From Butyrivibrio sp. (GTDB lineage Bacteria; Bacillota; Clostridia; Lachnospirales; Lachnospiraceae), in assembly GCA_017446685.1 (NCBI GenBank), contig JAFSQI010000125.1, forward strand, positions 1-59,216: DNA of 59,216 nucleotides, written 5' to 3'. The position numbers and the translations under genes were made by a program. Of the stretch, positions 1 to 59,216 are shown in pieces (position 1 is the stretch's first letter; each line of letters opens with the position of its first letter). The notes under the pieces were generated by a model, which ran no database searches, was not told where the DNA came from, and worked only from the letters and a program-made list of their open reading frames with translations.

Positions 1-9
1 ACTCTCACG
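1..9 (-). rRNA. 5' end of 16S rRNA gene, cut by window edge
   Basis: The reverse complement of the first bases ends ...AACGTGAGAGT. This is how the 5' end of Lachnospiraceae 16S rRNA begins before TTGATCCTGG, which would lie just outside the window. The call rests on this short match plus the strong rRNA-type promoter upstream (next entry), because only the first few bases of the gene are present. The operon would be transcribed leftward, away from oriC. Confidence 0.6.
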
Positions 10-282
10 TTTAAATGTTTTAAGTTTGATCCGGTCAAAACTTAAGCTTGGCTTTTGTTCTGTCCGTTAATTTACTTTTTGTTCTGAATAATTCTCTTGG
101 AATTTTTCAGGGTTGCATTACTGTTTATTTGTCAATGTGCTAGGAGCTTCACTTCCACTCCTGTACTGCTTTTGCAACTCGTTGTTTACTTGGCTGCATC
201 AGCGACGCTTACTAATATATCACGATGGTTATATTGGTGTCAACAACTTTTTTATTTTTCTATAATTTTTTTAGTTTCTAAT
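10..282 (-). promoter_or_regulatory. rRNA operon promoter, UP element and leader
   Basis: On the minus strand an A/T-rich tract (about 247-282) resembles an UP element. It is followed by a consensus -35 TTGACA (238-243), an 18-base spacer and a -10 TATATT (214-219). About 200 bases of untranslated leader then run to the start of 16S. The leader contains a second TTGACA (130-135) without a clear -10, and an imperfect hairpin near 20-45 (TAAGTTTGA paired with TCAAAACTTA). The UP element abuts the nrdG stop codon at 282, and I see no terminator between nrdG and this promoter. A plus-strand reading frame in this stretch (97-372) looks spurious. Confidence 0.65.
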
Positions 283-833
283 TATGCTTTCCTTGTTTCA
301 TCCCGATCATTATATTTAGATAGGACAATTTCTCCCTTTTTTAATGTTGCCGGCACATCAATTACTCTCTGATTTTCCGATCCTCTGAATCTGAGCATTA
401 TATTCTTTTTCTCAAGTATGAATTCACCATCCACCAGAATATCTATCATTGATAATATCGCATCAGTGTCATCTCCATGGCATCTTCTATTATCTATATC
501 TGTTAGTTCCTCCCATAGATATCCGGAATATATCCATATTGTTGCTTTGGGAACTTCTTTTTTTACTCTTTCCAAAAGAGGTCGGATTTCTTTTTGATTT
601 ACTATTTCCATTGGCTCGCCCCCCAAAATAGTTAAGCCATTTATATATGCTGGTTTAAGCGATTCTATTATTTCATCCTCGGTTGCTTTTGTATATTTTT
701 CTCCATAATTAAAGTCCCATGTCATTTCATTAAAACACCCCTCACAATGATGCGTACATCCCGATACAAAAAATGCAGTACGACATCCTACGCCGTTTGC
801 TACATCATTATAGTATATTTGACCGTAGTTCAA
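282..833 (-). CDS. nrdG: Anaerobic ribonucleotide reductase activating protein
   Basis: This 183-residue radical SAM activase generates the glycyl radical on class III ribonucleotide reductase. The cluster-binding CX3CX2C motif is visible near residues 26-33 (CTHHCEGC), followed by FNEMTWDF, which is typical of NrdG. The length fits the family. The start is a TTG preceded at good spacing by AAAGGAGG; no in-frame ATG offers a better start. It lies downstream of nrdD on the same strand, with 181 bases between them that contain a terminator-like palindrome, so its expression may be partly uncoupled from nrdD. The rRNA promoter begins at its stop codon. Confidence 0.95.
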   Translation of the reverse strand: MNYGQIYYNDVANGVGCRTAFFVSGCTHHCEGCFNEMTWDFNYGEKYTKATEDEIIESLKPAYINGLTILGGEPMEIVNQKEIRPLLERVKKEVPKATIWIYSGYLWEELTDIDNRRCHGDDTDAILSMIDILVDGEFILEKKNIMLRFRGSENQRVIDVPATLKKGEIVLSKYNDRDETRKA

Positions 834-855
834 TTAAGCCTCCTTTTACAAAAGA

Positions 856-875
856 AGGTCGGATTAATCCGACCT
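856..875 (-). terminator. Perfect 20-bp palindrome between nrdD and nrdG
   Basis: AGGTCGGATTAATCCGACCT is self-complementary. On the minus strand it is followed by TTCTTTT and then by the nrdG ribosome binding site. It could be a weak intrinsic terminator or attenuator that reduces nrdG relative to nrdD, or a protein-binding operator. The T-run is interrupted, so full termination is unlikely. Confidence 0.45.
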
Positions 876-1014
876 CTCTCTTTTATAAAATATTTATTTG
901 TAATTGTCTGTAATTTTATAATTTCTGATTTTAAGAAAATAATGCCCTTTTGTCCTTTAACAAAATTATTTACAAAGAACTCCATTTTTCTCTTTTTCAG
1001 TTTTCCGCCCGAAC

Positions 1015-3249
1015 TTAAGCAAATTTGGGATTGCTCATATGAAGAACTCTTTCTTTTATTTCCTGTGTTCTTCCCTGATTCCAGAACTGTGTACCAATAT
1101 ATCCACATGTTCGTCTAGCTACATTCATCTTTGCCTGGTCTCTGTTTCCACAATTAGGGCATTCCCAAACAAGCTTTCCGTCTTTATCTGTAACAATCTT
1201 TATTTCGCCATCATATCCGCAGCACTGACAATAATCTGATTTTGTATTTAGCTCTGCATACATAATGTTCTCATATATGTATTTCATTACAGATATTACA
1301 GCCTCAATATTGTTATTCATGTCAGGTACTTCAACATAACTGATCGCTCCTCCTGGAGAAAGAGCCTGGAATTCGGATTCAAATTTCAGCTTTGTAAATG
1401 CGTCAATCTGCTCTGTTACGTGAACATGATAGCTGTTTGTAATATAGTTTTTGTCTGTAACCTCCGGAATGATTCCAAATCTCTTCTGAAGGCACTTAGC
1501 AAATTTATATGTTGTTGATTCAAGCGGTGTTCCGTATAGGCTGAAAGCTATGTTTGTCTCTGCTCTCCATTTAGAACACTTATCATTAAGAAACTGCATT
1601 ACTTTAAGAGCAAATTCTTTTCCTCTCGGATCCGTGTGAGAAACACCTTTCATATATTTGGTGCATTCACATAAACCTGCGTATCCAAGTGAAATTGTAG
1701 AATAATTTCCAAAAAGAAGTGGATCAATGACTTCACCTTTTTGAAGTCTTGCAAGTGCGCCATTCTGCCATAAAATAGGTGCAACATCTGATGGGGTTCC
1801 AATCAATCTGTTATGACGGCACATAAGTGCTCTTTTACAAAGTTCTGTTCTTTCTTCCATTAGTTCCCAGAACTTATCCTCATTTTTATATGAAGAACAA
1901 GCAACATCTACAAGGTTAATAGTAACAACGCCCTGGTTGAATCTTCCGTAATACTTGTGATCTCCTTCTTCATAATTACGTGCGTGAGACTTATTTCCCT
2001 TGTTGCAAAGTCCTTCTGCATTTTCATCGTTATCAGGTGTCAGGAATGATCTGCATCCCATACATGGATATACATCTCCCTTTTTAAGCTCCTTCATCTT
2101 TTTAGCAGAGATATAGTCTGGTACAAGTCTCTTTGCAGTACATTTTGCAGCAAGTTCTGTCAAATACCAATACTTGGAATCTTCATGGATATTATCTTCG
2201 TCCAGTACATAAATAAGCTTAGGGAATGCCGGTGTAATAAACTGTCCCTTCTCATTTTTTACTCCAAGTATTCTCTGCTTGAGCATCTCTTCTATAACAA
2301 GAGCAAGATCGTCTCTCTGTCTGCCTTCCGGAACTTCATCAAGATACATAAATACTGTAATAAAAGGAGCCTGACCATTTGTAGTCATAAGTGTGATTAC
2401 CTGATATTGGATAACCTGACAACCTCTTTCAACTTCCTTTCTTACTCTCATTTCTGCAATTTCTTCAACTTGCTTCTTGTTAACTTTTACACCTGCTGTT
2501 TCAAATTCAATCGCAACTTCTTTGCGGAATTTCTGTCTGCTAACATCAACAAATGGAACAAGATGTGAAAGAGTAATACTCTGTCCACCATACTGAGAAC
2601 TTGCTATCTGAGCAATTGCCTGTGTTGCAATATTACAAGCTGTGGAAAAACTCTTGGGACGCTCAATCATGGTTTCTGATATTACAGTGCCATTCTGGAG
2701 CATATCTTCAAGGTTTACAAGACAGCAATTGTGCATATGCTGTGCAAAATAATCTGAATCATGGAAGTGTATAATACCTTCTTCATGAGCCTTTACTACA
2801 TCTTCTGGTAAAAGAAATCTCTTGGTAATATCCTTTGAAACCTCTCCCGCCATATAGTCTCTCTGCACACTGTTAACTGTGGGATTTTTATTTGAATTTT
2901 CCTGCTTTACCTCTTCATTATTGCATTCAATAAGAGACATTATCTGCTCATCTGTAGTATTTGATTTTCTGACAAGAGCATGCTTATACCGGTATGTGAT
3001 ATACTTTCTGGCAACATCATACTTGCCAACCTTCATAATCCCATCCTCAACCATGTCTTGGATTTCCTCAACACTGGCAGCACGTGTAAGAGTTGCGCAA
3101 AGTTTTTCTACGCCTGTTGCTATATCGCTGATCTGTCCTGCTGTAAGCTTTTTCTCCTCTGTAACTTCGTTGTTAGCCCTTTCTACAGCAGAAACTATTT
3201 TCTGTACATCGAAAGCAACCTCTTTACCGCTTCTCTTAATGATTTTCAT
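1015..3249 (-). CDS. nrdD: Anaerobic (class III) ribonucleoside-triphosphate reductase
   Basis: This 744-residue enzyme reduces ribonucleoside triphosphates to deoxyribonucleotides under anoxia, using a glycyl radical installed by NrdG. An ATP-cone domain covers about residues 1-95 (starts MKIIKRSGKEVAFD). The large catalytic barrel follows (HDSDYFAQHMHNC, a family signature, near 166). A C-terminal zinc site is formed by CQCC and CPNC, and the glycyl radical segment RRTCGYIG has its radical Gly near residue 716. Length is normal. The start is ATG behind GAAAGGGG. Two putative NrdR boxes lie upstream. It is the only RNR in the window, consistent with a strict anaerobe. Confidence 0.97.
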   Translation of the reverse strand: MKIIKRSGKEVAFDVQKIVSAVERANNEVTEEKKLTAGQISDIATGVEKLCATLTRAASVEEIQDMVEDGIMKVGKYDVARKYITYRYKHALVRKSNTTDEQIMSLIECNNEEVKQENSNKNPTVNSVQRDYMAGEVSKDITKRFLLPEDVVKAHEEGIIHFHDSDYFAQHMHNCCLVNLEDMLQNGTVISETMIERPKSFSTACNIATQAIAQIASSQYGGQSITLSHLVPFVDVSRQKFRKEVAIEFETAGVKVNKKQVEEIAEMRVRKEVERGCQVIQYQVITLMTTNGQAPFITVFMYLDEVPEGRQRDDLALVIEEMLKQRILGVKNEKGQFITPAFPKLIYVLDEDNIHEDSKYWYLTELAAKCTAKRLVPDYISAKKMKELKKGDVYPCMGCRSFLTPDNDENAEGLCNKGNKSHARNYEEGDHKYYGRFNQGVVTINLVDVACSSYKNEDKFWELMEERTELCKRALMCRHNRLIGTPSDVAPILWQNGALARLQKGEVIDPLLFGNYSTISLGYAGLCECTKYMKGVSHTDPRGKEFALKVMQFLNDKCSKWRAETNIAFSLYGTPLESTTYKFAKCLQKRFGIIPEVTDKNYITNSYHVHVTEQIDAFTKLKFESEFQALSPGGAISYVEVPDMNNNIEAVISVMKYIYENIMYAELNTKSDYCQCCGYDGEIKIVTDKDGKLVWECPNCGNRDQAKMNVARRTCGYIGTQFWNQGRTQEIKERVLHMSNPKFA

Positions 3250-3295
3250 AAGTAAATAATAACCCCTTTCATAATTTGCAACGTATAATCATAAC

Positions 3296-3333
3296 TATAA
3301 CCACAAGATTTTTCATCAATATCTTGTGGTTAT
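3296..3333 (-). terminator. Stem-loop between murI and nrdD
   Basis: ATAACCACAAGAT pairs with ATCTTGTGGTTAT (13 bp, loop of about 11). No T-run follows on the minus strand, so this may not be a conventional intrinsic terminator. It overlaps the promoter-proximal NrdR-like box and could be an mRNA leader structure instead. Confidence 0.4.
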
Positions 3334-3358
3334 GTTTAAATAATAATACAATATTTTG
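3317..3358 (-). promoter_or_regulatory. Tandem NrdR-box-like operators upstream of nrdD
   Basis: On the minus strand there are two near-palindromic sites, CAAAATATTG (3349-3358) and CAAGATATTG (3317-3326). Each matches the NrdR core CWATATATWG at 9 of 10 positions. They are 32 bases apart start to start, matching the roughly three-helical-turn spacing known for NrdR box pairs, and lie about 70-110 bases before the nrdD start. This is inferred from pattern and spacing; no nrdR gene is in the window. Confidence 0.6.
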
Positions 3359-3380
3359 TTTTTTTCAAGTCCCGTGTATA

Positions 3381-4199
3381 TCACATTTTCCTTACATATT
3401 CAAGACGATTATGCAGTGTTTTCAAGTGTTCCAGAGTTTTCTCATCTTCAACATATTTTTTTGAAAAATAGTACTCAGTTTTTTCATACCCCAACATCTT
3501 GTGGTAGTCTTCAAAAAAAATATCTTTATCTTGATTTTCGTTAATTGGTAAATTTAATGTGTCCGCCAAGTGATGTATTGTACCATGGTTACCATCTATT
3601 AGCAACGTATCTTTTCCAAATATCTTTTTATATGAAGGTTTAAAATAATTAAAGTGTGTGCACCCAAGAACCAATGCGCAATAGTCGTCAGAATCTATCC
3701 CTGAAAACTGATCTTTCAAATATTTATCAACAGCTTCAGATTCAAATTCTTCCCTTTCAGCAAATTCTACAAGTTTTGGCATCGCCATCAAATCTACACG
3801 ATGTTCCCCATCCACTCTGTGGAGCAAATCTTTAAGCTTGTCTTCTCTAATTGTCACAGGGGTAGCTATAACCATAATTCTTTTGTCTTCTGTGCCTTCT
3901 ACGGCAGGCTTTACAGCCGGTTCCATTCCCAATATCGGTATATCAAAACGGCTACGCAGCTCTTTTATCGCTACGCTAGTGGCAGTGTTGCATGCAACAA
4001 TCAGTGCTTCTGCACCTTTATTGATCAAAAACTCTGTAATATCTATTGCATAACCTACTATTTGTTCAGGAGTTTTTAGACCATAAGGAACGTGTTCTGT
4101 ATCTGCAAAAAAAATATATTCCTGACCCGAAATCTGATGATATGCCTCATGAAGAACTGACAGACCACCAATACCGGAATCGAAAATTCCTATTTTCAT
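3381..4199 (-). CDS. murI: Glutamate racemase
   Basis: This 272-residue enzyme interconverts L- and D-glutamate to supply D-Glu for peptidoglycan. The N-terminal IFDSGIGGLSVL and the two catalytic cysteine regions ACNTATS (near 70) and LGCTHF (near 181) are all present. Length is typical. It starts at ATG and is divergent from the small gene at 4249. Downstream, the gap to nrdD (131 bases) holds a stem-loop and the NrdR-like boxes, so it is probably a separate transcript from nrdD. Confidence 0.95.
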   Translation of the reverse strand: MKIGIFDSGIGGLSVLHEAYHQISGQEYIFFADTEHVPYGLKTPEQIVGYAIDITEFLINKGAEALIVACNTATSVAIKELRSRFDIPILGMEPAVKPAVEGTEDKRIMVIATPVTIREDKLKDLLHRVDGEHRVDLMAMPKLVEFAEREEFESEAVDKYLKDQFSGIDSDDYCALVLGCTHFNYFKPSYKKIFGKDTLLIDGNHGTIHHLADTLNLPINENQDKDIFFEDYHKMLGYEKTEYYFSKKYVEDEKTLEHLKTLHNRLEYVRKM

Positions 4200-4248
4200 G
4201 TTATTTCCATCTCTTTACTTTTTTAAATAAAACGATTAATCTAAATTT

Positions 4249-4713
4249 ATGAGCGAAAAAAAATTTGATCAATTACAAAAATTATACAATAATCCCAAAA
4301 TAGGTTCCCTTGTTCAGGAAATCTGTGAATATTATGCCACAAAGGATGGCTACGAGGACAATTCATACCAGGATGAAATTGAGCCACCTGAAATCGTGGA
4401 ATCAATTTATATTCTTTTCTGTCTTCAGAGCCGAGAACAGATTTTGGATGAATTTAGCATAATACAAAAAAAATATCCCGAGCTTTATGATTCTCTCAGG
4501 GAACTTCATAATACCTTATTGATTAATATGAATTATCTTTCATTAGAAAGAAAATGCGCATCCAAAATCGCCGGACACGCTGTTAATACGAGTGAGAATG
4601 AAGTTCTTGAAATAACTGAAACTCTCACCCGTACAAGCGATTCTCTTTCTGAGGCACAGGACAAATTTTATTCTTGGCTTCACTCAAAAAGAAAAAATAT
4701 TATGAATATCTGA
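4249..4713 (+). CDS. Hypothetical acidic helical protein
   Basis: This 154-residue protein is not recognised. It has no signal peptide and no membrane segment. It is rich in Glu, Ser and Leu and looks mostly helical (segments such as IVESIYILFCLQSREQ and ETLTRTSDSLSEAQD). The reading frame shows ordinary codon use for this genome, but no clear Shine-Dalgarno precedes the ATG. It is divergent from murI by 49 bases and convergent with the SH3b gene, whose stop is 5 bases away. It points against the replication direction. It could be a small lineage-specific cytoplasmic protein; no function is suggested by its neighbours. Confidence 0.6.
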   Translation: MSEKKFDQLQKLYNNPKIGSLVQEICEYYATKDGYEDNSYQDEIEPPEIVESIYILFCLQSREQILDEFSIIQKKYPELYDSLRELHNTLLINMNYLSLERKCASKIAGHAVNTSENEVLEITETLTRTSDSLSEAQDKFYSWLHSKRKNIMNI

Positions 4714-4718
4714 ATACA

Positions 4719-5549
4719 CTATTCAGACAAATATTTCATAGAAGCATAAAGCTGGTTACCTTCATATTCAACAAGTGCCCAGCTTCCATCGCTGCTAACT
4801 GCTACACGCTTTAGCTGCGTACCTTTTGAAACGGCAGTTACTATTGTATCCTTACTTTCTGAGCTTGGAGAAGAACGAAGATTCAAATTCTCAGCAGTTA
4901 CCGTAACTGTATCATTTTTTTCTGTAAATCCCGCCGGAATTGCTGATACTACAACAGTTTCTTCATCCGGATCCAGTGCAAAATATTTATCAAATATTTT
5001 TACCTTAACAACTATAGCTATGCATGACAAGATTATAATACCGGATATTATTGAAGATATTCTTACAAAAAGTTCAATAGGGAATCCACCTTTTTCTTCC
5101 TCTTCTTCGTAATCTTCTTCATAATCCTCATATTCTTCATCTATATCTTCATTGTCATCGCAATCGTCATAAAAATCCTTTTTTTCATTTTTAGCTCTGT
5201 GACACCTAATGTCAGGATTGTTTTTCTCTGTATCAGTTCTATACTGTCTGCTTTCAGGCTTTTCTGCATCTTTTCTGCGCTGTCTGCCTTCAAGCTCTTC
5301 CGGATCTTTTCTGCGCTGTCTGCCTTCAGGCTTTTCTTCATCACCTTTTCGTAATATACCTTCAAGTTGTTCTTTTTCTACTTCTGTTTGGTGTTGCCTG
5401 TTTTCTGACTGCTCTTTTTGGCGTTCTTTAAAATACTCTTCCCGCTCCTGTTCGTTAAAAAAATCATAAGGATCTTCTATTTCAATATCGATATCTTCCC
5501 CGTTGCCTCGTTTTTTATAGTCTTCAAAGTTAGTAATTTTATCCGCCAA
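4719..5549 (-). CDS. Membrane-anchored SH3b-domain protein with acidic and repeat region
   Basis: This 276-residue protein has no recognised family name. Residues 1-120 are cytoplasmic and highly charged, with three to four imperfect 12-residue repeats (EGRQRRKDPEEL, EGRQRRKDAEKP, ESRQYRTDTEKN) at about 75-111. Residues 125-153 are almost all Asp/Glu/Tyr. One membrane segment lies at about 161-183. A bacterial SH3 (SH3_3-type) domain occupies about 214-276 (LNLRSSPSS...) and would face the cell wall. SH3b domains usually bind peptidoglycan stem peptides. It lies 39 bases downstream of trxA, separated by a hairpin. The basic/acidic cytoplasmic region suggests a partner or nucleic acid contact, but that is only inference. 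Confidence 0.85.
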   Translation of the reverse strand: MADKITNFEDYKKRGNGEDIDIEIEDPYDFFNEQEREEYFKERQKEQSENRQHQTEVEKEQLEGILRKGDEEKPEGRQRRKDPEELEGRQRRKDAEKPESRQYRTDTEKNNPDIRCHRAKNEKKDFYDDCDDNEDIDEEYEDYEEDYEEEEEKGGFPIELFVRISSIISGIIILSCIAIVVKVKIFDKYFALDPDEETVVVSAIPAGFTEKNDTVTVTAENLNLRSSPSSESKDTIVTAVSKGTQLKRVAVSSDGSWALVEYEGNQLYASMKYLSE

Positions 5550-5575
5550 CGTTTTTACCTTTCCTTATATGTACG

Positions 5576-5603
5576 AAAGTGCTGACCATCAGGCCAGCAC
5601 TTT
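5576..5603 (-). terminator. Hairpin overlapping the trxA stop codon
   Basis: AAAGTGCTG pairs with CAGCACTTT around the trxA stop (minus strand). The stem begins inside the last trxA codons (KVLA stop). Only TTTCG follows, so termination is probably partial and the SH3b gene downstream may still be reached by read-through. Confidence 0.5.
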
Positions 5604-5909
5604 ATCTATCATACCTTGTAATTTTGACTTGTTAAGTGCTCCAACTGCTGTTTCAATAACTTCTCCGTTCTTGAAGAAAGCAAACATTGGAATTGACATT
5701 ACATTGTATTTCTGAGCGATATCCGGAGCCTGGTCTACATTAATCTTGCCTATCTTAAGTTCTCCTTCATATTCGCCTGCCAGCTCATCGATAACGGGTG
5801 CCATCATCTTGCAGGGTCCGCACCAATCGGCTGAAAAATCAACCAGCACCGGCAATTTACTCTTTAAAACTTCTTCTTCGAAATTCTGACTGTTTAAACT
5901 GTAGTCCAT
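5589..5909 (-). CDS. trxA: Thioredoxin
   Basis: This 106-residue thioredoxin is a cytoplasmic dithiol reductant. The active site WCGPC has cysteines at 30 and 33, and the cis-proline region MSIPMFAFF and the C-terminal helix are intact. Length is standard. It is 3 bases downstream of trmB on the same strand, so the two are almost certainly co-transcribed. A thioredoxin beside the class III NRD genes is not by itself meaningful, since NrdD in many bacteria uses formate rather than thioredoxin as reductant. Confidence 0.96.
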   Translation of the reverse strand: MDYSLNSQNFEEEVLKSKLPVLVDFSADWCGPCKMMAPVIDELAGEYEGELKIGKINVDQAPDIAQKYNVMSIPMFAFFKNGEVIETAVGALNKSKLQGMIDKVLA

Positions 5910-5912
5910 TAG

Positions 5913-6563
5913 TCACTTCCCCTTTCTGCTAACAATGTACTTGTATATAGGATTACCCTGGGATGAGAACCTCTCTTCATACTCAGTCATTACATTACCT
6001 TCATTCATAACAGGATCATTATGAAGATCTAATGTAAATGCATCCAAATTCCATCCAGCCGGTTCGACCTCTTCAAGCGCAAAATCAAACAAATCTTTAT
6101 TGTCTGTCTTGAACTCAACTACTCCGTCAGCTTTTAAAATCTTGTCATACCTTTCAAGGAACTGTCTTGACGGAAGTCTTCTCTTGGCATGTCTGTCCTT
6201 TGGCCATGGATCAGAAAAATTAAGATAGATTTTGTCTACCTCGCCGGGTGCAAAAACTTCGGTTATTTCTTCTGCATCCATCCTGATGAAAATAACATTT
6301 GGAAGTTGTCGTTGCTCCTGCTTTTGTATTGCTCTGAGAAGAACGCTGGAATACTTCTCAATTCCTACATAGTTGATATCAGGATTAAGCTCAGCCAAAT
6401 CCATTAGGAATCTTCCTTTTCCCATTCCAATTTCAATATGAATCGGCTTGCTATTACCGAAAACTTCTTTTTTCCAGAGCCCCTTTTTTGTCTGAGGATC
6501 TTTGACAGTATATGCGCTGTCAGCTATTACTTCTCTGGAACCTGCAATATTTCTTAAACGCAT
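5913..6563 (-). CDS. trmB: tRNA (guanine-N7)-methyltransferase
   Basis: This 216-residue SAM-dependent enzyme makes m7G46 in tRNA. The SAM-binding motif IEIGMGKGRFL (about 42-52), the acidic VGIEKY strand end and the catalytic NFSDPWPKDRHAKRR segment are all visible, as is the C-terminal TEYEERF motif typical of TrmB. Length and motifs are complete. It is the first gene of a trmB-trxA-SH3b unit. Upstream is a 425-base non-coding region dominated by inverted repeats. Confidence 0.96.
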   Translation of the reverse strand: MRLRNIAGSREVIADSAYTVKDPQTKKGLWKKEVFGNSKPIHIEIGMGKGRFLMDLAELNPDINYVGIEKYSSVLLRAIQKQEQRQLPNVIFIRMDAEEITEVFAPGEVDKIYLNFSDPWPKDRHAKRRLPSRQFLERYDKILKADGVVEFKTDNKDLFDFALEEVEPAGWNLDAFTLDLHNDPVMNEGNVMTEYEERFSSQGNPIYKYIVSRKGK

Positions 6564-6988
6564 TTCTCATCCTACCTGTAATTCTTATATCTTAAATTTT
6601 ACAACATTTGCGGGCACTTGCAAAGTATTGTATTATTTACTTGATATAGCGTTACTGTTAAAACATTACTATCAAGGCAGAAATGCGCACTAAGCTGCGC
6701 ATTTCGTGAGAACTAGTGTAGCTGTTTTTATATTTCTCGACTATATTGATTAGATATAATTTGTAATCTACAAGGCGGAAGAAGGCGTCGATGGGGTTCC
6801 ATCGACAACTGATGACAACGCAGTAGATTCAAATTATAGCAAGCATATAGTCGAGTTAATATAAAACAGCTACACTAAATGCAGGAGTGAGCGCATTCCT
6901 TCGACGAAGTCGATTTGGAATAAATGCGCGAATTGATTACTGGAGCAATCTATATACGTATGGACAGTGACATTTTATTAACTTACAA
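6564..6988. other. 425-base intergenic region filled by palindromic DNA
   Basis: This divergent interval between trmB and the D,D-carboxypeptidase contains the compound palindrome listed separately (6680-6930) and no credible gene. Flanks are A/T-rich. No clear promoter pair could be assigned. Confidence 0.6.
6680..6930. repeat. Compound imperfect palindrome (fold-back element)
   Basis: A central hairpin GTCGATGG/CCATCGAC (loop GGTT) sits between two arms of about 55 bases running from TAGTGTAGCTG (6714) to CAGCTACACTA (6877). The arms contain matching CTCGACTATAT, ATAATTTG and AATCTAC blocks. Outside the arms are smaller hairpins: GAAATGCGCA/TGCGCATTTC (6680-6705) and a nested GCGCATTCC...GGAATAAATGCGC around TCGAC-GAA-GTCGA (6890-6929). 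The arms differ at many points, so an RNA or cruciform would be bulged. No open frame is present. Confidence 0.75.
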
Positions 6989-7018
6989 ATGAAAATTTTC
7001 AAATTATTGATGGTGACT

Positions 7019-8467
7019 ATGAATCTTTATAAATATAGAAAAAAAATAAATTATCGATTCCTAATTTTTTTATCTGTTTTTTGTGTTCTTTTCTTGAATT
7101 ATCCGCTTATTTCAGAAGCTGAAACTATTGACTATGAAGCTGAAGCAGCCTTAAGAAAAGAGCTTCCTATACAAAGTAATGAAACGTATGGCTGGCCGGA
7201 GGGACCTGAAGTTTCTGCTGAGGCAGCAATTGTTCTTGAGGTTAATACAGGAACAATTCTTTATGCAAAAAATATTCACGAGGAGTTATACCCTGCAAGC
7301 ACAACAAAGATTATGACTTGTCTTTTGGCGGCTGAAAATGCTTCTCTTAGTGATACAATCACTTTTTCTCATGATGCGGTTTTTAGTGTTCCATCCGATG
7401 GTTCATCAATTGGCATGGATGTCGGCGAATCTATTACCATGGAGCAGGCTCTATATGGCATAATGGTTGGAAGTGCAAATGAAGCTGCAAATGCTGTCGC
7501 TGAGCATGTAAGTGGAAGTATAGATTCTTTTGTGGATTTAATGAATGAAAGAGCTATTGAACTTGGTTGTCAAAATACTCATTTCAACAATACAAATGGT
7601 TTACAGGATGAAAATCACTACACCAGCGCATATGATTTGGCTCTGATTGCGGCACAATTTTTTGAAAACGATCTTTTATGTAAAATAGGAAATACGCCAA
7701 GATATCATTTTACTCCAACTGCTACTCAACCTGATGATTTCTATCTCAACAATAAGCATAAACTTATAACCGGCGAGATAAGTTATGAAGGGATTGTCGG
7801 AGGTAAAACCGGATACACCTCTCTTGCCAGGGAAACTCTTGTAACTTGTGCTGAACGCGGCGGAATGAAGCTTGTCTGTGTTGTATTAAAAGAAGAATCT
7901 CCTACACAGTTCAATGATACAGTAACACTTTTTGATTATGGCTTTAACAATTTTGAAGCTATAAACGTCTCCGAAAATGATACAAGATATATGCCTGATG
8001 ACTCACTTTTTTTTGAGTCAGAACACGATGTCTTCGGAAAATCAGGAACCATACTTAATATTTCAAGTGATGATATGATTATCATTCCCAAAACCAATTC
8101 TATTGAAGATACAGGATATGAGGTTACCTATGATTTATCTGAAGAAGATTTATCCGAAAATCCTTCGGCAATAGCAAAGGTTATGTATGATTTTAACGGA
8201 ATATCTGTTGGAAAAGCATATGTTTGTTATTCGCCACAAATTGTATCCTCAGATAAAAATTCAGATAATCATTCTCACACCATATATGTGAATGTAAAAT
8301 TTTTGATTTTTATCGCCGGAATATTTGTTATATTAGCAACTATAATTGCTTCGATTTTTTCGTATATTTATTCTAATCGAAAGCTTTCTACGCGAAGTGA
8401 CCGTATCCGTTATAACAGAAGAAAAAAAGAATATAAGCGAACAAAGTTTAATTCTAAAAAGCTATGA
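7019..8467 (+). CDS. D-alanyl-D-alanine carboxypeptidase (DacF/DacA type, PBP5-like)
   Basis: This serine-type low-molecular-weight penicillin-binding protein trims the terminal D-Ala from peptidoglycan stem peptides. In the long reading (from 6989) the catalytic motifs are STTK at 104-107, SAN at 162-164 and KTG at 273-275. A basic n-region and hydrophobic stretch (NYRFLIFLSVFCVLFL) form a signal peptide. A C-terminal membrane segment near residues 430-455 and a strongly basic tail (RRKKEYKRTK) replace the usual amphipathic anchor. Start choice is uncertain: 6989, 7010 and 7019 are in-frame ATGs without a strong ribosome binding site. I prefer 7019 because it gives a classical signal peptide and has a weak GGTG before it. 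It stands alone on the plus strand. Confidence 0.93.
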   Translation: MNLYKYRKKINYRFLIFLSVFCVLFLNYPLISEAETIDYEAEAALRKELPIQSNETYGWPEGPEVSAEAAIVLEVNTGTILYAKNIHEELYPASTTKIMTCLLAAENASLSDTITFSHDAVFSVPSDGSSIGMDVGESITMEQALYGIMVGSANEAANAVAEHVSGSIDSFVDLMNERAIELGCQNTHFNNTNGLQDENHYTSAYDLALIAAQFFENDLLCKIGNTPRYHFTPTATQPDDFYLNNKHKLITGEISYEGIVGGKTGYTSLARETLVTCAERGGMKLVCVVLKEESPTQFNDTVTLFDYGFNNFEAINVSENDTRYMPDDSLFFESEHDVFGKSGTILNISSDDMIIIPKTNSIEDTGYEVTYDLSEEDLSENPSAIAKVMYDFNGISVGKAYVCYSPQIVSSDKNSDNHSHTIYVNVKFLIFIAGIFVILATIIASIFSYIYSNRKLSTRSDRIRYNRRKKEYKRTKFNSKKL

Positions 8468-9436
8468 TAGTTCAAAAATTTGCAAGAGGCAGAATCCTTC
8501 ATCCGGATTCTGCCTCTTTTTTGTCTTTTTTTGCCTTGTTTTCATCGCTTCCAGGTCCTCAGGAGCTATAAACTTACATGTTTTTACAACAAATAGTTTG
8601 CCGTCTTCAGCCTTTTTAATCCTGACCTTTGCTTTCATGTATCCATGCTTGTCACAGAATGCTGCAGCATAATAATGCTTGCCGTTTGGTGAAAACCATT
8701 TCACCTTACGCCTGATGTTTTTGTGACATATATAACACTTTGTACTCATTATTTCATTATTTTCAAGGATGTCATCCTTTGAATCAAATTCTCTGGATAT
8801 ATATTTAAAATATGTGTCAAAAGTGATTTTTATTTCCTGCTTTTTTGTCTTAGGAGTTACATAAGTGTCAAAAGATACTTTTTCTAAAATCTTTTCATCA
8901 AATTTTGAAAAAATTTTTGCTGTATATTCCGCATCTGATAACGCTCTATGAAAAGGAATATCTTTTATAAGTTCAAGTTCATCTACAGCCGTTGACAATG
9001 CCTTTCGTGTTTTTCCATCATCATATGCCAGGCTGTATAGCTTTTGAACATCATAAAAAGCCACTGGTCTGTCTGACAAAAGCGGCAGATTAAAAAAATC
9101 AAGATTCCTCTGAAACTCTGTAAGATCCAAAGGTCCCCAACTGCAAAACATCGGGTCTTGTCCGCACCATGCCAGGAAATCACTCGCAGCTTCCTCAAAA
9201 GAATCACCATCTTTAAGATCATCCATCGTAAGATGAATAAGTTTTCCGGTGATTTTGTGCATCTGCCTATGAACCTGTGGTTTTATAAGTCTTGAAAACT
9301 CACCTATTTTTTCTTTTTTCTCATTCAGTTTGACCGCACCTATTTCTACTATTTCAAATGTTAGCGTTTTGTCTCCTCTTTTAGCCGGTGCTTCTCCCTG
9401 ATTCCATTCAAGATCAAAAACTATATAATTCTGCAT
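8462..9436 (-). CDS. DEDDh 3'-5' exonuclease (KapD/ERI-like)
   Basis: This 324-residue protein has an exonuclease domain in about residues 1-180. FDLEWNQ carries the DxE pair (D7, E9), and HRALSDAEYTAKIF is the late HxAxxDA motif of DEDDh nucleases, as in KapD or the polymerase III epsilon fold. The C-terminal third contains a CYICHKN...CDKHGY segment that could bind metal, followed by a Lys-rich tail. The final residues (KKRQNPDEGFCLLQ) are encoded by the terminator hairpin of the convergent gene, so the extreme C-terminus is probably not under protein-level selection. The two genes overlap by 6 bases. Substrate (RNA or DNA) cannot be told from sequence. Confidence 0.85.
   Translation of the reverse strand: MQNYIVFDLEWNQGEAPAKRGDKTLTFEIVEIGAVKLNEKKEKIGEFSRLIKPQVHRQMHKITGKLIHLTMDDLKDGDSFEEAASDFLAWCGQDPMFCSWGPLDLTEFQRNLDFFNLPLLSDRPVAFYDVQKLYSLAYDDGKTRKALSTAVDELELIKDIPFHRALSDAEYTAKIFSKFDEKILEKVSFDTYVTPKTKKQEIKITFDTYFKYISREFDSKDDILENNEIMSTKCYICHKNIRRKVKWFSPNGKHYYAAAFCDKHGYMKAKVRIKKAEDGKLFVVKTCKFIAPEDLEAMKTRQKKTKKRQNPDEGFCLLQIFELS
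8484..8524 (+). terminator. Intrinsic terminator of the D,D-carboxypeptidase gene, inside the opposing CDS
   Basis: AAGAGGCAGAATCC pairs with GGATTCTGCCTCTT (14 bp, 7-base loop) and is followed by a T-run. The whole hairpin lies within the last codons of the opposing exonuclease gene. Confidence 0.85.
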
Positions 9437-9519
9437 ACTATTTTTTAATCTATTCCCGCCACTTAAATCATCTCTTTATTAATATGATAAAACATTTTTC
9501 ATTAATATTCACTTATAGT

Positions 9520-10371
9520 TTACTGTTCACTCGCATACTGCTCGCACCAATAATATTTTAGCCAGGTTGCTGCAAGATCAATCCATGGAGTACATGCCGG
9601 AACATTCTCTTTTCCTTCTGGTCCAAGTGTTGTCCTGTCCGCAAGAGCAAGTCCGTGACCACCTTCTGGGAAAATATGCAGCTCTGTATTTACTCCATTT
9701 TTTCTAAGCGCCATGGAAAATAGCAATGAGTTCTCAACAGGTACTGCTCCATCTGTGAAAGTATGCCATATAAATGTTCTAGGGACTGAATCTGTTACTC
9801 TATTTTCAAGTGACATCTCATCTACAAGCTCATCATATTTGTCACCAAGAAGATTTTCAAATGATCCTCTGTGTGCAAATTCACCTGACGTAATAACCGG
9901 ATAACATAGCATAAGTCCGTTTGGTCTAAGCATTTCCTTGGAGGATTCTTTTGCATCCCCTATAAGTTTTTCTGCCATGAAATCTTTGTTCCAAAAGCAG
10001 GAATAGCTTGCAGCAAGATGTCCTCCTGCTGAACATCCCTCTACAATAATCGCTTCCGGATCAATCTCCCACTCTTTTGCATGCTCTCTTATAATCAATA
10101 CAGCTCTACCGAGTTCCAAAAGTGCTGTAGGATATGTAGCCGGCGCACATGAGTATCTTAATATTGCTGCATTATATCCTTTTGCCATAAACGCAAGAGC
10201 CATTGGCTCAGCCTCTCTGTCTGAAGTATAGGCATAACCACCTCCGGGACATAAAAGAACTAATGGTCTTTTGGAAATTTTCAAACTATCAGATGGTTCC
10301 TGCGCATAAACAGTGAGTTTTGCTCCATCTAATGAACCTTCTTCTTTTATCTCAAATTCTCTGTATATCAT
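9520..10371 (-). CDS. Alpha/beta hydrolase, probable carbohydrate esterase
   Basis: This 283-residue cytoplasmic hydrolase belongs to the BD-FAE/acetyl-esterase group. CPGGGY at 41-46 forms the oxyanion region, GCSAGG holds the nucleophile S114, FTDGAVP gives the likely Asp and EGGHGLAL the His. No signal peptide is present, so it would act on imported oligosaccharides. I chose the ATG at 10371 because GGTGGAG lies at correct spacing; a longer reading to 10401 would place that site inside the gene. Members of this group are often labelled endo-xylanase or acetylxylan esterases in rumen bacteria. The exact acyl group removed is not predictable. Confidence 0.85.
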   Translation of the reverse strand: MIYREFEIKEEGSLDGAKLTVYAQEPSDSLKISKRPLVLLCPGGGYAYTSDREAEPMALAFMAKGYNAAILRYSCAPATYPTALLELGRAVLIIREHAKEWEIDPEAIIVEGCSAGGHLAASYSCFWNKDFMAEKLIGDAKESSKEMLRPNGLMLCYPVITSGEFAHRGSFENLLGDKYDELVDEMSLENRVTDSVPRTFIWHTFTDGAVPVENSLLFSMALRKNGVNTELHIFPEGGHGLALADRTTLGPEGKENVPACTPWIDLAATWLKYYWCEQYASEQ

Positions 10372-10486
10372 ACTCTTCTCCACCTTATTTATGTCATGCA
10401 TATTATGTCTTTTGTTTCTTAAAAATCTAACTTTTTTAATTTTCGCTCATTAGAGAATGTATGTCAAAAAATATTTAAAAAAAGTA

Positions 10487-10515
10487 TTGACTTTTTAAAT
10501 TGTGTACAATATAAT
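10487..10515 (+). promoter_or_regulatory. Sigma-A promoter of the glutathione peroxidase gene
   Basis: TTGACT (10487-10492), a 17-base spacer and a consensus TATAAT (10510-10515) lie about 100 bases before the start codon. This is one of the best promoter matches in the window. Confidence 0.8.
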
Positions 10516-10618
10516 CATATTAAATCAAAGCGTTATTGCGTTAGGAATTTGACACAAATAAATCAACTCATATTCCTTGGAAGAAACATAAATGAATTAT
10601 AATATGGAGGATTTTAAA

Positions 10619-11161
10619 ATGGGATTTTACGATTATTCAGTAACAGATGCTCAGGGTAATGATTTTTCTATGGACAATTTTAAAGGAAAGGTTGTTCTTG
10701 TTGTAAATACTGCAACAGGTTGTGGCTTTACACCTCATTACAAAGATATTGAAGAGATGTATGAGAAATATCATGATCAGGGATTTGAAGTTCTTGATAT
10801 TCCATGCAACCAGTTTGCCGGACAAACCCCCGGTACAGATGAGGAGATTCATGAGTTCTGCCAGCTTCACTACAATACTAAGTTCCCCCAGATGAAAAAG
10901 TCTGAAGTTAATGGTGATGGTCAGCTTCCTCTGTATAAGTTCCTCAAAGAGCAAAAAGGATTTGAAGGATTTGGCAAAGGCCCCGCTGCTTTAGCTATGG
11001 GTGTAATGCTCAAAAAGATTGATAAGGATTACAAGAATAATCCTGATATCAAGTGGAACTTTACAAAATTTGTAATTGACAGAAATGGAAATGTTGTAGC
11101 TCGTTTTGAGCCTACAGAGGATATGAAAAAAGTTTCTGAGTGTGTAGGATCACTTATCTGA
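10619..11161 (+). CDS. Glutathione peroxidase family thiol peroxidase
   Basis: This 180-residue peroxidase has a cysteine (C35 in ATGCGFTPHY) in place of selenocysteine. The conserved CNQFAGQ motif (Gln65) and the late KWNF motif supply the remaining catalytic tetrad positions. The family reduces hydrogen peroxide or organic peroxides, in bacteria usually with thioredoxin rather than glutathione. The start at 10619 is fixed by GGAGG 8 bases upstream; an earlier in-frame ATG (10592) would include that site. It has its own strong promoter and is followed after 33 bases by ylmH. In an anaerobe it is a likely oxygen-stress defence. Confidence 0.92.
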   Translation: MGFYDYSVTDAQGNDFSMDNFKGKVVLVVNTATGCGFTPHYKDIEEMYEKYHDQGFEVLDIPCNQFAGQTPGTDEEIHEFCQLHYNTKFPQMKKSEVNGDGQLPLYKFLKEQKGFEGFGKGPAALAMGVMLKKIDKDYKNNPDIKWNFTKFVIDRNGNVVARFEPTEDMKKVSECVGSLI

Positions 11162-11194
11162 TAAAGTTTTTTTACATTCAGAAAGGCATAAATT

Positions 11195-12007
11195 ATGACT
11201 ACAGAAAAAACTAAAGATTATCTCGCAGGTAGAATCAAAGATCTGGCTAACAGAGCATATTTAAAAGGCATTGTTGCCTGCACAGATTTTTTGTCTTTGT
11301 CCGAGCTTGCACTTTTTCATAATATCCTGTCAAGTGAGGGCATTTCATCTAATGTAAAAAAATACTGCGGTGCTGAATATGTAATCTATGGGGGCTGGAA
11401 AGATTCTGAAAGAGCAATTATATGCTTTCTTCCTGATTACATGGATGAAGAGACTTTTTTTACTTCTGAAAATGCAGAAAATACAGTAGTCAAATGTATA
11501 AAAATTGAACCTCTTAACAGTAAATTTGCTGATGATTTAAATCATAGAGATTATTTGGGATCTATCATGAATCTCGGTATAGAAAGAGATCAGATTGGCG
11601 ATATAATAACTGCTGAAAATAAAGCCTATGTCTTTGCCACTCCGGATATTGCAGATATGATGGAAAAAGAACTCGTTAGAATACGTCATACTTCCGTTAA
11701 GTGTCATATAGTACCTTGTTCAGAATGTGATATAGAACCGAAATTCGAGGAAATAAGCGGAAGTGTTGCATCAGAAAGAATTGATGCCATTATTGCTTTT
11801 GTTTATCATCTCTCAAGATCCGAAGCTCAAAAGCTTATTGAGAGTGAATCTGTTTTTATTAATGGAAGAACTGCCTACAGCGGAGGTTATGATCTAAAGG
11901 AAGGCGCAAGGGTTTCTGTAAGAGGAAAAGGAAAGTTTATTTATATCGGAACTACCAATACTACAAGAAAAGGACGCCTTTTTGTAAAAATAAAAGTATT
12001 TGCTTAA
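11195..12007 (+). CDS. ylmH: YlmH-family S4-domain RNA-binding protein
   Basis: This 270-residue protein matches the YlmH family: an N-terminal domain (about 10-170) followed by an S4 RNA-binding domain at about 188-250 (LSRSEAQKLIESESVFINGR). In other Firmicutes YlmH sits in the sepF-divIVA division region and has been linked to ribosome rescue and quality control. Here it is detached from that cluster and instead follows the peroxidase gene. AAAGG precedes the ATG. A bidirectional terminator follows. Confidence 0.88.
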   Translation: MTTEKTKDYLAGRIKDLANRAYLKGIVACTDFLSLSELALFHNILSSEGISSNVKKYCGAEYVIYGGWKDSERAIICFLPDYMDEETFFTSENAENTVVKCIKIEPLNSKFADDLNHRDYLGSIMNLGIERDQIGDIITAENKAYVFATPDIADMMEKELVRIRHTSVKCHIVPCSECDIEPKFEEISGSVASERIDAIIAFVYHLSRSEAQKLIESESVFINGRTAYSGGYDLKEGARVSVRGKGKFIYIGTTNTTRKGRLFVKIKVFA

Positions 12008-12055
12008 ATATTGTAAAATGGTTAGTACATCAAAACTCACTAAAAGCTATGAAAT

Positions 12056-12094
12056 AAAAAAATAGTCGCCTATTTTGTCTGGCGACTATTTTTT
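12056..12094. terminator. Bidirectional intrinsic terminator
   Basis: AAATAGTCGCC pairs with GGCGACTATTT, with an A-run before and a T-run after. It serves ylmH (plus) and the C11 peptidase gene (minus), which converge here with 90 bases between them. Confidence 0.9.
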
Positions 12095-12097
12095 CTT

Positions 12098-14578
12098 TTA
12101 ATATTTTAATGTTGGAGTCCAATAATTTTGACCATATATATCTGTAAAGCAATAGGTTACAAGAGCTGTTCCATCTCCTACAGGCAGATTTTCTATCACC
12201 ATATCAGACATATCTCCGCTTACAGTTACCTGCTCACCAAGATAATAGCTGTCCTGATAGCTCTTATCATATCCATAGTAATCACAAATATAGTCTAGCG
12301 TATCTCCTTCTTGAATTTCAGTAAGATTTTTTGCAATAGTCTCCGTTTCACCTTCAACATAATCGTAGCTTACTCCGGCAACGTATCCGTCTTCATTTTC
12401 CGAATCGAAAACAAGTATGAGATTAGCTCTGTTTCCATTAATCTCACATGGAACTCTTCCTGTTATTGCGTAGCTGTCACTGTCGCCCTGTACATCAAGA
12501 ACATAGAAAGCTACTATCTGACCATCAATTGCAAGCCAGGTTTTGTCTTCCGGAGCTAAAAGATTTCCTTCTTCGTCAAATTCAAATGTCGTATCCATTC
12601 CAAGATCTACATATCCCTCTCCGTCGTCATAAAACATATTGAGCTGAAGATTCTGAACCTTAGACCATTGCTCTTCTGACAATGTAATACATGTATAATC
12701 TTCTGCATTTGTTGTCCAAATAAGTGCAGATGAGTCAAACTGATTTGAAGCAATATAATTTGCTGCCTTTTCTACATCAAGGCTTTTGCCCAAAAAGTTT
12801 GTATTTGAAGCTGAAAGACCTGAAATACTGCTGAAATCACTGGATAAAAATGTTGTTAGCAGTGTAGTTATCATCTCTGCCGATGCATTTGAACCTGCTT
12901 CTGAACCTGTCAGACTTCCAAAAAGAGATGGCAATGCACTTGATGTTCCACCGGCAGCTACCTGGCCTGCAACTTCGAGCGATGCAAAATCCTGAATGCA
13001 CTTTGCATATTCTTCATCCATTCCTATCGCTTCATAGGTATTTACCATGGAATCTACCTTTGAAGCTTTTTGATATGGGAAATAGATTGAAAGTCCATAT
13101 GCATTTGTCATATTCGAGCTGGTCTTGTTATATTTGATTGTACTCTTTAGAGCATTTGCCAGTTCTTTTGCCTCATCAGTATTCATTCTGATAGCAAAGT
13201 CTACAAGATCCACCTGGTCTATTCTTGAAGATGAAGCAAACTCTCTTGTACTGCTGCGTGCTGCCGACACTGCTTCATATTCATTTCCGCTTATCATTTC
13301 AGATGTATCTCTTGAAAAGTCAGCAAGCTCCTGAGGTACCGTTTGTGATAACTCAGCAAGATCAATTAATGAAAGCGTTGTCTTTTGACCCGAACAAGTT
13401 TGTGCACAAACTGCAGTAAAGGAATCTATGATGTTCTTCCCGATTTCAATCGTTGCCATAGAAGTATTCTTTGAAAGAGCAGTAAGCCAGTCTGTATAGT
13501 ACCAGCCAACGCCAGGCTCTGTTTCTTCTGAAGCCACAAGATAATCAGAATAATTTGATACAACAATCGCATTTTCTACAGTTGCCATTAGACATGTATC
13601 AAAACCAACAAAATCCCATGTCACTCCACCATCTTTGAGAGCCTGATTGATTCCGGCAAGTGACATTGAACCGGCTGTTGAATATTTTTCATCATAACCA
13701 TATCCACCTGTTGATCCTCCACCATGATCCCAGAAAATAAGATCGTATCTGTCAGCAGGATAATTTTTTGCCCCCCACTTTATAAAGTCGGATAATGTCC
13801 CCGGCTTTGTCATTGGAAGACTTCCAACGTTATCAACAAGTTTTACAAGTTGTCCTGCCTTAACCTGAAATATCTGATTGGTGTCACTCGATATTACATT
13901 GTTTTGCCATTTTTTGGCACCGCCAGTATAAATAATAAGGTTGATATTATCGCTTAGATCAGCCTTCATCATCTCCTGAATATCTTTTGACGCCATTGCA
14001 CTTCTGGACTCAAGATCAGCACCACACATATATACCATGATAGTTATTGTATCCAGCCCATCACCTTTTATAACGGTGCGCTTTTGTCTGGAACTTGAAT
14101 CCACGGCAGTATTTAGTTTGCCGGTGTTCGGAGTATCGCTCCAGCTTGCTGAGGACATGCTTCCACCGGTATATGAACCATTACTTCCAAGGAGCGCTCC
14201 AATCACAGAGAGACTTGATCCATAATCAGCCGATGTACTAAACTGTGAATCACTTCCCGTTGCTGTCTGCTGATTGTCTGTCTGTACCATAGTCTGGGTT
14301 GTATCTGTATATTGTGTTGAGCCTTCGTTCCCTGCAAGAAATGAGGTAAGTCCTCCACCGCCTCCAAGAACCAGGAAAAGAATCACAATTATCATAAACA
14401 GTGGACTTCTTCCGCCTGATCTTTTATTACTGCTACTACTTCCACCTCCCGGACCATTAGCTGAGGAATATCCGTTGCTACTTCCTACAGGACCTCCTCC
14501 AAGTCCATCGCCCCTTTTATGAACACCTGATCCACCGCTTCCAATATTCTTTTTTCGTCCTACCGGTCTGTTATCCAT
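12098..14578 (-). CDS. Clostripain (C11) family cysteine peptidase, membrane-anchored
   Basis: This 826-residue protein has a cytoplasmic N-terminus extremely rich in Gly and Ser (about 1-57), a membrane segment at about 59-72 (LFMIIVILFLVLGG), a low-complexity Ser/Thr/Gln linker to about 170, and then a C11 peptidase domain. MVYMCGADLE opens the domain. The catalytic His is in FWDHGGG (H285) and the catalytic Cys in FDTCLM (C329). The C-terminal half (about 560-826) contains beta-rich segments of unknown role. The orientation implies the peptidase faces outside. C11 enzymes cleave after Arg or Lys and are often self-processed. Target proteins are unknown. The Gly/Ser tail with scattered Arg/Lys is unusual as a cytoplasmic tail. 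Confidence 0.88.
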   Translation of the reverse strand: MDNRPVGRKKNIGSGGSGVHKRGDGLGGGPVGSSNGYSSANGPGGGSSSSNKRSGGRSPLFMIIVILFLVLGGGGGLTSFLAGNEGSTQYTDTTQTMVQTDNQQTATGSDSQFSTSADYGSSLSVIGALLGSNGSYTGGSMSSASWSDTPNTGKLNTAVDSSSRQKRTVIKGDGLDTITIMVYMCGADLESRSAMASKDIQEMMKADLSDNINLIIYTGGAKKWQNNVISSDTNQIFQVKAGQLVKLVDNVGSLPMTKPGTLSDFIKWGAKNYPADRYDLIFWDHGGGSTGGYGYDEKYSTAGSMSLAGINQALKDGGVTWDFVGFDTCLMATVENAIVVSNYSDYLVASEETEPGVGWYYTDWLTALSKNTSMATIEIGKNIIDSFTAVCAQTCSGQKTTLSLIDLAELSQTVPQELADFSRDTSEMISGNEYEAVSAARSSTREFASSSRIDQVDLVDFAIRMNTDEAKELANALKSTIKYNKTSSNMTNAYGLSIYFPYQKASKVDSMVNTYEAIGMDEEYAKCIQDFASLEVAGQVAAGGTSSALPSLFGSLTGSEAGSNASAEMITTLLTTFLSSDFSSISGLSASNTNFLGKSLDVEKAANYIASNQFDSSALIWTTNAEDYTCITLSEEQWSKVQNLQLNMFYDDGEGYVDLGMDTTFEFDEEGNLLAPEDKTWLAIDGQIVAFYVLDVQGDSDSYAITGRVPCEINGNRANLILVFDSENEDGYVAGVSYDYVEGETETIAKNLTEIQEGDTLDYICDYYGYDKSYQDSYYLGEQVTVSGDMSDMVIENLPVGDGTALVTYCFTDIYGQNYWTPTLKY

Positions 14579-14702
14579 TAATTCCTCCTCTATTTCAATT
14601 TTTATTCATTATCTATTTATCGCACATTCTCATTATTCTATTTTACAACAATGAAGTTCTGGTATTAATAAAAATTTTATCGAATCTTCATATCATAAAA
14701 GC

Positions 14703-14921
14703 GTTACAATTCAGTTGTCAGCCTAATTATATGAGCGGACATAAATGTGCAGTTCTCGGACGAGGAGATAATTCATAAGATGAAAATACAAGAACAAGCT
14801 GAATGCTTTGAACAATGTTGAAATGAAGCTTGTTCTTGTATTAGAATCTTTATGAATTACGACACAGACGAAAACAAGCATTTATGTCCGCTTATATATT
14901 GGCTGACAACTGAATTGTAAC
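14703..14921. repeat. 219-bp near-perfect palindrome, family BC
   Basis: The outer arms match almost base for base: GTTACAATTCAGTTGTCAGC at the left end and its complement at the right end. They are followed by matching GCGGACATAAATG, TAATTCATAA and ATACAAGAACAAGCT blocks, with a loop of about 26 bases in the centre. The first 45 bases of each arm are related to the arms of the element at 27163-27309. No open frame is present. Confidence 0.85.
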
Positions 14922-14937
14922 ATAAAATCTTCCTTTT

Positions 14938-14985
14938 AAACAAAACAGTACTAATGTCCTATTATTCAGGTCATTAGTACTGTTA
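14938..14985 (-). terminator. Terminator of the GH30-GH43 gene
   Basis: ACAGTACTAATG pairs with CATTAGTACTGT (12 bp), followed on the minus strand by TTTTGTTT. It lies about 20 bases after the stop codon. Confidence 0.85.
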
Positions 14986-15005
14986 GTTATTTGTTTAAGT
15001 TAAAC

Positions 15006-18000
15006 TTATTTAATAAGATGTCCACTTTCATCAAATGTGTACTTCTGAAGCCATTTTGTTATGGTTTCATTTACAGCCATTTTTCCATTACTCTTAAAGT
15101 AATATCTGTATCCATCAGCATCAACCCAAATATCTTTTTGCATGATGCCTGAATCTGTGAAGTGATATGTATCTCCGTCTACTTTTGCAAAACCAGTCTG
15201 CATTACACCATTTTCATCAAAATAATACTTGTGTGTCCACTTTGTAATCCAGCCATATGCCATTTTACCATCAGAAGTGAAGTAATATGTATTATCACCA
15301 TCTTTTGCAAATACACTTTTCTGCATAGCCCCTGCGCTACTAAAGCTATAGTATACGCCGTCAACTTTCGCGATACCGCTTAGCTTTTTGCCATCACTGG
15401 TCTCATAGTATGTTGCGCCCCACTTTGTGTACCATCTTCCATCAGTGTAACCAAGACTTTCTTTTTCTTTATCCATTGAATCCTTGATAACAGCGATAAA
15501 GCTAAGTACAGGATCAGGATTTCCTGTCTTACTTATTCTTACAGTAACTGTACTATCATCATCAAGTGATAATTCCATTGTTTCCAACCTTGCACTATCT
15601 GATGAAGCAAGTGTGAAATTATGTTCAGAAAGAACTAGTCCGTTATTATCTGTTATCGTAATTTTTGTTGGTCTTGAAGTATTCCACCACTCCTGATAAC
15701 CTGTTGCGACAGTGTATTTTCCTGCTTCAAGAGTAAATACATAATCAATGTTCTTATTTCCGGCTGCCCAGAAGCCATGTCCCCAAATATCAGAACCGGA
15801 GTTCTTAAATCCTACATCATATGAATTTGAATCATCTGAACTTCTTACTCCGCTATAGCCTGAAATCTTTGTATCCGCATAGTTCTCATCTGCTGATGCA
15901 TTTCTGAGCTGTTTCTTCAGAACTGACCTTGCTGCCTTTAAATAATCTGCCTCACTTTCTCCAAGTACATTTTCTGATGCACTGTCGTAGAAATAAATCA
16001 TCTTATCAGGAACCATGCTTACAGTATGAGTAAATGATCTGTTATAGTCGGAAATTGTTCCTGTTACTTCGATATCACCTACAAGTACTGCCTTTGATGT
16101 ATCCCATGTGACACTCTTTGTCACTTTTGTTCCATCAGTCAGTACCAGTGTTATTTCTTCCGGAAGTTTTTCATCAAGTTCTTCTTTTGAAAGTGCATAT
16201 TCAGGAAGTTCAGTTTCTATTGTAAAGGCACCCTTATTTTCAAGCTCATCAAGTGTCCAGTCTGAATATCTTCCGATATTAATCTTATTGTCCGAAAGGA
16301 ACTCTACTGGAAGCCATACATAACGGGAATCGCTAAGATCTCCTGAATTCCATCTGTCTCCCATGTATATATATTTTCCTGCTGCGGCATCTACTGCAAA
16401 TACGCATGTCGGCTGTGTTCTGTACGACGTTCCGGACTCTGATGCTGTAAATGGATTAGCTACTGTTGTCCACGGCCCAAGAGGATTATCGGCATATGCA
16501 TAGCTGCCGGGATTAGGATCCCAACCCGTACACCCCGATGTAACCATGTAATATGTTCCGTTATACTTAAACATTGCAGGAGCTTCTCTTGATGCACCTA
16601 CAAAGTTAACCGTGAAATCTTTTCCCAAAACTGCGTGACTCTGATCTGCTGCAAGATATGTATAGTCATCATTCAGCTTTGCAATATACATGTTTGTATT
16701 TCCATCGGATGAGTACATTACATAGGCAGTTCCATCATCATCCTTAAATACATTCATATCTCTTACAGATCCCCATGCTGTTTCATCGCTATCCCAGCTG
16801 TGATCTGCTGTCTCGCTGTAATTGAGCTTATACGCGCCCAGATACTTGAACGGTCCCTGTGGTGAATCCGCTATTGCAACACCTGCCTTTGCCTTGCCAT
16901 AGGATGAGCCTGTTGGATTACTCTTGGTATTTCCATCACAGTGCCACCACATTACATATTTTCCTGTAGCTTCATTGTAAAGAACCTTAGGTCTTTCCAT
17001 AACAGTTCTGTCTGCCGCGATGTTCCAGTACAATTCTTCAAGTTTAGAATCATACTGCTTGTCGTCAGCTGGAAGTCCCTTATAATCGCTATACAGTGCA
17101 CTGAAATATTCGTCTTCATCAAAAACAGAAAGATCTGCTGTGTATCCTTCTTCTTTGAATGCACCGTATTCTTCGTCTGAAACCGGGATTGCTCTAAAAG
17201 CTACACCTTCATCAGTCCAGTTATACAAATCTGTTGATGTATAAAGATGTACCCCAACTACAGGCTGATAATCGTAAGTCTTGTCCTCACCATACCAGTA
17301 ATACTTGGTTACTCCGTCAACTGTGAACTGCTGAATCTGTCCGCCGTGTGCCTGAATCTGCACGCCGTTGTTGTCATACATTGCTGCTCCATTTACACCT
17401 GTTATTGAACTATAGGTATAAACTTCAGCCAGATTCTCAAATGCCTTCTTCAAGTTGTTGTATGCCTCCTTTATAGCGGCAACATCATTTGACTTTTCAT
17501 CTATGAGTTTCTGAGCTTCCTCCTGCGCCTTATCAAATTCTGCAACGCTCTTATCTGAGTAGTTATGCCCTTCCATTGCTTCGCGGTACATCTTTATTGC
17601 AGAAATAAGTGTTTCATATGTATAGGCAGGAACTGCTTTAACAATAATATAACTAAGTATAGGATCTACATATGAACTTGTTCTGTTCGTTGCATATGCA
17701 AATATATCAAGTTTTCCATCGTTTACTTCTACTGTATAGCTCTTTTCAACAAGTGAGTTCTGTCCAAGTGTCACTCCGGCTTCTACTTCACTGCCTTCGA
17801 TTTCATAGCTTATCTGTCTTGAGCTCCAAGGGCTCTTTACGCCTATTGTTACAATATATTCATTGTTGCTTCTGTCCGGCATTTCAAAGCTATAACCAAG
17901 TCCACTTACACCTTTTTTATAAGTCCAGCCTGAACCTGCCATGTAGACGTAGGTTCCTGTAAGGCTTCCATCAAAAGAACCTCCGGCTGCTCTTATCCCG

Positions 18001-21000
18001 TTTTCAGTATCAGGTGTATATCCCCAGGTTAATCCGGTTCCTTCATCTACTCCTTCTTCTCTATCTGTAACGGATTGATATAGTCCTAATCTATAATCAT
18101 CAGGTACTTTAGTTGTATCTGTACTTCCACAGTCTACAAGATAAAGAATGTAATCATTTGCAGCAATTTCTTCCTCTGAATAGAGGTTTCCATCTGTCGA
18201 GATGAACTCTGAGAGTTCTTTTTCCAATGCATCAACATCTTCCTGTGTTGTAGCTGCCCTAAGCATAAGTGTCTGAGCACTTTCCATAAGACTGTGAAGT
18301 CTGGAAGCTTTGCTCTGTGAATATTCTCCAACATCTATGGTCTGTGCCTTTGCCAATGCAGTTTTGAGGTTATCCAGAGAAAGATTTTTCTGTACTCTTA
18401 TAAAAGAAAGAACCGGATCAGGTCCACCTGCTTTTCTTACAGAAAATGTTACTTTTCCACTCTCATTAAGAGTGTAGCTGTATGAAGGTGTATTCCAGTT
18501 ATTATTTCCATTCTTGGAATTTGTATTACCAAGAAGAGTCTCCTCATTCTGGGTTATGGCATATACTGCCATTGGCCTTGACTGATTCCACCACTCTTTA
18601 AATCCAAAGGTAAGAGTATAATTACCTGCTTCAAGAGGGAGTGTGTATTCAATACTCTGGTTGCTATATGCGTACCAGCCATATGCCCATGCATCATCTG
18701 CGGTATTGTTATAGGCTCCGTAATCTTCAAGTCTTCCCCAGGTTCCATCATACTTCTGGTCAGATACTTCATTATAAAGATCTGCATAAGCATCCATGGT
18801 TCTGTAGGATGTGTGATTCTCAGAGTTATCATTACAATCTACATACCAAGCCATGTTAGGGTTAACATATTTAATTCCAAAGGTCACTTCATATCCATAA
18901 TCATCAAGAATACCTGTAACCTGTGTGGCTTTACTGAGATCTACTCCTTCTGTCTTCCATGTTACATTTGCATTTATGGTATTATTTTTACTTGTTTTTA
19001 CTGTAATAGTTTTTGGAAGAACTACAGTTGTTCCTGTTACTGCGTAAATATTGTTATCATCTACCGAAACAATTGTTTCTGCACTGGAATCATATACTAC
19101 ATCTTCAACTATATAAGTAGTAATTGAATTTGCCTTAAGTGTCGCAGTAAAGGTCTTTGAAGCTGTATCAGCAATAATGTTGTCATTGTCTGTTACATCT
19201 GCCCAGTTTTCGCCGTCTGCTCTGCTTCCACTTGTACGAATTGCTGTAATCTTGTTTCCAATTGCTGAGAAATCCTGAAGGTTAAACTTCCATGTTTTGT
19301 CAGTTCCTTCTGTATTGACTGCAACTATAACTGCTTTGTTCTCTTTTGGATTGTAAGCTGCTACTGTTGAATCGGAGGAGCCTATGATTGCATATCCCGG
19401 TCTAATGTATTTTGAGAACTGTCCAAATGCATAATATTTTTTGCTAAGTAAAAGCTCCTGTGTGTCATGGTCAGCTATAGCTATTCCCCAGAACCCGTTT
19501 CCTGATGAAAGTGTATTTTCAACAGATTCTCTTGTTGCTGTATCATACTGATTATTTGAATCAATATGAATATCAACTGCATCCCACATGATCCATGCTG
19601 ATGGCATCATACCATTTATATCAGTTATTATTCTCTGCGCAAATCCAAGTCCTGCCTTCATCTCTCCGGCGTTTGTACCTGCCTCAAAAGTTCCGTCAAC
19701 TTCACTCATCCACAGATTTTCACCTGCTGATTCAGCAAGTGACTTAAGACCTGCTCTGTTCGATCCGCTATAAGTATGTGCATCAATTCTTGTAACAACC
19801 TCTTTTGCCTCATCTGAAAGAGCATTATAAGCTGTAATTGCTGTATCAATACTTGTCTCGTCAGAAGCAGAAATAATAATATCTATTCCTTTATTTTTCA
19901 GTTCCTTGTTAAGTTCAACAAGTATCTTAGACTCTGACTCACCTATGTCAAAGTGGCATCCTTCCTGCTTGTTACTATATGCTCCCCAATAATTTGTATA
20001 AGGCTCATTCATTGGAGTAGTACTCTGGAAGTTTATTACGCCCTCATTTGCCCAATGCTCAATTACATCAGCCATATAGCAAGCAAAAGCTGTATAGGAA
20101 TCTGCCCTTAGGTTGTCTTCATCTGCATTAACATTTCCTGATGAACATCCACTAACTGTCATAAAATATGGCGGAGAATTTGAAAAAGCCTCGCCAATAA
20201 ACTCATCACCTGCCTGCTCTGCAGCTGCAATCAAAACATTCAATTGGTTCTTGTCTGCGTCCCAGTCATAGTTCCAAGCATAACCACAGTCGAAATCTGC
20301 TCTTGCATAGGTTTCTGTATAGTATGCTTCATCATGTGCTTCAAGATTGATTTTAGTCACATCTGTTGCATATCCGGGAACTACTGAATCTGATCTTGTG
20401 ATGTGTGGTCCATGGAGAAAATCACTGCTCTCCGGTAAAACTCCCTCGTCGCCGGATTTTATAATCGCCATCTTTACAAAATCAAGGCACCAGTCACCAT
20501 CAGCTCCACCAATATCAATTTTATTTGAGCCTGCTTTTAACTCAACATCAGAAAAAGTAACAACAAAAAGCATATTATTATTTCCTGATGCGATAAGATT
20601 ATTATTTACTTCTGTATAAGGTACAGTGTATATTTTTGATTCTAATGTTTCTTCTGAAACAACTTCATCTAAAACAGCCTGTTCAAGAGTTTTTTCTACT
20701 GATACTTCTGAAGAAACAGCAAATGCAGCTTCATCATTTTTATTTTCCTCTAAAACTTTTTCGGAACTTTCTGTAGAAGCACTTGCATCTTCTACGCTTT
20801 TATCATCTTGCGCTACTTCTTCTGCAGAAGATGACTCCGCACTTGAATTATTTTCTGCTAAGCTGTACTCAGCAGAAGCATCTTCACTACTTTCTTCTTT
20901 TATTTCATCTTCAGAAATATCTGTGATATTCTCTGCGCCGTTTCCTTCCTCTTTATGCTCATAGGTAGCTGCACTTTCAGGTGTTACCTTAATACTTACA

Positions 21001-21662
21001 CCTCTTTGATTGCTTCCAGCCAGTGTAAAGAGCATTTTTACTGTATATTTCCCATCTTCAGCTGCATTTACAATATAATGGAGATTGTCCCCTGAGCCGA
21101 CTTCTCCATCTAGATTATTGATCCAACCTATGTTATCAAAAGAACCAACTTTTTTACCGGATGTAATTCCAAAATCAGCATCTGACTTTGAATATGTTGC
21201 ATTAGCAAGGTTTGTATTTGTCGATACAGCCATCTTAGAACCGGCATATGTCAGTCCTTCATATGAAGTGTCATAAAAAGCTGCCTTCTCATTTACTGAA
21301 ACTTCCGGTGATTCTCCAACATTATCTCCTCCACCTATGTTGTATCTTCCGATAGTCATACCAAGACCTGTCTCCTTGTTGTAGAATGCCTCAGCAGCCA
21401 GTCTTGTAAGTTCATCGCTATATCCTACGCGATTAGCCCACCAACACAGAGATGTTCCAAAACCTTGAAACTCTCCAAATCCATCTCCATCTGTGTCATT
21501 AAACACAGATGCATTTGCCGGTGACAATTTCACTGTCTTATCCACATTTGTTTCAACGGCTCGGGCTTCTATGGTAGTTATTCCCCCAGCCTGAAAAAGT
21601 GTAGTAAGCGCAGTAGTCACACCAAGCACTGATGATAGTGCTCTTTTGATACTCTTTCGCAT
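15006..21662 (-). CDS. Giant secreted GH30-GH43 glycoside hydrolase with cell-wall-binding repeats
   Basis: This 2218-residue enzyme has a signal peptide (1-35, IEARA). A GH30 domain is split into 40-114 and about 415-855; E553 in MNEP is the likely acid/base and E654 in MSEVDG the nucleophile. A CBM-like insertion with an acidic Ser/Glu-rich linker (about 240-330) interrupts it. Next come Ig-like (866-933), CBM-like (937-1092), FIVAR-like helical (1095-1155), CBM-like (1168-1343), FIVAR-like (1348-1412), GH43 (about 1418-1800, with YYWYGED), Ig-like (1823-1885) and CBM-like (1886-2062) modules, then choline-binding-type repeats (2068-2218) for surface attachment. The GFGTSLCWWAN start resembles GH30_5 endo-beta-1,6-galactanases, and the HGGQ...YWYGED start resembles GH43_24 exo-beta-1,3-galactanases. 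Type II arabinogalactan is therefore the inferred substrate. Confidence 0.9.
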   Translation of the reverse strand: MRKSIKRALSSVLGVTTALTTLFQAGGITTIEARAVETNVDKTVKLSPANASVFNDTDGDGFGEFQGFGTSLCWWANRVGYSDELTRLAAEAFYNKETGLGMTIGRYNIGGGDNVGESPEVSVNEKAAFYDTSYEGLTYAGSKMAVSTNTNLANATYSKSDADFGITSGKKVGSFDNIGWINNLDGEVGSGDNLHYIVNAAEDGKYTVKMLFTLAGSNQRGVSIKVTPESAATYEHKEEGNGAENITDISEDEIKEESSEDASAEYSLAENNSSAESSSAEEVAQDDKSVEDASASTESSEKVLEENKNDEAAFAVSSEVSVEKTLEQAVLDEVVSEETLESKIYTVPYTEVNNNLIASGNNNMLFVVTFSDVELKAGSNKIDIGGADGDWCLDFVKMAIIKSGDEGVLPESSDFLHGPHITRSDSVVPGYATDVTKINLEAHDEAYYTETYARADFDCGYAWNYDWDADKNQLNVLIAAAEQAGDEFIGEAFSNSPPYFMTVSGCSSGNVNADEDNLRADSYTAFACYMADVIEHWANEGVINFQSTTPMNEPYTNYWGAYSNKQEGCHFDIGESESKILVELNKELKNKGIDIIISASDETSIDTAITAYNALSDEAKEVVTRIDAHTYSGSNRAGLKSLAESAGENLWMSEVDGTFEAGTNAGEMKAGLGFAQRIITDINGMMPSAWIMWDAVDIHIDSNNQYDTATRESVENTLSSGNGFWGIAIADHDTQELLLSKKYYAFGQFSKYIRPGYAIIGSSDSTVAAYNPKENKAVIVAVNTEGTDKTWKFNLQDFSAIGNKITAIRTSGSRADGENWADVTDNDNIIADTASKTFTATLKANSITTYIVEDVVYDSSAETIVSVDDNNIYAVTGTTVVLPKTITVKTSKNNTINANVTWKTEGVDLSKATQVTGILDDYGYEVTFGIKYVNPNMAWYVDCNDNSENHTSYRTMDAYADLYNEVSDQKYDGTWGRLEDYGAYNNTADDAWAYGWYAYSNQSIEYTLPLEAGNYTLTFGFKEWWNQSRPMAVYAITQNEETLLGNTNSKNGNNNWNTPSYSYTLNESGKVTFSVRKAGGPDPVLSFIRVQKNLSLDNLKTALAKAQTIDVGEYSQSKASRLHSLMESAQTLMLRAATTQEDVDALEKELSEFISTDGNLYSEEEIAANDYILYLVDCGSTDTTKVPDDYRLGLYQSVTDREEGVDEGTGLTWGYTPDTENGIRAAGGSFDGSLTGTYVYMAGSGWTYKKGVSGLGYSFEMPDRSNNEYIVTIGVKSPWSSRQISYEIEGSEVEAGVTLGQNSLVEKSYTVEVNDGKLDIFAYATNRTSSYVDPILSYIIVKAVPAYTYETLISAIKMYREAMEGHNYSDKSVAEFDKAQEEAQKLIDEKSNDVAAIKEAYNNLKKAFENLAEVYTYSSITGVNGAAMYDNNGVQIQAHGGQIQQFTVDGVTKYYWYGEDKTYDYQPVVGVHLYTSTDLYNWTDEGVAFRAIPVSDEEYGAFKEEGYTADLSVFDEDEYFSALYSDYKGLPADDKQYDSKLEELYWNIAADRTVMERPKVLYNEATGKYVMWWHCDGNTKSNPTGSSYGKAKAGVAIADSPQGPFKYLGAYKLNYSETADHSWDSDETAWGSVRDMNVFKDDDGTAYVMYSSDGNTNMYIAKLNDDYTYLAADQSHAVLGKDFTVNFVGASREAPAMFKYNGTYYMVTSGCTGWDPNPGSYAYADNPLGPWTTVANPFTASESGTSYRTQPTCVFAVDAAAGKYIYMGDRWNSGDLSDSRYVWLPVEFLSDNKINIGRYSDWTLDELENKGAFTIETELPEYALSKEELDEKLPEEITLVLTDGTKVTKSVTWDTSKAVLVGDIEVTGTISDYNRSFTHTVSMVPDKMIYFYDSASENVLGESEADYLKAARSVLKKQLRNASADENYADTKISGYSGVRSSDDSNSYDVGFKNSGSDIWGHGFWAAGNKNIDYVFTLEAGKYTVATGYQEWWNTSRPTKITITDNNGLVLSEHNFTLASSDSARLETMELSLDDDSTVTVRISKTGNPDPVLSFIAVIKDSMDKEKESLGYTDGRWYTKWGATYYETSDGKKLSGIAKVDGVYYSFSSAGAMQKSVFAKDGDNTYYFTSDGKMAYGWITKWTHKYYFDENGVMQTGFAKVDGDTYHFTDSGIMQKDIWVDADGYRYYFKSNGKMAVNETITKWLQKYTFDESGHLIK

Positions 21663-21698
21663 ACTTTTTCCCCTTTCAACTTTTTTCCATACCCCTAT

Positions 21699-21717
21699 AC
21701 CAAATTTTGTTTGGTAT
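21699..21717. promoter_or_regulatory. Inverted repeat upstream of the GH30-GH43 gene, possible operator
   Basis: TACCAAA and TTTGGTA are separated by 5 bases, about 40 bases before the start codon. The position fits a repressor or activator site near the transcription start. No regulator gene lies beside it, so this is only suggestive. Confidence 0.3.
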
Positions 21718-21835
21718 TTGTCGAATATTGCTATTCAATACTTAAAATTGTATAGTCAATTGTGAATTAATACCATATTGCATATTTACTAAAAATCGTA
21801 CATGAAAATTTTACATAATTTTTATCTTTAATTAA

Positions 21836-21880
21836 TAAAAAACTTCGCACTTTTGCATAAATTGCATGTGCGAAGTTTTT
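21836..21880 (-). terminator. Terminator of the GH30 lipoprotein gene
   Basis: AAAAACTTCGCAC pairs with GTGCGAAGTTTTT (13 bp, 17-base loop), with a T-run on the minus strand, 25 bases past the stop codon. Confidence 0.9.
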
Positions 21881-21904
21881 AAATCTCTTTTATTAATTAT
21901 TTTT

Positions 21905-23668
21905 TTATTTGATAATATAAGTTGTTATTGATGCTCCTTTTACTAATGCATCAAATTTCTGTCCATCAATTCTTATATCATCTAAATCAGACACATCTTT
22001 CCAGTTTTCTCCAGTTTCTATATCTCCGCTTGTTCTGATTGCTGATATTTCTGAAATATCTATCCCAAGGTCGCTAATATCAAATTCCCACATCTGATCA
22101 TCAACACTTGTATTTATCGTAACTACTACAGCGCAACTTTCTTCCGGATTATATGCAGCTACTGTATTTTCTCCTGATTCAACCAAACAGTATCCCGGTC
22201 TTATAAATTTTGAAAACTGTCCAAAAGCATAATATTTTTTACTAAGAAGAAGTTCTTTTGTATCATGATCTGCAATGGCAATTCCCCAGAAAGGATCTCC
22301 ATCTGCTATTATTTTATCTGCCTGTACTCTTGTACACGTATCGTACTGGTTATGAGAATCAACATGCACATCAACCGCATCCCACATAATCCAGGCGGTT
22401 GGGAACATTCCATTTAAATCCTGTCTTATTGCATCAGCAAATCCTAAAGCTGCATACATAGCACCTGTCTTTTTACTCATGGTATAAGTTCCGTCAACTT
22501 CACTCATCCAAAGATTTTTACCATTTTCTTCTGCTGTTTTTCTAAGTGTTTCCCGTAAAGTTCCCATGTAAGAATGGGTATCTATTCTGTCGAGTATCTC
22601 TTTTGCCTCATCAGATAAAAGATTAAACGAAACATTTGCAGTATCTATGCTAGTCTCATCAGTTCCGCAAATGACTATATCAATCCCTTTATTCTTAAGT
22701 TCATTGTTTAGCTCTATCAATATCTTTGACTGGGACTCTCCCTGGCTAAAATGGCATCCTTCCTGTTTTTCAGAAAAAGCCGACCAATAGCTGGTTGCCG
22801 GCTCATTCATTGGGTCAACGCTCTGAAAATTGATTACTCCCTCTTTTGACCAATGCTCAATCACATCCGCCATATAACAAGCAAATGCCCTGTAAGAATC
22901 CTCTCTAAGATTATCCTCCGATCCGTCTACATTACCTGAACTACAACCACTTACAGTCATAAAGTATGGTGGTGAATTGGAAAAAGCTTCTCCAATAAAT
23001 TCATCACCTGCTTTATCAGCTGCCGCCTTTAAAATGTTCATCTGGTTTTTATCTGCTTCCCAATCGTAATTCCAGGCAAAACCACAATCAAAATCTGCTC
23101 TTGCAAAATTTTCCTCATAATATTCTTTTGAATTATTATCAAGATCTATTTTTGTAACATCAGTTGCATAACCAGGCACTACAGAATCTGATCTTCTTAT
23201 ATGTTCTTTATGTAAAAAAGGATTTTTTTCCTGCATGGTTACTGTTACATCCATAGTTGTAACATTATCACCACCGCCGATGTTGTACCTTCCTATATTC
23301 ATTCCAAGTCCGGTATCTGCATTATAAAAAGCTTCTGCAGCTTGTTCTGTCAGTTCTGTGCTATAACCTAACCTATTAGCCCACCAGCAAAGTGAAGTGC
23401 CAAATCCTTCAAATTCTCCATACCCGTCATTGTTTGTGTCGTTAAAAATCTGATGGTTACTTAGATTTAACTTAACTTTTTTGGAAATATCCATATCCTT
23501 CTCCCCTTTACTTTCAATACTTTTTTCATCCGTTTCACTATTGTCCTTGGAAATTGAAGTCTGCATTTCATTATCATTGTTCTCTGCCCCACATCCGCTT
23601 AAACCGAATATTGTAATTGCAGCTACAATCCAGCACGAACACATAGTGCGTAAAACCCTCAATTTCAT
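21905..23668 (-). CDS. GH30 family glycoside hydrolase, lipoprotein
   Basis: This 587-residue protein has a lipoprotein signal (LSGC, lipidated C26), a short charged spacer and one uninterrupted GH30 domain (about 65-587). Likely catalytic residues are E289 in MNEP and E390 in MSEVDG. Long stretches are near-identical to the first module of the giant enzyme (for example SNSPPYFMTVSGCSSGNV and RSDSVVPGYATDVTKI), so the two are paralogues. It lacks the CBM insertion, the accessory modules and the GH43 domain. GH30_5-like features suggest endo-beta-1,6-galactanase activity. GGGGAGG precedes the ATG at a rather long 13 bases. It is 28 bases downstream of the PAS-GGDEF gene and is likely co-transcribed with it. 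Confidence 0.92.
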   Translation of the reverse strand: MKLRVLRTMCSCWIVAAITIFGLSGCGAENNDNEMQTSISKDNSETDEKSIESKGEKDMDISKKVKLNLSNHQIFNDTNNDGYGEFEGFGTSLCWWANRLGYSTELTEQAAEAFYNADTGLGMNIGRYNIGGGDNVTTMDVTVTMQEKNPFLHKEHIRRSDSVVPGYATDVTKIDLDNNSKEYYEENFARADFDCGFAWNYDWEADKNQMNILKAAADKAGDEFIGEAFSNSPPYFMTVSGCSSGNVDGSEDNLREDSYRAFACYMADVIEHWSKEGVINFQSVDPMNEPATSYWSAFSEKQEGCHFSQGESQSKILIELNNELKNKGIDIVICGTDETSIDTANVSFNLLSDEAKEILDRIDTHSYMGTLRETLRKTAEENGKNLWMSEVDGTYTMSKKTGAMYAALGFADAIRQDLNGMFPTAWIMWDAVDVHVDSHNQYDTCTRVQADKIIADGDPFWGIAIADHDTKELLLSKKYYAFGQFSKFIRPGYCLVESGENTVAAYNPEESCAVVVTINTSVDDQMWEFDISDLGIDISEISAIRTSGDIETGENWKDVSDLDDIRIDGQKFDALVKGASITTYIIK

Positions 23669-23696
23669 TTTTTAAAATATTCCTCCCCAATAAAAC

Positions 23697-24575
23697 TTAA
23701 TTTCCTTTTTCCTTCTTTTCTTTATGTTCTTTCTTCATATCATACATGCGCCTATCGGCAGTTTCAATAAGTGAAGATAAATAAGTTGTTTCAGAATACA
23801 AAGCATAACCTATTGAGCCTTTTATTGAAATGTTAATACCATCTATGTTTCTTGGAGCGTCTATAGCCTTTTGTATTTTGTATAACATTTCATGTACTTC
23901 ATCAGTACTTTGTATTTGATGTAAAATGACAAACTCATCTCCACCATATCTGAATATTACACAATTATCCCCTGCAACTAATGTAAGTGCCTGACACAAA
24001 AGTTTTAACACAATATTTCCATATTCGTGACCATATGTATTATTTATGTTCTTAAAGTCATCCAAATCTATCATGTATAAAACAAAATCAGTTTTTTCTT
24101 TTAAATATTGTTTTTCAAACTTTTGAGCAATTTCGTTATATGCCCGCCTGTTAAAAACACCTGTCAACTCATCGGTTTGCGAAAGATAAGATAATCTGTC
24201 TTTTTCAGCTATCTCATCTGTAACATCTACAAAATAACCAACTAATCCAACAACATTTCCATTAATAGTCAAAGGACATTTGGAAGCAATGATATTTCTA
24301 ACTTTTCCCTTTACTATGCACTGTCCCGGAACATCTTTTATAAACTTTCCTTCATTTATTACTGCCAGTTCAACTTTTTTATATGGCTCCGGATCTATAT
24401 GCCATCCCATGTCTTCATCTGTCTTTCCGATTATGTCATTTAATGAATTTAGTCCATAGTATTCCAAAAACATTGGATTCGCACCAAGAAAACGTCTGTC
24501 TTTATCCTTCCAAAATACTCCTATAGGGATCAATGCCAGTATATTGTCAAAAATATCGGAATTTTTTATATCCAT
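23697..24575 (-). CDS. PAS-GGDEF diguanylate cyclase
   Basis: This 292-residue cytoplasmic protein has a PAS sensor at about 8-120 (PIGVFWKDKDRRFLGANP) and a GGDEF domain at about 130-285. The catalytic motif RYGGDEF is intact (211-215), as are the metal-binding DLDDFKNIN and the DELTGVFNRR motif. No RxxD inhibitory site is seen five residues before GGDEF. It should make cyclic di-GMP in response to a PAS ligand. AGGAG lies 9 bases before the ATG. It forms a probable two-gene unit with the GH30 lipoprotein, linking second-messenger signalling with a secreted polysaccharidase by position. Confidence 0.92.
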   Translation of the reverse strand: MDIKNSDIFDNILALIPIGVFWKDKDRRFLGANPMFLEYYGLNSLNDIIGKTDEDMGWHIDPEPYKKVELAVINEGKFIKDVPGQCIVKGKVRNIIASKCPLTINGNVVGLVGYFVDVTDEIAEKDRLSYLSQTDELTGVFNRRAYNEIAQKFEKQYLKEKTDFVLYMIDLDDFKNINNTYGHEYGNIVLKLLCQALTLVAGDNCVIFRYGGDEFVILHQIQSTDEVHEMLYKIQKAIDAPRNIDGINISIKGSIGYALYSETTYLSSLIETADRRMYDMKKEHKEKKEKGN

Positions 24576-24713
24576 CGGATTTAACTCCTATATTAATTTC
24601 TTACCAAAACAAAAATTGTCCAATATCTGATTTCATCTTATCATTTTTTCGTTCCATTATTGTTTCAATAATATTAAAAAAGAATATGCTATTTATGAAA
24701 TTTTTTATCAAAA

Positions 24714-24745
24714 AAGGGATGTGAATTTTAACCTTCACATCCCTT
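24714..24745 (-). terminator. Terminator of the aldo/keto reductase gene
   Basis: AAGGGATGTGAA pairs with TTCACATCCCTT (12 bp, 8-base loop) followed by TTTTTTGAT on the minus strand, just past the stop codon at 24751. Confidence 0.92.
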
Positions 24746-24750
24746 AAAAT

Positions 24751-25878
24751 TTATTTTTCAAATTCGCTTGCTACATCTTTTAGAAGAGTTCTTATTTCAA
24801 GATGTTGTGGACAAACTGCCTCACATCCTCCACATTCTATACAAGAACTTGCCAGTCCATTCTCACCTGATGAAACGAGATTATAATACATTCCCTGATT
24901 CCAATCATTGAAAATTCTCTTTCTGTTCAGACACGAGAACATTTCCGGAATCATGATATTCATAGGGCAATGATTTTCTTCAACGCAGTAGTGACAGCTT
25001 GTACAAGGTATCATATCAAGTCCCTTATATATAGCTGTAACTTTTGCAATTGCTCCCATCTCTGTATCATTAAGCGGTACAAAATCTTTCATGTATGAAA
25101 CATTATCTTTCATCTGAGCCATATCACTCATACCAGAAAGAACAACTCTTATTCCTTCCTGGCTTGCTGCAAATCTGATAGCATAACTTGCATTAGAAGC
25201 TCCTGTTCCAAGTTCATCATAAACTTTCTGGGCTTTTTCAGGGAGATTAACAAGGCTTCCTCCCTTTACAGGTTCCATTACAATCATTGGTTTTCCATGC
25301 TTTCTGCATACATCATAACACTTGCGGCTTTGTACTGAAGCATCATCATAATCTACATAATTGAACTGTATCTGTACTATTTCAATTTCAGGGTATGTAG
25401 TCAGTATATTATCCAAAACTTCAGATTTGTCATGAAAAGAAATACCTACATGCTTAATTTTTCCTTCTTTCTTAAGATCAAAGGCTGTTTCGTATGCTCT
25501 ACATTTTTTAAATTTTTCAAAGTTTGCTGCATTCTGTGCATGCATCAGGTAAAAATCAAAGTATTCCACACCGCATAATTCAAGTTGTGAATTAAAGAAT
25601 GGTCTGATATCTTCTTCCTTATTGAAATAAGGTTCTGTAAGTTTATTAGTAAGTAAAAATCTGTCTCTGGAATATCTATCTGAAATAGCCACTTTAATAG
25701 CTTTTTCAGATTTTCCGTCTATATATCCATGAGCTGTATCAAAATAATTAAATCCGTTATTAATAAAATAATCTACCATGTCTTTGAACTGCACAATATC
25801 TACTTCTGAGCCCTTCATAGGTAGTCTCATGCATCCAAATCCAAAAAAAGTATTAATCTCTGGGAATGTCTTGTCCAT
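24751..25878 (-). CDS. Aldo/keto reductase with C-terminal 4Fe-4S ferredoxin domain
   Basis: This 375-residue oxidoreductase has an AKR barrel (about 1-270; FDTAHGYIDGKSE carries the conserved Asp and Tyr, and GISFHDK is the cofactor strand). A C-terminal region follows with two cysteine clusters, CTSCHYC...CP (about 290-305) and CIECGGCEAVCP (about 345-358), that would hold [4Fe-4S] centres. Such AKR-ferredoxin fusions are common in anaerobic clostridia; their substrates are mostly unknown. The start at 25878 is chosen because GGAGGG lies 6 bases upstream; the reading frame continues 9 codons further without a better site. It stands as a single gene. Confidence 0.9.
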   Translation of the reverse strand: MDKTFPEINTFFGFGCMRLPMKGSEVDIVQFKDMVDYFINNGFNYFDTAHGYIDGKSEKAIKVAISDRYSRDRFLLTNKLTEPYFNKEEDIRPFFNSQLELCGVEYFDFYLMHAQNAANFEKFKKCRAYETAFDLKKEGKIKHVGISFHDKSEVLDNILTTYPEIEIVQIQFNYVDYDDASVQSRKCYDVCRKHGKPMIVMEPVKGGSLVNLPEKAQKVYDELGTGASNASYAIRFAASQEGIRVVLSGMSDMAQMKDNVSYMKDFVPLNDTEMGAIAKVTAIYKGLDMIPCTSCHYCVEENHCPMNIMIPEMFSCLNRKRIFNDWNQGMYYNLVSSGENGLASSCIECGGCEAVCPQHLEIRTLLKDVASEFEK

Positions 25879-26045
25879 TGCTTGCCCTCCGAACATAATA
25901 AACACAATTAAATTTTGCCAATCTCTCCAATTACATAAATTTTATCATAAATATATCAGGTATTCCTATTATATTTTGTTGTAATTATCCAATAATTAAT
26001 TGATAATTATTAATGTTGTTTATTATTTTTGAGAAGGTGCGCGAA

Positions 26046-27158
26046 ATGAATGATTTAAGATTTGTCGAAATAGGCGATGTAAAGAAAATCAATATTTTTG
26101 GAAGACTTGGAAAAATGAAAAATCCGCTTCCTCTTTTTTTTAACGGAAGTGGCGTAGAAATTGTAGTTACCGGTTCTGATTTGTGGATTGAAGTTGAAAC
26201 TGATTCTGACTTTCACGAGCCCTGGGTTGCCTACGAATTAAATGGAGCACTTATGTCCAGACAAATGCTCCTTCCCGGAGAGCATTCAATATGTCTTTTC
26301 AGAAATATGAATCCCGAAACTCCTAAAACTATAAGGTTTTATCGGGAACTACAGGCAATGAGTGAGGATGATAAATGTAAAGTTATTGTCAAAGGTTTTA
26401 AACTCAATGGTGAATTTATCGACGTTCCTGTATATAAAAGAAAAATTGAATTTATTGGTGACAGTATCACTTCAGGCGAAGGAAGCTATGGATGTGTTTC
26501 GGATGTTGACTGGCTTGCAATGTACATGAGCGCCTCTGTTAATTATGCTACTATGACAGCCAAAGAACTAAATGCTGATTTTCATATTTTTTCCCAGGGC
26601 GGTTGGGGTGTTTACTGCGGATGGGACAATGACATCAGACACAATATTCCATCTGTATATGAAAAAGTATGCGGTCTTGCTACCGGCCCATCAAATGAGG
26701 CTCTTGGTACTTTGGATGATTATGACTTTGAAAGCTGGCAGCCCGATACTATAATTGTTAACCTTGGTACAAATGATATTACTGCATTTTCACAACCACC
26801 TATTTTAAATCCCGATGATAATAAAATGTATTGCCAGCGTAGAAACCCTGATGGCTCACTTAATCGCGATGATGAAATGAAGGTTGAAAAAGCTATAATT
26901 TCATTTTTGAAAATGCTGAGATTGCACAGCCCAGATGCCCATATTGTCTGGTGTTATGGAATGCTTGGTTGCGACCTGAATCTTACTATTACCGAAGCTA
27001 TATCTGAATACAGAAAAGAAACCGGAGATAAAAAGGTGGATTTTTTCCAACTTCCAAATACTACAATGGAAACCTTCGGTGCTCATATGCATCCTGGAAA
27101 AGAATCTCACAGACAGGCTGCAAAAGCACTGGTTAATTATTTAAAACAATTTGATTAA
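26046..27158 (+). CDS. SGNH-hydrolase esterase, carbohydrate esterase family 2-like
   Basis: This 370-residue protein has an N-terminal beta-rich domain (about 1-125) and a C-terminal SGNH domain. IEFIGDSITSGEG carries the nucleophile S140, NLGTNDI is the block III motif and AHMHPGKESH carries the catalytic His. The usual Asp three residues before that His is Ala or Gly here, which matches CE2 esterases that work with a Ser-His dyad. There is no signal peptide, so the action is cytoplasmic. CE2 enzymes deacetylate plant polysaccharides. The start at 26046 has AGAAGGTG upstream; the frame extends to 26013. It is divergent from the aldo/keto reductase gene. Confidence 0.82.
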   Translation: MNDLRFVEIGDVKKINIFGRLGKMKNPLPLFFNGSGVEIVVTGSDLWIEVETDSDFHEPWVAYELNGALMSRQMLLPGEHSICLFRNMNPETPKTIRFYRELQAMSEDDKCKVIVKGFKLNGEFIDVPVYKRKIEFIGDSITSGEGSYGCVSDVDWLAMYMSASVNYATMTAKELNADFHIFSQGGWGVYCGWDNDIRHNIPSVYEKVCGLATGPSNEALGTLDDYDFESWQPDTIIVNLGTNDITAFSQPPILNPDDNKMYCQRRNPDGSLNRDDEMKVEKAIISFLKMLRLHSPDAHIVWCYGMLGCDLNLTITEAISEYRKETGDKKVDFFQLPNTTMETFGAHMHPGKESHRQAAKALVNYLKQFD

Positions 27159-27162
27159 TTAC

Positions 27163-27309
27163 ATATCCACCTGTTTATGTAAAAAATACATTACTATTCT
27201 ATTGCCATTCAATATATGAAAGAACATAAATGTTTGTTTATGTTCATCTAATATAATCTTGCCGGCAACTGAACAATAGTAAGGATATTTCACATAAGCA
27301 GGTGGATAT
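27163..27309. repeat. 147-bp palindrome between convergent genes, family BC
   Basis: The ends are ATATCCACC and GGTGGATAT, and the apex is GAACATAAA/TTTATGTTC around TGTTTG. Arms pair along their length with bulges. The right arm contains a segment (CAGTTGCCGGC...ATTATATTAGATGAACATAAA on the minus strand) related to CAGTTGTCAGCC...ATATAAGCGGACATAAA in the element at 14703. It fills the gap between the CE2-like gene and mgsA and may also terminate both, although no T-run is present. Confidence 0.8.
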
Positions 27310-27312
27310 TAT

Positions 27313-27969
27313 TTATGCGTTTGGAAGAGTTTCTGCACGCTGTTCAATATTTTTTTGAAAATTGATGATATCATGATCATACTCTTCTTCCATTAAAGTT
27401 GAATTGATCATAAAATCTGCTGTAGCTTTATTATTTGCAAAAGGAATATCATAAACCTGAGCTATACGCATCAATGCCTTAACATCCGGATCATGAGGTG
27501 CTGCAGTCAATGGATCTGAAAAGAAAATTACAAAATCTATTTTTCCTTCAACTATTTTAGCACCTATCTGCTGATCTCCGCCAAGAGGACCTGAATTATA
27601 TCCTCTAACAGGAAGATCTGTGGCATCTGCTATCATTCTCGCTGTTGTTCCGGTTCCGCATAGAAAGTGTCTTTTTAAAATTTCAGAATTATCTTTACAC
27701 CATTTTATCAACTCTGCTTTTTTTCCATCATGAGCTATCAAAGCTATGTTTTTCTTCTTAGGTATAGTTAATGTTATTTTTTCTGACATTTCTTCTTTTC
27801 CCTCCTTATTTATTTCTTTTTTACTTACTATATCTATTTTTTTAGATTTTATAACATCTTTCTTTATATTCGTATCATGGTTTGCTTCTAAAAGTGCCAT
27901 GTAATATAAAATTGCTTTAGATAAGCAAGTTATTGTATTTGTATCCATCAAATCTCCGTTTTTTAACAT
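27313..27969 (-). CDS. mgsA: Methylglyoxal synthase
   Basis: This enzyme converts dihydroxyacetone phosphate to methylglyoxal, an overflow bypass of lower glycolysis. The conserved core starts at NIALIAHDGKK and includes GTTARMI, the phosphate-binding GPLGGDQQIGAKI and FFSDPLTAAPHDPDVKAL. The full frame encodes 218 residues, about 60 more than normal. The core could instead start at 27789 (MSEKIT, 158 residues), behind a strong AGGAGGG 11 bases upstream. The longer form also has sites: GGAG before the ATGs at 27969 and 27948. The extension is Lys-rich with one helical stretch (SKAILYYMALLEAN). Which start is used is open. Confidence 0.92.
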   Translation of the reverse strand: MLKNGDLMDTNTITCLSKAILYYMALLEANHDTNIKKDVIKSKKIDIVSKKEINKEGKEEMSEKITLTIPKKKNIALIAHDGKKAELIKWCKDNSEILKRHFLCGTGTTARMIADATDLPVRGYNSGPLGGDQQIGAKIVEGKIDFVIFFSDPLTAAPHDPDVKALMRIAQVYDIPFANNKATADFMINSTLMEEEYDHDIINFQKNIEQRAETLPNA

Positions 27970-28131
27970 TTATAAACTCCAACTTAGTTATCATTTAAAC
28001 ATATGAATCATAAATTTAACTAAAAATTGATTTTTGTTTTGTCTTTATGATAACCGTAAAAACTTTTATAATATACCGCACAAAAATATGCATGTCAACG
28101 GAAAATTTCTGAACTTTTTTTCACAAATAAT

Positions 28132-28176
28132 AATACCCTGAAGAAGACTTTTTGTTTTTGTCCTCTTCAGGGTATT
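28132..28176 (-). terminator. Terminator of the uracil permease gene
   Basis: AATACCCTGAAGA pairs with TCTTCAGGGTATT (13 bp, 19-base T-rich loop) 11 bases past the stop codon. Confidence 0.8.
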
Positions 28177-28186
28177 TGCAATTATT

Positions 28187-29563
28187 TTATGCTACGTCGT
28201 TATTAAAACTTACACCTCTATTGATATCGCCCTTGTGATTAACACCAAAATCATAATCATTACCTGGAAGAATTGCATTTAATACAATTCCAAGTAAAGC
28301 TGCAATTGCAAGTGAAGTAAGTGTTACAGGTGTTGAACCAATTGTAAATGTTATACCATCCGAGAAGCCAAGTCCCGATACTAGTATTACTGCTGCTACA
28401 ATTAGATTTCTTGATTTTGTAAAGTCAACTTTGTTTTCTACAACATTACGAACACCGATTGCTGAAATCATTCCATAAAGAATAAAACTTATTCCACCAA
28501 TTATTGCTGTTGGCATCGTACCTATGATATCAGATATTTTTGGAATGAAACTTATCACTATAGCATATACTGCTGCAAGTTCAACAACCTTTGGATCATA
28601 TACTTTTGAAAGTTCAAGAACACCTGTATTTTCTCCATATGTCGTATTAGCCGGGCCACCAAAGAGTCCCGCTACTGCTGTTGCAAGTCCATCGCCAAGT
28701 AATGTTCTATGAAGTCCAGGATCTTCAATGAAATTTTTATTTGTTGTTGCTGATATGGCAGATATATCTCCAACGTGCTCCATCATTGTTGCAATTGCGA
28801 TAGGTGCCATAACCAAAACCGCTGTGAGATCGATTTTTGCAATTTGGAACGGAGGAAGTCCTACCCAATTTGCTTCTGCGACAGGAGCAAAATTCAAAAT
28901 AGCGCTTCCATCTGCATTTGTAAAACCAAGACCATTCATTATAAGTGCAACAATATATGAAATCACAACTCCCATGAGAATTGGGATAATTTTAAACATT
29001 CCCTTTCCCCATATATTAAAGATTATTACTACAGAAAGAGCAACCAACGCTAAAAACCAATTTGCTGAAGCATTACTTACTGCTGATGGTGCAAGTGAAA
29101 GTCCTATACAAATGATAATTGGGCCGGTAACTACAGGTGGAAGGAAATGCATTACCTTCTTTACACCTACAAATTTAATTATGAGTGCAAGAACAAGATA
29201 AAGAAGTCCTGCTACTACAATTCCGCCACATGCGTATGGAAGCTTTTCTCCATATGTCATATCAGCATATATACCTGTATTTAAATTTGCTACTGTTGCA
29301 AAACCACCAAGGAAAGCAAATGACGAACCTAGAAATGCGGGAACTTTGAACTTAGATAAAAGATGAAATAAAAGAGTACCAATACCGGCAAAGAAAAGAG
29401 TAACTTGGACTGAAAGTCCTTCACCATTAAAATAACCATTAACTAAAATCGGAACCAAAATAGTCGCTCCAAACATCGCAAACATGTGTTGCAATCCTAA
29501 TAGCGCCATTTTGGGTTTACCCAACGTCGTGGCATCATAGATAGCCTGTCTTTTTTCTCCCAT
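28187..29563 (-). CDS. uraA: Uracil permease (NCS2 family)
   Basis: This 458-residue polytopic membrane protein imports uracil with protons. It shows the family opening (LGLQHMFAMFGATILVPILV), repeated hydrophobic segments, and the late conserved GLFGGPANTTYGENTGVL motif that forms the substrate site. The start at 29563 is set by GGAGGAG 5-6 bases upstream; the frame extends 12 codons further. No pyrimidine attenuator (PyrR hairpin) was recognised upstream. It is flanked by terminators on both sides and is thus probably monocistronic. Xanthine permeases share the fold, but the motif fits uracil better. Confidence 0.9.
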   Translation of the reverse strand: MGEKRQAIYDATTLGKPKMALLGLQHMFAMFGATILVPILVNGYFNGEGLSVQVTLFFAGIGTLLFHLLSKFKVPAFLGSSFAFLGGFATVANLNTGIYADMTYGEKLPYACGGIVVAGLLYLVLALIIKFVGVKKVMHFLPPVVTGPIIICIGLSLAPSAVSNASANWFLALVALSVVIIFNIWGKGMFKIIPILMGVVISYIVALIMNGLGFTNADGSAILNFAPVAEANWVGLPPFQIAKIDLTAVLVMAPIAIATMMEHVGDISAISATTNKNFIEDPGLHRTLLGDGLATAVAGLFGGPANTTYGENTGVLELSKVYDPKVVELAAVYAIVISFIPKISDIIGTMPTAIIGGISFILYGMISAIGVRNVVENKVDFTKSRNLIVAAVILVSGLGFSDGITFTIGSTPVTLTSLAIAALLGIVLNAILPGNDYDFGVNHKGDINRGVSFNNDVA

Positions 29564-29678
29564 TTTTCTCCTCCAGGAAATATAATTAATTTTTTTCATC
29601 GGCTAGTATATCATTTTCAGCAAAATAATTAAACATAAATTTAAAAAAATTTAATATTTAGATGCTCTATTTTTTCAG

Positions 29679-29728
29679 AAAAAAATGCAGTTGCCAGAGG
29701 TAATTACACTCTAACAGCTACATTTTTT
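29679..29728 (-). terminator. Terminator downstream of tRNA-Arg
   Basis: An outer AAAAAATG/CATTTTTT pairing surrounds an imperfect inner stem (CAGTTGCCAGAG against CTCTAACAGCT). It lies 40 bases past the tRNA 3' end on the minus strand and before uraA. Confidence 0.6.
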
Positions 29729-29767
29729 AATAAACGAGCTCGATTATCTAACTCTCTTTTTATTTAA

Positions 29768-29841
29768 TGTTCCCGATGCGATTCGAACGCACGACCTTTC
29801 GCTTAGGAGGCGAACGCTCTATCCTGCTGAGCTACGGAAAC
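29768..29841 (-). tRNA. tRNA-Arg (anticodon CCT)
   Basis: The minus strand folds as a cloverleaf. The acceptor GTTTCCG pairs with CGGGAAC (one T-G pair), and the D arm is AGCTCAGC...GAGC. The anticodon stem TTCGC/GCGAA holds the loop CTCCTAA, giving anticodon CCT (reads AGG). The T arm is GTGCG-TTCGAAT-CGCAT. The discriminator is A, and CCA is not encoded. Confidence 0.95.
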
Positions 29842-29907
29842 AAGACATTTTATATATTAACACATGCGTTTATTCAAATCAAGCTTGCTCTGAGACATCA
29901 AATAAAT

Positions 29908-29942
29908 AAAAAGTGATAAGTATTTTTTGCTTATCACTTTTT
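29908..29942 (-). terminator. Terminator between deoD and tRNA-Arg
   Basis: AAAAAGTGATAAG pairs with CTTATCACTTTTT (13 bp, 9-base loop). Its A- and T-runs allow function in both directions. It ends the serS-deoD stretch. Confidence 0.88.
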
Positions 29943-30044
29943 ATCCTCTTTTATATTTCTTCTTGCTACAAAGAATATATGGTATATTTGTTTAATTGTT
30001 AATTTTGTTACGTTTTTCTGCTTTGCACTTTAGAAGAAATACAA

Positions 30045-30752
30045 TTATAATGCTATTGCTGTCTTAAGAGCAATTTCCATCATATCTGTAAAGCTTGTTT
30101 GTCTTTCCTGAGCGGATAACTCCTCTGACTTAAAGAGATGGTCTGATACAGTAAGTATGGTAAGTGCTTTTTTATGTGCTTCCGCAGCATTCATGTAAAG
30201 TGCAATTGTTTCCATCTCAACTGCAAGTGTTCCCATCTTTTTATAGAGCTCACTCTCATTGCATTTCTTGTAAAATGCATCTGACGCCAATACATTTCCA
30301 ACATGATATCTTACACCTTTTTCTCTTGCAATATTAACTGCCTTTTCAAGAATATCATATGAAGCTGTTGGACAGAATGTTCCTGGCAAGCCATATTGGA
30401 ATCCATAATTTGAATCTGTATGTGCTCCCATAGCAAAAATAATGTCTCTTACATTAACATCGTCCTGTAATCCACCGGCGCTTCCAACTCTGATGATGTT
30501 ATCCACATCATAGAAATTATAAAGTTCATAAGTATAAATTCCAATAGAAGGTATTCCCATTCCATGTCCCATTACAGAAACTTCTTTTCCTTCATACTTT
30601 CCAGTATATCCAAGCATTCCTCTTACTTCATTGAAACACTTAGCATCTGTAAGAAATGTTTCTGCAATAAATTTTGCCCTTAACGGATCTCCTGGCATCA
30701 GGACGGTCTTAGCTATATCGCCTTTTTCAGCACTATTGTGTGGTGTTGACAT
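30045..30752 (-). CDS. deoD: Purine nucleoside phosphorylase (DeoD type)
   Basis: This 235-residue hexameric-type phosphorylase splits purine (deoxy)ribonucleosides into base and sugar 1-phosphate for salvage. STPHNSAEKGDIAKTVLMPG at the N-terminus, the GHGMG phosphate loop, RVGSAGG, VEMETIALY (purine/ribose contact) and the late TVSDHL with the catalytic Asp are all present. The length is typical. It is 13 bases downstream of the DUF3881-like gene and probably co-transcribed with it. Confidence 0.96.
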   Translation of the reverse strand: MSTPHNSAEKGDIAKTVLMPGDPLRAKFIAETFLTDAKCFNEVRGMLGYTGKYEGKEVSVMGHGMGIPSIGIYTYELYNFYDVDNIIRVGSAGGLQDDVNVRDIIFAMGAHTDSNYGFQYGLPGTFCPTASYDILEKAVNIAREKGVRYHVGNVLASDAFYKKCNESELYKKMGTLAVEMETIALYMNAAEAHKKALTILTVSDHLFKSEELSAQERQTSFTDMMEIALKTAIAL

Positions 30753-30765
30753 TTTTCTCTCCTTT

Positions 30766-31653
30766 TCATTTTGAATCCGGATAATTAATTACACCCTGCA
30801 TCCATATATTTCCTTTGAATCTTCTGCCAATGGCAGGTTCGCCCAAAAGATCCTTATCATTAATGCATAAATCAAATTCCAGATCATTGCAGTTTATACG
30901 CATTATGTGCACAGTCTCTTTTGACATTTTGTTTATAACTTTTTTGGTCTCTTTTATTTCGCCCAATACGGAATAATGATCACATTCAACTCCATATGGC
31001 ATAAAATATGAATCTACCAAACTATACACATCTTGGCTTCTTATTTTTTTTGAAATACTTGTGTAAAGATCCATGTCGTCAAGTGTCAGAGATTCAATAG
31101 CATTTTCATCTCCTCTTCTTGCGTTGTTGATCAACTTATTTCTGTAATTTGTTTTCTTTTTTGCAACTTCTTTTTCTTCGTCTGTCTTTGCAATAGGCAT
31201 AAGTATCTGTCCCTTTATTGATAATGCTGACAAAGATAAAGAAGTTCCTCGAATTGGAAAATTATCTTCATTTTCATATTTAATATAAGGAATCATATTC
31301 TGAAGATAGAAAATTAGTGTTACTCCAACTCTTGGCTCGTTACAAATTCCAGCATAGGATATTTGTGCAGCATGTCTTTCAACGTTCAAATCTTCTTCAG
31401 TACTCACATCTGTGGGAATAAGATATGGATAATAATATTCATAAATAAATTTATCATTCTCATCAAATTCTCCACAGACTGCAATTCCTATATCCTCCGC
31501 AAAATTTTTTTCAAATTCTGCGATTATTCCATCATGCATTGTTGTAACATATAATCTTTTATCTGCATTCTGGATACTTGCTGTAATAATCTCGGACAGT
31601 TCTTTTCTATCTTCAATTTTTGAAAAACCTACTGCTCTCAAAAATTTATGCAA
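30766..31653 (-). CDS. Conserved protein of unknown function (DUF3881-like)
   Basis: This 295-residue soluble protein starts MHKFLRAVGFSKIEDRKEL, which I associate with the Lachnospiraceae-specific DUF3881 family; the family name is from memory and moderately sure. There is no signal peptide or membrane segment. A Lys/Arg-rich stretch lies near residue 165-180 (EEKEVAKKKTNYRNKLI). It sits between serS and deoD on the same strand with short gaps (59 and 13 bases), so it is likely part of the serS operon. No function can be given. Confidence 0.75.
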   Translation of the reverse strand: MHKFLRAVGFSKIEDRKELSEIITASIQNADKRLYVTTMHDGIIAEFEKNFAEDIGIAVCGEFDENDKFIYEYYYPYLIPTDVSTEEDLNVERHAAQISYAGICNEPRVGVTLIFYLQNMIPYIKYENEDNFPIRGTSLSLSALSIKGQILMPIAKTDEEKEVAKKKTNYRNKLINNARRGDENAIESLTLDDMDLYTSISKKIRSQDVYSLVDSYFMPYGVECDHYSVLGEIKETKKVINKMSKETVHIMRINCNDLEFDLCINDKDLLGEPAIGRRFKGNIWMQGVINYPDSK

Positions 31654-31712
31654 CGGAATTCACCTCTTTTCATTTGTAAAATTATCCGCCACATCTTATT
31701 CAGATTCGGAAA

Positions 31713-32999
31713 TTATTTATTTGGAACAAGTACTTCTTTTCCACCCATGTATGGACGAAGAACTTCAGGGATTCTAACGCTTCCATCTGCCTGAAGATTG
31801 TTCTCAAGAAATGCGATAAGCATTCTTGGCGGAGCAACAACTGTGTTGTTAAGTGTATGTGCAAGATAGTTGCCATCTTTTCCTTTTATTCTGATTTTAA
31901 GTCTTCTTGCCTGTGCATCTCCAAGATTAGAGCAACTACCTACCTCAAAGTATTTCTTTTGTCTAGGTGACCAAGCTTCTACATCACATGACTTACATTT
32001 AAGATCAGCCAAATCTCCTGAACAGCATTCAAGTGTACGAACAGGAATATCCATTGATCTGAAAAGATCTACTGTATTCTTCCAAAGCTTATCATACCAT
32101 GTCTTTGATTCTTCAGGTTTACATATAACTACCATTTCCTGTTTTTCAAACTGATGGATTCTATAAACTCCTCTTTCCTCTATACCATGAGCACCTTTTT
32201 CTTTTCTGAAACATGGAGAGTAACTTGTTAATGCCATTGGCATTTCCTCTTCAGGAATAATCTGATCGATGAACTTACCAATCATTGAATGCTCACTTGT
32301 TCCTATAAGATAAAGATCTTCTCCTTCAATCTTATACATCATTGCTTCCATTTCAGGAAAACTCATAACTCCAGCTACTACATTTCCATGAATCATGAAA
32401 GGTGGCACGCAATAAGTAAATCCTCTATCAATCATAAAGTCTCTGGCATAAGAAATAACTGCTGAGTGAAGTCTTGCAATGTCTCCCATCAGGTAGTAGA
32501 ATCCATTACCTGCTACTCTTCTTGCAGCATCAAGATCAATTCCATTAAATGACTCCATAATATCTGTATGATATGGTATTTCAAAATCAGGAACAACCGG
32601 ATCACCAAACCTTTCTATCTCAACATTCTGTGAATCATCTTTTCCGATTGGAACTGATTCATCAATAATTTGAGGAATGATCATCATCTTATTAAGAACT
32701 TCCTCATCAAGTTTCTTTTGATTTTCTTCAAGCTCTTCAAGCCTCTTTGCCTCTTTAGCAACCTCATCCTTAAGAGCCATACCCTCTTCTTTTTTACCCT
32801 GAGCCATAAGAGCTCCGATTTCTTTTGAAATCTTATTCTTGTGTGCTCTTATTTCATCAGCTTCCTGCTGATTTGTTCTTCTTTCTTCATCTAATTTGAT
32901 TACTTCATCTACAAGTGGAAGCTTCTCATCCTGGAATTTCTTCTTGATGTTTTCTCTTACTACATCCGGGTTTTCACGTAAAAATTTAATGTCGATCAT
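31713..32999 (-). CDS. serS: Seryl-tRNA synthetase
   Basis: This 428-residue class II synthetase has the long N-terminal coiled-coil arm (about 30-105, Lys/Glu-rich) that grips tRNA-Ser. The catalytic core carries motif 2 (FRKEKGAHGIEERGVYRIHQ) and motif 3 (NNTVVAPPRMLIAFLEN). The start at 32999 is supported by GGAGG about 8 bases upstream. No serine T-box leader is visible in the 70 bases before it, so expression probably depends on the upstream parA-parB-DUF4446 transcript or a promoter inside it. Confidence 0.97.
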   Translation of the reverse strand: MIDIKFLRENPDVVRENIKKKFQDEKLPLVDEVIKLDEERRTNQQEADEIRAHKNKISKEIGALMAQGKKEEGMALKDEVAKEAKRLEELEENQKKLDEEVLNKMMIIPQIIDESVPIGKDDSQNVEIERFGDPVVPDFEIPYHTDIMESFNGIDLDAARRVAGNGFYYLMGDIARLHSAVISYARDFMIDRGFTYCVPPFMIHGNVVAGVMSFPEMEAMMYKIEGEDLYLIGTSEHSMIGKFIDQIIPEEEMPMALTSYSPCFRKEKGAHGIEERGVYRIHQFEKQEMVVICKPEESKTWYDKLWKNTVDLFRSMDIPVRTLECCSGDLADLKCKSCDVEAWSPRQKKYFEVGSCSNLGDAQARRLKIRIKGKDGNYLAHTLNNTVVAPPRMLIAFLENNLQADGSVRIPEVLRPYMGGKEVLVPNK

Positions 33000-33069
33000 T
33001 TTGATCTCCTCCAATTAAAAAATATTCAAATTTATTTAGACTGTAGATTAAAATCTATCAGCTTAATAT

Positions 33070-33591
33070 TTATCTAACTGTACTGTTAAGTGCATCTTCT
33101 AACGCAACTTTTTCACTTTTTGTTAATTCAATTTCTGATACACCTGCATTTATTGCTTTACTATAAGTATAATTTGATCCATCTGAATTATGTACAGAGT
33201 TAAGTATAAATCCATTATCTTTTTCATCCAACATACATATTGCAAAACTTAACTTACCACCATCATTTCTTGATGCATCATATTTTTCCAATCCATATTT
33301 TTGAAATGAATTACTTAACCTTTTATTTATACTGATTATATCTTTCCGGTTTTTTTCATTTTCGCTTCTTATCAGTCTGTTATCATGAAAAAGACCAGTA
33401 ATTTCTTCCTCAAGTGATGCCGCCTCTTTGCCTTGCATAAACTTGTCATATTTCTTTTCAAGTTTTTTTAACTTAGAAGATTGAATTATTAAAAGAACAA
33501 ATAATAAAATTATTAATAATAACCATATAATAAATAGAATTGCCGGATCCAGATTTCCTAATCCTATAAAACCCAAAATACTACTGTTCAT
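33070..33591 (-). CDS. DUF4446 family membrane protein
   Basis: This 173-residue protein has one N-terminal membrane segment (about 16-38, LFIIWLLLIILLFVLLI), a coiled-coil stretch (KLKKLEKKYDKFMQGKEAAS and onward) and a small C-terminal domain with FAICMLDEKDNGFILNSVH, the hallmark of DUF4446. This family commonly follows parB in clostridia. Function is unknown; the conserved neighbourhood suggests a link with chromosome segregation or the cell envelope near the origin. Confidence 0.85.
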   Translation of the reverse strand: MNSSILGFIGLGNLDPAILFIIWLLLIILLFVLLIIQSSKLKKLEKKYDKFMQGKEAASLEEEITGLFHDNRLIRSENEKNRKDIISINKRLSNSFQKYGLEKYDASRNDGGKLSFAICMLDEKDNGFILNSVHNSDGSNYTYSKAINAGVSEIELTKSEKVALEDALNSTVR

Positions 33592-33613
33592 CTCTCTCCC
33601 CTAATTTACTTTA

Positions 33614-34528
33614 TTAGTTATCCTTACACAATCTTGCTATTATTTTTTCAAGATCATCATTATTATAAAATTCTATTTCTATTTTTCCAATTCCCTCTCC
33701 CTTTGAAGATATCTCAACTTTTGTTCCAAGAGCTTGCTTGCACTTTTCTGCTACTTCACCATATACAGCTTCAACACTTGCATTTGTCTTAGGTGATTCT
33801 TTTTTCTTTTTTTCTTTTCCAAGATTTTTAACTAATTTCTCAGTTTCTCTTACACTAAGCTTTTCATCAAAAACTTTTTGTGCAAGTGTATACTGTTCTT
33901 CTTCATTTTCTATTGATATAAGAGCTCTTGCGTGTCCGGTAGTAATCTGTCCATCAATTACCATCTGTCTTACCTGTTCACATAACTTTAGTAGTCTCAG
34001 TGAATTGGTAATATATACCCTACTCTTTGATACTTTTTCAGCAACTTGATCCTGTGTGTATGAAAACTCATCTATAAGTTTCTTATAAGCTATTGCTTCT
34101 TCTATAGCATTTATATCTTCTCTTTGTGTGTTATCAATTATTGCAATCTCTGCAATTTCTCGTTCAGTTAGTTCTTTTATTATAACAGGAATTTCTTTTA
34201 GACCAGCTTTTTTGGCAGCTCTCCATCTTCTCTCTCCACCAACTATTTCATAGTGATCTTTTTTATCTGTTACTATTAATGGATTAACCACTCCAAATTG
34301 TTTAATTGAATCAGCTAGTTCCAAAAGAGAATCCTCATCAAATGTTTTTCTTGGCTGATTTCTGTTAGGTTCAATTTTTGTGATATTCACATTTATAACC
34401 TGACCATCGATTTGTTGCTCTACAGCCTTAGCTTCTTTTACTTTAGGACTTGTTGTGGTTGCAACTTTGGCAGGGATAATTGAATCAAGTCCTTTACCAA
34501 GTCCTCGTTTTACATTTTTTGTTGCCAT
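33614..34528 (-). CDS. parB: Chromosome-partitioning CTPase ParB (Spo0J)
   Basis: This 304-residue protein binds parS and spreads as a CTP-dependent clamp. RGLGKGLDSIIP opens the protein. The ParB/Srx domain with the CTP-binding GGERRWRAAK motif lies near 95-105, followed by the helix-turn-helix (YTQDQVAEKVSKSRVYITNSLRLL) and a C-terminal dimerisation region. The start at 34528 has GAGGAG upstream; the frame extends 11 codons further. A degenerate parS lies in the gap to parA, and two perfect sites lie upstream of parA. Confidence 0.97.
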   Translation of the reverse strand: MATKNVKRGLGKGLDSIIPAKVATTTSPKVKEAKAVEQQIDGQVINVNITKIEPNRNQPRKTFDEDSLLELADSIKQFGVVNPLIVTDKKDHYEIVGGERRWRAAKKAGLKEIPVIIKELTEREIAEIAIIDNTQREDINAIEEAIAYKKLIDEFSYTQDQVAEKVSKSRVYITNSLRLLKLCEQVRQMVIDGQITTGHARALISIENEEEQYTLAQKVFDEKLSVRETEKLVKNLGKEKKKKESPKTNASVEAVYGEVAEKCKQALGTKVEISSKGEGIGKIEIEFYNNDDLEKIIARLCKDN

Positions 34529-34604
34529 TACTTTCTCCTCTATATATTTAGAAATTCTCACATTTTCATTTATTTTTTACACTAATAGTAATTGTATAAA
34601 TGTT

Positions 34605-34620
34605 GTTTTCACGTGAAAAA
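34605..34620. promoter_or_regulatory. Degenerate parS site between parA and parB
   Basis: GTTTTCACGTGAAAAA keeps the central 12-bp palindrome TTTCACGTGAAA of parS but departs from the consensus at three outer positions (13 of 16 match). It could be a weak ParB site that helps autoregulate parB. Confidence 0.55.
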
Positions 34621-34629
34621 ATCTAAGTT

Positions 34630-35397
34630 TTAATCAAATTCTCTTTCAATCACTTCTTCTGCTAATAATTTATATGCTTCTGCTCCTGCTGATTTTGGCT
34701 CATATATATTTATTGGTAAACCGTAACTAGGAGCCTCTGCTAATCTTATATTTCTCGGAATGATTGTTTTATAAACATTTTCTTTTAAATGTTCTTTTAC
34801 ATTTTCTACTACCTGTAATGATAGATTTGTTCTGGAATCAAACATAGTAAATACTACTCCTTCCATTTCCAAATCTGGATTAAGTCTTTCTTTTACTAAA
34901 TTCACTGTATGTACTAACTGGCTTAATCCTTCCAAAGCATAATACTCACATTGAATTGGTACAAGAACTGTATCAGCCGTGGTCATTGCATTAACAGTCA
35001 ACATACTAAGTGATGGTGGACAATCAATTATAATAAAATCATATTTATCTTTAACTTTGTTTATTGCATTTTTTAAAATATACTCTTTTTGTTCAACATC
35101 TATAAGTTCTATCTCTACAGCAGCAAGATTTACATTAGATGGTATGATATCAAGATTTTCAAAAGCTTCATTGTGAATTACTTCTTCAATCTCAGACTCT
35201 CCTATCATTAACTCATATATTGTATTTTCTATTTCATTTTTATCAAGTCCTAATCCGCTTGTTGTATTTCCCTGAGGATCAGTGTCTATAACAAGAACTT
35301 TTTTTCCTTTTTCTGCTAAAGATGCTGATAAATTTATTGATGTTGTTGTTTTTCCAACTCCACCCTTTTGATTAGCGATTGCAATAACTCTACCCAT
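34630..35397 (-). CDS. parA: Chromosome-partitioning ATPase ParA (Soj)
   Basis: This 255-residue Walker-type ATPase has the deviant Walker A KGGVGKTT at 11-18, the second phosphate motif VLVIDTDPQGN and Walker B FIIIDCPPSL. It binds DNA non-specifically and works with ParB in origin segregation and, in B. subtilis, control of DnaA. AGGGGAGAG precedes the ATG. It is upstream of parB by 101 bases. Confidence 0.97.
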   Translation of the reverse strand: MGRVIAIANQKGGVGKTTTSINLSASLAEKGKKVLVIDTDPQGNTTSGLGLDKNEIENTIYELMIGESEIEEVIHNEAFENLDIIPSNVNLAAVEIELIDVEQKEYILKNAINKVKDKYDFIIIDCPPSLSMLTVNAMTTADTVLVPIQCEYYALEGLSQLVHTVNLVKERLNPDLEMEGVVFTMFDSRTNLSLQVVENVKEHLKENVYKTIIPRNIRLAEAPSYGLPINIYEPKSAGAEAYKLLAEEVIEREFD

Positions 35398-35569
35398 TTT
35401 TCTCTCCCCTTTATAAACGCACTAATATGATTTTATCACAAATCATCATTTATAGTTTGTTTTTTTAAGTCAGGTATTTGTTTTTTGTTTAATAATCATT
35501 AATATTTTTATATATTTATATATACACATTCAACCAAAATTTCTTAAATATATCAATTTTCTATAATTC

Positions 35570-35687
35570 ATGACTTCTTGTGGGCAAAAGCGGAAATTTT
35601 CCGCAAGAATCTTGCTTTGCTAGATACGCTTTCATCTAAAGATGAAAGCTAGTCCAGTACGGTTTATGTTTTTCTGAGGAAAAAAAA
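35570..35687 (+). repeat. Structured 118-bp repeat, copy 1
   Basis: Read on the plus strand it has four successive stem-loops: CTTGTGGG/TCCGCAAG, ATCTTGC/GCTAGAT, CTTTCATC-TAAA-GATGAAAG, and TTTTTC-TGAG-GAAAAA. A conserved unpaired stretch AGCTAGTCCAGTACGG lies before the last hairpin. Copy 2 is at 59086-59201 in the opposite orientation, with about 90% identity by eye. Differences in stems are mostly G-C to G-U changes, so the fold is retained. Confidence 0.9.
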
Positions 35688-36177
35688 CTATACTTATTAT
35701 TTTTAATTGATATATATTCTTTTAGTCCAATATTTACCTTCTGCTAAATCAATTTTTATTAATACTCATAGCATAATGTTTTTAAATTGGTTGTACCATT
35801 AAACTGTTCCAATATAACATATTCATGCCTATTAAATTATTATAATATTTTTCTGATTTCAAAACATTTTTGCTAATAGTACACTATTTCAATAGTTATA
35901 CAATTTGTATTTGAACTATGAATGGAATCACTGTTACTATTTAGGTGAAAATTTTACTCACTATGCATCTATTTTATTAAGATATGATGCAGAATCAAGT
36001 ATTATTTTCTATAAACACCTTTTTAAAACTTTTTTATTTTAATGATATAAAAAATTGAGCTATGATTGATTTTTACATTTCACTACATCTTGTATTAAAG
36101 AATTGTTATATTTTCAAACACAATTTTGTCTATTATCTATGTTTCACGCCATCTCTATACTATATTTAGTATCAATA

Positions 36178-36193
36178 TGTTTCACGTGAAACA
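36178..36193. promoter_or_regulatory. parS site 1
   Basis: TGTTTCACGTGAAACA is the exact 16-bp ParB-binding consensus of Firmicutes. It lies about 7 kb from oriC and between rsmG and parA. Confidence 0.97.
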
Positions 36194-36226
36194 ATTCTTT
36201 GTACTTATAATTGTATCAAATAGTAA

Positions 36227-36242
36227 TGTTTCACGTGAAACA
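36227..36242. promoter_or_regulatory. parS site 2
   Basis: A second exact TGTTTCACGTGAAACA lies 49 bases from site 1, just past the rsmG stop codon. Paired sites should increase ParB loading. Confidence 0.97.
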
Positions 36243-36276
36243 TTTAAATATACCAAATAAACAAACACAAGATATA

Positions 36277-37017
36277 TTATTGAAGAGGTTGTCTTGATGG
36301 AACTCCTGCTTTACGAGGATATTTTTTTGAAGTAGATTCTTTTTTATCAATTATACAAATAGTTCTATTTACATTCGTATCGGGTAACACAAATTCATTA
36401 GAAGAAGAAATTTTACCGCCTAGTAAATGTATAGCACCTTTTGCATTATTTAATTCAGTCGATGCTTTTTCACTTTTATATGCAATAAATTTACCACCAA
36501 CTTTAACATATGGAAGACAATATTCGGATAAAGTAGACATATTGGCAACTGCTCTAGAAACTGCAATATCAAACTGTTCTCTCATTGATTCAGGTTTAGT
36601 GGAAGCAAAATCTTCTGCTCTACCATGAACAGTAATGATAGAACCAATAGAATTAAGATTCAAATCATCAATCACGGTATTTAAAAATTTCAGTCTCTTA
36701 TTTAAAGAATCAAATAAAGTAACATGTAACTGAGGAAAAACAATTTTCAAAGGAATACCCGGAAAGCCAGCTCCTGTACCAATATCAATTAGACTATAAT
36801 CTTCTTTAGAAAAATCAAAAAACTTGAAAGCAGAAATACTATCTACAAAATGAAGATTACATACATCTTCAAAATCTGTAATGGCAGTAAGATTCATTAC
36901 CTCATTCCACTTTACTAATAATTCATAATATGTATTAAACTGTGATAATTGATCATCAGATAACTCTATACCAAAATATGAAAAATGCTCAATCATATTT
37001 TTATATTTATTTCTCAT
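36277..37017 (-). CDS. rsmG: 16S rRNA (guanine527-N7)-methyltransferase
   Basis: This 246-residue SAM-dependent enzyme makes m7G527 in 16S rRNA. The SAM-binding motif [15 protein letters not shown] (about 80-94), [13 protein letters not shown] and the [16 protein letters not shown] region are diagnostic. Loss in other bacteria gives low-level streptomycin resistance. It overlaps the end of mnmG by 11 bases and is translationally coupled to it. Confidence 0.96.
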
Positions 37018-38935
37018 TGTTTTGACCTCTATATAATGAATCTAAATAAATAATAAGAACTGAAATATCAGCAGGATTTACTCCACCAATTCTCGAAGCC
37101 TGACCAATATTTGTCGGACTAAATTTTTTTAATTTTTGTCTTGCTTCTAGTCTTAAACTGGAAACATCATCATAATCTATATCAGAAGGAATCATTTTCT
37201 TTTCAAGTTTTTTGAATTGCTCAACTTGTCTTTCCTGTCTATTAATATAGCCTTCATATCTGATAGTAATTTCAACCTGTTCAATAACATCATCAGGAAG
37301 TACAACTCTCTTCTCATCTATGTCTTTTAAAGCTTCGTATGAAAATTCGGGTCTACAAATAAGTTCAGCCAATGAAGTAGCTGTTTTTAAAGGTGAACTA
37401 TTATGCTCCTGCATAAATTTCTGAATAGTAGGATTAGCACCAACTGTAGTAGATTTTAATCTTGCTACTTCATTATTAATAAGCTCGATTTTTTGTAAAA
37501 GCTTATTGTAACGTTCATCATCAATTAAACCAACATCATGTCCTTTACCTCTTAAACGAATATCAGCATTATCCTGTCTAAGTAAAAGTCTATATTCTGC
37601 TCTGGAAGTCATCATTCTATAAGGTTCAAGATTTTCTTTAGTTACAAGATCATCAATAAGTACGCCAATATATCCCTCAGATCTATCAATATTTAAATAT
37701 GGTCTATTAAGTATTTGCATTGAGGCATTAATACCAGCATATAGACCTTGTGCAGCAGCCTCTTCATAACCACTACTACCGTTAAACTGACCTGCACTAA
37801 ATAATCCATGTATGTGCTTAATTTCTAAAGTTGGATTAAGTTGTCCAGGACAAAGACAATCATACTCAATAGCATAAGCATTTTTAACAATTCGACAATT
37901 TTCTAACCCAGGAACAGTTCTATACATAGCTATCTGCACATCCTCTGGTAAAGAAGATGACATTCCATCAATATATACTTCATTTGTATAAGTTCCCTCG
38001 GGCTCAACAAATACCTGATGCCTATCATGATCAGGAAACTTAACAACTTTATCTTCAATTGATGGGCAGTATCTCGGCCCTATACCTTCTATAATTCCAG
38101 CATAAATGGGTGATCTATCAATATTATTACGTATAATTTCATGTGTTTTTTCGTTTGTATATGTCAACCAACAGGAAACCTGATTTTTTTGAACATCATC
38201 TTTCTTTGTATCAAAAGAAAATGGAATAACAGGAGAATCACCAAATTGCTCAGACATTTTGGAATAATCAATTGTATTACCATCCATTCGGGCCGGAGTG
38301 CCGGTTTTAAATCTTCTAAGTTCAATTCCGGCTTTAATAAGAGAATCAGACAAATAATTAGAAGGTTGTAAACCATTAGGACCACTATAAGTAATTGCTT
38401 CACCGGTTAAACATCTACTTTTAAGATATGTTCCAGTACAAAGAACTACAGCTTTAGCTTCATAAATAATTCCAGAAAATATTTTTACTCCTGTAATCTT
38501 TTTTTGATATCCATTACCTTTCAAATTATCAGGAGCATCTTCAAAAAGTATTTCTGAAACCTCAGCCTGTTTTATAAACAGATGATTCTGCTTTTCCAAA
38601 ACATTTCTCATCTGTTTTGAATACTCCATTTTATCAGCCTGACATCTTAAAGAATGAACTGCAGGGCCTTTTGAGGTATTAAGCATCTTGGACTGTAAAA
38701 AAGATTTATCAATATTTTTTCCCATTTCTCCGCCAAGTGCATCTATTTCTCTAACAAGATGCCCCTTTGAAGAACCACCAATATGTGGATTACATGGCAT
38801 GAATGCAATATTATCAGCACTCATAGTAAAAATAACAGTTTCAAGTCCAAGTCTTGCACAAGCTAAAGCTGCTTCACAACCTGCATGACCAGCACCAATT
38901 ACAGCAACATCAAATTTTTCTCTAATATCAATCAT
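37007..38935 (-). CDS. mnmG: tRNA uridine-34 carboxymethylaminomethyl modification enzyme MnmG
   Basis: This 642-residue FAD enzyme works with MnmE to modify U34 of tRNAs. The FAD-binding [17 protein letters not shown] is at about 14-30, followed by [21 protein letters not shown] and RFKTGTPAR. The C-terminal helical domain that contacts MnmE ends [22 protein letters not shown]. Length is typical. It starts 2 bases after mnmE. Confidence 0.97.
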
Positions 38936-38937
38936 AA

Positions 38938-40374
38938 TTATTTACCCATACAAAATTTTGAAAATATTTCTTCGGCAAGATCGTCACCTATTTCTTCACC
39001 AATAATCTCACCAAGTGAAGTATATGCTGAAGTTAAATCAACAGTATAAAAATCTTCCGAAAGACCTGAATCAATACTATTAATAACAAGCTTTAAACTT
39101 TCTAAAGTCTTCAATAATAATTCTTTATGTCTAAGATTAGTAATATAAACTTCTCTTTTAGGTACAATCTCTCCATTAAAAAATAAATCTGATACAGCCT
39201 CTTTAAGATTTTCAAGACCGTCTCCTTTAAGCATTGAAGTTCTAATGATAGGAAAATACTCATTTGAGACTTCTGAAAACAGCATACGAACAATATCGTT
39301 TGATATTTTATTTTTATCTTCTATATCATCCTTATTAAGGAGAACGATAGTCTTTTTATTACGACATAAAGAAATTATTTCTTTATCTTCATCATCAATA
39401 TTGGAAGTAGAATCAAGAATATAAAGAATCAAATCAGCTTCCATTACTTTTGCCTTAGCTCTATCAACACCTATTTTCTCGATAACATCATTAGTATTTC
39501 TAATGCCGGCAGTATCAATTACATGTAAGACAATATCACCAAGTCTTACTGTTTCTTCTATAATATCTCTTGTAGTTCCGGCAATATCAGTTACTATTGC
39601 TCTCTCACTTCCAGTCAACGCATTTAATAAAGAACTTTTTCCAGCATTAGGTTTGCCTACAATAACAGTTTTAATTCCATTTTTTCTGATTAAACCTTCA
39701 TCAGCAGTACTTAATAAAACTTCTATATCTGAAATAATATCATTCAATATCTTTTTTAATTTATCATTATTTCCATCAAGATCATAATTCTCAGGATCAT
39801 CGAGTGCAGATTCTATAAAAGCCATCTGATATAGAATCTTTTCACGATAAGATTTTATTTTTTTTAAAATTTTTCCTCGAAGCTGATTTCGTGAACTTTC
39901 AAGAGCAAAATTATTTTGAGCACTAATAACATCCATAATTGCTTCAGCCTGAGTAAGATCAATTCTTCCATTTAAAAAAGCTCTTTTTGTAAATTCACCA
40001 GGTTCAGCCAATCTGCAACCATTCTCAATTAACAGATTTAAAATCTGATTCATGACCAGCATACCACCATGTGAATTAATCTCGATTACATCTTCCTTTG
40101 TATAACTATGAGGAGCTTTCATATATGAAATCATAATCTCATCAATTATTTTATCATCAGGTTTTTTTCGCTCATCACAAATATAACCATAAACAATAGA
40201 ATTAGGTTTATGACTCTTTAAATTATGAACCATACCTGCAGAACAATAAATTTTATCACAAATATCAACCGCTTCATTACCACTGACTCTAATAATACCA
40301 ATTCCAGCATCGGACATTGCAGTTGCAATTGCGCAAATAGTATCACCACTATAATTATTAAAAACATTACCCAT
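38938..40374 (-). CDS. mnmE: tRNA modification GTPase MnmE
   Basis: This 478-residue GTPase has an N-terminal folate-binding domain (about 1-120), a helical domain and an inserted G domain with G1 GKPNAGKS (240-247), [13 protein letters not shown] and LNKDD. The C-terminal FCMGK carries the catalytic Cys in the position of the usual CIGK. The start at 40374 is an ATG four codons inside a TTG-initiated reading and has a weak GGTG before it. It is followed directly by mnmG. Confidence 0.97.
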
Positions 40375-40425
40375 AGTTATCACCAAAAAAATTATTATTA
40401 TAATTTACAGATTAACATAATGAAA

Positions 40426-40449
40426 CCCCTTGGGCAATCACTCAAGGGG
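40426..40449 (-). terminator. Hairpin between jag and mnmE
   Basis: CCCCTTG pairs with CAAGGGG (7 bp, 10-base loop), followed on the minus strand by GTTTC only. It is probably a partial terminator or mRNA stabiliser between the two operon segments. Confidence 0.5.
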
Positions 40450-40482
40450 CTTTAAAAATATTTTAATAAAACTTCAATACAA

Positions 40483-41226
40483 TTACTTCTTTAAAGTAAC
40501 TACTACTCTTCTGAAAGGTTCATCACCTTCACTGTGAGTTGTAACATATCTATCATTCTGAAGAGCAGAATGAATAATTCGTCTTTCATAAGGATTCATT
40601 GGCTCAAGTGCAACTGACTGTCTTGTTTTTCTTACTTTATAAGAAATGTTTTTAGCAAGATTTTCAAGAGTAGCTTTTCTACGCTCTCTATAATTCTCAG
40701 TATCAACCTTTACATGAATATAGTCATTAGAATCTCTGTTAACTACAAGTGAAATAAGATACTGAAGAGAATCCAGGGTCTGTCCTCTCTTACCAATTAA
40801 AACTCCCATCTCAGCTCCACTAAGTTCAACATCAAGAATATTATCATTGCTGTTAAACTTAGAATTAATGGTAACATCCATATTCATGGCACCAAATACA
40901 TCTTTAAGAAAATCATCAGCTTTCTTAACAAATTCATCACCATTAACAATATTTACTTTTTTGTCAGCTTTATCTTCCTGATTGTCATCATTAGTTTTAA
41001 CTTCAGAAACTACTTTTTCCTCAACAGCAGATTCAGAAATATCACTAACTATATCTTCCTTTACACGAGCCTTAATAACAGCAGGCTTAGCATTAATACC
41101 AAGAAATCCGGAAGAACCATTTGAAATAATTTCATATTCCAATCTATCGCTGGTAACCATAAGAGATTCACAAGCTTCTGTTATAGCATCATCCACATTT
41201 TTTGCTGTAAACTCACGAAATTCCAT
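40483..41226 (-). CDS. jag: RNA-binding protein Jag/KhpB
   Basis: This 247-residue protein has a Jag-N domain (1-50, with the SSGFLGI signature), an acidic linker (about 60-95), a KH domain around GVLIGKRGQTLDSLQYL (about 155-172) and an R3H domain with ERRIIHSAL (near 222). KhpB binds many small RNAs and mRNAs and influences cell division and elongation. It lies 25 bases downstream of yidC, its usual partner (SpoIIIJ-associated protein). Confidence 0.95.
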   Translation of the reverse strand: MEFREFTAKNVDDAITEACESLMVTSDRLEYEIISNGSSGFLGINAKPAVIKARVKEDIVSDISESAVEEKVVSEVKTNDDNQEDKADKKVNIVNGDEFVKKADDFLKDVFGAMNMDVTINSKFNSNDNILDVELSGAEMGVLIGKRGQTLDSLQYLISLVVNRDSNDYIHVKVDTENYRERRKATLENLAKNISYKVRKTRQSVALEPMNPYERRIIHSALQNDRYVTTHSEGDEPFRRVVVTLKK

Positions 41227-41250
41227 TTTATCCTCCCATAAAAAATACCA

Positions 41251-42561
41251 TTATTCTCTACTATTGTTCTCATTAAAATCTTTAACCATATTAGCTTTTG
41301 CTAAAAGAGAATCTTTACGAATATTATTCTTCTCATAAACTGCCCTGGATTTAGCAATTTTCTCATCTACATCATTACTAATAACAGGAGAACTTTTTGA
41401 AACACTGCTAATATTACGTGTAGACATATTAGCATACATATTCATATTTGGAGATGACTTCATCTTCTCCATTTTCTTTTTATATTTCTCAGTATTTTTA
41501 GCAATCTCTGCATCAATATCAGAATTATCAATATGCTTATTAATTGCAATCTGCTGAATTGATCTGATTACAGCACCTGCAATCCAATAACAACCCATAC
41601 CTGCAGGAAGACTCAAACAGAAAAATGCTGACATAATCGGCATCATAATATTCATAGTCTTCATAGACTGCTGCATCTGAGCAGCAGGATCATCCGGATC
41701 AATCTTACCATTATTAGTTGTCTGCTGAGGCATAAGCTTTGTATTGATCCACTGTGTAAACGCAGCAAGGAATGGAACCATTACTCCACCGATAAGAAGA
41801 AGGAAATTCTTATCAGCAAAAGCTGTCTGGATCATATACATAGGGCTATCACCGATATTCAGTCCCAGAAAAGAATTGAACTGATTAAGTGCATTATGAG
41901 TCTGGTCAATTGAAGAAGAAAGGTTTGTAAACTTCTCAGAAAGACTTGCCCAATCAGCAGTTGATGCCTTATTAAGTACATCAATATATGTATTTTCTAC
42001 ATATGAAGAATTGCCAGAAGTAAAGGCTTCATTGGAAAACTGACCTGCATATGCTGACGCACTCTTAAGTGTGCTTATAAATTCAGCGGCACCTTCTGTA
42101 TTTCTAAGTTCTTCAACAAGAGGATAAAAAGCATTTCTAACTATTGTAACGTAAGCAGGAATAGAATAAATTACACGATAAAGAGCAAAAAGAATAGGCA
42201 TCTGAATAATAAGCTGAAGACAGCTACCAGCCTGAGATACACCATACTTTGCATAAAGCTCTTTTGTTTCAGCCTGCATCGCAAGCATAGAATCGTTATC
42301 TTTTTTTCCTTTATATTTATCCTGAATAGCTTTAAGTTCAGGACTCATCTTAGATTGAAGTTTTGAAAATTTCTGCTGCTTATAAGTTAAAGGTAAAAGA
42401 CATAAATAAATTACAATTGTAAAAATTATAATAGCAAGACCAATATTAGGAATTCCTATAGAATTTAAAATATTAAAAATTCCATTCATCAAGTGACCTA
42501 AAAGCCACGCAACAGGTCCAACAATCTTGCCACCATATTGTGTCAACAAAACTCCTGTCAA
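41251..42561 (-). CDS. yidC: Membrane protein insertase YidC
   Basis: This 436-residue insertase has the conserved core KMSPELKAIQDKYKGKK, the substrate groove segment LIIQMPILFALYRVIY and the final LPAGMGCYWIAGAVIR. A 100-residue loop between membrane segments (about 150-240) is longer than in B. subtilis SpoIIIJ, and the tail is charged. No lipobox is seen. The start appears to be TTG, preceded 6 bases upstream by GAGGAGG. It is 19 bases downstream of yidD. Confidence 0.95.
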   Translation of the reverse strand: MTGVLLTQYGGKIVGPVAWLLGHLMNGIFNILNSIGIPNIGLAIIIFTIVIYLCLLPLTYKQQKFSKLQSKMSPELKAIQDKYKGKKDNDSMLAMQAETKELYAKYGVSQAGSCLQLIIQMPILFALYRVIYSIPAYVTIVRNAFYPLVEELRNTEGAAEFISTLKSASAYAGQFSNEAFTSGNSSYVENTYIDVLNKASTADWASLSEKFTNLSSSIDQTHNALNQFNSFLGLNIGDSPMYMIQTAFADKNFLLLIGGVMVPFLAAFTQWINTKLMPQQTTNNGKIDPDDPAAQMQQSMKTMNIMMPIMSAFFCLSLPAGMGCYWIAGAVIRSIQQIAINKHIDNSDIDAEIAKNTEKYKKKMEKMKSSPNMNMYANMSTRNISSVSKSSPVISNDVDEKIAKSRAVYEKNNIRKDSLLAKANMVKDFNENNSRE

Positions 42562-42579
42562 ATTAAACCTCCTCTAAAC

Positions 42580-42789
42580 TCACGGAACAGGATCATAACC
42601 TCCACTTGAAAAAGGATTACATCTAAGTATCCTCCAAGCAGCTAAAAGTCCCCCTTTTAATGCCCCGTACTTTTCTATTGCTTCTAGTCCATACTCCGAA
42701 CATGTAGGAATATATGGACATTTTGTTCTCTTTAATGGAGACAAATATTTCCTATAAAATTTAATCAAAAAAATAAAAACATATTTCAT
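42580..42789 (-). CDS. yidD: Membrane protein insertion efficiency factor YidD
   Basis: This 69-residue amphipathic protein starts with [13 protein letters not shown] and contains the invariant [10 protein letters not shown] and RILRCNPF motifs with three cysteines. It assists YidC-dependent insertion. Its first codons overlap the rnpA stop by 4 bases (ATGA), so translation is coupled. Confidence 0.95.
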
Positions 42790-43136
42790 TCCGTACCGCC
42801 ATTTTTTATTATGCGGGCCTTACCTGCCAGGCTAATAAGAGAATCTCTGATATCAAAAAAAGAAGCATCTCTTGCACAGGCTCTGGCAACGACTACTATG
42901 TCCAAACCACTATTGAACAAATCTTCCTGTAGTCGGTATGATTCGCGAACAAGTCTTGAAAATCTGTGCCTTACAACACTGTTCCCTACCTTTTTACTAC
43001 ATGATATCCCAAGTCTATTCTGAGAACTGTTATTTTTCCACACATACAACACAACATATTTATTGGCATAACTTTTACCATTCTCATAGACATTGCGAAA
43101 ATCATTTGTCTTTTTCATAGATTGTGAAAAAAGCAT
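42786..43136 (-). CDS. rnpA: Ribonuclease P protein component
   Basis: This 116-residue basic protein helps the RNase P RNA process the 5' ends of tRNAs. [22 protein letters not shown] is the signature RNR region (about 53-74). I chose the ATG at 43136, which has AAGGATG upstream. The frame runs on to 43184, but that extension would translate through the terminator hairpin after rpmH (43174-43198). Confidence 0.95.
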
Positions 43137-43173
43137 TTTTTCATCCTTATTAACAAAACGAAAACAGAAGAAA

Positions 43174-43198
43174 AAAGGCCACATTAATTGCGGCCTTT
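43174..43198 (-). terminator. Intrinsic terminator between rpmH and rnpA
   Basis: AAAGGCC pairs with GGCCTTT (7 bp, 11-base loop), followed by TTTTTTC on the minus strand. It starts 4 bases past the rpmH stop, so most rpmH transcripts should end here with only some continuing into rnpA. Confidence 0.85.
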
Positions 43199-43201
43199 AA
43201 A

Positions 43202-43336
43202 TCATGCTGATAATCTCTTTCTTCCCTTTGCTCTTCTAGCAGCAAGTACCTTTCTGCCGCCCTTAGTAGCCATTCTTGCTCTGAAGCCGTGAACTCTGGC
43301 TCTCTGGAGCTTATGAGGCTGAAATGTCATCTTCAT
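43202..43336 (-). CDS. rpmH: 50S ribosomal protein L34
   Basis: This 44-residue very basic protein ([18 protein letters not shown]..., ending GRKRLSA) matches L34 across its length. GGAGG lies about 10 bases before the ATG. It is the first gene left of the origin and has a strong promoter at 43410-43438. Confidence 0.98.
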
Positions 43337-43409
43337 AGTGGAAACACCTCCTTCTTATCGAAACTATAAAAGTATCTAATCAAATATTTTAATTGTGTGG
43401 AAAAAATCT

Positions 43410-43438
43410 TTATAATTATAATAAATAAAAAATGTCAA
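43410..43438 (-). promoter_or_regulatory. Promoter of rpmH
   Basis: On the minus strand TTGACA (43433-43438), 17 bases, then TTATAA (43410-43415). It gives a leader of about 65 bases before rpmH. Confidence 0.75.
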
Positions 43439-43439
43439 G

Positions 43440-43849
43440 TCAAGCCATAAAAAGCCATAAAATAAGCGATAATTTTATTAATATTTTTTTAAAAAAAATT
43501 GCAACAATATGTGGTGCTTTAAAAAGTTATCCACATCAAAATGTTGATTTTGTGGATAACGTGTTGATTAATACTATTTCGTATTTTTTATCCACATTTG
43601 TTTCATTTTTTGTGGATAACTTGGTATATAATTGGTTGATAATTAATTAAAAATCCACCAACCAAGCGAAAAAAAACTGTAGATTAATAAAAGTGGAAAA
43701 AATAAGATTTTTCCACATCGCTATTTTTCAATATGTTTTTTTTTTCGAACAAAAAAAGTTTTCCACATATCCACAATAGTTTGATATTTAAAAGCAATTA
43801 TTATAAAATAGTTAAAGTCTAAAATTATGCCTTGCTGGGGAGTTATTTA
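43440..43849 (+). other. oriC: Chromosome replication origin, upstream DnaA-box cluster
   Basis: Four perfect 9-mer DnaA boxes are present: TTATCCACA at 43527-43535 and 43588-43596, and its complement at 43551-43559 and 43611-43619. They alternate in orientation. Near-consensus boxes lie at 43709-43717, 43759-43767 (TTTTCCACA) and 43767-43775 (ATATCCACA). The region between rpmH and dnaA is A/T-rich and has no gene. A small reading frame across it (43432-43650) is coincidental. Confidence 0.93.
43781..43809 (+). promoter_or_regulatory. Probable dnaA promoter
   Basis: TTGATA (43781-43786), 17 bases, TAAAAT (43804-43809). It directly follows the DnaA boxes, consistent with autoregulation by DnaA. 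Confidence 0.6.
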
Positions 43850-45250
43850 ATGCAATCATCAAATGAAATCACAAATTTATTAAAAACAAACTGGGAAAAT
43901 ATCAAGAAGCAAATACGAGTTGAATCAGGAATTACAGATATTTCCTACAGAACATGGATTGATCCGCTTACTATATATAAGGTAGAAAGTAATACAGTTT
44001 TTATTCTTATTCCACAGGATAATCCTGTAGCTCTACAATATATAAGTAAGAACTATCTGGATTTCTTTAAGGTTACAATATCTGAGTTTTTGGAAGAAAT
44101 GGTAGAAATTTCTTTTACCTTAAACAAAGATATTATTAATAATGAAGAAACAGATAAAAATGTTTCAGAAAATAATGATCAAACCCACTTTACGAACGGC
44201 ATAAACAATGATCATTCAAATCTTAATCCAAAATACAGATTTGATACTTTCGTAGTTGGAAGCAACAACAAGTTTGCTCATTCAGCTTCACTGGCTGTTG
44301 CTGAATCACCGGGAATATCATACAATCCTCTATTCTTATATGGCGGACCGGGACTTGGAAAAACTCACCTTATGCATTCAATTGGTCATTTTGTAATGGA
44401 ACATGATCATACTGCCAAGGTTTTATATGTAACATCGGAGCAGTTTACCAATGAAGTTATTGAATCTATCCGAAGTGGTAAAGCTGAAAGTATGTCAAAA
44501 CTTCGAGAAAAATATAGAACAGTCGATGTTCTGATGGTCGATGACGTACAGTTTATTATAGGAAAAGAATCAACACAGGAAGAATTTTTCCATACATTCA
44601 ACGAATTACATCAGGCCGGAAAACAAATTATATTATCATCAGATAAACCGCCAAAAGAAATGGAAACTCTCGAAGAAAGATTCCGATCAAGATTCGAAAT
44701 GGGACTTATAGCAGATATTCAGTCTCCAGATTATGAAACAAGAATGGCAATTCTTCGTAAAAATGCAGAAAATTACGGCAAAAAAATTGACGACGAAGTA
44801 ATTAATTACATTGCTACAAATATCAAATCAAATATTCGAGAACTTGAGGGAGCTTATAACAAAATTATTGCATATTCAAGACTTAATAATGTAGATATTA
44901 CTCTTGAAAATGCAATGGAAGCACTTAAAGACATAATCTATCCGGACAAGTCCAAAGTTATTACTCCTCAACTCATAATAGATACAGTTTGTGAACACTA
45001 TGGTACAAAAAAGGAAGACATTTTCTCCAAAAAGAGAAATGCAGAAATTGTTCTTCCAAGACAGGTCATAATGTATCTTTGTCGCGAACATACAGATGCT
45101 TCACTTGAAGAAATCGGAAAACTACTTGGTAAAAAAGATCACACAACTGTAATGAGTGGCATCAAAAGAATTAAGAAACAGATTTCTATTGATGATGAAC
45201 TCAATAAGAACCTTGACATAATAATGAAGAAATTAAATCCCTCATTATAA
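43850..45250 (+). CDS. dnaA: Chromosomal replication initiator protein DnaA
   Basis: This 466-residue AAA+ initiator has domain I (1-85), a variable acidic linker (about 90-125), an ATPase core with Walker A GGPGLGKTH (165-173) and Walker B MVDDVQF, and a C-terminal domain IV whose CREHTDASLEEIGKLLGKKDHTTV helix-turn-helix recognises DnaA boxes. The ATG at 43850 follows GGGGAG; a TTG six codons earlier is less likely. DnaA boxes lie on both sides of the gene. Confidence 0.98.
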   Translation: MQSSNEITNLLKTNWENIKKQIRVESGITDISYRTWIDPLTIYKVESNTVFILIPQDNPVALQYISKNYLDFFKVTISEFLEEMVEISFTLNKDIINNEETDKNVSENNDQTHFTNGINNDHSNLNPKYRFDTFVVGSNNKFAHSASLAVAESPGISYNPLFLYGGPGLGKTHLMHSIGHFVMEHDHTAKVLYVTSEQFTNEVIESIRSGKAESMSKLREKYRTVDVLMVDDVQFIIGKESTQEEFFHTFNELHQAGKQIILSSDKPPKEMETLEERFRSRFEMGLIADIQSPDYETRMAILRKNAENYGKKIDDEVINYIATNIKSNIRELEGAYNKIIAYSRLNNVDITLENAMEALKDIIYPDKSKVITPQLIIDTVCEHYGTKKEDIFSKKRNAEIVLPRQVIMYLCREHTDASLEEIGKLLGKKDHTTVMSGIKRIKKQISIDDELNKNLDIIMKKLNPSL

Positions 45251-45569
45251 TGAATAATTCACAAAATGATAAAAGTTATCCACAAAAAGTGGATAACTTT
45301 CTTGATAACTTGTGATTAATATGTTATCTGATGTTAATTGCAAGTGGATAAAAATATTTATGCCCCATTTGTTAAAATTTGGCTTGTATATAACTTTTTG
45401 GTTTTCGACATGAAATTTTTAGTTTTCAACAATCAATAATTTGTAAAAAAGCCGCATAGATTGTATAATGAAATGGGTTTTACACAAATCAACAGCTATT
45501 ACTAAGAATTTTATTATTTATTAATAAATATTTTATAGTTTTTGGCAGACGAAGGGAGTATGTGGTTAG
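45251..45569 (+). other. Second oriC module between dnaA and dnaN
   Basis: A palindrome GTTATCCAC-AAAAA-GTGGATAAC just after dnaA contains a perfect DnaA box (45276-45284) and a one-mismatch box in reverse (45288-45296). A further AGTGGATAA is at 45343-45351. An A/T-only tract follows (about 45508-45545) and is a good candidate for the unwinding element. The palindrome could also stop dnaA transcription. Confidence 0.8.
45441..45469 (+). promoter_or_regulatory. Promoter of dnaN
   Basis: TTGTAA (45441-45446), 17 bases, perfect TATAAT (45464-45469), about 100 bases before the dnaN start. Confidence 0.7.
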
Positions 45570-46679
45570 ATGAAATTTGTTTGCTCTAAATCTAATCTGG
45601 TAAACGGATTACAAATTGTATCAAAAGCAGTACCTTCTAAAACTACAATGTCAATATTGGAATGTATACTTATTGATGCTACAGAAGGAATTATTAAATT
45701 TATTGCCAATGATATGGAACTTGGTATACAAACTATAGTAGATGGAAGTATTGTTGAAAGAGGTTTTATTGCACTGGATGCAAAAATATTTTTTGATATT
45801 ATAAGAAAACTCCCAGACAATGATGTTACAATCGAATCCGATTCTAACAGTAAAGTTACTATTAGTTGTGAAAAAGCAAAATTTAATCTTATTGGCAGAA
45901 AAGGTGATGACTTTACTTATTTGCCAACAATAGATAGAATTAACGGAGTATCAGTTTCTCAATATACTTTGAAAACAGTAATACAACAGACTATTTTCTC
46001 CATAGCAATTAATGATGCAAATAAGATGATGTGCGGAGAATTATTAGAAGTTGATAATGATAATCTAAAGCTTGTATCACTTGATGGACATAGAATATCT
46101 ATAAGAAGAGTGAAACTTGCAGAAAATTATCCCTACAGAAAAGTTATTGTTCCAGGTAAAACACTTGGTGAAATTAGTAAAATTTTAAGTGATAGTACCG
46201 AAAAAAATGTAAGTATTTATTTTACAGACAAACATGTTTTGTTTGAGTTTGATAATACTACTGTTGTATCCAGACTTATTGAAGGCGAATATTTCAGTAT
46301 TGATCAAATGCTTTCAAGTGATTATGAAACAAAGATCAATATTAACAGAAAAGAATTTCTTGATTGTATAGATAGAGCTACTCTTCTTGTAAAAGAGGGA
46401 GATAAAAAACCTGTTATAGTTTCAATTACAGATACTCAGATTGAATTAAAGATTAATTCTGCAATTGGAAGTATGGATGAAGTAATTGATATTGAAAAGC
46501 AAGGCAAAGATCTTATGATTGGTTTCAATCCTAAGTTTTTAATTGATGCCCTGAGAGCAATTGAAGATGAAACAGTTGATATATATCTTGTAAACCCGAA
46601 AGCTCCATGTTTTATGAGGGATAAGGATTCAACATATACATATCTTGTTCTCCCTGTTAACTTTACAACAGTTGATTGA
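45570..46679 (+). CDS. dnaN: DNA polymerase III sliding clamp (beta)
   Basis: This 369-residue clamp has three repeated DNA-clamp folds. MKFVCSKSNLVNGLQIVSKAVPSK, MSILECILI in the first fold and the C-terminal YTYLVLPVNF are family hallmarks. GAAGGGAG precedes the start. It begins a dnaN-rlbA-recF-gyrB run with short gaps. Confidence 0.98.
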   Translation: MKFVCSKSNLVNGLQIVSKAVPSKTTMSILECILIDATEGIIKFIANDMELGIQTIVDGSIVERGFIALDAKIFFDIIRKLPDNDVTIESDSNSKVTISCEKAKFNLIGRKGDDFTYLPTIDRINGVSVSQYTLKTVIQQTIFSIAINDANKMMCGELLEVDNDNLKLVSLDGHRISIRRVKLAENYPYRKVIVPGKTLGEISKILSDSTEKNVSIYFTDKHVLFEFDNTTVVSRLIEGEYFSIDQMLSSDYETKININRKEFLDCIDRATLLVKEGDKKPVIVSITDTQIELKINSAIGSMDEVIDIEKQGKDLMIGFNPKFLIDALRAIEDETVDIYLVNPKAPCFMRDKDSTYTYLVLPVNFTTVD

Positions 46680-46704
46680 TCAAACTTTGAAAATTGGAAA
46701 AGCA

Positions 46705-46920
46705 ATGGAAATAATACATTTAAGAGAAAACGATGAATTTATAAAACTTGGACAGGCTCTAAAAAAAGCAGGTCTTGAAGGGTCCGGTGTTGATGCCAAA
46801 ATGGATATACAAGCCGGACTTGTAAAAGTCAACGGTCAGGTTGAAGAAAGACGCGGACGTAAATTGTACGAAGGTGATGTCTTTGAGTATGATGGCACAC
46901 AGGTAAAAATAGAAAAATGA
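46705..46920 (+). CDS. rlbA: S4-domain protein RlbA/YaaA
   Basis: This 71-residue RNA-binding protein is made of one S4 domain (FIKLGQALKKAGLEGSGVDAK, VNGQVEERRGRKLYEGD). It is conserved between dnaN and recF in Firmicutes and linked to ribosome assembly in B. subtilis. The ATG at 46705 follows GGAAAAG; a longer frame to 46645 would overlap dnaN. Its last 4 bases overlap the recF start (ATGA). Confidence 0.93.
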   Translation: MEIIHLRENDEFIKLGQALKKAGLEGSGVDAKMDIQAGLVKVNGQVEERRGRKLYEGDVFEYDGTQVKIEK

Positions 46921-48035
46921 TAATTAAGTCATTGGAACTTGCTGATTTCAGGAATTATGAGAATTTAAAAATTGATTTCAGCAATGGAACAAACATACTT
47001 TACGGAGATAACGCTCAAGGAAAAACAAATATTCTTGAAGCGATATTTTTGTCGGCAACAACCAAATCACATAAAGGCAGTAAGGACAAAGAAGTAATAA
47101 GATTTGGAAAAGAAGAAGCTCATGTTAGAACTATTCTTGAAAAAGATGGTGCAGAATATCGTGTAGATATGCATCTAAGAAAGAGTAAATCAAAGGGAAT
47201 TGCTATAGATGGTCAAAAAATAAAAAGAGCTTCTGACCTGATTGGAAGGTTAAATGTAGTTTTTTTCTCTCCTGAGGATCTTAGTATAATAAAAAATGGT
47301 CCATCTGAAAGACGCAGATTCATGGATATGGAGTTGTGTCAATTGGATCAGATATATCTGAATAGTCTTACTAAGTACAATAAACTTATTGTTGAAAGAA
47401 ACAAAGTTCTAAAGGATCTATATGAACATCCTGAAAATAGCGTACTTTTAGATGTTCAAGATAAGCAGCTATGCGAATATGGATCTGTCATAATCAAGAC
47501 TAGAGAAAAATTCATCAGAGATCTTAATGAAATTATAAGACCTATTCATGAAAAACTGACGGGAGGAAAAGAAGTCCTGTCAATTTACTATGAGCCAAAT
47601 GCCCCTTTTGATGAATTAGAAAAAAAAATAAAGTTTGCAAGACAAAAGGATAGTTTCGCAAAACAAACAACGGTCGGTCCTCATAAGGATGATTTTTCTT
47701 TTGTTGTTCAAAAGAGAAAAAATGAAAATGGCGAACTTGATGAGAAAATCGACATTAGAAAATTCGGTTCTCAAGGACAACAAAGAACGGCATCATTGTC
47801 TTTGAAATTGTCAGAAATAGAGATTGTAAAGAAAGCAAAAAAGGAAAATCCGGTACTTTTGTTAGATGATGTATTATCTGAACTTGATAGTAACAGGCAG
47901 AATTATCTGTTAAATACTATAGGTGATATCCAGACAATTATTACATGCACCGGACTTGATGAATTTGTAAACAATAGATTTGCAATAGATAAACTGTTCA
48001 AGGTAACTGATGGAACAGTAAGTAGTGAAAACTAA
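46917..48035 (+). CDS. recF: DNA replication and repair protein RecF
   Basis: This 372-residue SMC-like ATPase loads RecA at gaps. Walker A GDNAQGKT is at 30-37, the signature FGSQGQQRTASLSLKLSE lies near residue 283, and Walker B PVLLLDDVLSELD follows. Length is normal. It overlaps rlbA by 4 bases and is followed after 18 bases by gyrB. Confidence 0.97.
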   Translation: MIIKSLELADFRNYENLKIDFSNGTNILYGDNAQGKTNILEAIFLSATTKSHKGSKDKEVIRFGKEEAHVRTILEKDGAEYRVDMHLRKSKSKGIAIDGQKIKRASDLIGRLNVVFFSPEDLSIIKNGPSERRRFMDMELCQLDQIYLNSLTKYNKLIVERNKVLKDLYEHPENSVLLDVQDKQLCEYGSVIIKTREKFIRDLNEIIRPIHEKLTGGKEVLSIYYEPNAPFDELEKKIKFARQKDSFAKQTTVGPHKDDFSFVVQKRKNENGELDEKIDIRKFGSQGQQRTASLSLKLSEIEIVKKAKKENPVLLLDDVLSELDSNRQNYLLNTIGDIQTIITCTGLDEFVNNRFAIDKLFKVTDGTVSSEN

Positions 48036-48044
48036 TTAGATTAG

Positions 48045-49994
<1,950 letters not shown>

Positions 49995-50090
49995 TAAATT
50001 TTGGCGTATAAAAAACTTCAAGGGCTGATTAGATTTTTAAGTATAAGAAAAAGCATTTATAATATACATGCTTGGAAAAGGTAAAAGATA

Positions 50091-52667
50091 ATGGCAGATA
50101 ATAACAATAACAACAACGGAATGGAAGATGATGTTTTTGACAAGACAACCGTTGACAGAATAAAAGAGGTTGATCTTCAGAAAACAATGGAGTCTGATTA
50201 TATAGACTACGCTATGAGTGTTATTGCATCTCGAGCACTTCCGGATGTTAGAGATGGTCTTAAACCGGTTCAAAGAAGAATACTTTATTCCATGATAGAA
50301 CTTAACAATGGACCGGATAAGCCACATCGTAAATGCGCACGTATCGTCGGTGATACCATGGGTAAATATCATCCACATGGTGACAGTTCAATATATGGTG
50401 CATTGGTAAACATGGCACAGCCATGGTCTATGAGATATTGTCTTGTTGATGGACATGGAAATTTTGGATCAGTTGATGGTGATGGTGCTGCTGCTATGAG
50501 ATATACAGAGGCTAGACTCACCAAAATTTCTATGGAGATGATTGCTGACATCAACAAGGATACTGTTGATTTTGTACCAAACTTTGATGAGACAGAAAAA
50601 GAGCCATCTATCCTTCCAAGCAGATACCCTAACCTTTTGGTCAACGGAACAACCGGTATAGCTGTAGGTATGGCAACTAATATTCCACCCCACAACTTAA
50701 GAGAAGTTGTAAATGCTGTTGTTAAGATGATTGATAACAGAGTTTTAGAAGACAGAGAGACAGACATTGAAGAAATATTGCCAATCATAAAAGCTCCTGA
50801 TTTTCCTACAGGTGGAATAATTCTTGGAACAAGAGGTGCTGAAGAAGCTTACAGAACAGGACGTGGTAAGGTAATTGTTAGGGCTGTTACAAATATTGAA
50901 CCTATGCAGAATGGTAAGAACAGGATTGTTGTAACTGAGCTGCCATACCTTGTAAATAAAGCAAATATGATTTCAAAGATTGCAGAGCTTGTGAAGCTCA
51001 AGAAACTTGATGGAATCACTGCTCTTCGCGATGAGTCTGATAGAGAAGGTATGCGTGTAGTTATTGAGCTTAGAAATGATGTAAATCCAAATATCATGCT
51101 CAATAAACTTTATAAGCATACGCAGATGCAGGATTCTTTTGGAATTATCATGCTTGCTCTTGTTAACAATGAGCCTAAAGTGCTTAGTATTACAGAGATG
51201 CTCAAGCATTACATTGCTCATCAGGAAGAAGTTGTTACCAGAAGAACAAAATATGATCTTAACAAAGCAGAAGAAAGAAATCATATCTTAGAGGGATTGC
51301 TGATTGCTCTTGATAATATTGATGAAGTTATCAGAATAATCAGAGGAAGTGACACCGTAGCTATTGCTAAAGAGCAATTGATGGGGCGTTTTGGTTTATC
51401 CGATCTTCAGGCTCAGGCTATTGTAGATATGAGACTCCGTACTCTGACAGGTTTGGAAAGAGATAAACTTGAGCAGGAGCACGCTGAACTACTTAAGAAA
51501 ATTGAGGAGTTAAAAGCAATTCTGGCAGATAGAAAAATTCTTCTTGGAGTTATCAGAACTGAAATAAGTGAAATAGCCAATAAATATGGTGATGAGAGAA
51601 AATCTCAGATTGGACATGATGATTCTGATATAGATACAGAGGATCTTATTCCAAATGTTAATACTGTTATCGCAATGACAAATCTCGGATATATCAAGAG
51701 AATGTCAATTGATAACTTTAAAGCACAAAACCGTGGAGGTAAAGGAATTAAGGGTATTACCACAATTGAAAATGACTTTGTGGAAGATATTCTTATGACA
51801 ACTACCCATAACTATATAATGTTCTTTACAAATACCGGACGTGTTTACAGATTAAAAGCATATCAGATTCCGGAGGCTTCAAGAACATCAAGAGGTATGG
51901 CAATTGTAAATCTTTTGCAACTCGCTCCCGGAGAAAAGATTTCTGCAATGATTCCTGTAAAGGGATTTGATGATGAAAGTAAGAGTCTTTTCATGGTTAC
52001 AAAGAAAGGTACAGTAAAAAAGACTCCTATTACTGAGTTTTCAAATGTAAGAAAATCAGGTCTTATTGCGATTGTACTTAGAGATGATGATGAACTGATT
52101 GAAGTTAAAACAGTTTCCAAAGATTCAGAAATATTCCTTGTAACAAAGAATGGAATGTGTATTCATTTTGATGAAGAGGACGTTCGTTTTACAGGTAGAT
52201 CTTCAATTGGTGTACGCGGAATGATGCTTGACGATACTGATGAAATCGTTGGAATGCAGCTTAATACACAGGGAAATTCTCTTTTGATAGTTTCTGAAAA
52301 AGGTTATGGAAAGAGAACTACACTTGATGAGTTTAGTAGTCAGTTCAGAGGCGGTAAAGGCGTAAAGTGTTATAAGATAACTGAAAAGACCGGAAATGTT
52401 GTAGGAGTTAAGGCGGTTAATGATGATAATGAGATCTTAATGATTACAAACGCCGGAGTGGTTATTCAACTTAGAATGGATGAGATTACAATCCATGGTA
52501 GAGTTACTTCAGGTGTTAAGATGATAAATCTTGATAAGGGAGTAACTGTAGCTAAGATTGCAAAAGTAAGAGAAAAAATTTCTGATGGTGACAAAGATAT
52601 AGATAATATCGATGATATTCCTGAAGAAATTGAAGAGAGTAATGAAATAAAAGAAGACGAAGAATAA
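50091..52667 (+). CDS. gyrA: DNA gyrase subunit A
   Basis: This 858-residue protein has the breakage-reunion domain with catalytic Tyr138 ([10 protein letters not shown]) and a C-terminal beta-pinwheel with the GyrA box QNRGGKG, needed for DNA wrapping, followed by an acidic tail. The start ATG has AAAAGG upstream. An Asn-rich N-terminal run (NNNNNN) precedes the core. At the quinolone-determining region the sequence is HGDSSIYG, so a Gly stands where E. coli has Asp87. Confidence 0.98.
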
Positions 52668-52689
52668 TAACAGTTACAGTTCGGATTTA

Positions 52690-52714
52690 AAATGCGCAGT
52701 TTACTGCGCATTTC
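52690..52714 (+). repeat. Short GCGCA hairpin after gyrA, copy 2
   Basis: AAATGCGCAG-TTTA-CTGCGCATTT is a perfect 10-bp stem, followed by CATAAGAA. A close copy lies at 6680-6711 (GAAATGCGCA...TGCGCATTTC, then GTGAGAA). It has no T-run but sits where a gyrA terminator is expected. Confidence 0.65.
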
Positions 52715-52782
52715 ATAAGAAAAAACGAAAAAGAAACTAAATTATAACTGCAGCAGAGATATTTCAGAGGAATGAGGGGCCA

Positions 52783-54225
52783 ATGAACATCGGACTGTTA
52801 GTGTCAGAACTTGAGGATAAAGAAGTTAAGAAAATATGTATTGGGGCAAAACAGGCAGCTAATGACAGGCAAATAAATCTTGTCATTATGCCTGGAGGAT
52901 ATCTTATTTCAGAGCAGGAAGAAGATGATCCATTTAGTTATCAATATTCTGCTTTATTTGATTATGCAAATAGTGAAGAATTTGATGCGTTAATAATTGA
53001 CATAGACAGAATTGGGAAAACTGCAACAATACTAAAAAAAGAGGCTTTTCTTAATAAATTTTCTGAGATTCCTGTGCTCACTTTAACTGAACAGGAAGGT
53101 TATATGAGCATAAATCAGATTGAAACTGATCATGATCAGTTTGAACAGATTGGATATGAAGCTGTTTATGATGCATTTTATTATGTATCTGAAAATAAGC
53201 TCCCATCTCCAGCCCCAGTTCAGAAATGTTCATATATTGAAAATGACAGTCTACAGGCTATAAAAGTTTTATCAGATATAGGTTACAAACTTTTAAACAG
53301 AAAATATCAGTCTGAAAAAGCTTATTCTGAATTTATAAAAATTGCCTCATCCTATGAAATTAAGAATTGTGGCATATATATTTACGATAAAAAAGTTCGA
53401 AATAATATAAAATATTGGTGGAACAAGCCTGAAGAAATAACTGTAAAAGGTTATATGAAAAATGGCATTATCGTAAATGAAGATCAAAGTATAAGTACTG
53501 GAAAAATAATATCTTCATTTGTGGGAAAAAATAATAAAGTTTTAATTGCGGGAAATATTTTTGTTGGTGAAAGTCAGCTAGGTATTTTTATAACTGATTT
53601 TATTAATAGTGTGCTAACTGATTATTTCTTTAAAAACATTGTTAGTATACTTACGGGTGTTGCAAGAGTTTCTTATCTTGAGAAAGAACTTAGAAAAACT
53701 AATGAAGAGCTTTATGAAGTACAGGAGGAGTTAGCAAGGGATGATTCGGTGCTTGATCATATTGGTGATCAAGACTATTTGACAGGTGGTTTAAACAGGC
53801 GAGGTTTCTTTGCTAAAGCCTATGATCTTTTAAAAGAAAACTTTGGACCTGGTCGTGTAGCGATTGTTGCTTATATACACATGGAATCCTTGAAAGGAAT
53901 AAACCAGATGTTTGGGCATGAAGAAGGTGACCGTGCTGTAAAGAAAGTATCAGGAATTCTAGAAGAGGTGTTTGAAGGTTGCATTTACGGAAGAATACGT
54001 GGAGATGAGTTTGCAGTAATAGATATTACAAACGAAGATGGAAAGGCTGACTTTTTCAGAGAACAAATGTCAGAACAAAATGCTAATCTTCTATCTGAAT
54101 CAACAAGATACATAAATCATCTTCAATACTCAATTTGTGAATTTGGCTATGACAAAAATCTTTCTTTGCGTGAGATGCTAAAAGAAACAGATGAAAACTT
54201 GCAGCGGATAAAAAGTAATAAGTAA
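52783..54225 (+). CDS. GGDEF-type protein with LacI-like sensor and degenerate active site
   Basis: This 480-residue soluble protein has an N-terminal periplasmic-binding/LacI-like ligand fold (about 1-145, MNIGLLVSELEDKEV), a middle domain (150-290, possibly GAF-like), a coiled coil (about 296-320) and a C-terminal GGDEF-like domain (about 325-480). The latter keeps YLTGGLNRRGF and GHEEGD, but the signature is RGDEF (406-410) and the first metal-binding Asp of the DxD segment is replaced (AYIHMESLKGIN). Cyclase activity is therefore doubtful; it may bind GTP or act as an effector. It follows gyrA after 115 bases. Confidence 0.85.
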   Translation: MNIGLLVSELEDKEVKKICIGAKQAANDRQINLVIMPGGYLISEQEEDDPFSYQYSALFDYANSEEFDALIIDIDRIGKTATILKKEAFLNKFSEIPVLTLTEQEGYMSINQIETDHDQFEQIGYEAVYDAFYYVSENKLPSPAPVQKCSYIENDSLQAIKVLSDIGYKLLNRKYQSEKAYSEFIKIASSYEIKNCGIYIYDKKVRNNIKYWWNKPEEITVKGYMKNGIIVNEDQSISTGKIISSFVGKNNKVLIAGNIFVGESQLGIFITDFINSVLTDYFFKNIVSILTGVARVSYLEKELRKTNEELYEVQEELARDDSVLDHIGDQDYLTGGLNRRGFFAKAYDLLKENFGPGRVAIVAYIHMESLKGINQMFGHEEGDRAVKKVSGILEEVFEGCIYGRIRGDEFAVIDITNEDGKADFFREQMSEQNANLLSESTRYINHLQYSICEFGYDKNLSLREMLKETDENLQRIKSNK

Positions 54226-54297
54226 AAAAATGCTCATCTAAAGGTGTGCTTGTGAGCAAATGAAATGAGCTTTGAAAGTTAAAGCTTTCAAATAAAG

Positions 54298-54394
54298 GGG
54301 CTGTCACTATTATGATATGATACCTTAAAAGTAGGTAGATTAAATATCCAAATACAACTTTGGAGGTATCATATCATCATAAAGCGACAGCCTT
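54298..54394. repeat. MITE-like fold-back element and terminator
   Basis: Terminal inverted repeats of about 30 bases pair GGCTGTCACTATTATGATA with TCATCATAAAGCGACAGCC and share TGATATGATACCT. A 40-base centre separates them. The right end runs into eight T residues, so the element should also end transcription from the GGDEF gene, and on the minus strand from trpA. No transposase is present. Confidence 0.75.
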
Positions 54395-54435
54395 TTTTTT
54401 AAAACATTATATAGAAAAAATTTTCAAATAAATAA

Positions 54436-55203
54436 TCACATTGCTTCTTTCATGCTATGTACATAGTCTTCAATATATTTTGGAGCATTTTTACCATGTT
54501 TTTCAAGTAGCTTTATAATTGCAGAACCTACAATTGCACCGTCAGAGATAGATGAATATTTTGCAGCCTGTTCCGGAGTTGAGATTCCGAAGCCTATAGC
54601 ACATGGGATATCAGTGTTTTTTCTAACCAGACTTACCATAGAATCAAGATCAGTAGTGATATTACTTCTTGTTCCAGTTACACCAAGACTTGAAACAATA
54701 TAAAGAAATCCTTTGGCTTCTTTTGAAATCATTGCAATTCTATTTTCAGAAGTAGGTGCAATTAGAGAAATAAGATCAATATCATAATTATCGCAGATAC
54801 CACTAAATTCCTCTTTTTCTTCAAAAGGTAGGTCAGGAAGAATAAGACCATCGATACCAATTTCTTTGCATTTTCCTATAAAAAGTTCGGAACCATAAGA
54901 ATACACAACATTTGCATAGGTCATAAATACCATAGGTACAGAAACGAACTTTCTGAGTTCAACAACAAAATCGAAAATCTTGTCAGTTGTTACGCCACCA
55001 TTTAAAGCTCTGAGATTTGCTCCCTGTATTACAGGACCTTCAGCGGTTGGATCTGAAAAAGGAATTCCAAGTTCAATAAGGTCAGCCCCACCTTTAACTG
55101 CAGCTATTACAGCTTCTTTTGTTGTTTCAAGATCAGGATCACCACAGGTTATAAATGCTATAAATGCTTTTCCATTTTCAAAAGCTTTTTTAATATTGCT
55201 CAT
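54436..55203 (-). CDS. trpA: Tryptophan synthase alpha chain
   Basis: This 255-residue TIM barrel cleaves indole-3-glycerol phosphate to indole. ELGIPFSDPTAEGPVIQ holds the catalytic Glu and Asp, and GFGISTPEQAAKYSSISDGAIVGSAI is the phosphate site. The start at 55203 is chosen because AAAGGA precedes it; the frame extends five codons upstream. It is the last gene of the trp operon, 40 bases after trpB. Confidence 0.97.
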   Translation of the reverse strand: MSNIKKAFENGKAFIAFITCGDPDLETTKEAVIAAVKGGADLIELGIPFSDPTAEGPVIQGANLRALNGGVTTDKIFDFVVELRKFVSVPMVFMTYANVVYSYGSELFIGKCKEIGIDGLILPDLPFEEKEEFSGICDNYDIDLISLIAPTSENRIAMISKEAKGFLYIVSSLGVTGTRSNITTDLDSMVSLVRKNTDIPCAIGFGISTPEQAAKYSSISDGAIVGSAIIKLLEKHGKNAPKYIEDYVHSMKEAM

Positions 55204-55243
55204 AAACAATCCTTTCATAAAAAATCAAATTGTTAGAATTTTT

Positions 55244-56434
55244 TTAATCATTAATATCAACACCACGATATCTTGCAATTGCTGCGCAGTCCTTATCTCC
55301 TCTTCCGGAAATAGTTACAACGATTATTTTATTGTTATCCATTGTTGGAGCTATTTTTATTGCATAAGCAAGAGCGTGTGAGGATTCAATTGCAGGAATT
55401 ATGCCCTCAGTTCTTGAAAGATATTCAAATGCGTCAACAGCTTCATCATCAGTAATAGCAACATATTCTGCTCTATGTATATCATGCAGATAAGCATGTT
55501 CAGGTCCTATTCCCGGATAATCAAGTCCTGCGGAAATAGAATAAACAGGAGCTATCTGGCCATATTTGTCCTGGCAAAAATAAGATTTCATTCCGTGAAA
55601 TATCCCAAGTCTTCCGGTGTTAATTGTTGCTGCGGTTTCAAATGTATCTATTCCTCTTCCGGCAGCTTCACAACCAATAAGTTTTACAGATGAATCTTCA
55701 ATAAAGTTATAAAATGTGCCAATTGCATTGGAACCACCACCAACACATGCAATTACAGCATCTGGTAGTCTGCCTTCTTTTTCCATGAGTTGTTCTTTAA
55801 TTTCTTTGGAAATTATTGCCTGAAAATCACGAACAATGGTTGGAAAAGGATGAGGTCCCATAACGGAACCAAGACAATAATGTGTATCAGATATTCTACT
55901 GGTCCACTCTCTCATTGCTTCTGATACTGCATCCTTTAAAGTAGCTGTTCCTGAAGTAACAGGAACTACTTCAGCTCCGAGTAATTTCATTTTGTAAACG
56001 TTAAGCGCTTGTCGTTTAGTATCTTCTTCACCCATGAAAACAACGCATTCCATTCCCATAAGGGCAGCCGCTGTAGCTGTAGCAACACCATGTTGGCCTG
56101 CACCTGTCTCAGCGATGAGTCTTGTTTTTCCCATTTTTTTTGCAAGAAGCGCCTGACCAAGAACGTTATTAATTTTATGAGCACCAGTATGATTTAAATC
56201 CTCACGTTTTAAATAGATTTTTGCTCCTCCAAGATCCTTTGTCATTTTTTCTGCAAAATAAAGGCGTGAAGGACGACCGGCATATTCATTAAGAAGATCA
56301 TTTAATTCTTTGTTAAAATCAGGATCATTCTTGTAATGATTATAGGCTTCCTCAAGTTCTATAACAGCATTCATGAGGGTTTCAGGAATATACTGACCTC
56401 CGTGAACACCAAATCTTCCTTTCGAATTACTCAT
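55244..56434 (-). CDS. trpB: Tryptophan synthase beta chain
   Basis: This 396-residue PLP enzyme joins indole and serine. [14 protein letters not shown] carries the PLP lysine, GGGSNAIG binds the phosphate, and [10 protein letters not shown] and [14 protein letters not shown] follow. It is a TrpB1-type chain by length and motif and pairs with TrpA. Its start overlaps the end of trpF by 8 bases. Confidence 0.97.
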
Positions 56435-57116
56435 ATTTTTCTCCTCTTTTATTAAACGAATTTACTTTATCGATTAAATCTTTCATCTTTGAAAAATCTT
56501 TAAATTTATCAGTTTCTATTCCTGAACTTACATCTATAGCAAAAGGGTTAACCTCTTTAATAGCAGTATCAACGTTGTCGGGAGTAATCCCTCCGGCAAG
56601 GAAAATTGGAAAATGATATTTATTAATTGTATTTAATATTTCCCAGTCAAAGGTGCTGCCACTACCCATTCCGGAATCAAAAAGATAGTAATTCGGATAG
56701 CAGGAATAATCAAAATTGATATAATTAAAATCATGTTGTTGATTATATAATCTGCTGAATAAATCAGAAGTATTACAATCTTTTATCTGCAAAGCCTTTA
56801 TAATTTCAAGCGTTGGATTGCTACATAATTCTCTTAGTTTTTTTATGTAGGATTCGTTTTCAGTGCCATGAAGCTGAACTACATCAATTATTTTTTTTCG
56901 TACAAGTTCGGAAATAAAATAAATATCGTCATTTACAAAAACTCCGACTGCTTTAATGTCATGATTAAGCTCGGACTTAAGAATTGAAGCCATTTCGGCA
57001 TTAACATATCTGTGACTTTTTTTGTAAAAAACAAAACCGATATAATCCGGCATAAGTTTATTGGCATATTCGATGTCAATATTTCTAAAAAGGCCGCACA
57101 TCTTTATTTTTGTCAT
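56427..57116 (-). CDS. trpF: Phosphoribosylanthranilate isomerase
   Basis: This 229-residue TIM-barrel enzyme performs the Amadori rearrangement in Trp synthesis. [14 protein letters not shown] carries the catalytic Cys, VVQLHGTE follows, [14 protein letters not shown] holds the catalytic Asp, and [11 protein letters not shown] and AIDVSSGIE form the phosphate site. It lies between trpC and trpB as a free-standing gene, not fused. Confidence 0.95.
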
Positions 57117-57137
57117 AAGGACTCCAATTAAAAAAAT

Positions 57138-57923
57138 CTAGATCATCTTTAGTTCTGATAATAGTTTCTTTTTATCCTCGCATTTCATAAGATACTCTCC
57201 TATCAAAACTGCATCGGCACCAAAATCTTTTATAGACTTAATATCTTCCGGGCTTGAAATTCCGCTTTCAGAAACAAAAAGTACATTTCCGGGAACGAGT
57301 TTCCTAAGTTTTCTACTGTTATTTGTATCAATGCTGAAATTTTTGAGATTTCTGTTATTTACCCCAATAATTCTTGCAGAAATGTCAAGAGAAGTTTCAA
57401 TTTCATTTTCATCATGTGCCTCAACAAGAGCTGAAATGCCCAAGGTGTCGCAAATTGCAAGATATTCTTTTAACTGTGACTTATCAAGAATTGAGCAAAT
57501 CAAAAGAACTGCTTTTGCGCCGAGAAGTTTAGCTTCAAAAATCATGTACTCATCAACAGTAAAATCCTTCCGGATACATGGTATTTTTACGTTTTCTGCG
57601 ATGGCTTTAAGATAATCATCTGAACCAAGAAACCACTTAGGTTCAGTTAAGACAGAAATACAGTCAGCTCCAGCCTCTTCATAGGACTTTGCAATTTCAA
57701 GAAATGGAAAATCTGGTGAAATAAGCCCCTTAGATGGGGATGCCTTTTTACATTCACAGATAAAAGACAATCCAGGATTTTTTAAAGCTAATTCAAATTC
57801 AAAATTGCCTTTTTGAAGCGACTCCGCTTCTCGTCTGATATCTTCATATGAGTGGAGTTTCTTATTTTGTGAAACTCTGTATTTTGCATAATCTGAAAGC
57901 TTATCAAGAATAGTATTTGCCAT
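57138..57923 (-). CDS. trpC: Indole-3-glycerol phosphate synthase
   Basis: This 261-residue barrel closes the indole ring. FICECKKASPSKGLI, SVLTEPKWFLGSDDYL, IRKDFTVDEYMI and IGVNNRNLKNFSID are the standard catalytic and binding segments. It follows trpD after 38 bases and precedes trpF by 21. Confidence 0.96.
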   Translation of the reverse strand: MANTILDKLSDYAKYRVSQNKKLHSYEDIRREAESLQKGNFEFELALKNPGLSFICECKKASPSKGLISPDFPFLEIAKSYEEAGADCISVLTEPKWFLGSDDYLKAIAENVKIPCIRKDFTVDEYMIFEAKLLGAKAVLLICSILDKSQLKEYLAICDTLGISALVEAHDENEIETSLDISARIIGVNNRNLKNFSIDTNNSRKLRKLVPGNVLFVSESGISSPEDIKSIKDFGADAVLIGEYLMKCEDKKKLLSELKMI

Positions 57924-57961
57924 TTTTTTACCTTTGTGCTTTGATAGTTGATAATAAATTT

Positions 57962-58981
57962 TTATGAATTGCTGATTTCAATGAATTTATTCAAGGTTTC
58001 AGTAGCTTTTCTGGAATCAATTATTTTAGCAGCAAGTTCAACTCCTTCTTTAAAGGTGTCTGCTTTGCCACCAATATAGAGTGAAGCGCCTGCGTTTAAG
58101 AGAACTGCTTCACGCTTTGGACCTCTTTCTTTTCCTGAAAGAATGTCTCTGGTAATCTGTGCGTTTTCTTCAGGAGTACCTCCGACAAGATCATCTTTAG
58201 AACAAGTCTTAAATCCAAAATCTTCAGGACAGATTGTGTAGGATTTGTACCAGCCATCATTGATTTCACAGATGGAAGTTGGAGAACTCATTGAAATTTC
58301 ATCAAGTTTATCCTGACCAAATACTACCATTCCTCGTTTTACACCAAGATTTATTAAAACCTGTGCAAGTGGAATAATAAGATAATCATCATATACTCCA
58401 AGAAGTTGCATTGATGGTTTGGCAGGATTAGTAAGAGGACCTAAGATATTGAAAACTGTTCTAAATCCAAGTTCTTTTCTTATTGGTCCGACATATTTCA
58501 TTGAAGTGTGGTATTTCTGTGCGAAGAAAAAGCACATTCCAACTTTTTCAAGAAGCTCTATACATTTGTCAGGACTCTGATCGATATTTACACCAAGAGC
58601 TTCGAGGCAATCGGCTGTTCCACTTTTTGATGAAGCTGCCCTGTTTCCGTGTTTTGCAACTTTCATTCCACCTGCTGCAGCTACGAGTGCCGATGTTGTG
58701 GAAATGTTAAAGCTGTGAGCATTATCACCACCGGTTCCAACTATTTCAAAAACATCCATTCCTGTTTCGACGTGAGTGGCATGCTCTCTCATAGCTGTAG
58801 CACAACCTGCAATTTCATCCGTTGTTTCTGCTCTTGCGCTTTTGGTTGAAAGAGCTGATAAAAAAGCTGCATTTTGTGTAGGAGTTGTTTCACCGCTCAT
58901 TATTTCATTCATGACGGTATAAGCTTCCGCATAGGAAAGGTCTTCTTTGTTTACAATTTTTACAATAGCTTCCTTGATCAT
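57962..58981 (-). CDS. trpD: Anthranilate phosphoribosyltransferase
   Basis: This 339-residue enzyme transfers phosphoribose to anthranilate. [15 protein letters not shown] and [21 protein letters not shown] are the PRPP and anthranilate sites. The start at 58981 has GGAGG 9 bases upstream; the frame extends five codons more. It is the first gene of the trp run in this window: trpE and trpG are not seen upstream within the remaining 235 bases, so the first step is encoded outside. Confidence 0.96.
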
Positions 58982-59044
58982 AATTAATTCCTCCAAAAAG
59001 AATTTTTTTACAAACTAATGATTATGGTTTTGCTTATAATAAGC

Positions 59045-59075
59045 AAAAAGCGTTCCGACTCATCTGCAGGAACGC
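59045..59075 (-). terminator. Intrinsic terminator in the leader of trpD
   Basis: GCGTTCC pairs with GGAACGC (7 bp, 12-base loop), followed by TTTTTGC on the minus strand, 70 bases before the trpD start. It either ends an upstream transcript or acts as an attenuator of trpDCFBA. No T-box core motif or Trp-rich leader peptide is visible. Confidence 0.8.
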
Positions 59076-59085
59076 ATAGGTTTTT

Positions 59086-59201
59086 GTTTTTCCTCAGAAA
59101 AACAGAAACCGTACTGGACTAGCTTTCATCTTTAGATGAAAGCGTATCTGGCGAAGCCAGATTCTTGCGGGAAATTTCCGCTTTTGCCCGCAAGAAGTCA
59201 T
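59086..59201 (-). repeat. Structured 116-bp repeat, copy 2
   Basis: Read on the minus strand this is the same element as 35570-35687: CTTGCGGG/CCCGCAAG, ATCTGGC-TTC-GCCAGAT, CTTTCATC-TAAA-GATGAAAG, the conserved AGCTAGTCCAGTACGG, and TTTTTC-TGAG-GAAAAA. All four stems are perfect here. It is followed within 10 bases by the terminator before trpD, so element plus terminator would form a compact transcript. Confidence 0.9.
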
Positions 59202-59216
59202 AAAAAAATCCCTGAC

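Follow-up and report, generated by a model that had tools for sequence, protein, structure and literature searches.

The element and its two copies

The window, by which we mean the whole stretch of 59,216 nucleotides analysed here, comes from a Butyrivibrio genome and carries two inverted copies of a short element. Copy 1 (35570-35691, forward strand, 122 bp) lies between parA (34630-35397, reverse strand) and rsmG (36277-37017, reverse strand). Copy 2 (59076-59201, reverse strand, 126 bp) is intact and sits upstream of trpD (57962-58996, reverse strand). The two copies scored 85.9 and 115.4 bits, respectively, with covariance model R1, and 101.3 and 128.9 bits with the broader model R2. An initial annotation of this DNA had reported the pair, and both copies proved real when the stretches were read and aligned and the genome was searched. 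Its limits (35570-35687 and 59086-59201) located the copies properly but were slightly too narrow; the element runs from AT|GAC to CT|AT. Placing the copies on either side of oriC was reasonable from dnaA (43832-45250; dnaA and dnaN together, 43832-46679), the position of oriC being taken from dnaA only.

The assembly breaks at the repeat at the window end (59076-59216), where the window and contig C98 overlap by 141 bp. A second contig join, C109/C112, falls on another copy and also has an overlap of 141 bp. Because of these two joins, the 21 BLAST matches in this genome, some of them short or broken, correspond to 19 places. The 122-nt core of copy 2 recurs identically at two further places with unrelated flanks. 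A chance duplicate, the outcome by which the initial annotation would have given up its reading, was thus excluded by the 21 matches and by the identical cores at three places. A special role around oriC found no backing: the window copies are two of the 19 places, and in another genome, that of Butyrivibrio LC3010, 11 of 25 copies were on the G-rich strand (a small sample from one genome). Nor did this analysis give support to a role as a nucleoid site or to an inversion of the origin region; copy 2 is placed at a contig join, and no observation hinted at such an inversion.

Contig C98, which overlaps the window, carries a T-box-like leader beside the window end at 59216; copy 2 follows 28 nt after it. 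The leader, upstream of trpD (155-418 of locus L004), matched in an Rfam E-value search with 83.1 bits (E = 1.9e-18); this is below the Rfam gathering score of 93, and no T-box was called on C98 at gathering.

Fold of the window copies

In copy 1, on the forward strand, a closing stem P1 is formed by GAC at 35572-35574 and GTC at 35652-35654. It encloses hairpin 1 (35575-35609; an 11-bp stem in the family model and a loop with AAGCGGAAA), hairpin 2 (35610-35624, with one T.T mismatch) and hairpin 3 (35628-35649), which closes onto the junction through the TA/TA pairs 35625-35626 and 35650-35651. A single-stranded linker, CAGTACG (35655-35661), follows; its TAC is conserved, and the final G may take part in the pairing of hairpin 4 (35661-35689), the 3′ arm of which is damaged. 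In copy 2, on the reverse strand, hairpins 1 to 4 occupy 59162-59196, 59147-59161, 59122-59143 and 59079-59110, and the 3′ terminus CCTAT begins at the foot of hairpin 4. The block AGCTAGTCCAGTACGG, described previously as unpaired, is thus of two kinds: CAGTACG is mostly single-stranded, but the TA and GTC pair and close the junction.

The copies differ by seven substitutions, five of them before hairpin 4, and by a 4-nt deletion that damages the 3′ arm of hairpin 4 in copy 1, which is decayed. Two of the substitutions, in hairpin 1, keep a wobble pair (C-G to T-G and G-C to G-T), as the initial annotation had observed in support of folding. Its generalization to the stems did not extend to hairpin 2, where two substitutions in copy 1 turn one G-C into T.T, or to the damaged arm of hairpin 4; the others comprise one in a loop and two in hairpin 4. 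Because of the T.T in hairpin 2 and the damage to hairpin 4, the window pair by itself is weak evidence for folding, and it is copies in other species that supply the strong evidence.

The reading frame described earlier was found again by reading: 35 codons are open in copy 2, with TAG in copy 1. The element was also rightly taken as non-coding, since an internal stop was present in the frame of that ATG in 34 of 49 distinct copies. Nor did the lengths of these 49 copies run in multiples of three; by remainder they fell into groups of 21, 19 and 9.

Distribution in Butyrivibrio and related genera

Family A, as we call this element, was detected with model R1 in 20 of 79 Butyrivibrio genomes. 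The 59 without a match included near-complete ones; two genomes without a model match (G005 and G027) each had a short BLAST match. Two Butyrivibrio genomes reached at least 43 matches, 43 being the number of candidates scored per genome. The large searches scored 43 or 8 candidates per genome under strict filters, so that weak copies were lost and the copy numbers are minimum values. The element was present in 13 of 392 genomes of the order sample (genera g1, g33 and g60), in 3 of 397 genomes of the family sample (genera g1, g33 and g288) and, with R2, in 2 of 391 genomes of the class sample, namely our own genome and one relative, both in the same family; the genus, order, family and class samples overlap. 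Beyond Butyrivibrio, three other genera of the family carried the element.

A degenerate pattern recovered 32 stretches, among them stretches from Butyrivibrio LC3010, AC2005, NC2002, XPD2002 and the MAG RUI321. No match was found with an exact 28-mer in genome contigs, with an exact 22-mer in viral contigs, or by blastn against plasmids and phages with one query each (an LC3010 copy and copy 2 of the window). The earlier statement that the element matches no RNA family agreed with Rfam 15, which gave no element match at gathering, nor, when eight loci were searched, at E values of up to 1. In the literature searched, which was open-licence PMC papers, we recognised no description of Butyrivibrio repeats of this kind.

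Covariation of the fold

The consensus fold is a four-way junction, made up of the closing stem and three hairpins, and is followed by the linker and hairpin 4. The closing stem is GAC/GTC, or GCC/GGC in g288, and hairpin 3 reaches the junction through two pairs, CA/TG or TA/TA. In the consensus, the linker carries TAC and the loop of hairpin 4 carries TGA. The predicted fold of some copies, those of G025 for example, leaves no unpaired bases between any of the four helices.

When the covariance model was applied across the genome and its relatives, the fold was found to be kept and the stems to covary in other species. In an alignment (A7) of 51 rows from 50 sources, including distant genera, hand-picked for species spread among the listed matches of the genus, order and family searches, 37 of 41 base pairs changed on both sides and 97.2% of the cells were paired, counts that lean towards the fold because the rows were aligned to a model of the same structure. 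The covariation score was 0.617, against 0.189 in shuffled controls (none of 500 as high), which keep shared ancestry, and at most 0.129 in slid controls, which share the alignment. Further pair types, the weakest of five covariation measures, numbered 82 against 72.8, a value reached in 1 of 500 shuffles. In a smaller alignment of 49 copies, 32 of 41 pairs changed on both sides. RNAalifold run on our first alignment missed hairpins 2 and 3 as a result of misalignment.

Changes on both sides of a pair might also arise by mutation alone. In quasi-palindrome correction, one arm of a hairpin is copied from the other during replication. Such correction predicts strand symmetry and near-perfect arms with varying sequence, both of which were seen, and the junction pair, being at the foot of hairpin 3, might be correctable too. 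It fits less well with the closing stem, the halves of which are separated by some 80 nt, with three hairpins between them, and yet change on both sides. The middle pair of this stem was A-U in 42 and C-G in 5 copies across the family, although the C-G copies all belong to one lineage (g288). The junction pair, seen as C-G (25), U-A (17) and U-G (4), also speaks against correction. On the tree (51 rows, 47 scored) it went through at least 10 changes per column, and an independent-pair test leaned the same way, with four supported pairs in which the partner followed 3.2 times on average and opposed 0.0 times, which was not significant. Residues in loops and linker were conserved as well, which correction would not explain. 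We therefore consider correction an unlikely source of the paired changes as a whole. It is compatible with mobility and could contribute to the hairpin arms and, possibly, the junction pair. The closing stem appears to be the part of the fold that it explains least, on the evidence of one lineage. The conservation of pairing suggests that the shape of the element counts for more than the precise order of its letters.

Some parts of the fold may be dispensable: three copies in our own genome (L009, L010 and L011) stop before hairpin 4. Forms with a single hairpin also occur (L021 and L298). One of these, at about 340-385 of L298 on contig C77 of our own genome, is a mini-element of about 46 bp with hairpin 1 alone between AT|GAC and CCT|AT. 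Copies of two species (L125, L126 and L130 in G074; L132 in G007) have similar additional hairpins of about 50 nt inserted into the hairpin 2 loop; this insert may represent a module of separate history.

Termini and insertion sites

The left edge of the element is YAT (Y in 47 of 49 copies, AT in 47 of 49) and the right edge is ATR (TAT in 48 of 49, R in 48 of 49), in rows found with a model that itself includes the edges. The alignment, inspected by eye, showed the edges as NTACG-[hairpin 4]-CTAT and AT-GAC-[hairpin 1] in most rows. The two ends form imperfect inverted repeats, with a mean of 7.0 of 12 positions matching (3.1 in the control), and the full pattern YATRRNTTNYTG was present at both ends in 25 of 51 copies. 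An AT is present at both edges, and a two-base target duplication would look the same as an AT that belongs to the element. By eye there was no association between the Y and the R, which is in keeping with a palindromic target YATR rather than a longer duplication. A comparison of flanks likewise showed no correlation indicative of a longer target duplication; its 143 calls include false ones.

For empty sites, we compared LC3010 (G020) with six relatives at two loci. The intergenic DNA was too diverged to yield a clean empty site, and only one joint, at a gene end, was readable. There the adjacent gene stops at a TAG which takes in bases of the element, while the relative reads GTATGA, which fits a target AT|GA at the stop codon. 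Head-to-tail tandem copies have CTATGAC in common, and many flanks are pieces of element ends.

The end motif alone was uninformative, because a search of our own genome gave 71 sites (16 exact and 55 with one mismatch) against 70 for a reversed-pattern control. Four of these loci were opened, with ORFs listed for two, and no transposase was seen by eye; they held the 46-bp mini-element and a palindromic relative.

Gene context and orientation

For gene context we used 103 hand-listed copies and ORFs of at least 80 codons rather than annotation; six copies had no gene on one side. Eighty-seven copies had no overlap of more than 30 bp with such an ORF and 16 did. Gene 3′ ends facing the element were within 10 nt in 39 of 109 cases, but gene 5′ ends in only 5 of 85. 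This closeness to 3′ ends is what would be expected of a cis-acting terminator, or a stabiliser of mRNA 3′ ends, spread by selection. Against such a function, the orientation of the element was unbiased, in the copies read no run of T followed either hairpin 1 or hairpin 4, and the occurrence was patchy (20 of 79 genomes). We regard it as very improbable, and attribute the closeness to 3′ ends to the tolerance of insertions at stop codons.

The orientation data bear also on whether the element acts as RNA. The upstream gene was on the same strand in 54 and on the opposite strand in 43 of 97 copies, and between co-directional genes the two orientations were found 31 and 32 times. For an RNA made from one strand, G.U should be clearly favoured over A.C among stem mismatches. 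On the given strand we counted 30 G.T and 26 A.C in the 51 copies by alignment column; one further column pair was C.A in 17 of 49 copies. An earlier tally by a hairpin finder in 48 copies gave 14 G.T and 59 A.C, largely owing to a single position of hairpin 4 at which many related copies have C.A (33 in the tally). The excess at this position leans to the other strand, yet may go back to a single inherited change.

A structured RNA from one strand as the functional form, whether a small RNA or one that is reverse-copied into DNA, with the DNA copies as its genes or retro-copies, would account for the covarying helices and for the conserved single-stranded residues of loops and linkers, and the 50-nt insert in hairpin 2 resembles the peripheral helices of RNAs. 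However, there was no preference for G.U, orientation to genes was unbiased, no common promoter was seen by eye in the flanks beyond YAT/ATR, and Rfam gave no match. The unbiased orientation and the near equality of G.T and A.C argue against the one-strand RNA, which we consider improbable, and with it the small RNA that the initial annotation had suggested. The balance of mismatches and the orientation favour a role at the DNA level, or no strand-specific role.

Two further families with similar termini

In genome G025, family A adjoins two other non-coding structured repeats. Family B is 144 bp long (ATGACTTCTTGTCACT...AGTGACAAAAATCTAT) and family C about 200 bp (CTATAGATTTTTG...CAATAATCTATAG). 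The termini of A, B and C are alike, the two edges being YAT and ATR, with an RRNTTNYTG-like sequence inward of them, although those of B and C were defined from few loci (L104, L106, L111 and L114 in G025) and the ends of several B relatives are less clear. BLAST matches to B, many of them partial, were present in 26 of 79 Butyrivibrio genomes; those to C were present in 11 of 79, and all that were listed outside G025 were partial. Some genomes with B or C gave no match to A. Rfam gave no match on the four G025 loci with B and C. Because two other structured repeats have similar termini, the element looks like a member of a set, similar to BOX elements and MITEs, that is moved in trans.

Search for a transposase

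The element might be a passenger of a Y1 (HUH) transposase of the IS200/IS605 or RAYT type, as PATEs and REP-like elements are. It has hairpins at both edges; its left flank ends in AT, its right end is a fixed CTAT and its tandems are head-to-tail, as would follow from insertion after a short 5′ motif; and RAYT-sized Y1 genes are present in two genomes (G074 and G096). Several observations run counter to this explanation. Two genomes, G277 and G259, both 99% complete and with several copies, gave no Y1 match with an E threshold of 0.001, and our own genome (G000, 88.75% complete) has only a broken Y1. The edges are symmetric (YAT/ATR, imperfect inverted repeats), which to our knowledge is not a trait of IS200 elements, and no strand bias was apparent in the small sample of the one genome counted (11 of 25). 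Y1 genes were common whether the element was present or not (60 of 79 genomes), and no clear element end was seen at 56 Y1 loci, where the only matches to the element were short and at chance level (15-24 nt, best E 0.006). We rejected a Y1 transposase as the partner because Y1 does not follow the element and its loci lack a clear element end, and dependence on such an enzyme seems rather improbable overall.

The Y1 genes of G074 (C1:658395-658727) and G096 (C41:13783-14112) lie in open frames of about 250-280 codons, with only weak, short element matches nearby.

In a wider search for a parent, 319 fetched loci (1.33 Mb, partly overlapping) held 13 end pairs around ORFs, four of them with a large ORF; no transposase was seen by eye.

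Proposed mechanism

We interpret the element as mobile because its ends are sharp (YAT|GAC...CT|ATR), because identical copies are found in flanks that are unrelated, and because it forms tandems and occurs patchily. Its high copy number, mostly intergenic position and unbiased orientation in the copies examined support this interpretation, which was one of those put forward in the initial annotation and is also in keeping with the conserved fold. Thus we think it probable that family A, about 125 bp in length, belongs to the Butyrivibrio set A, B and C as a mobile, non-autonomous DNA repeat, and that its fold is kept as a DNA substrate. As part of this explanation, and with the same confidence, the window copies would be ordinary insertions, an old one at 35570 and a recent one at 59076. 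Points against it are that neither the Y1 search nor the 319 fetched loci tied a transposase to the element, that the comparison with relatives gave no clean empty site, and that some copies lack hairpin 4.

In this mobile repeat, an enzyme supplied in trans would recognise the short termini (about ten terminal bp), and perhaps the folded DNA too. It would cut at the central AT and join the element into YATR sites. The ends of the element are themselves YATR sites, which would produce tandem and nested arrays. Insertion in both orientations, as well as within and beside other copies, would follow from a palindromic target contained in the element ends. The fold would be kept as part of the DNA substrate, as a single strand or a cruciform, rather than for an RNA from one strand; from its conservation we infer that the fold is needed for movement. 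Various classes of enzyme come into consideration, a DDE transposase and a serine-type recombinase among them. A symmetric centre of two bases, flanked by half-sites that are short, would accord with site-specific recombination, although this is conjecture.

More tentatively, the three families might represent a Lachnospiraceae class of transposable folded DNA, with a flush four-way junction (A) or multi-hairpin cores (B and C) between short termini common to all, moved by a recombinase in trans at the AT of YATR. In such a class the core sequence would be nearly free and it would be mainly the shape that is inherited. We hold this broader proposal to be possible but doubtful.

The definition of a short mobile repeat normally rests on sequence. 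The element described here keeps its fold through extensive turnover of its stems in four genera. Lacking the signature that is usual for an RNA from one strand, it offers a testable case in which a mobile element would be recognised by its DNA shape. Model R2 can serve to annotate a repeat that breaks assemblies, as at the two contig joins in our own genome. Rumen bacteria also have, in A, B and C, a set of structured repeats without a name in the literature searched, the putative transposase of which would be a target for discovery.

Comparison with known mobile repeats

PATEs derived from IS200/IS605 have hairpins near both ends and insert beside a short motif. The element is similar in both respects. 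It differs in its symmetric edges (YAT/ATR), in showing no apparent strand bias in the small sample from one genome and in the two element-bearing genomes without a Y1 match. With REP sequences and REPINs and their RAYTs it has in common hairpins at the edges, short hairpin repeats, high copy number, arrays and single-hairpin forms. REP sequences have GTAG or CGTC tags beside the hairpin, according to a portion of PMC3733652. No such tag was seen when the alignment of the element was inspected by eye, and Y1 genes do not follow it.

MITEs such as RU-1/ERIC, Correia and QMITE are, like the element, short, non-coding, mobile, mostly intergenic and without their own transposase. The inverted repeats of the element, in contrast, cover only about 12 imperfect bp; it has at most a 2-bp AT duplication, and no parent IS was found in the 319 fetched loci. 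It falls within a loose definition of a MITE, whereas the firmer traits (long inverted repeats, a clear duplication and a known parent) are not clearly present.

BOX is modular, with A, B and C parts. In Streptococcus pneumoniae, BOX, RUP and SPRITE are several short repeat families that are bunched and inserted into one another, according to an excerpt of PMC10969869. Families A, B and C likewise adjoin and nest in G025. The differences are in lineage and sequence, in the helices, which in Butyrivibrio nearly all covary between species, and in the architecture, a four-way junction plus a hairpin, in families with similar termini. Among these systems, the element would appear to work most like BOX/RUP/SPRITE and the MITEs.
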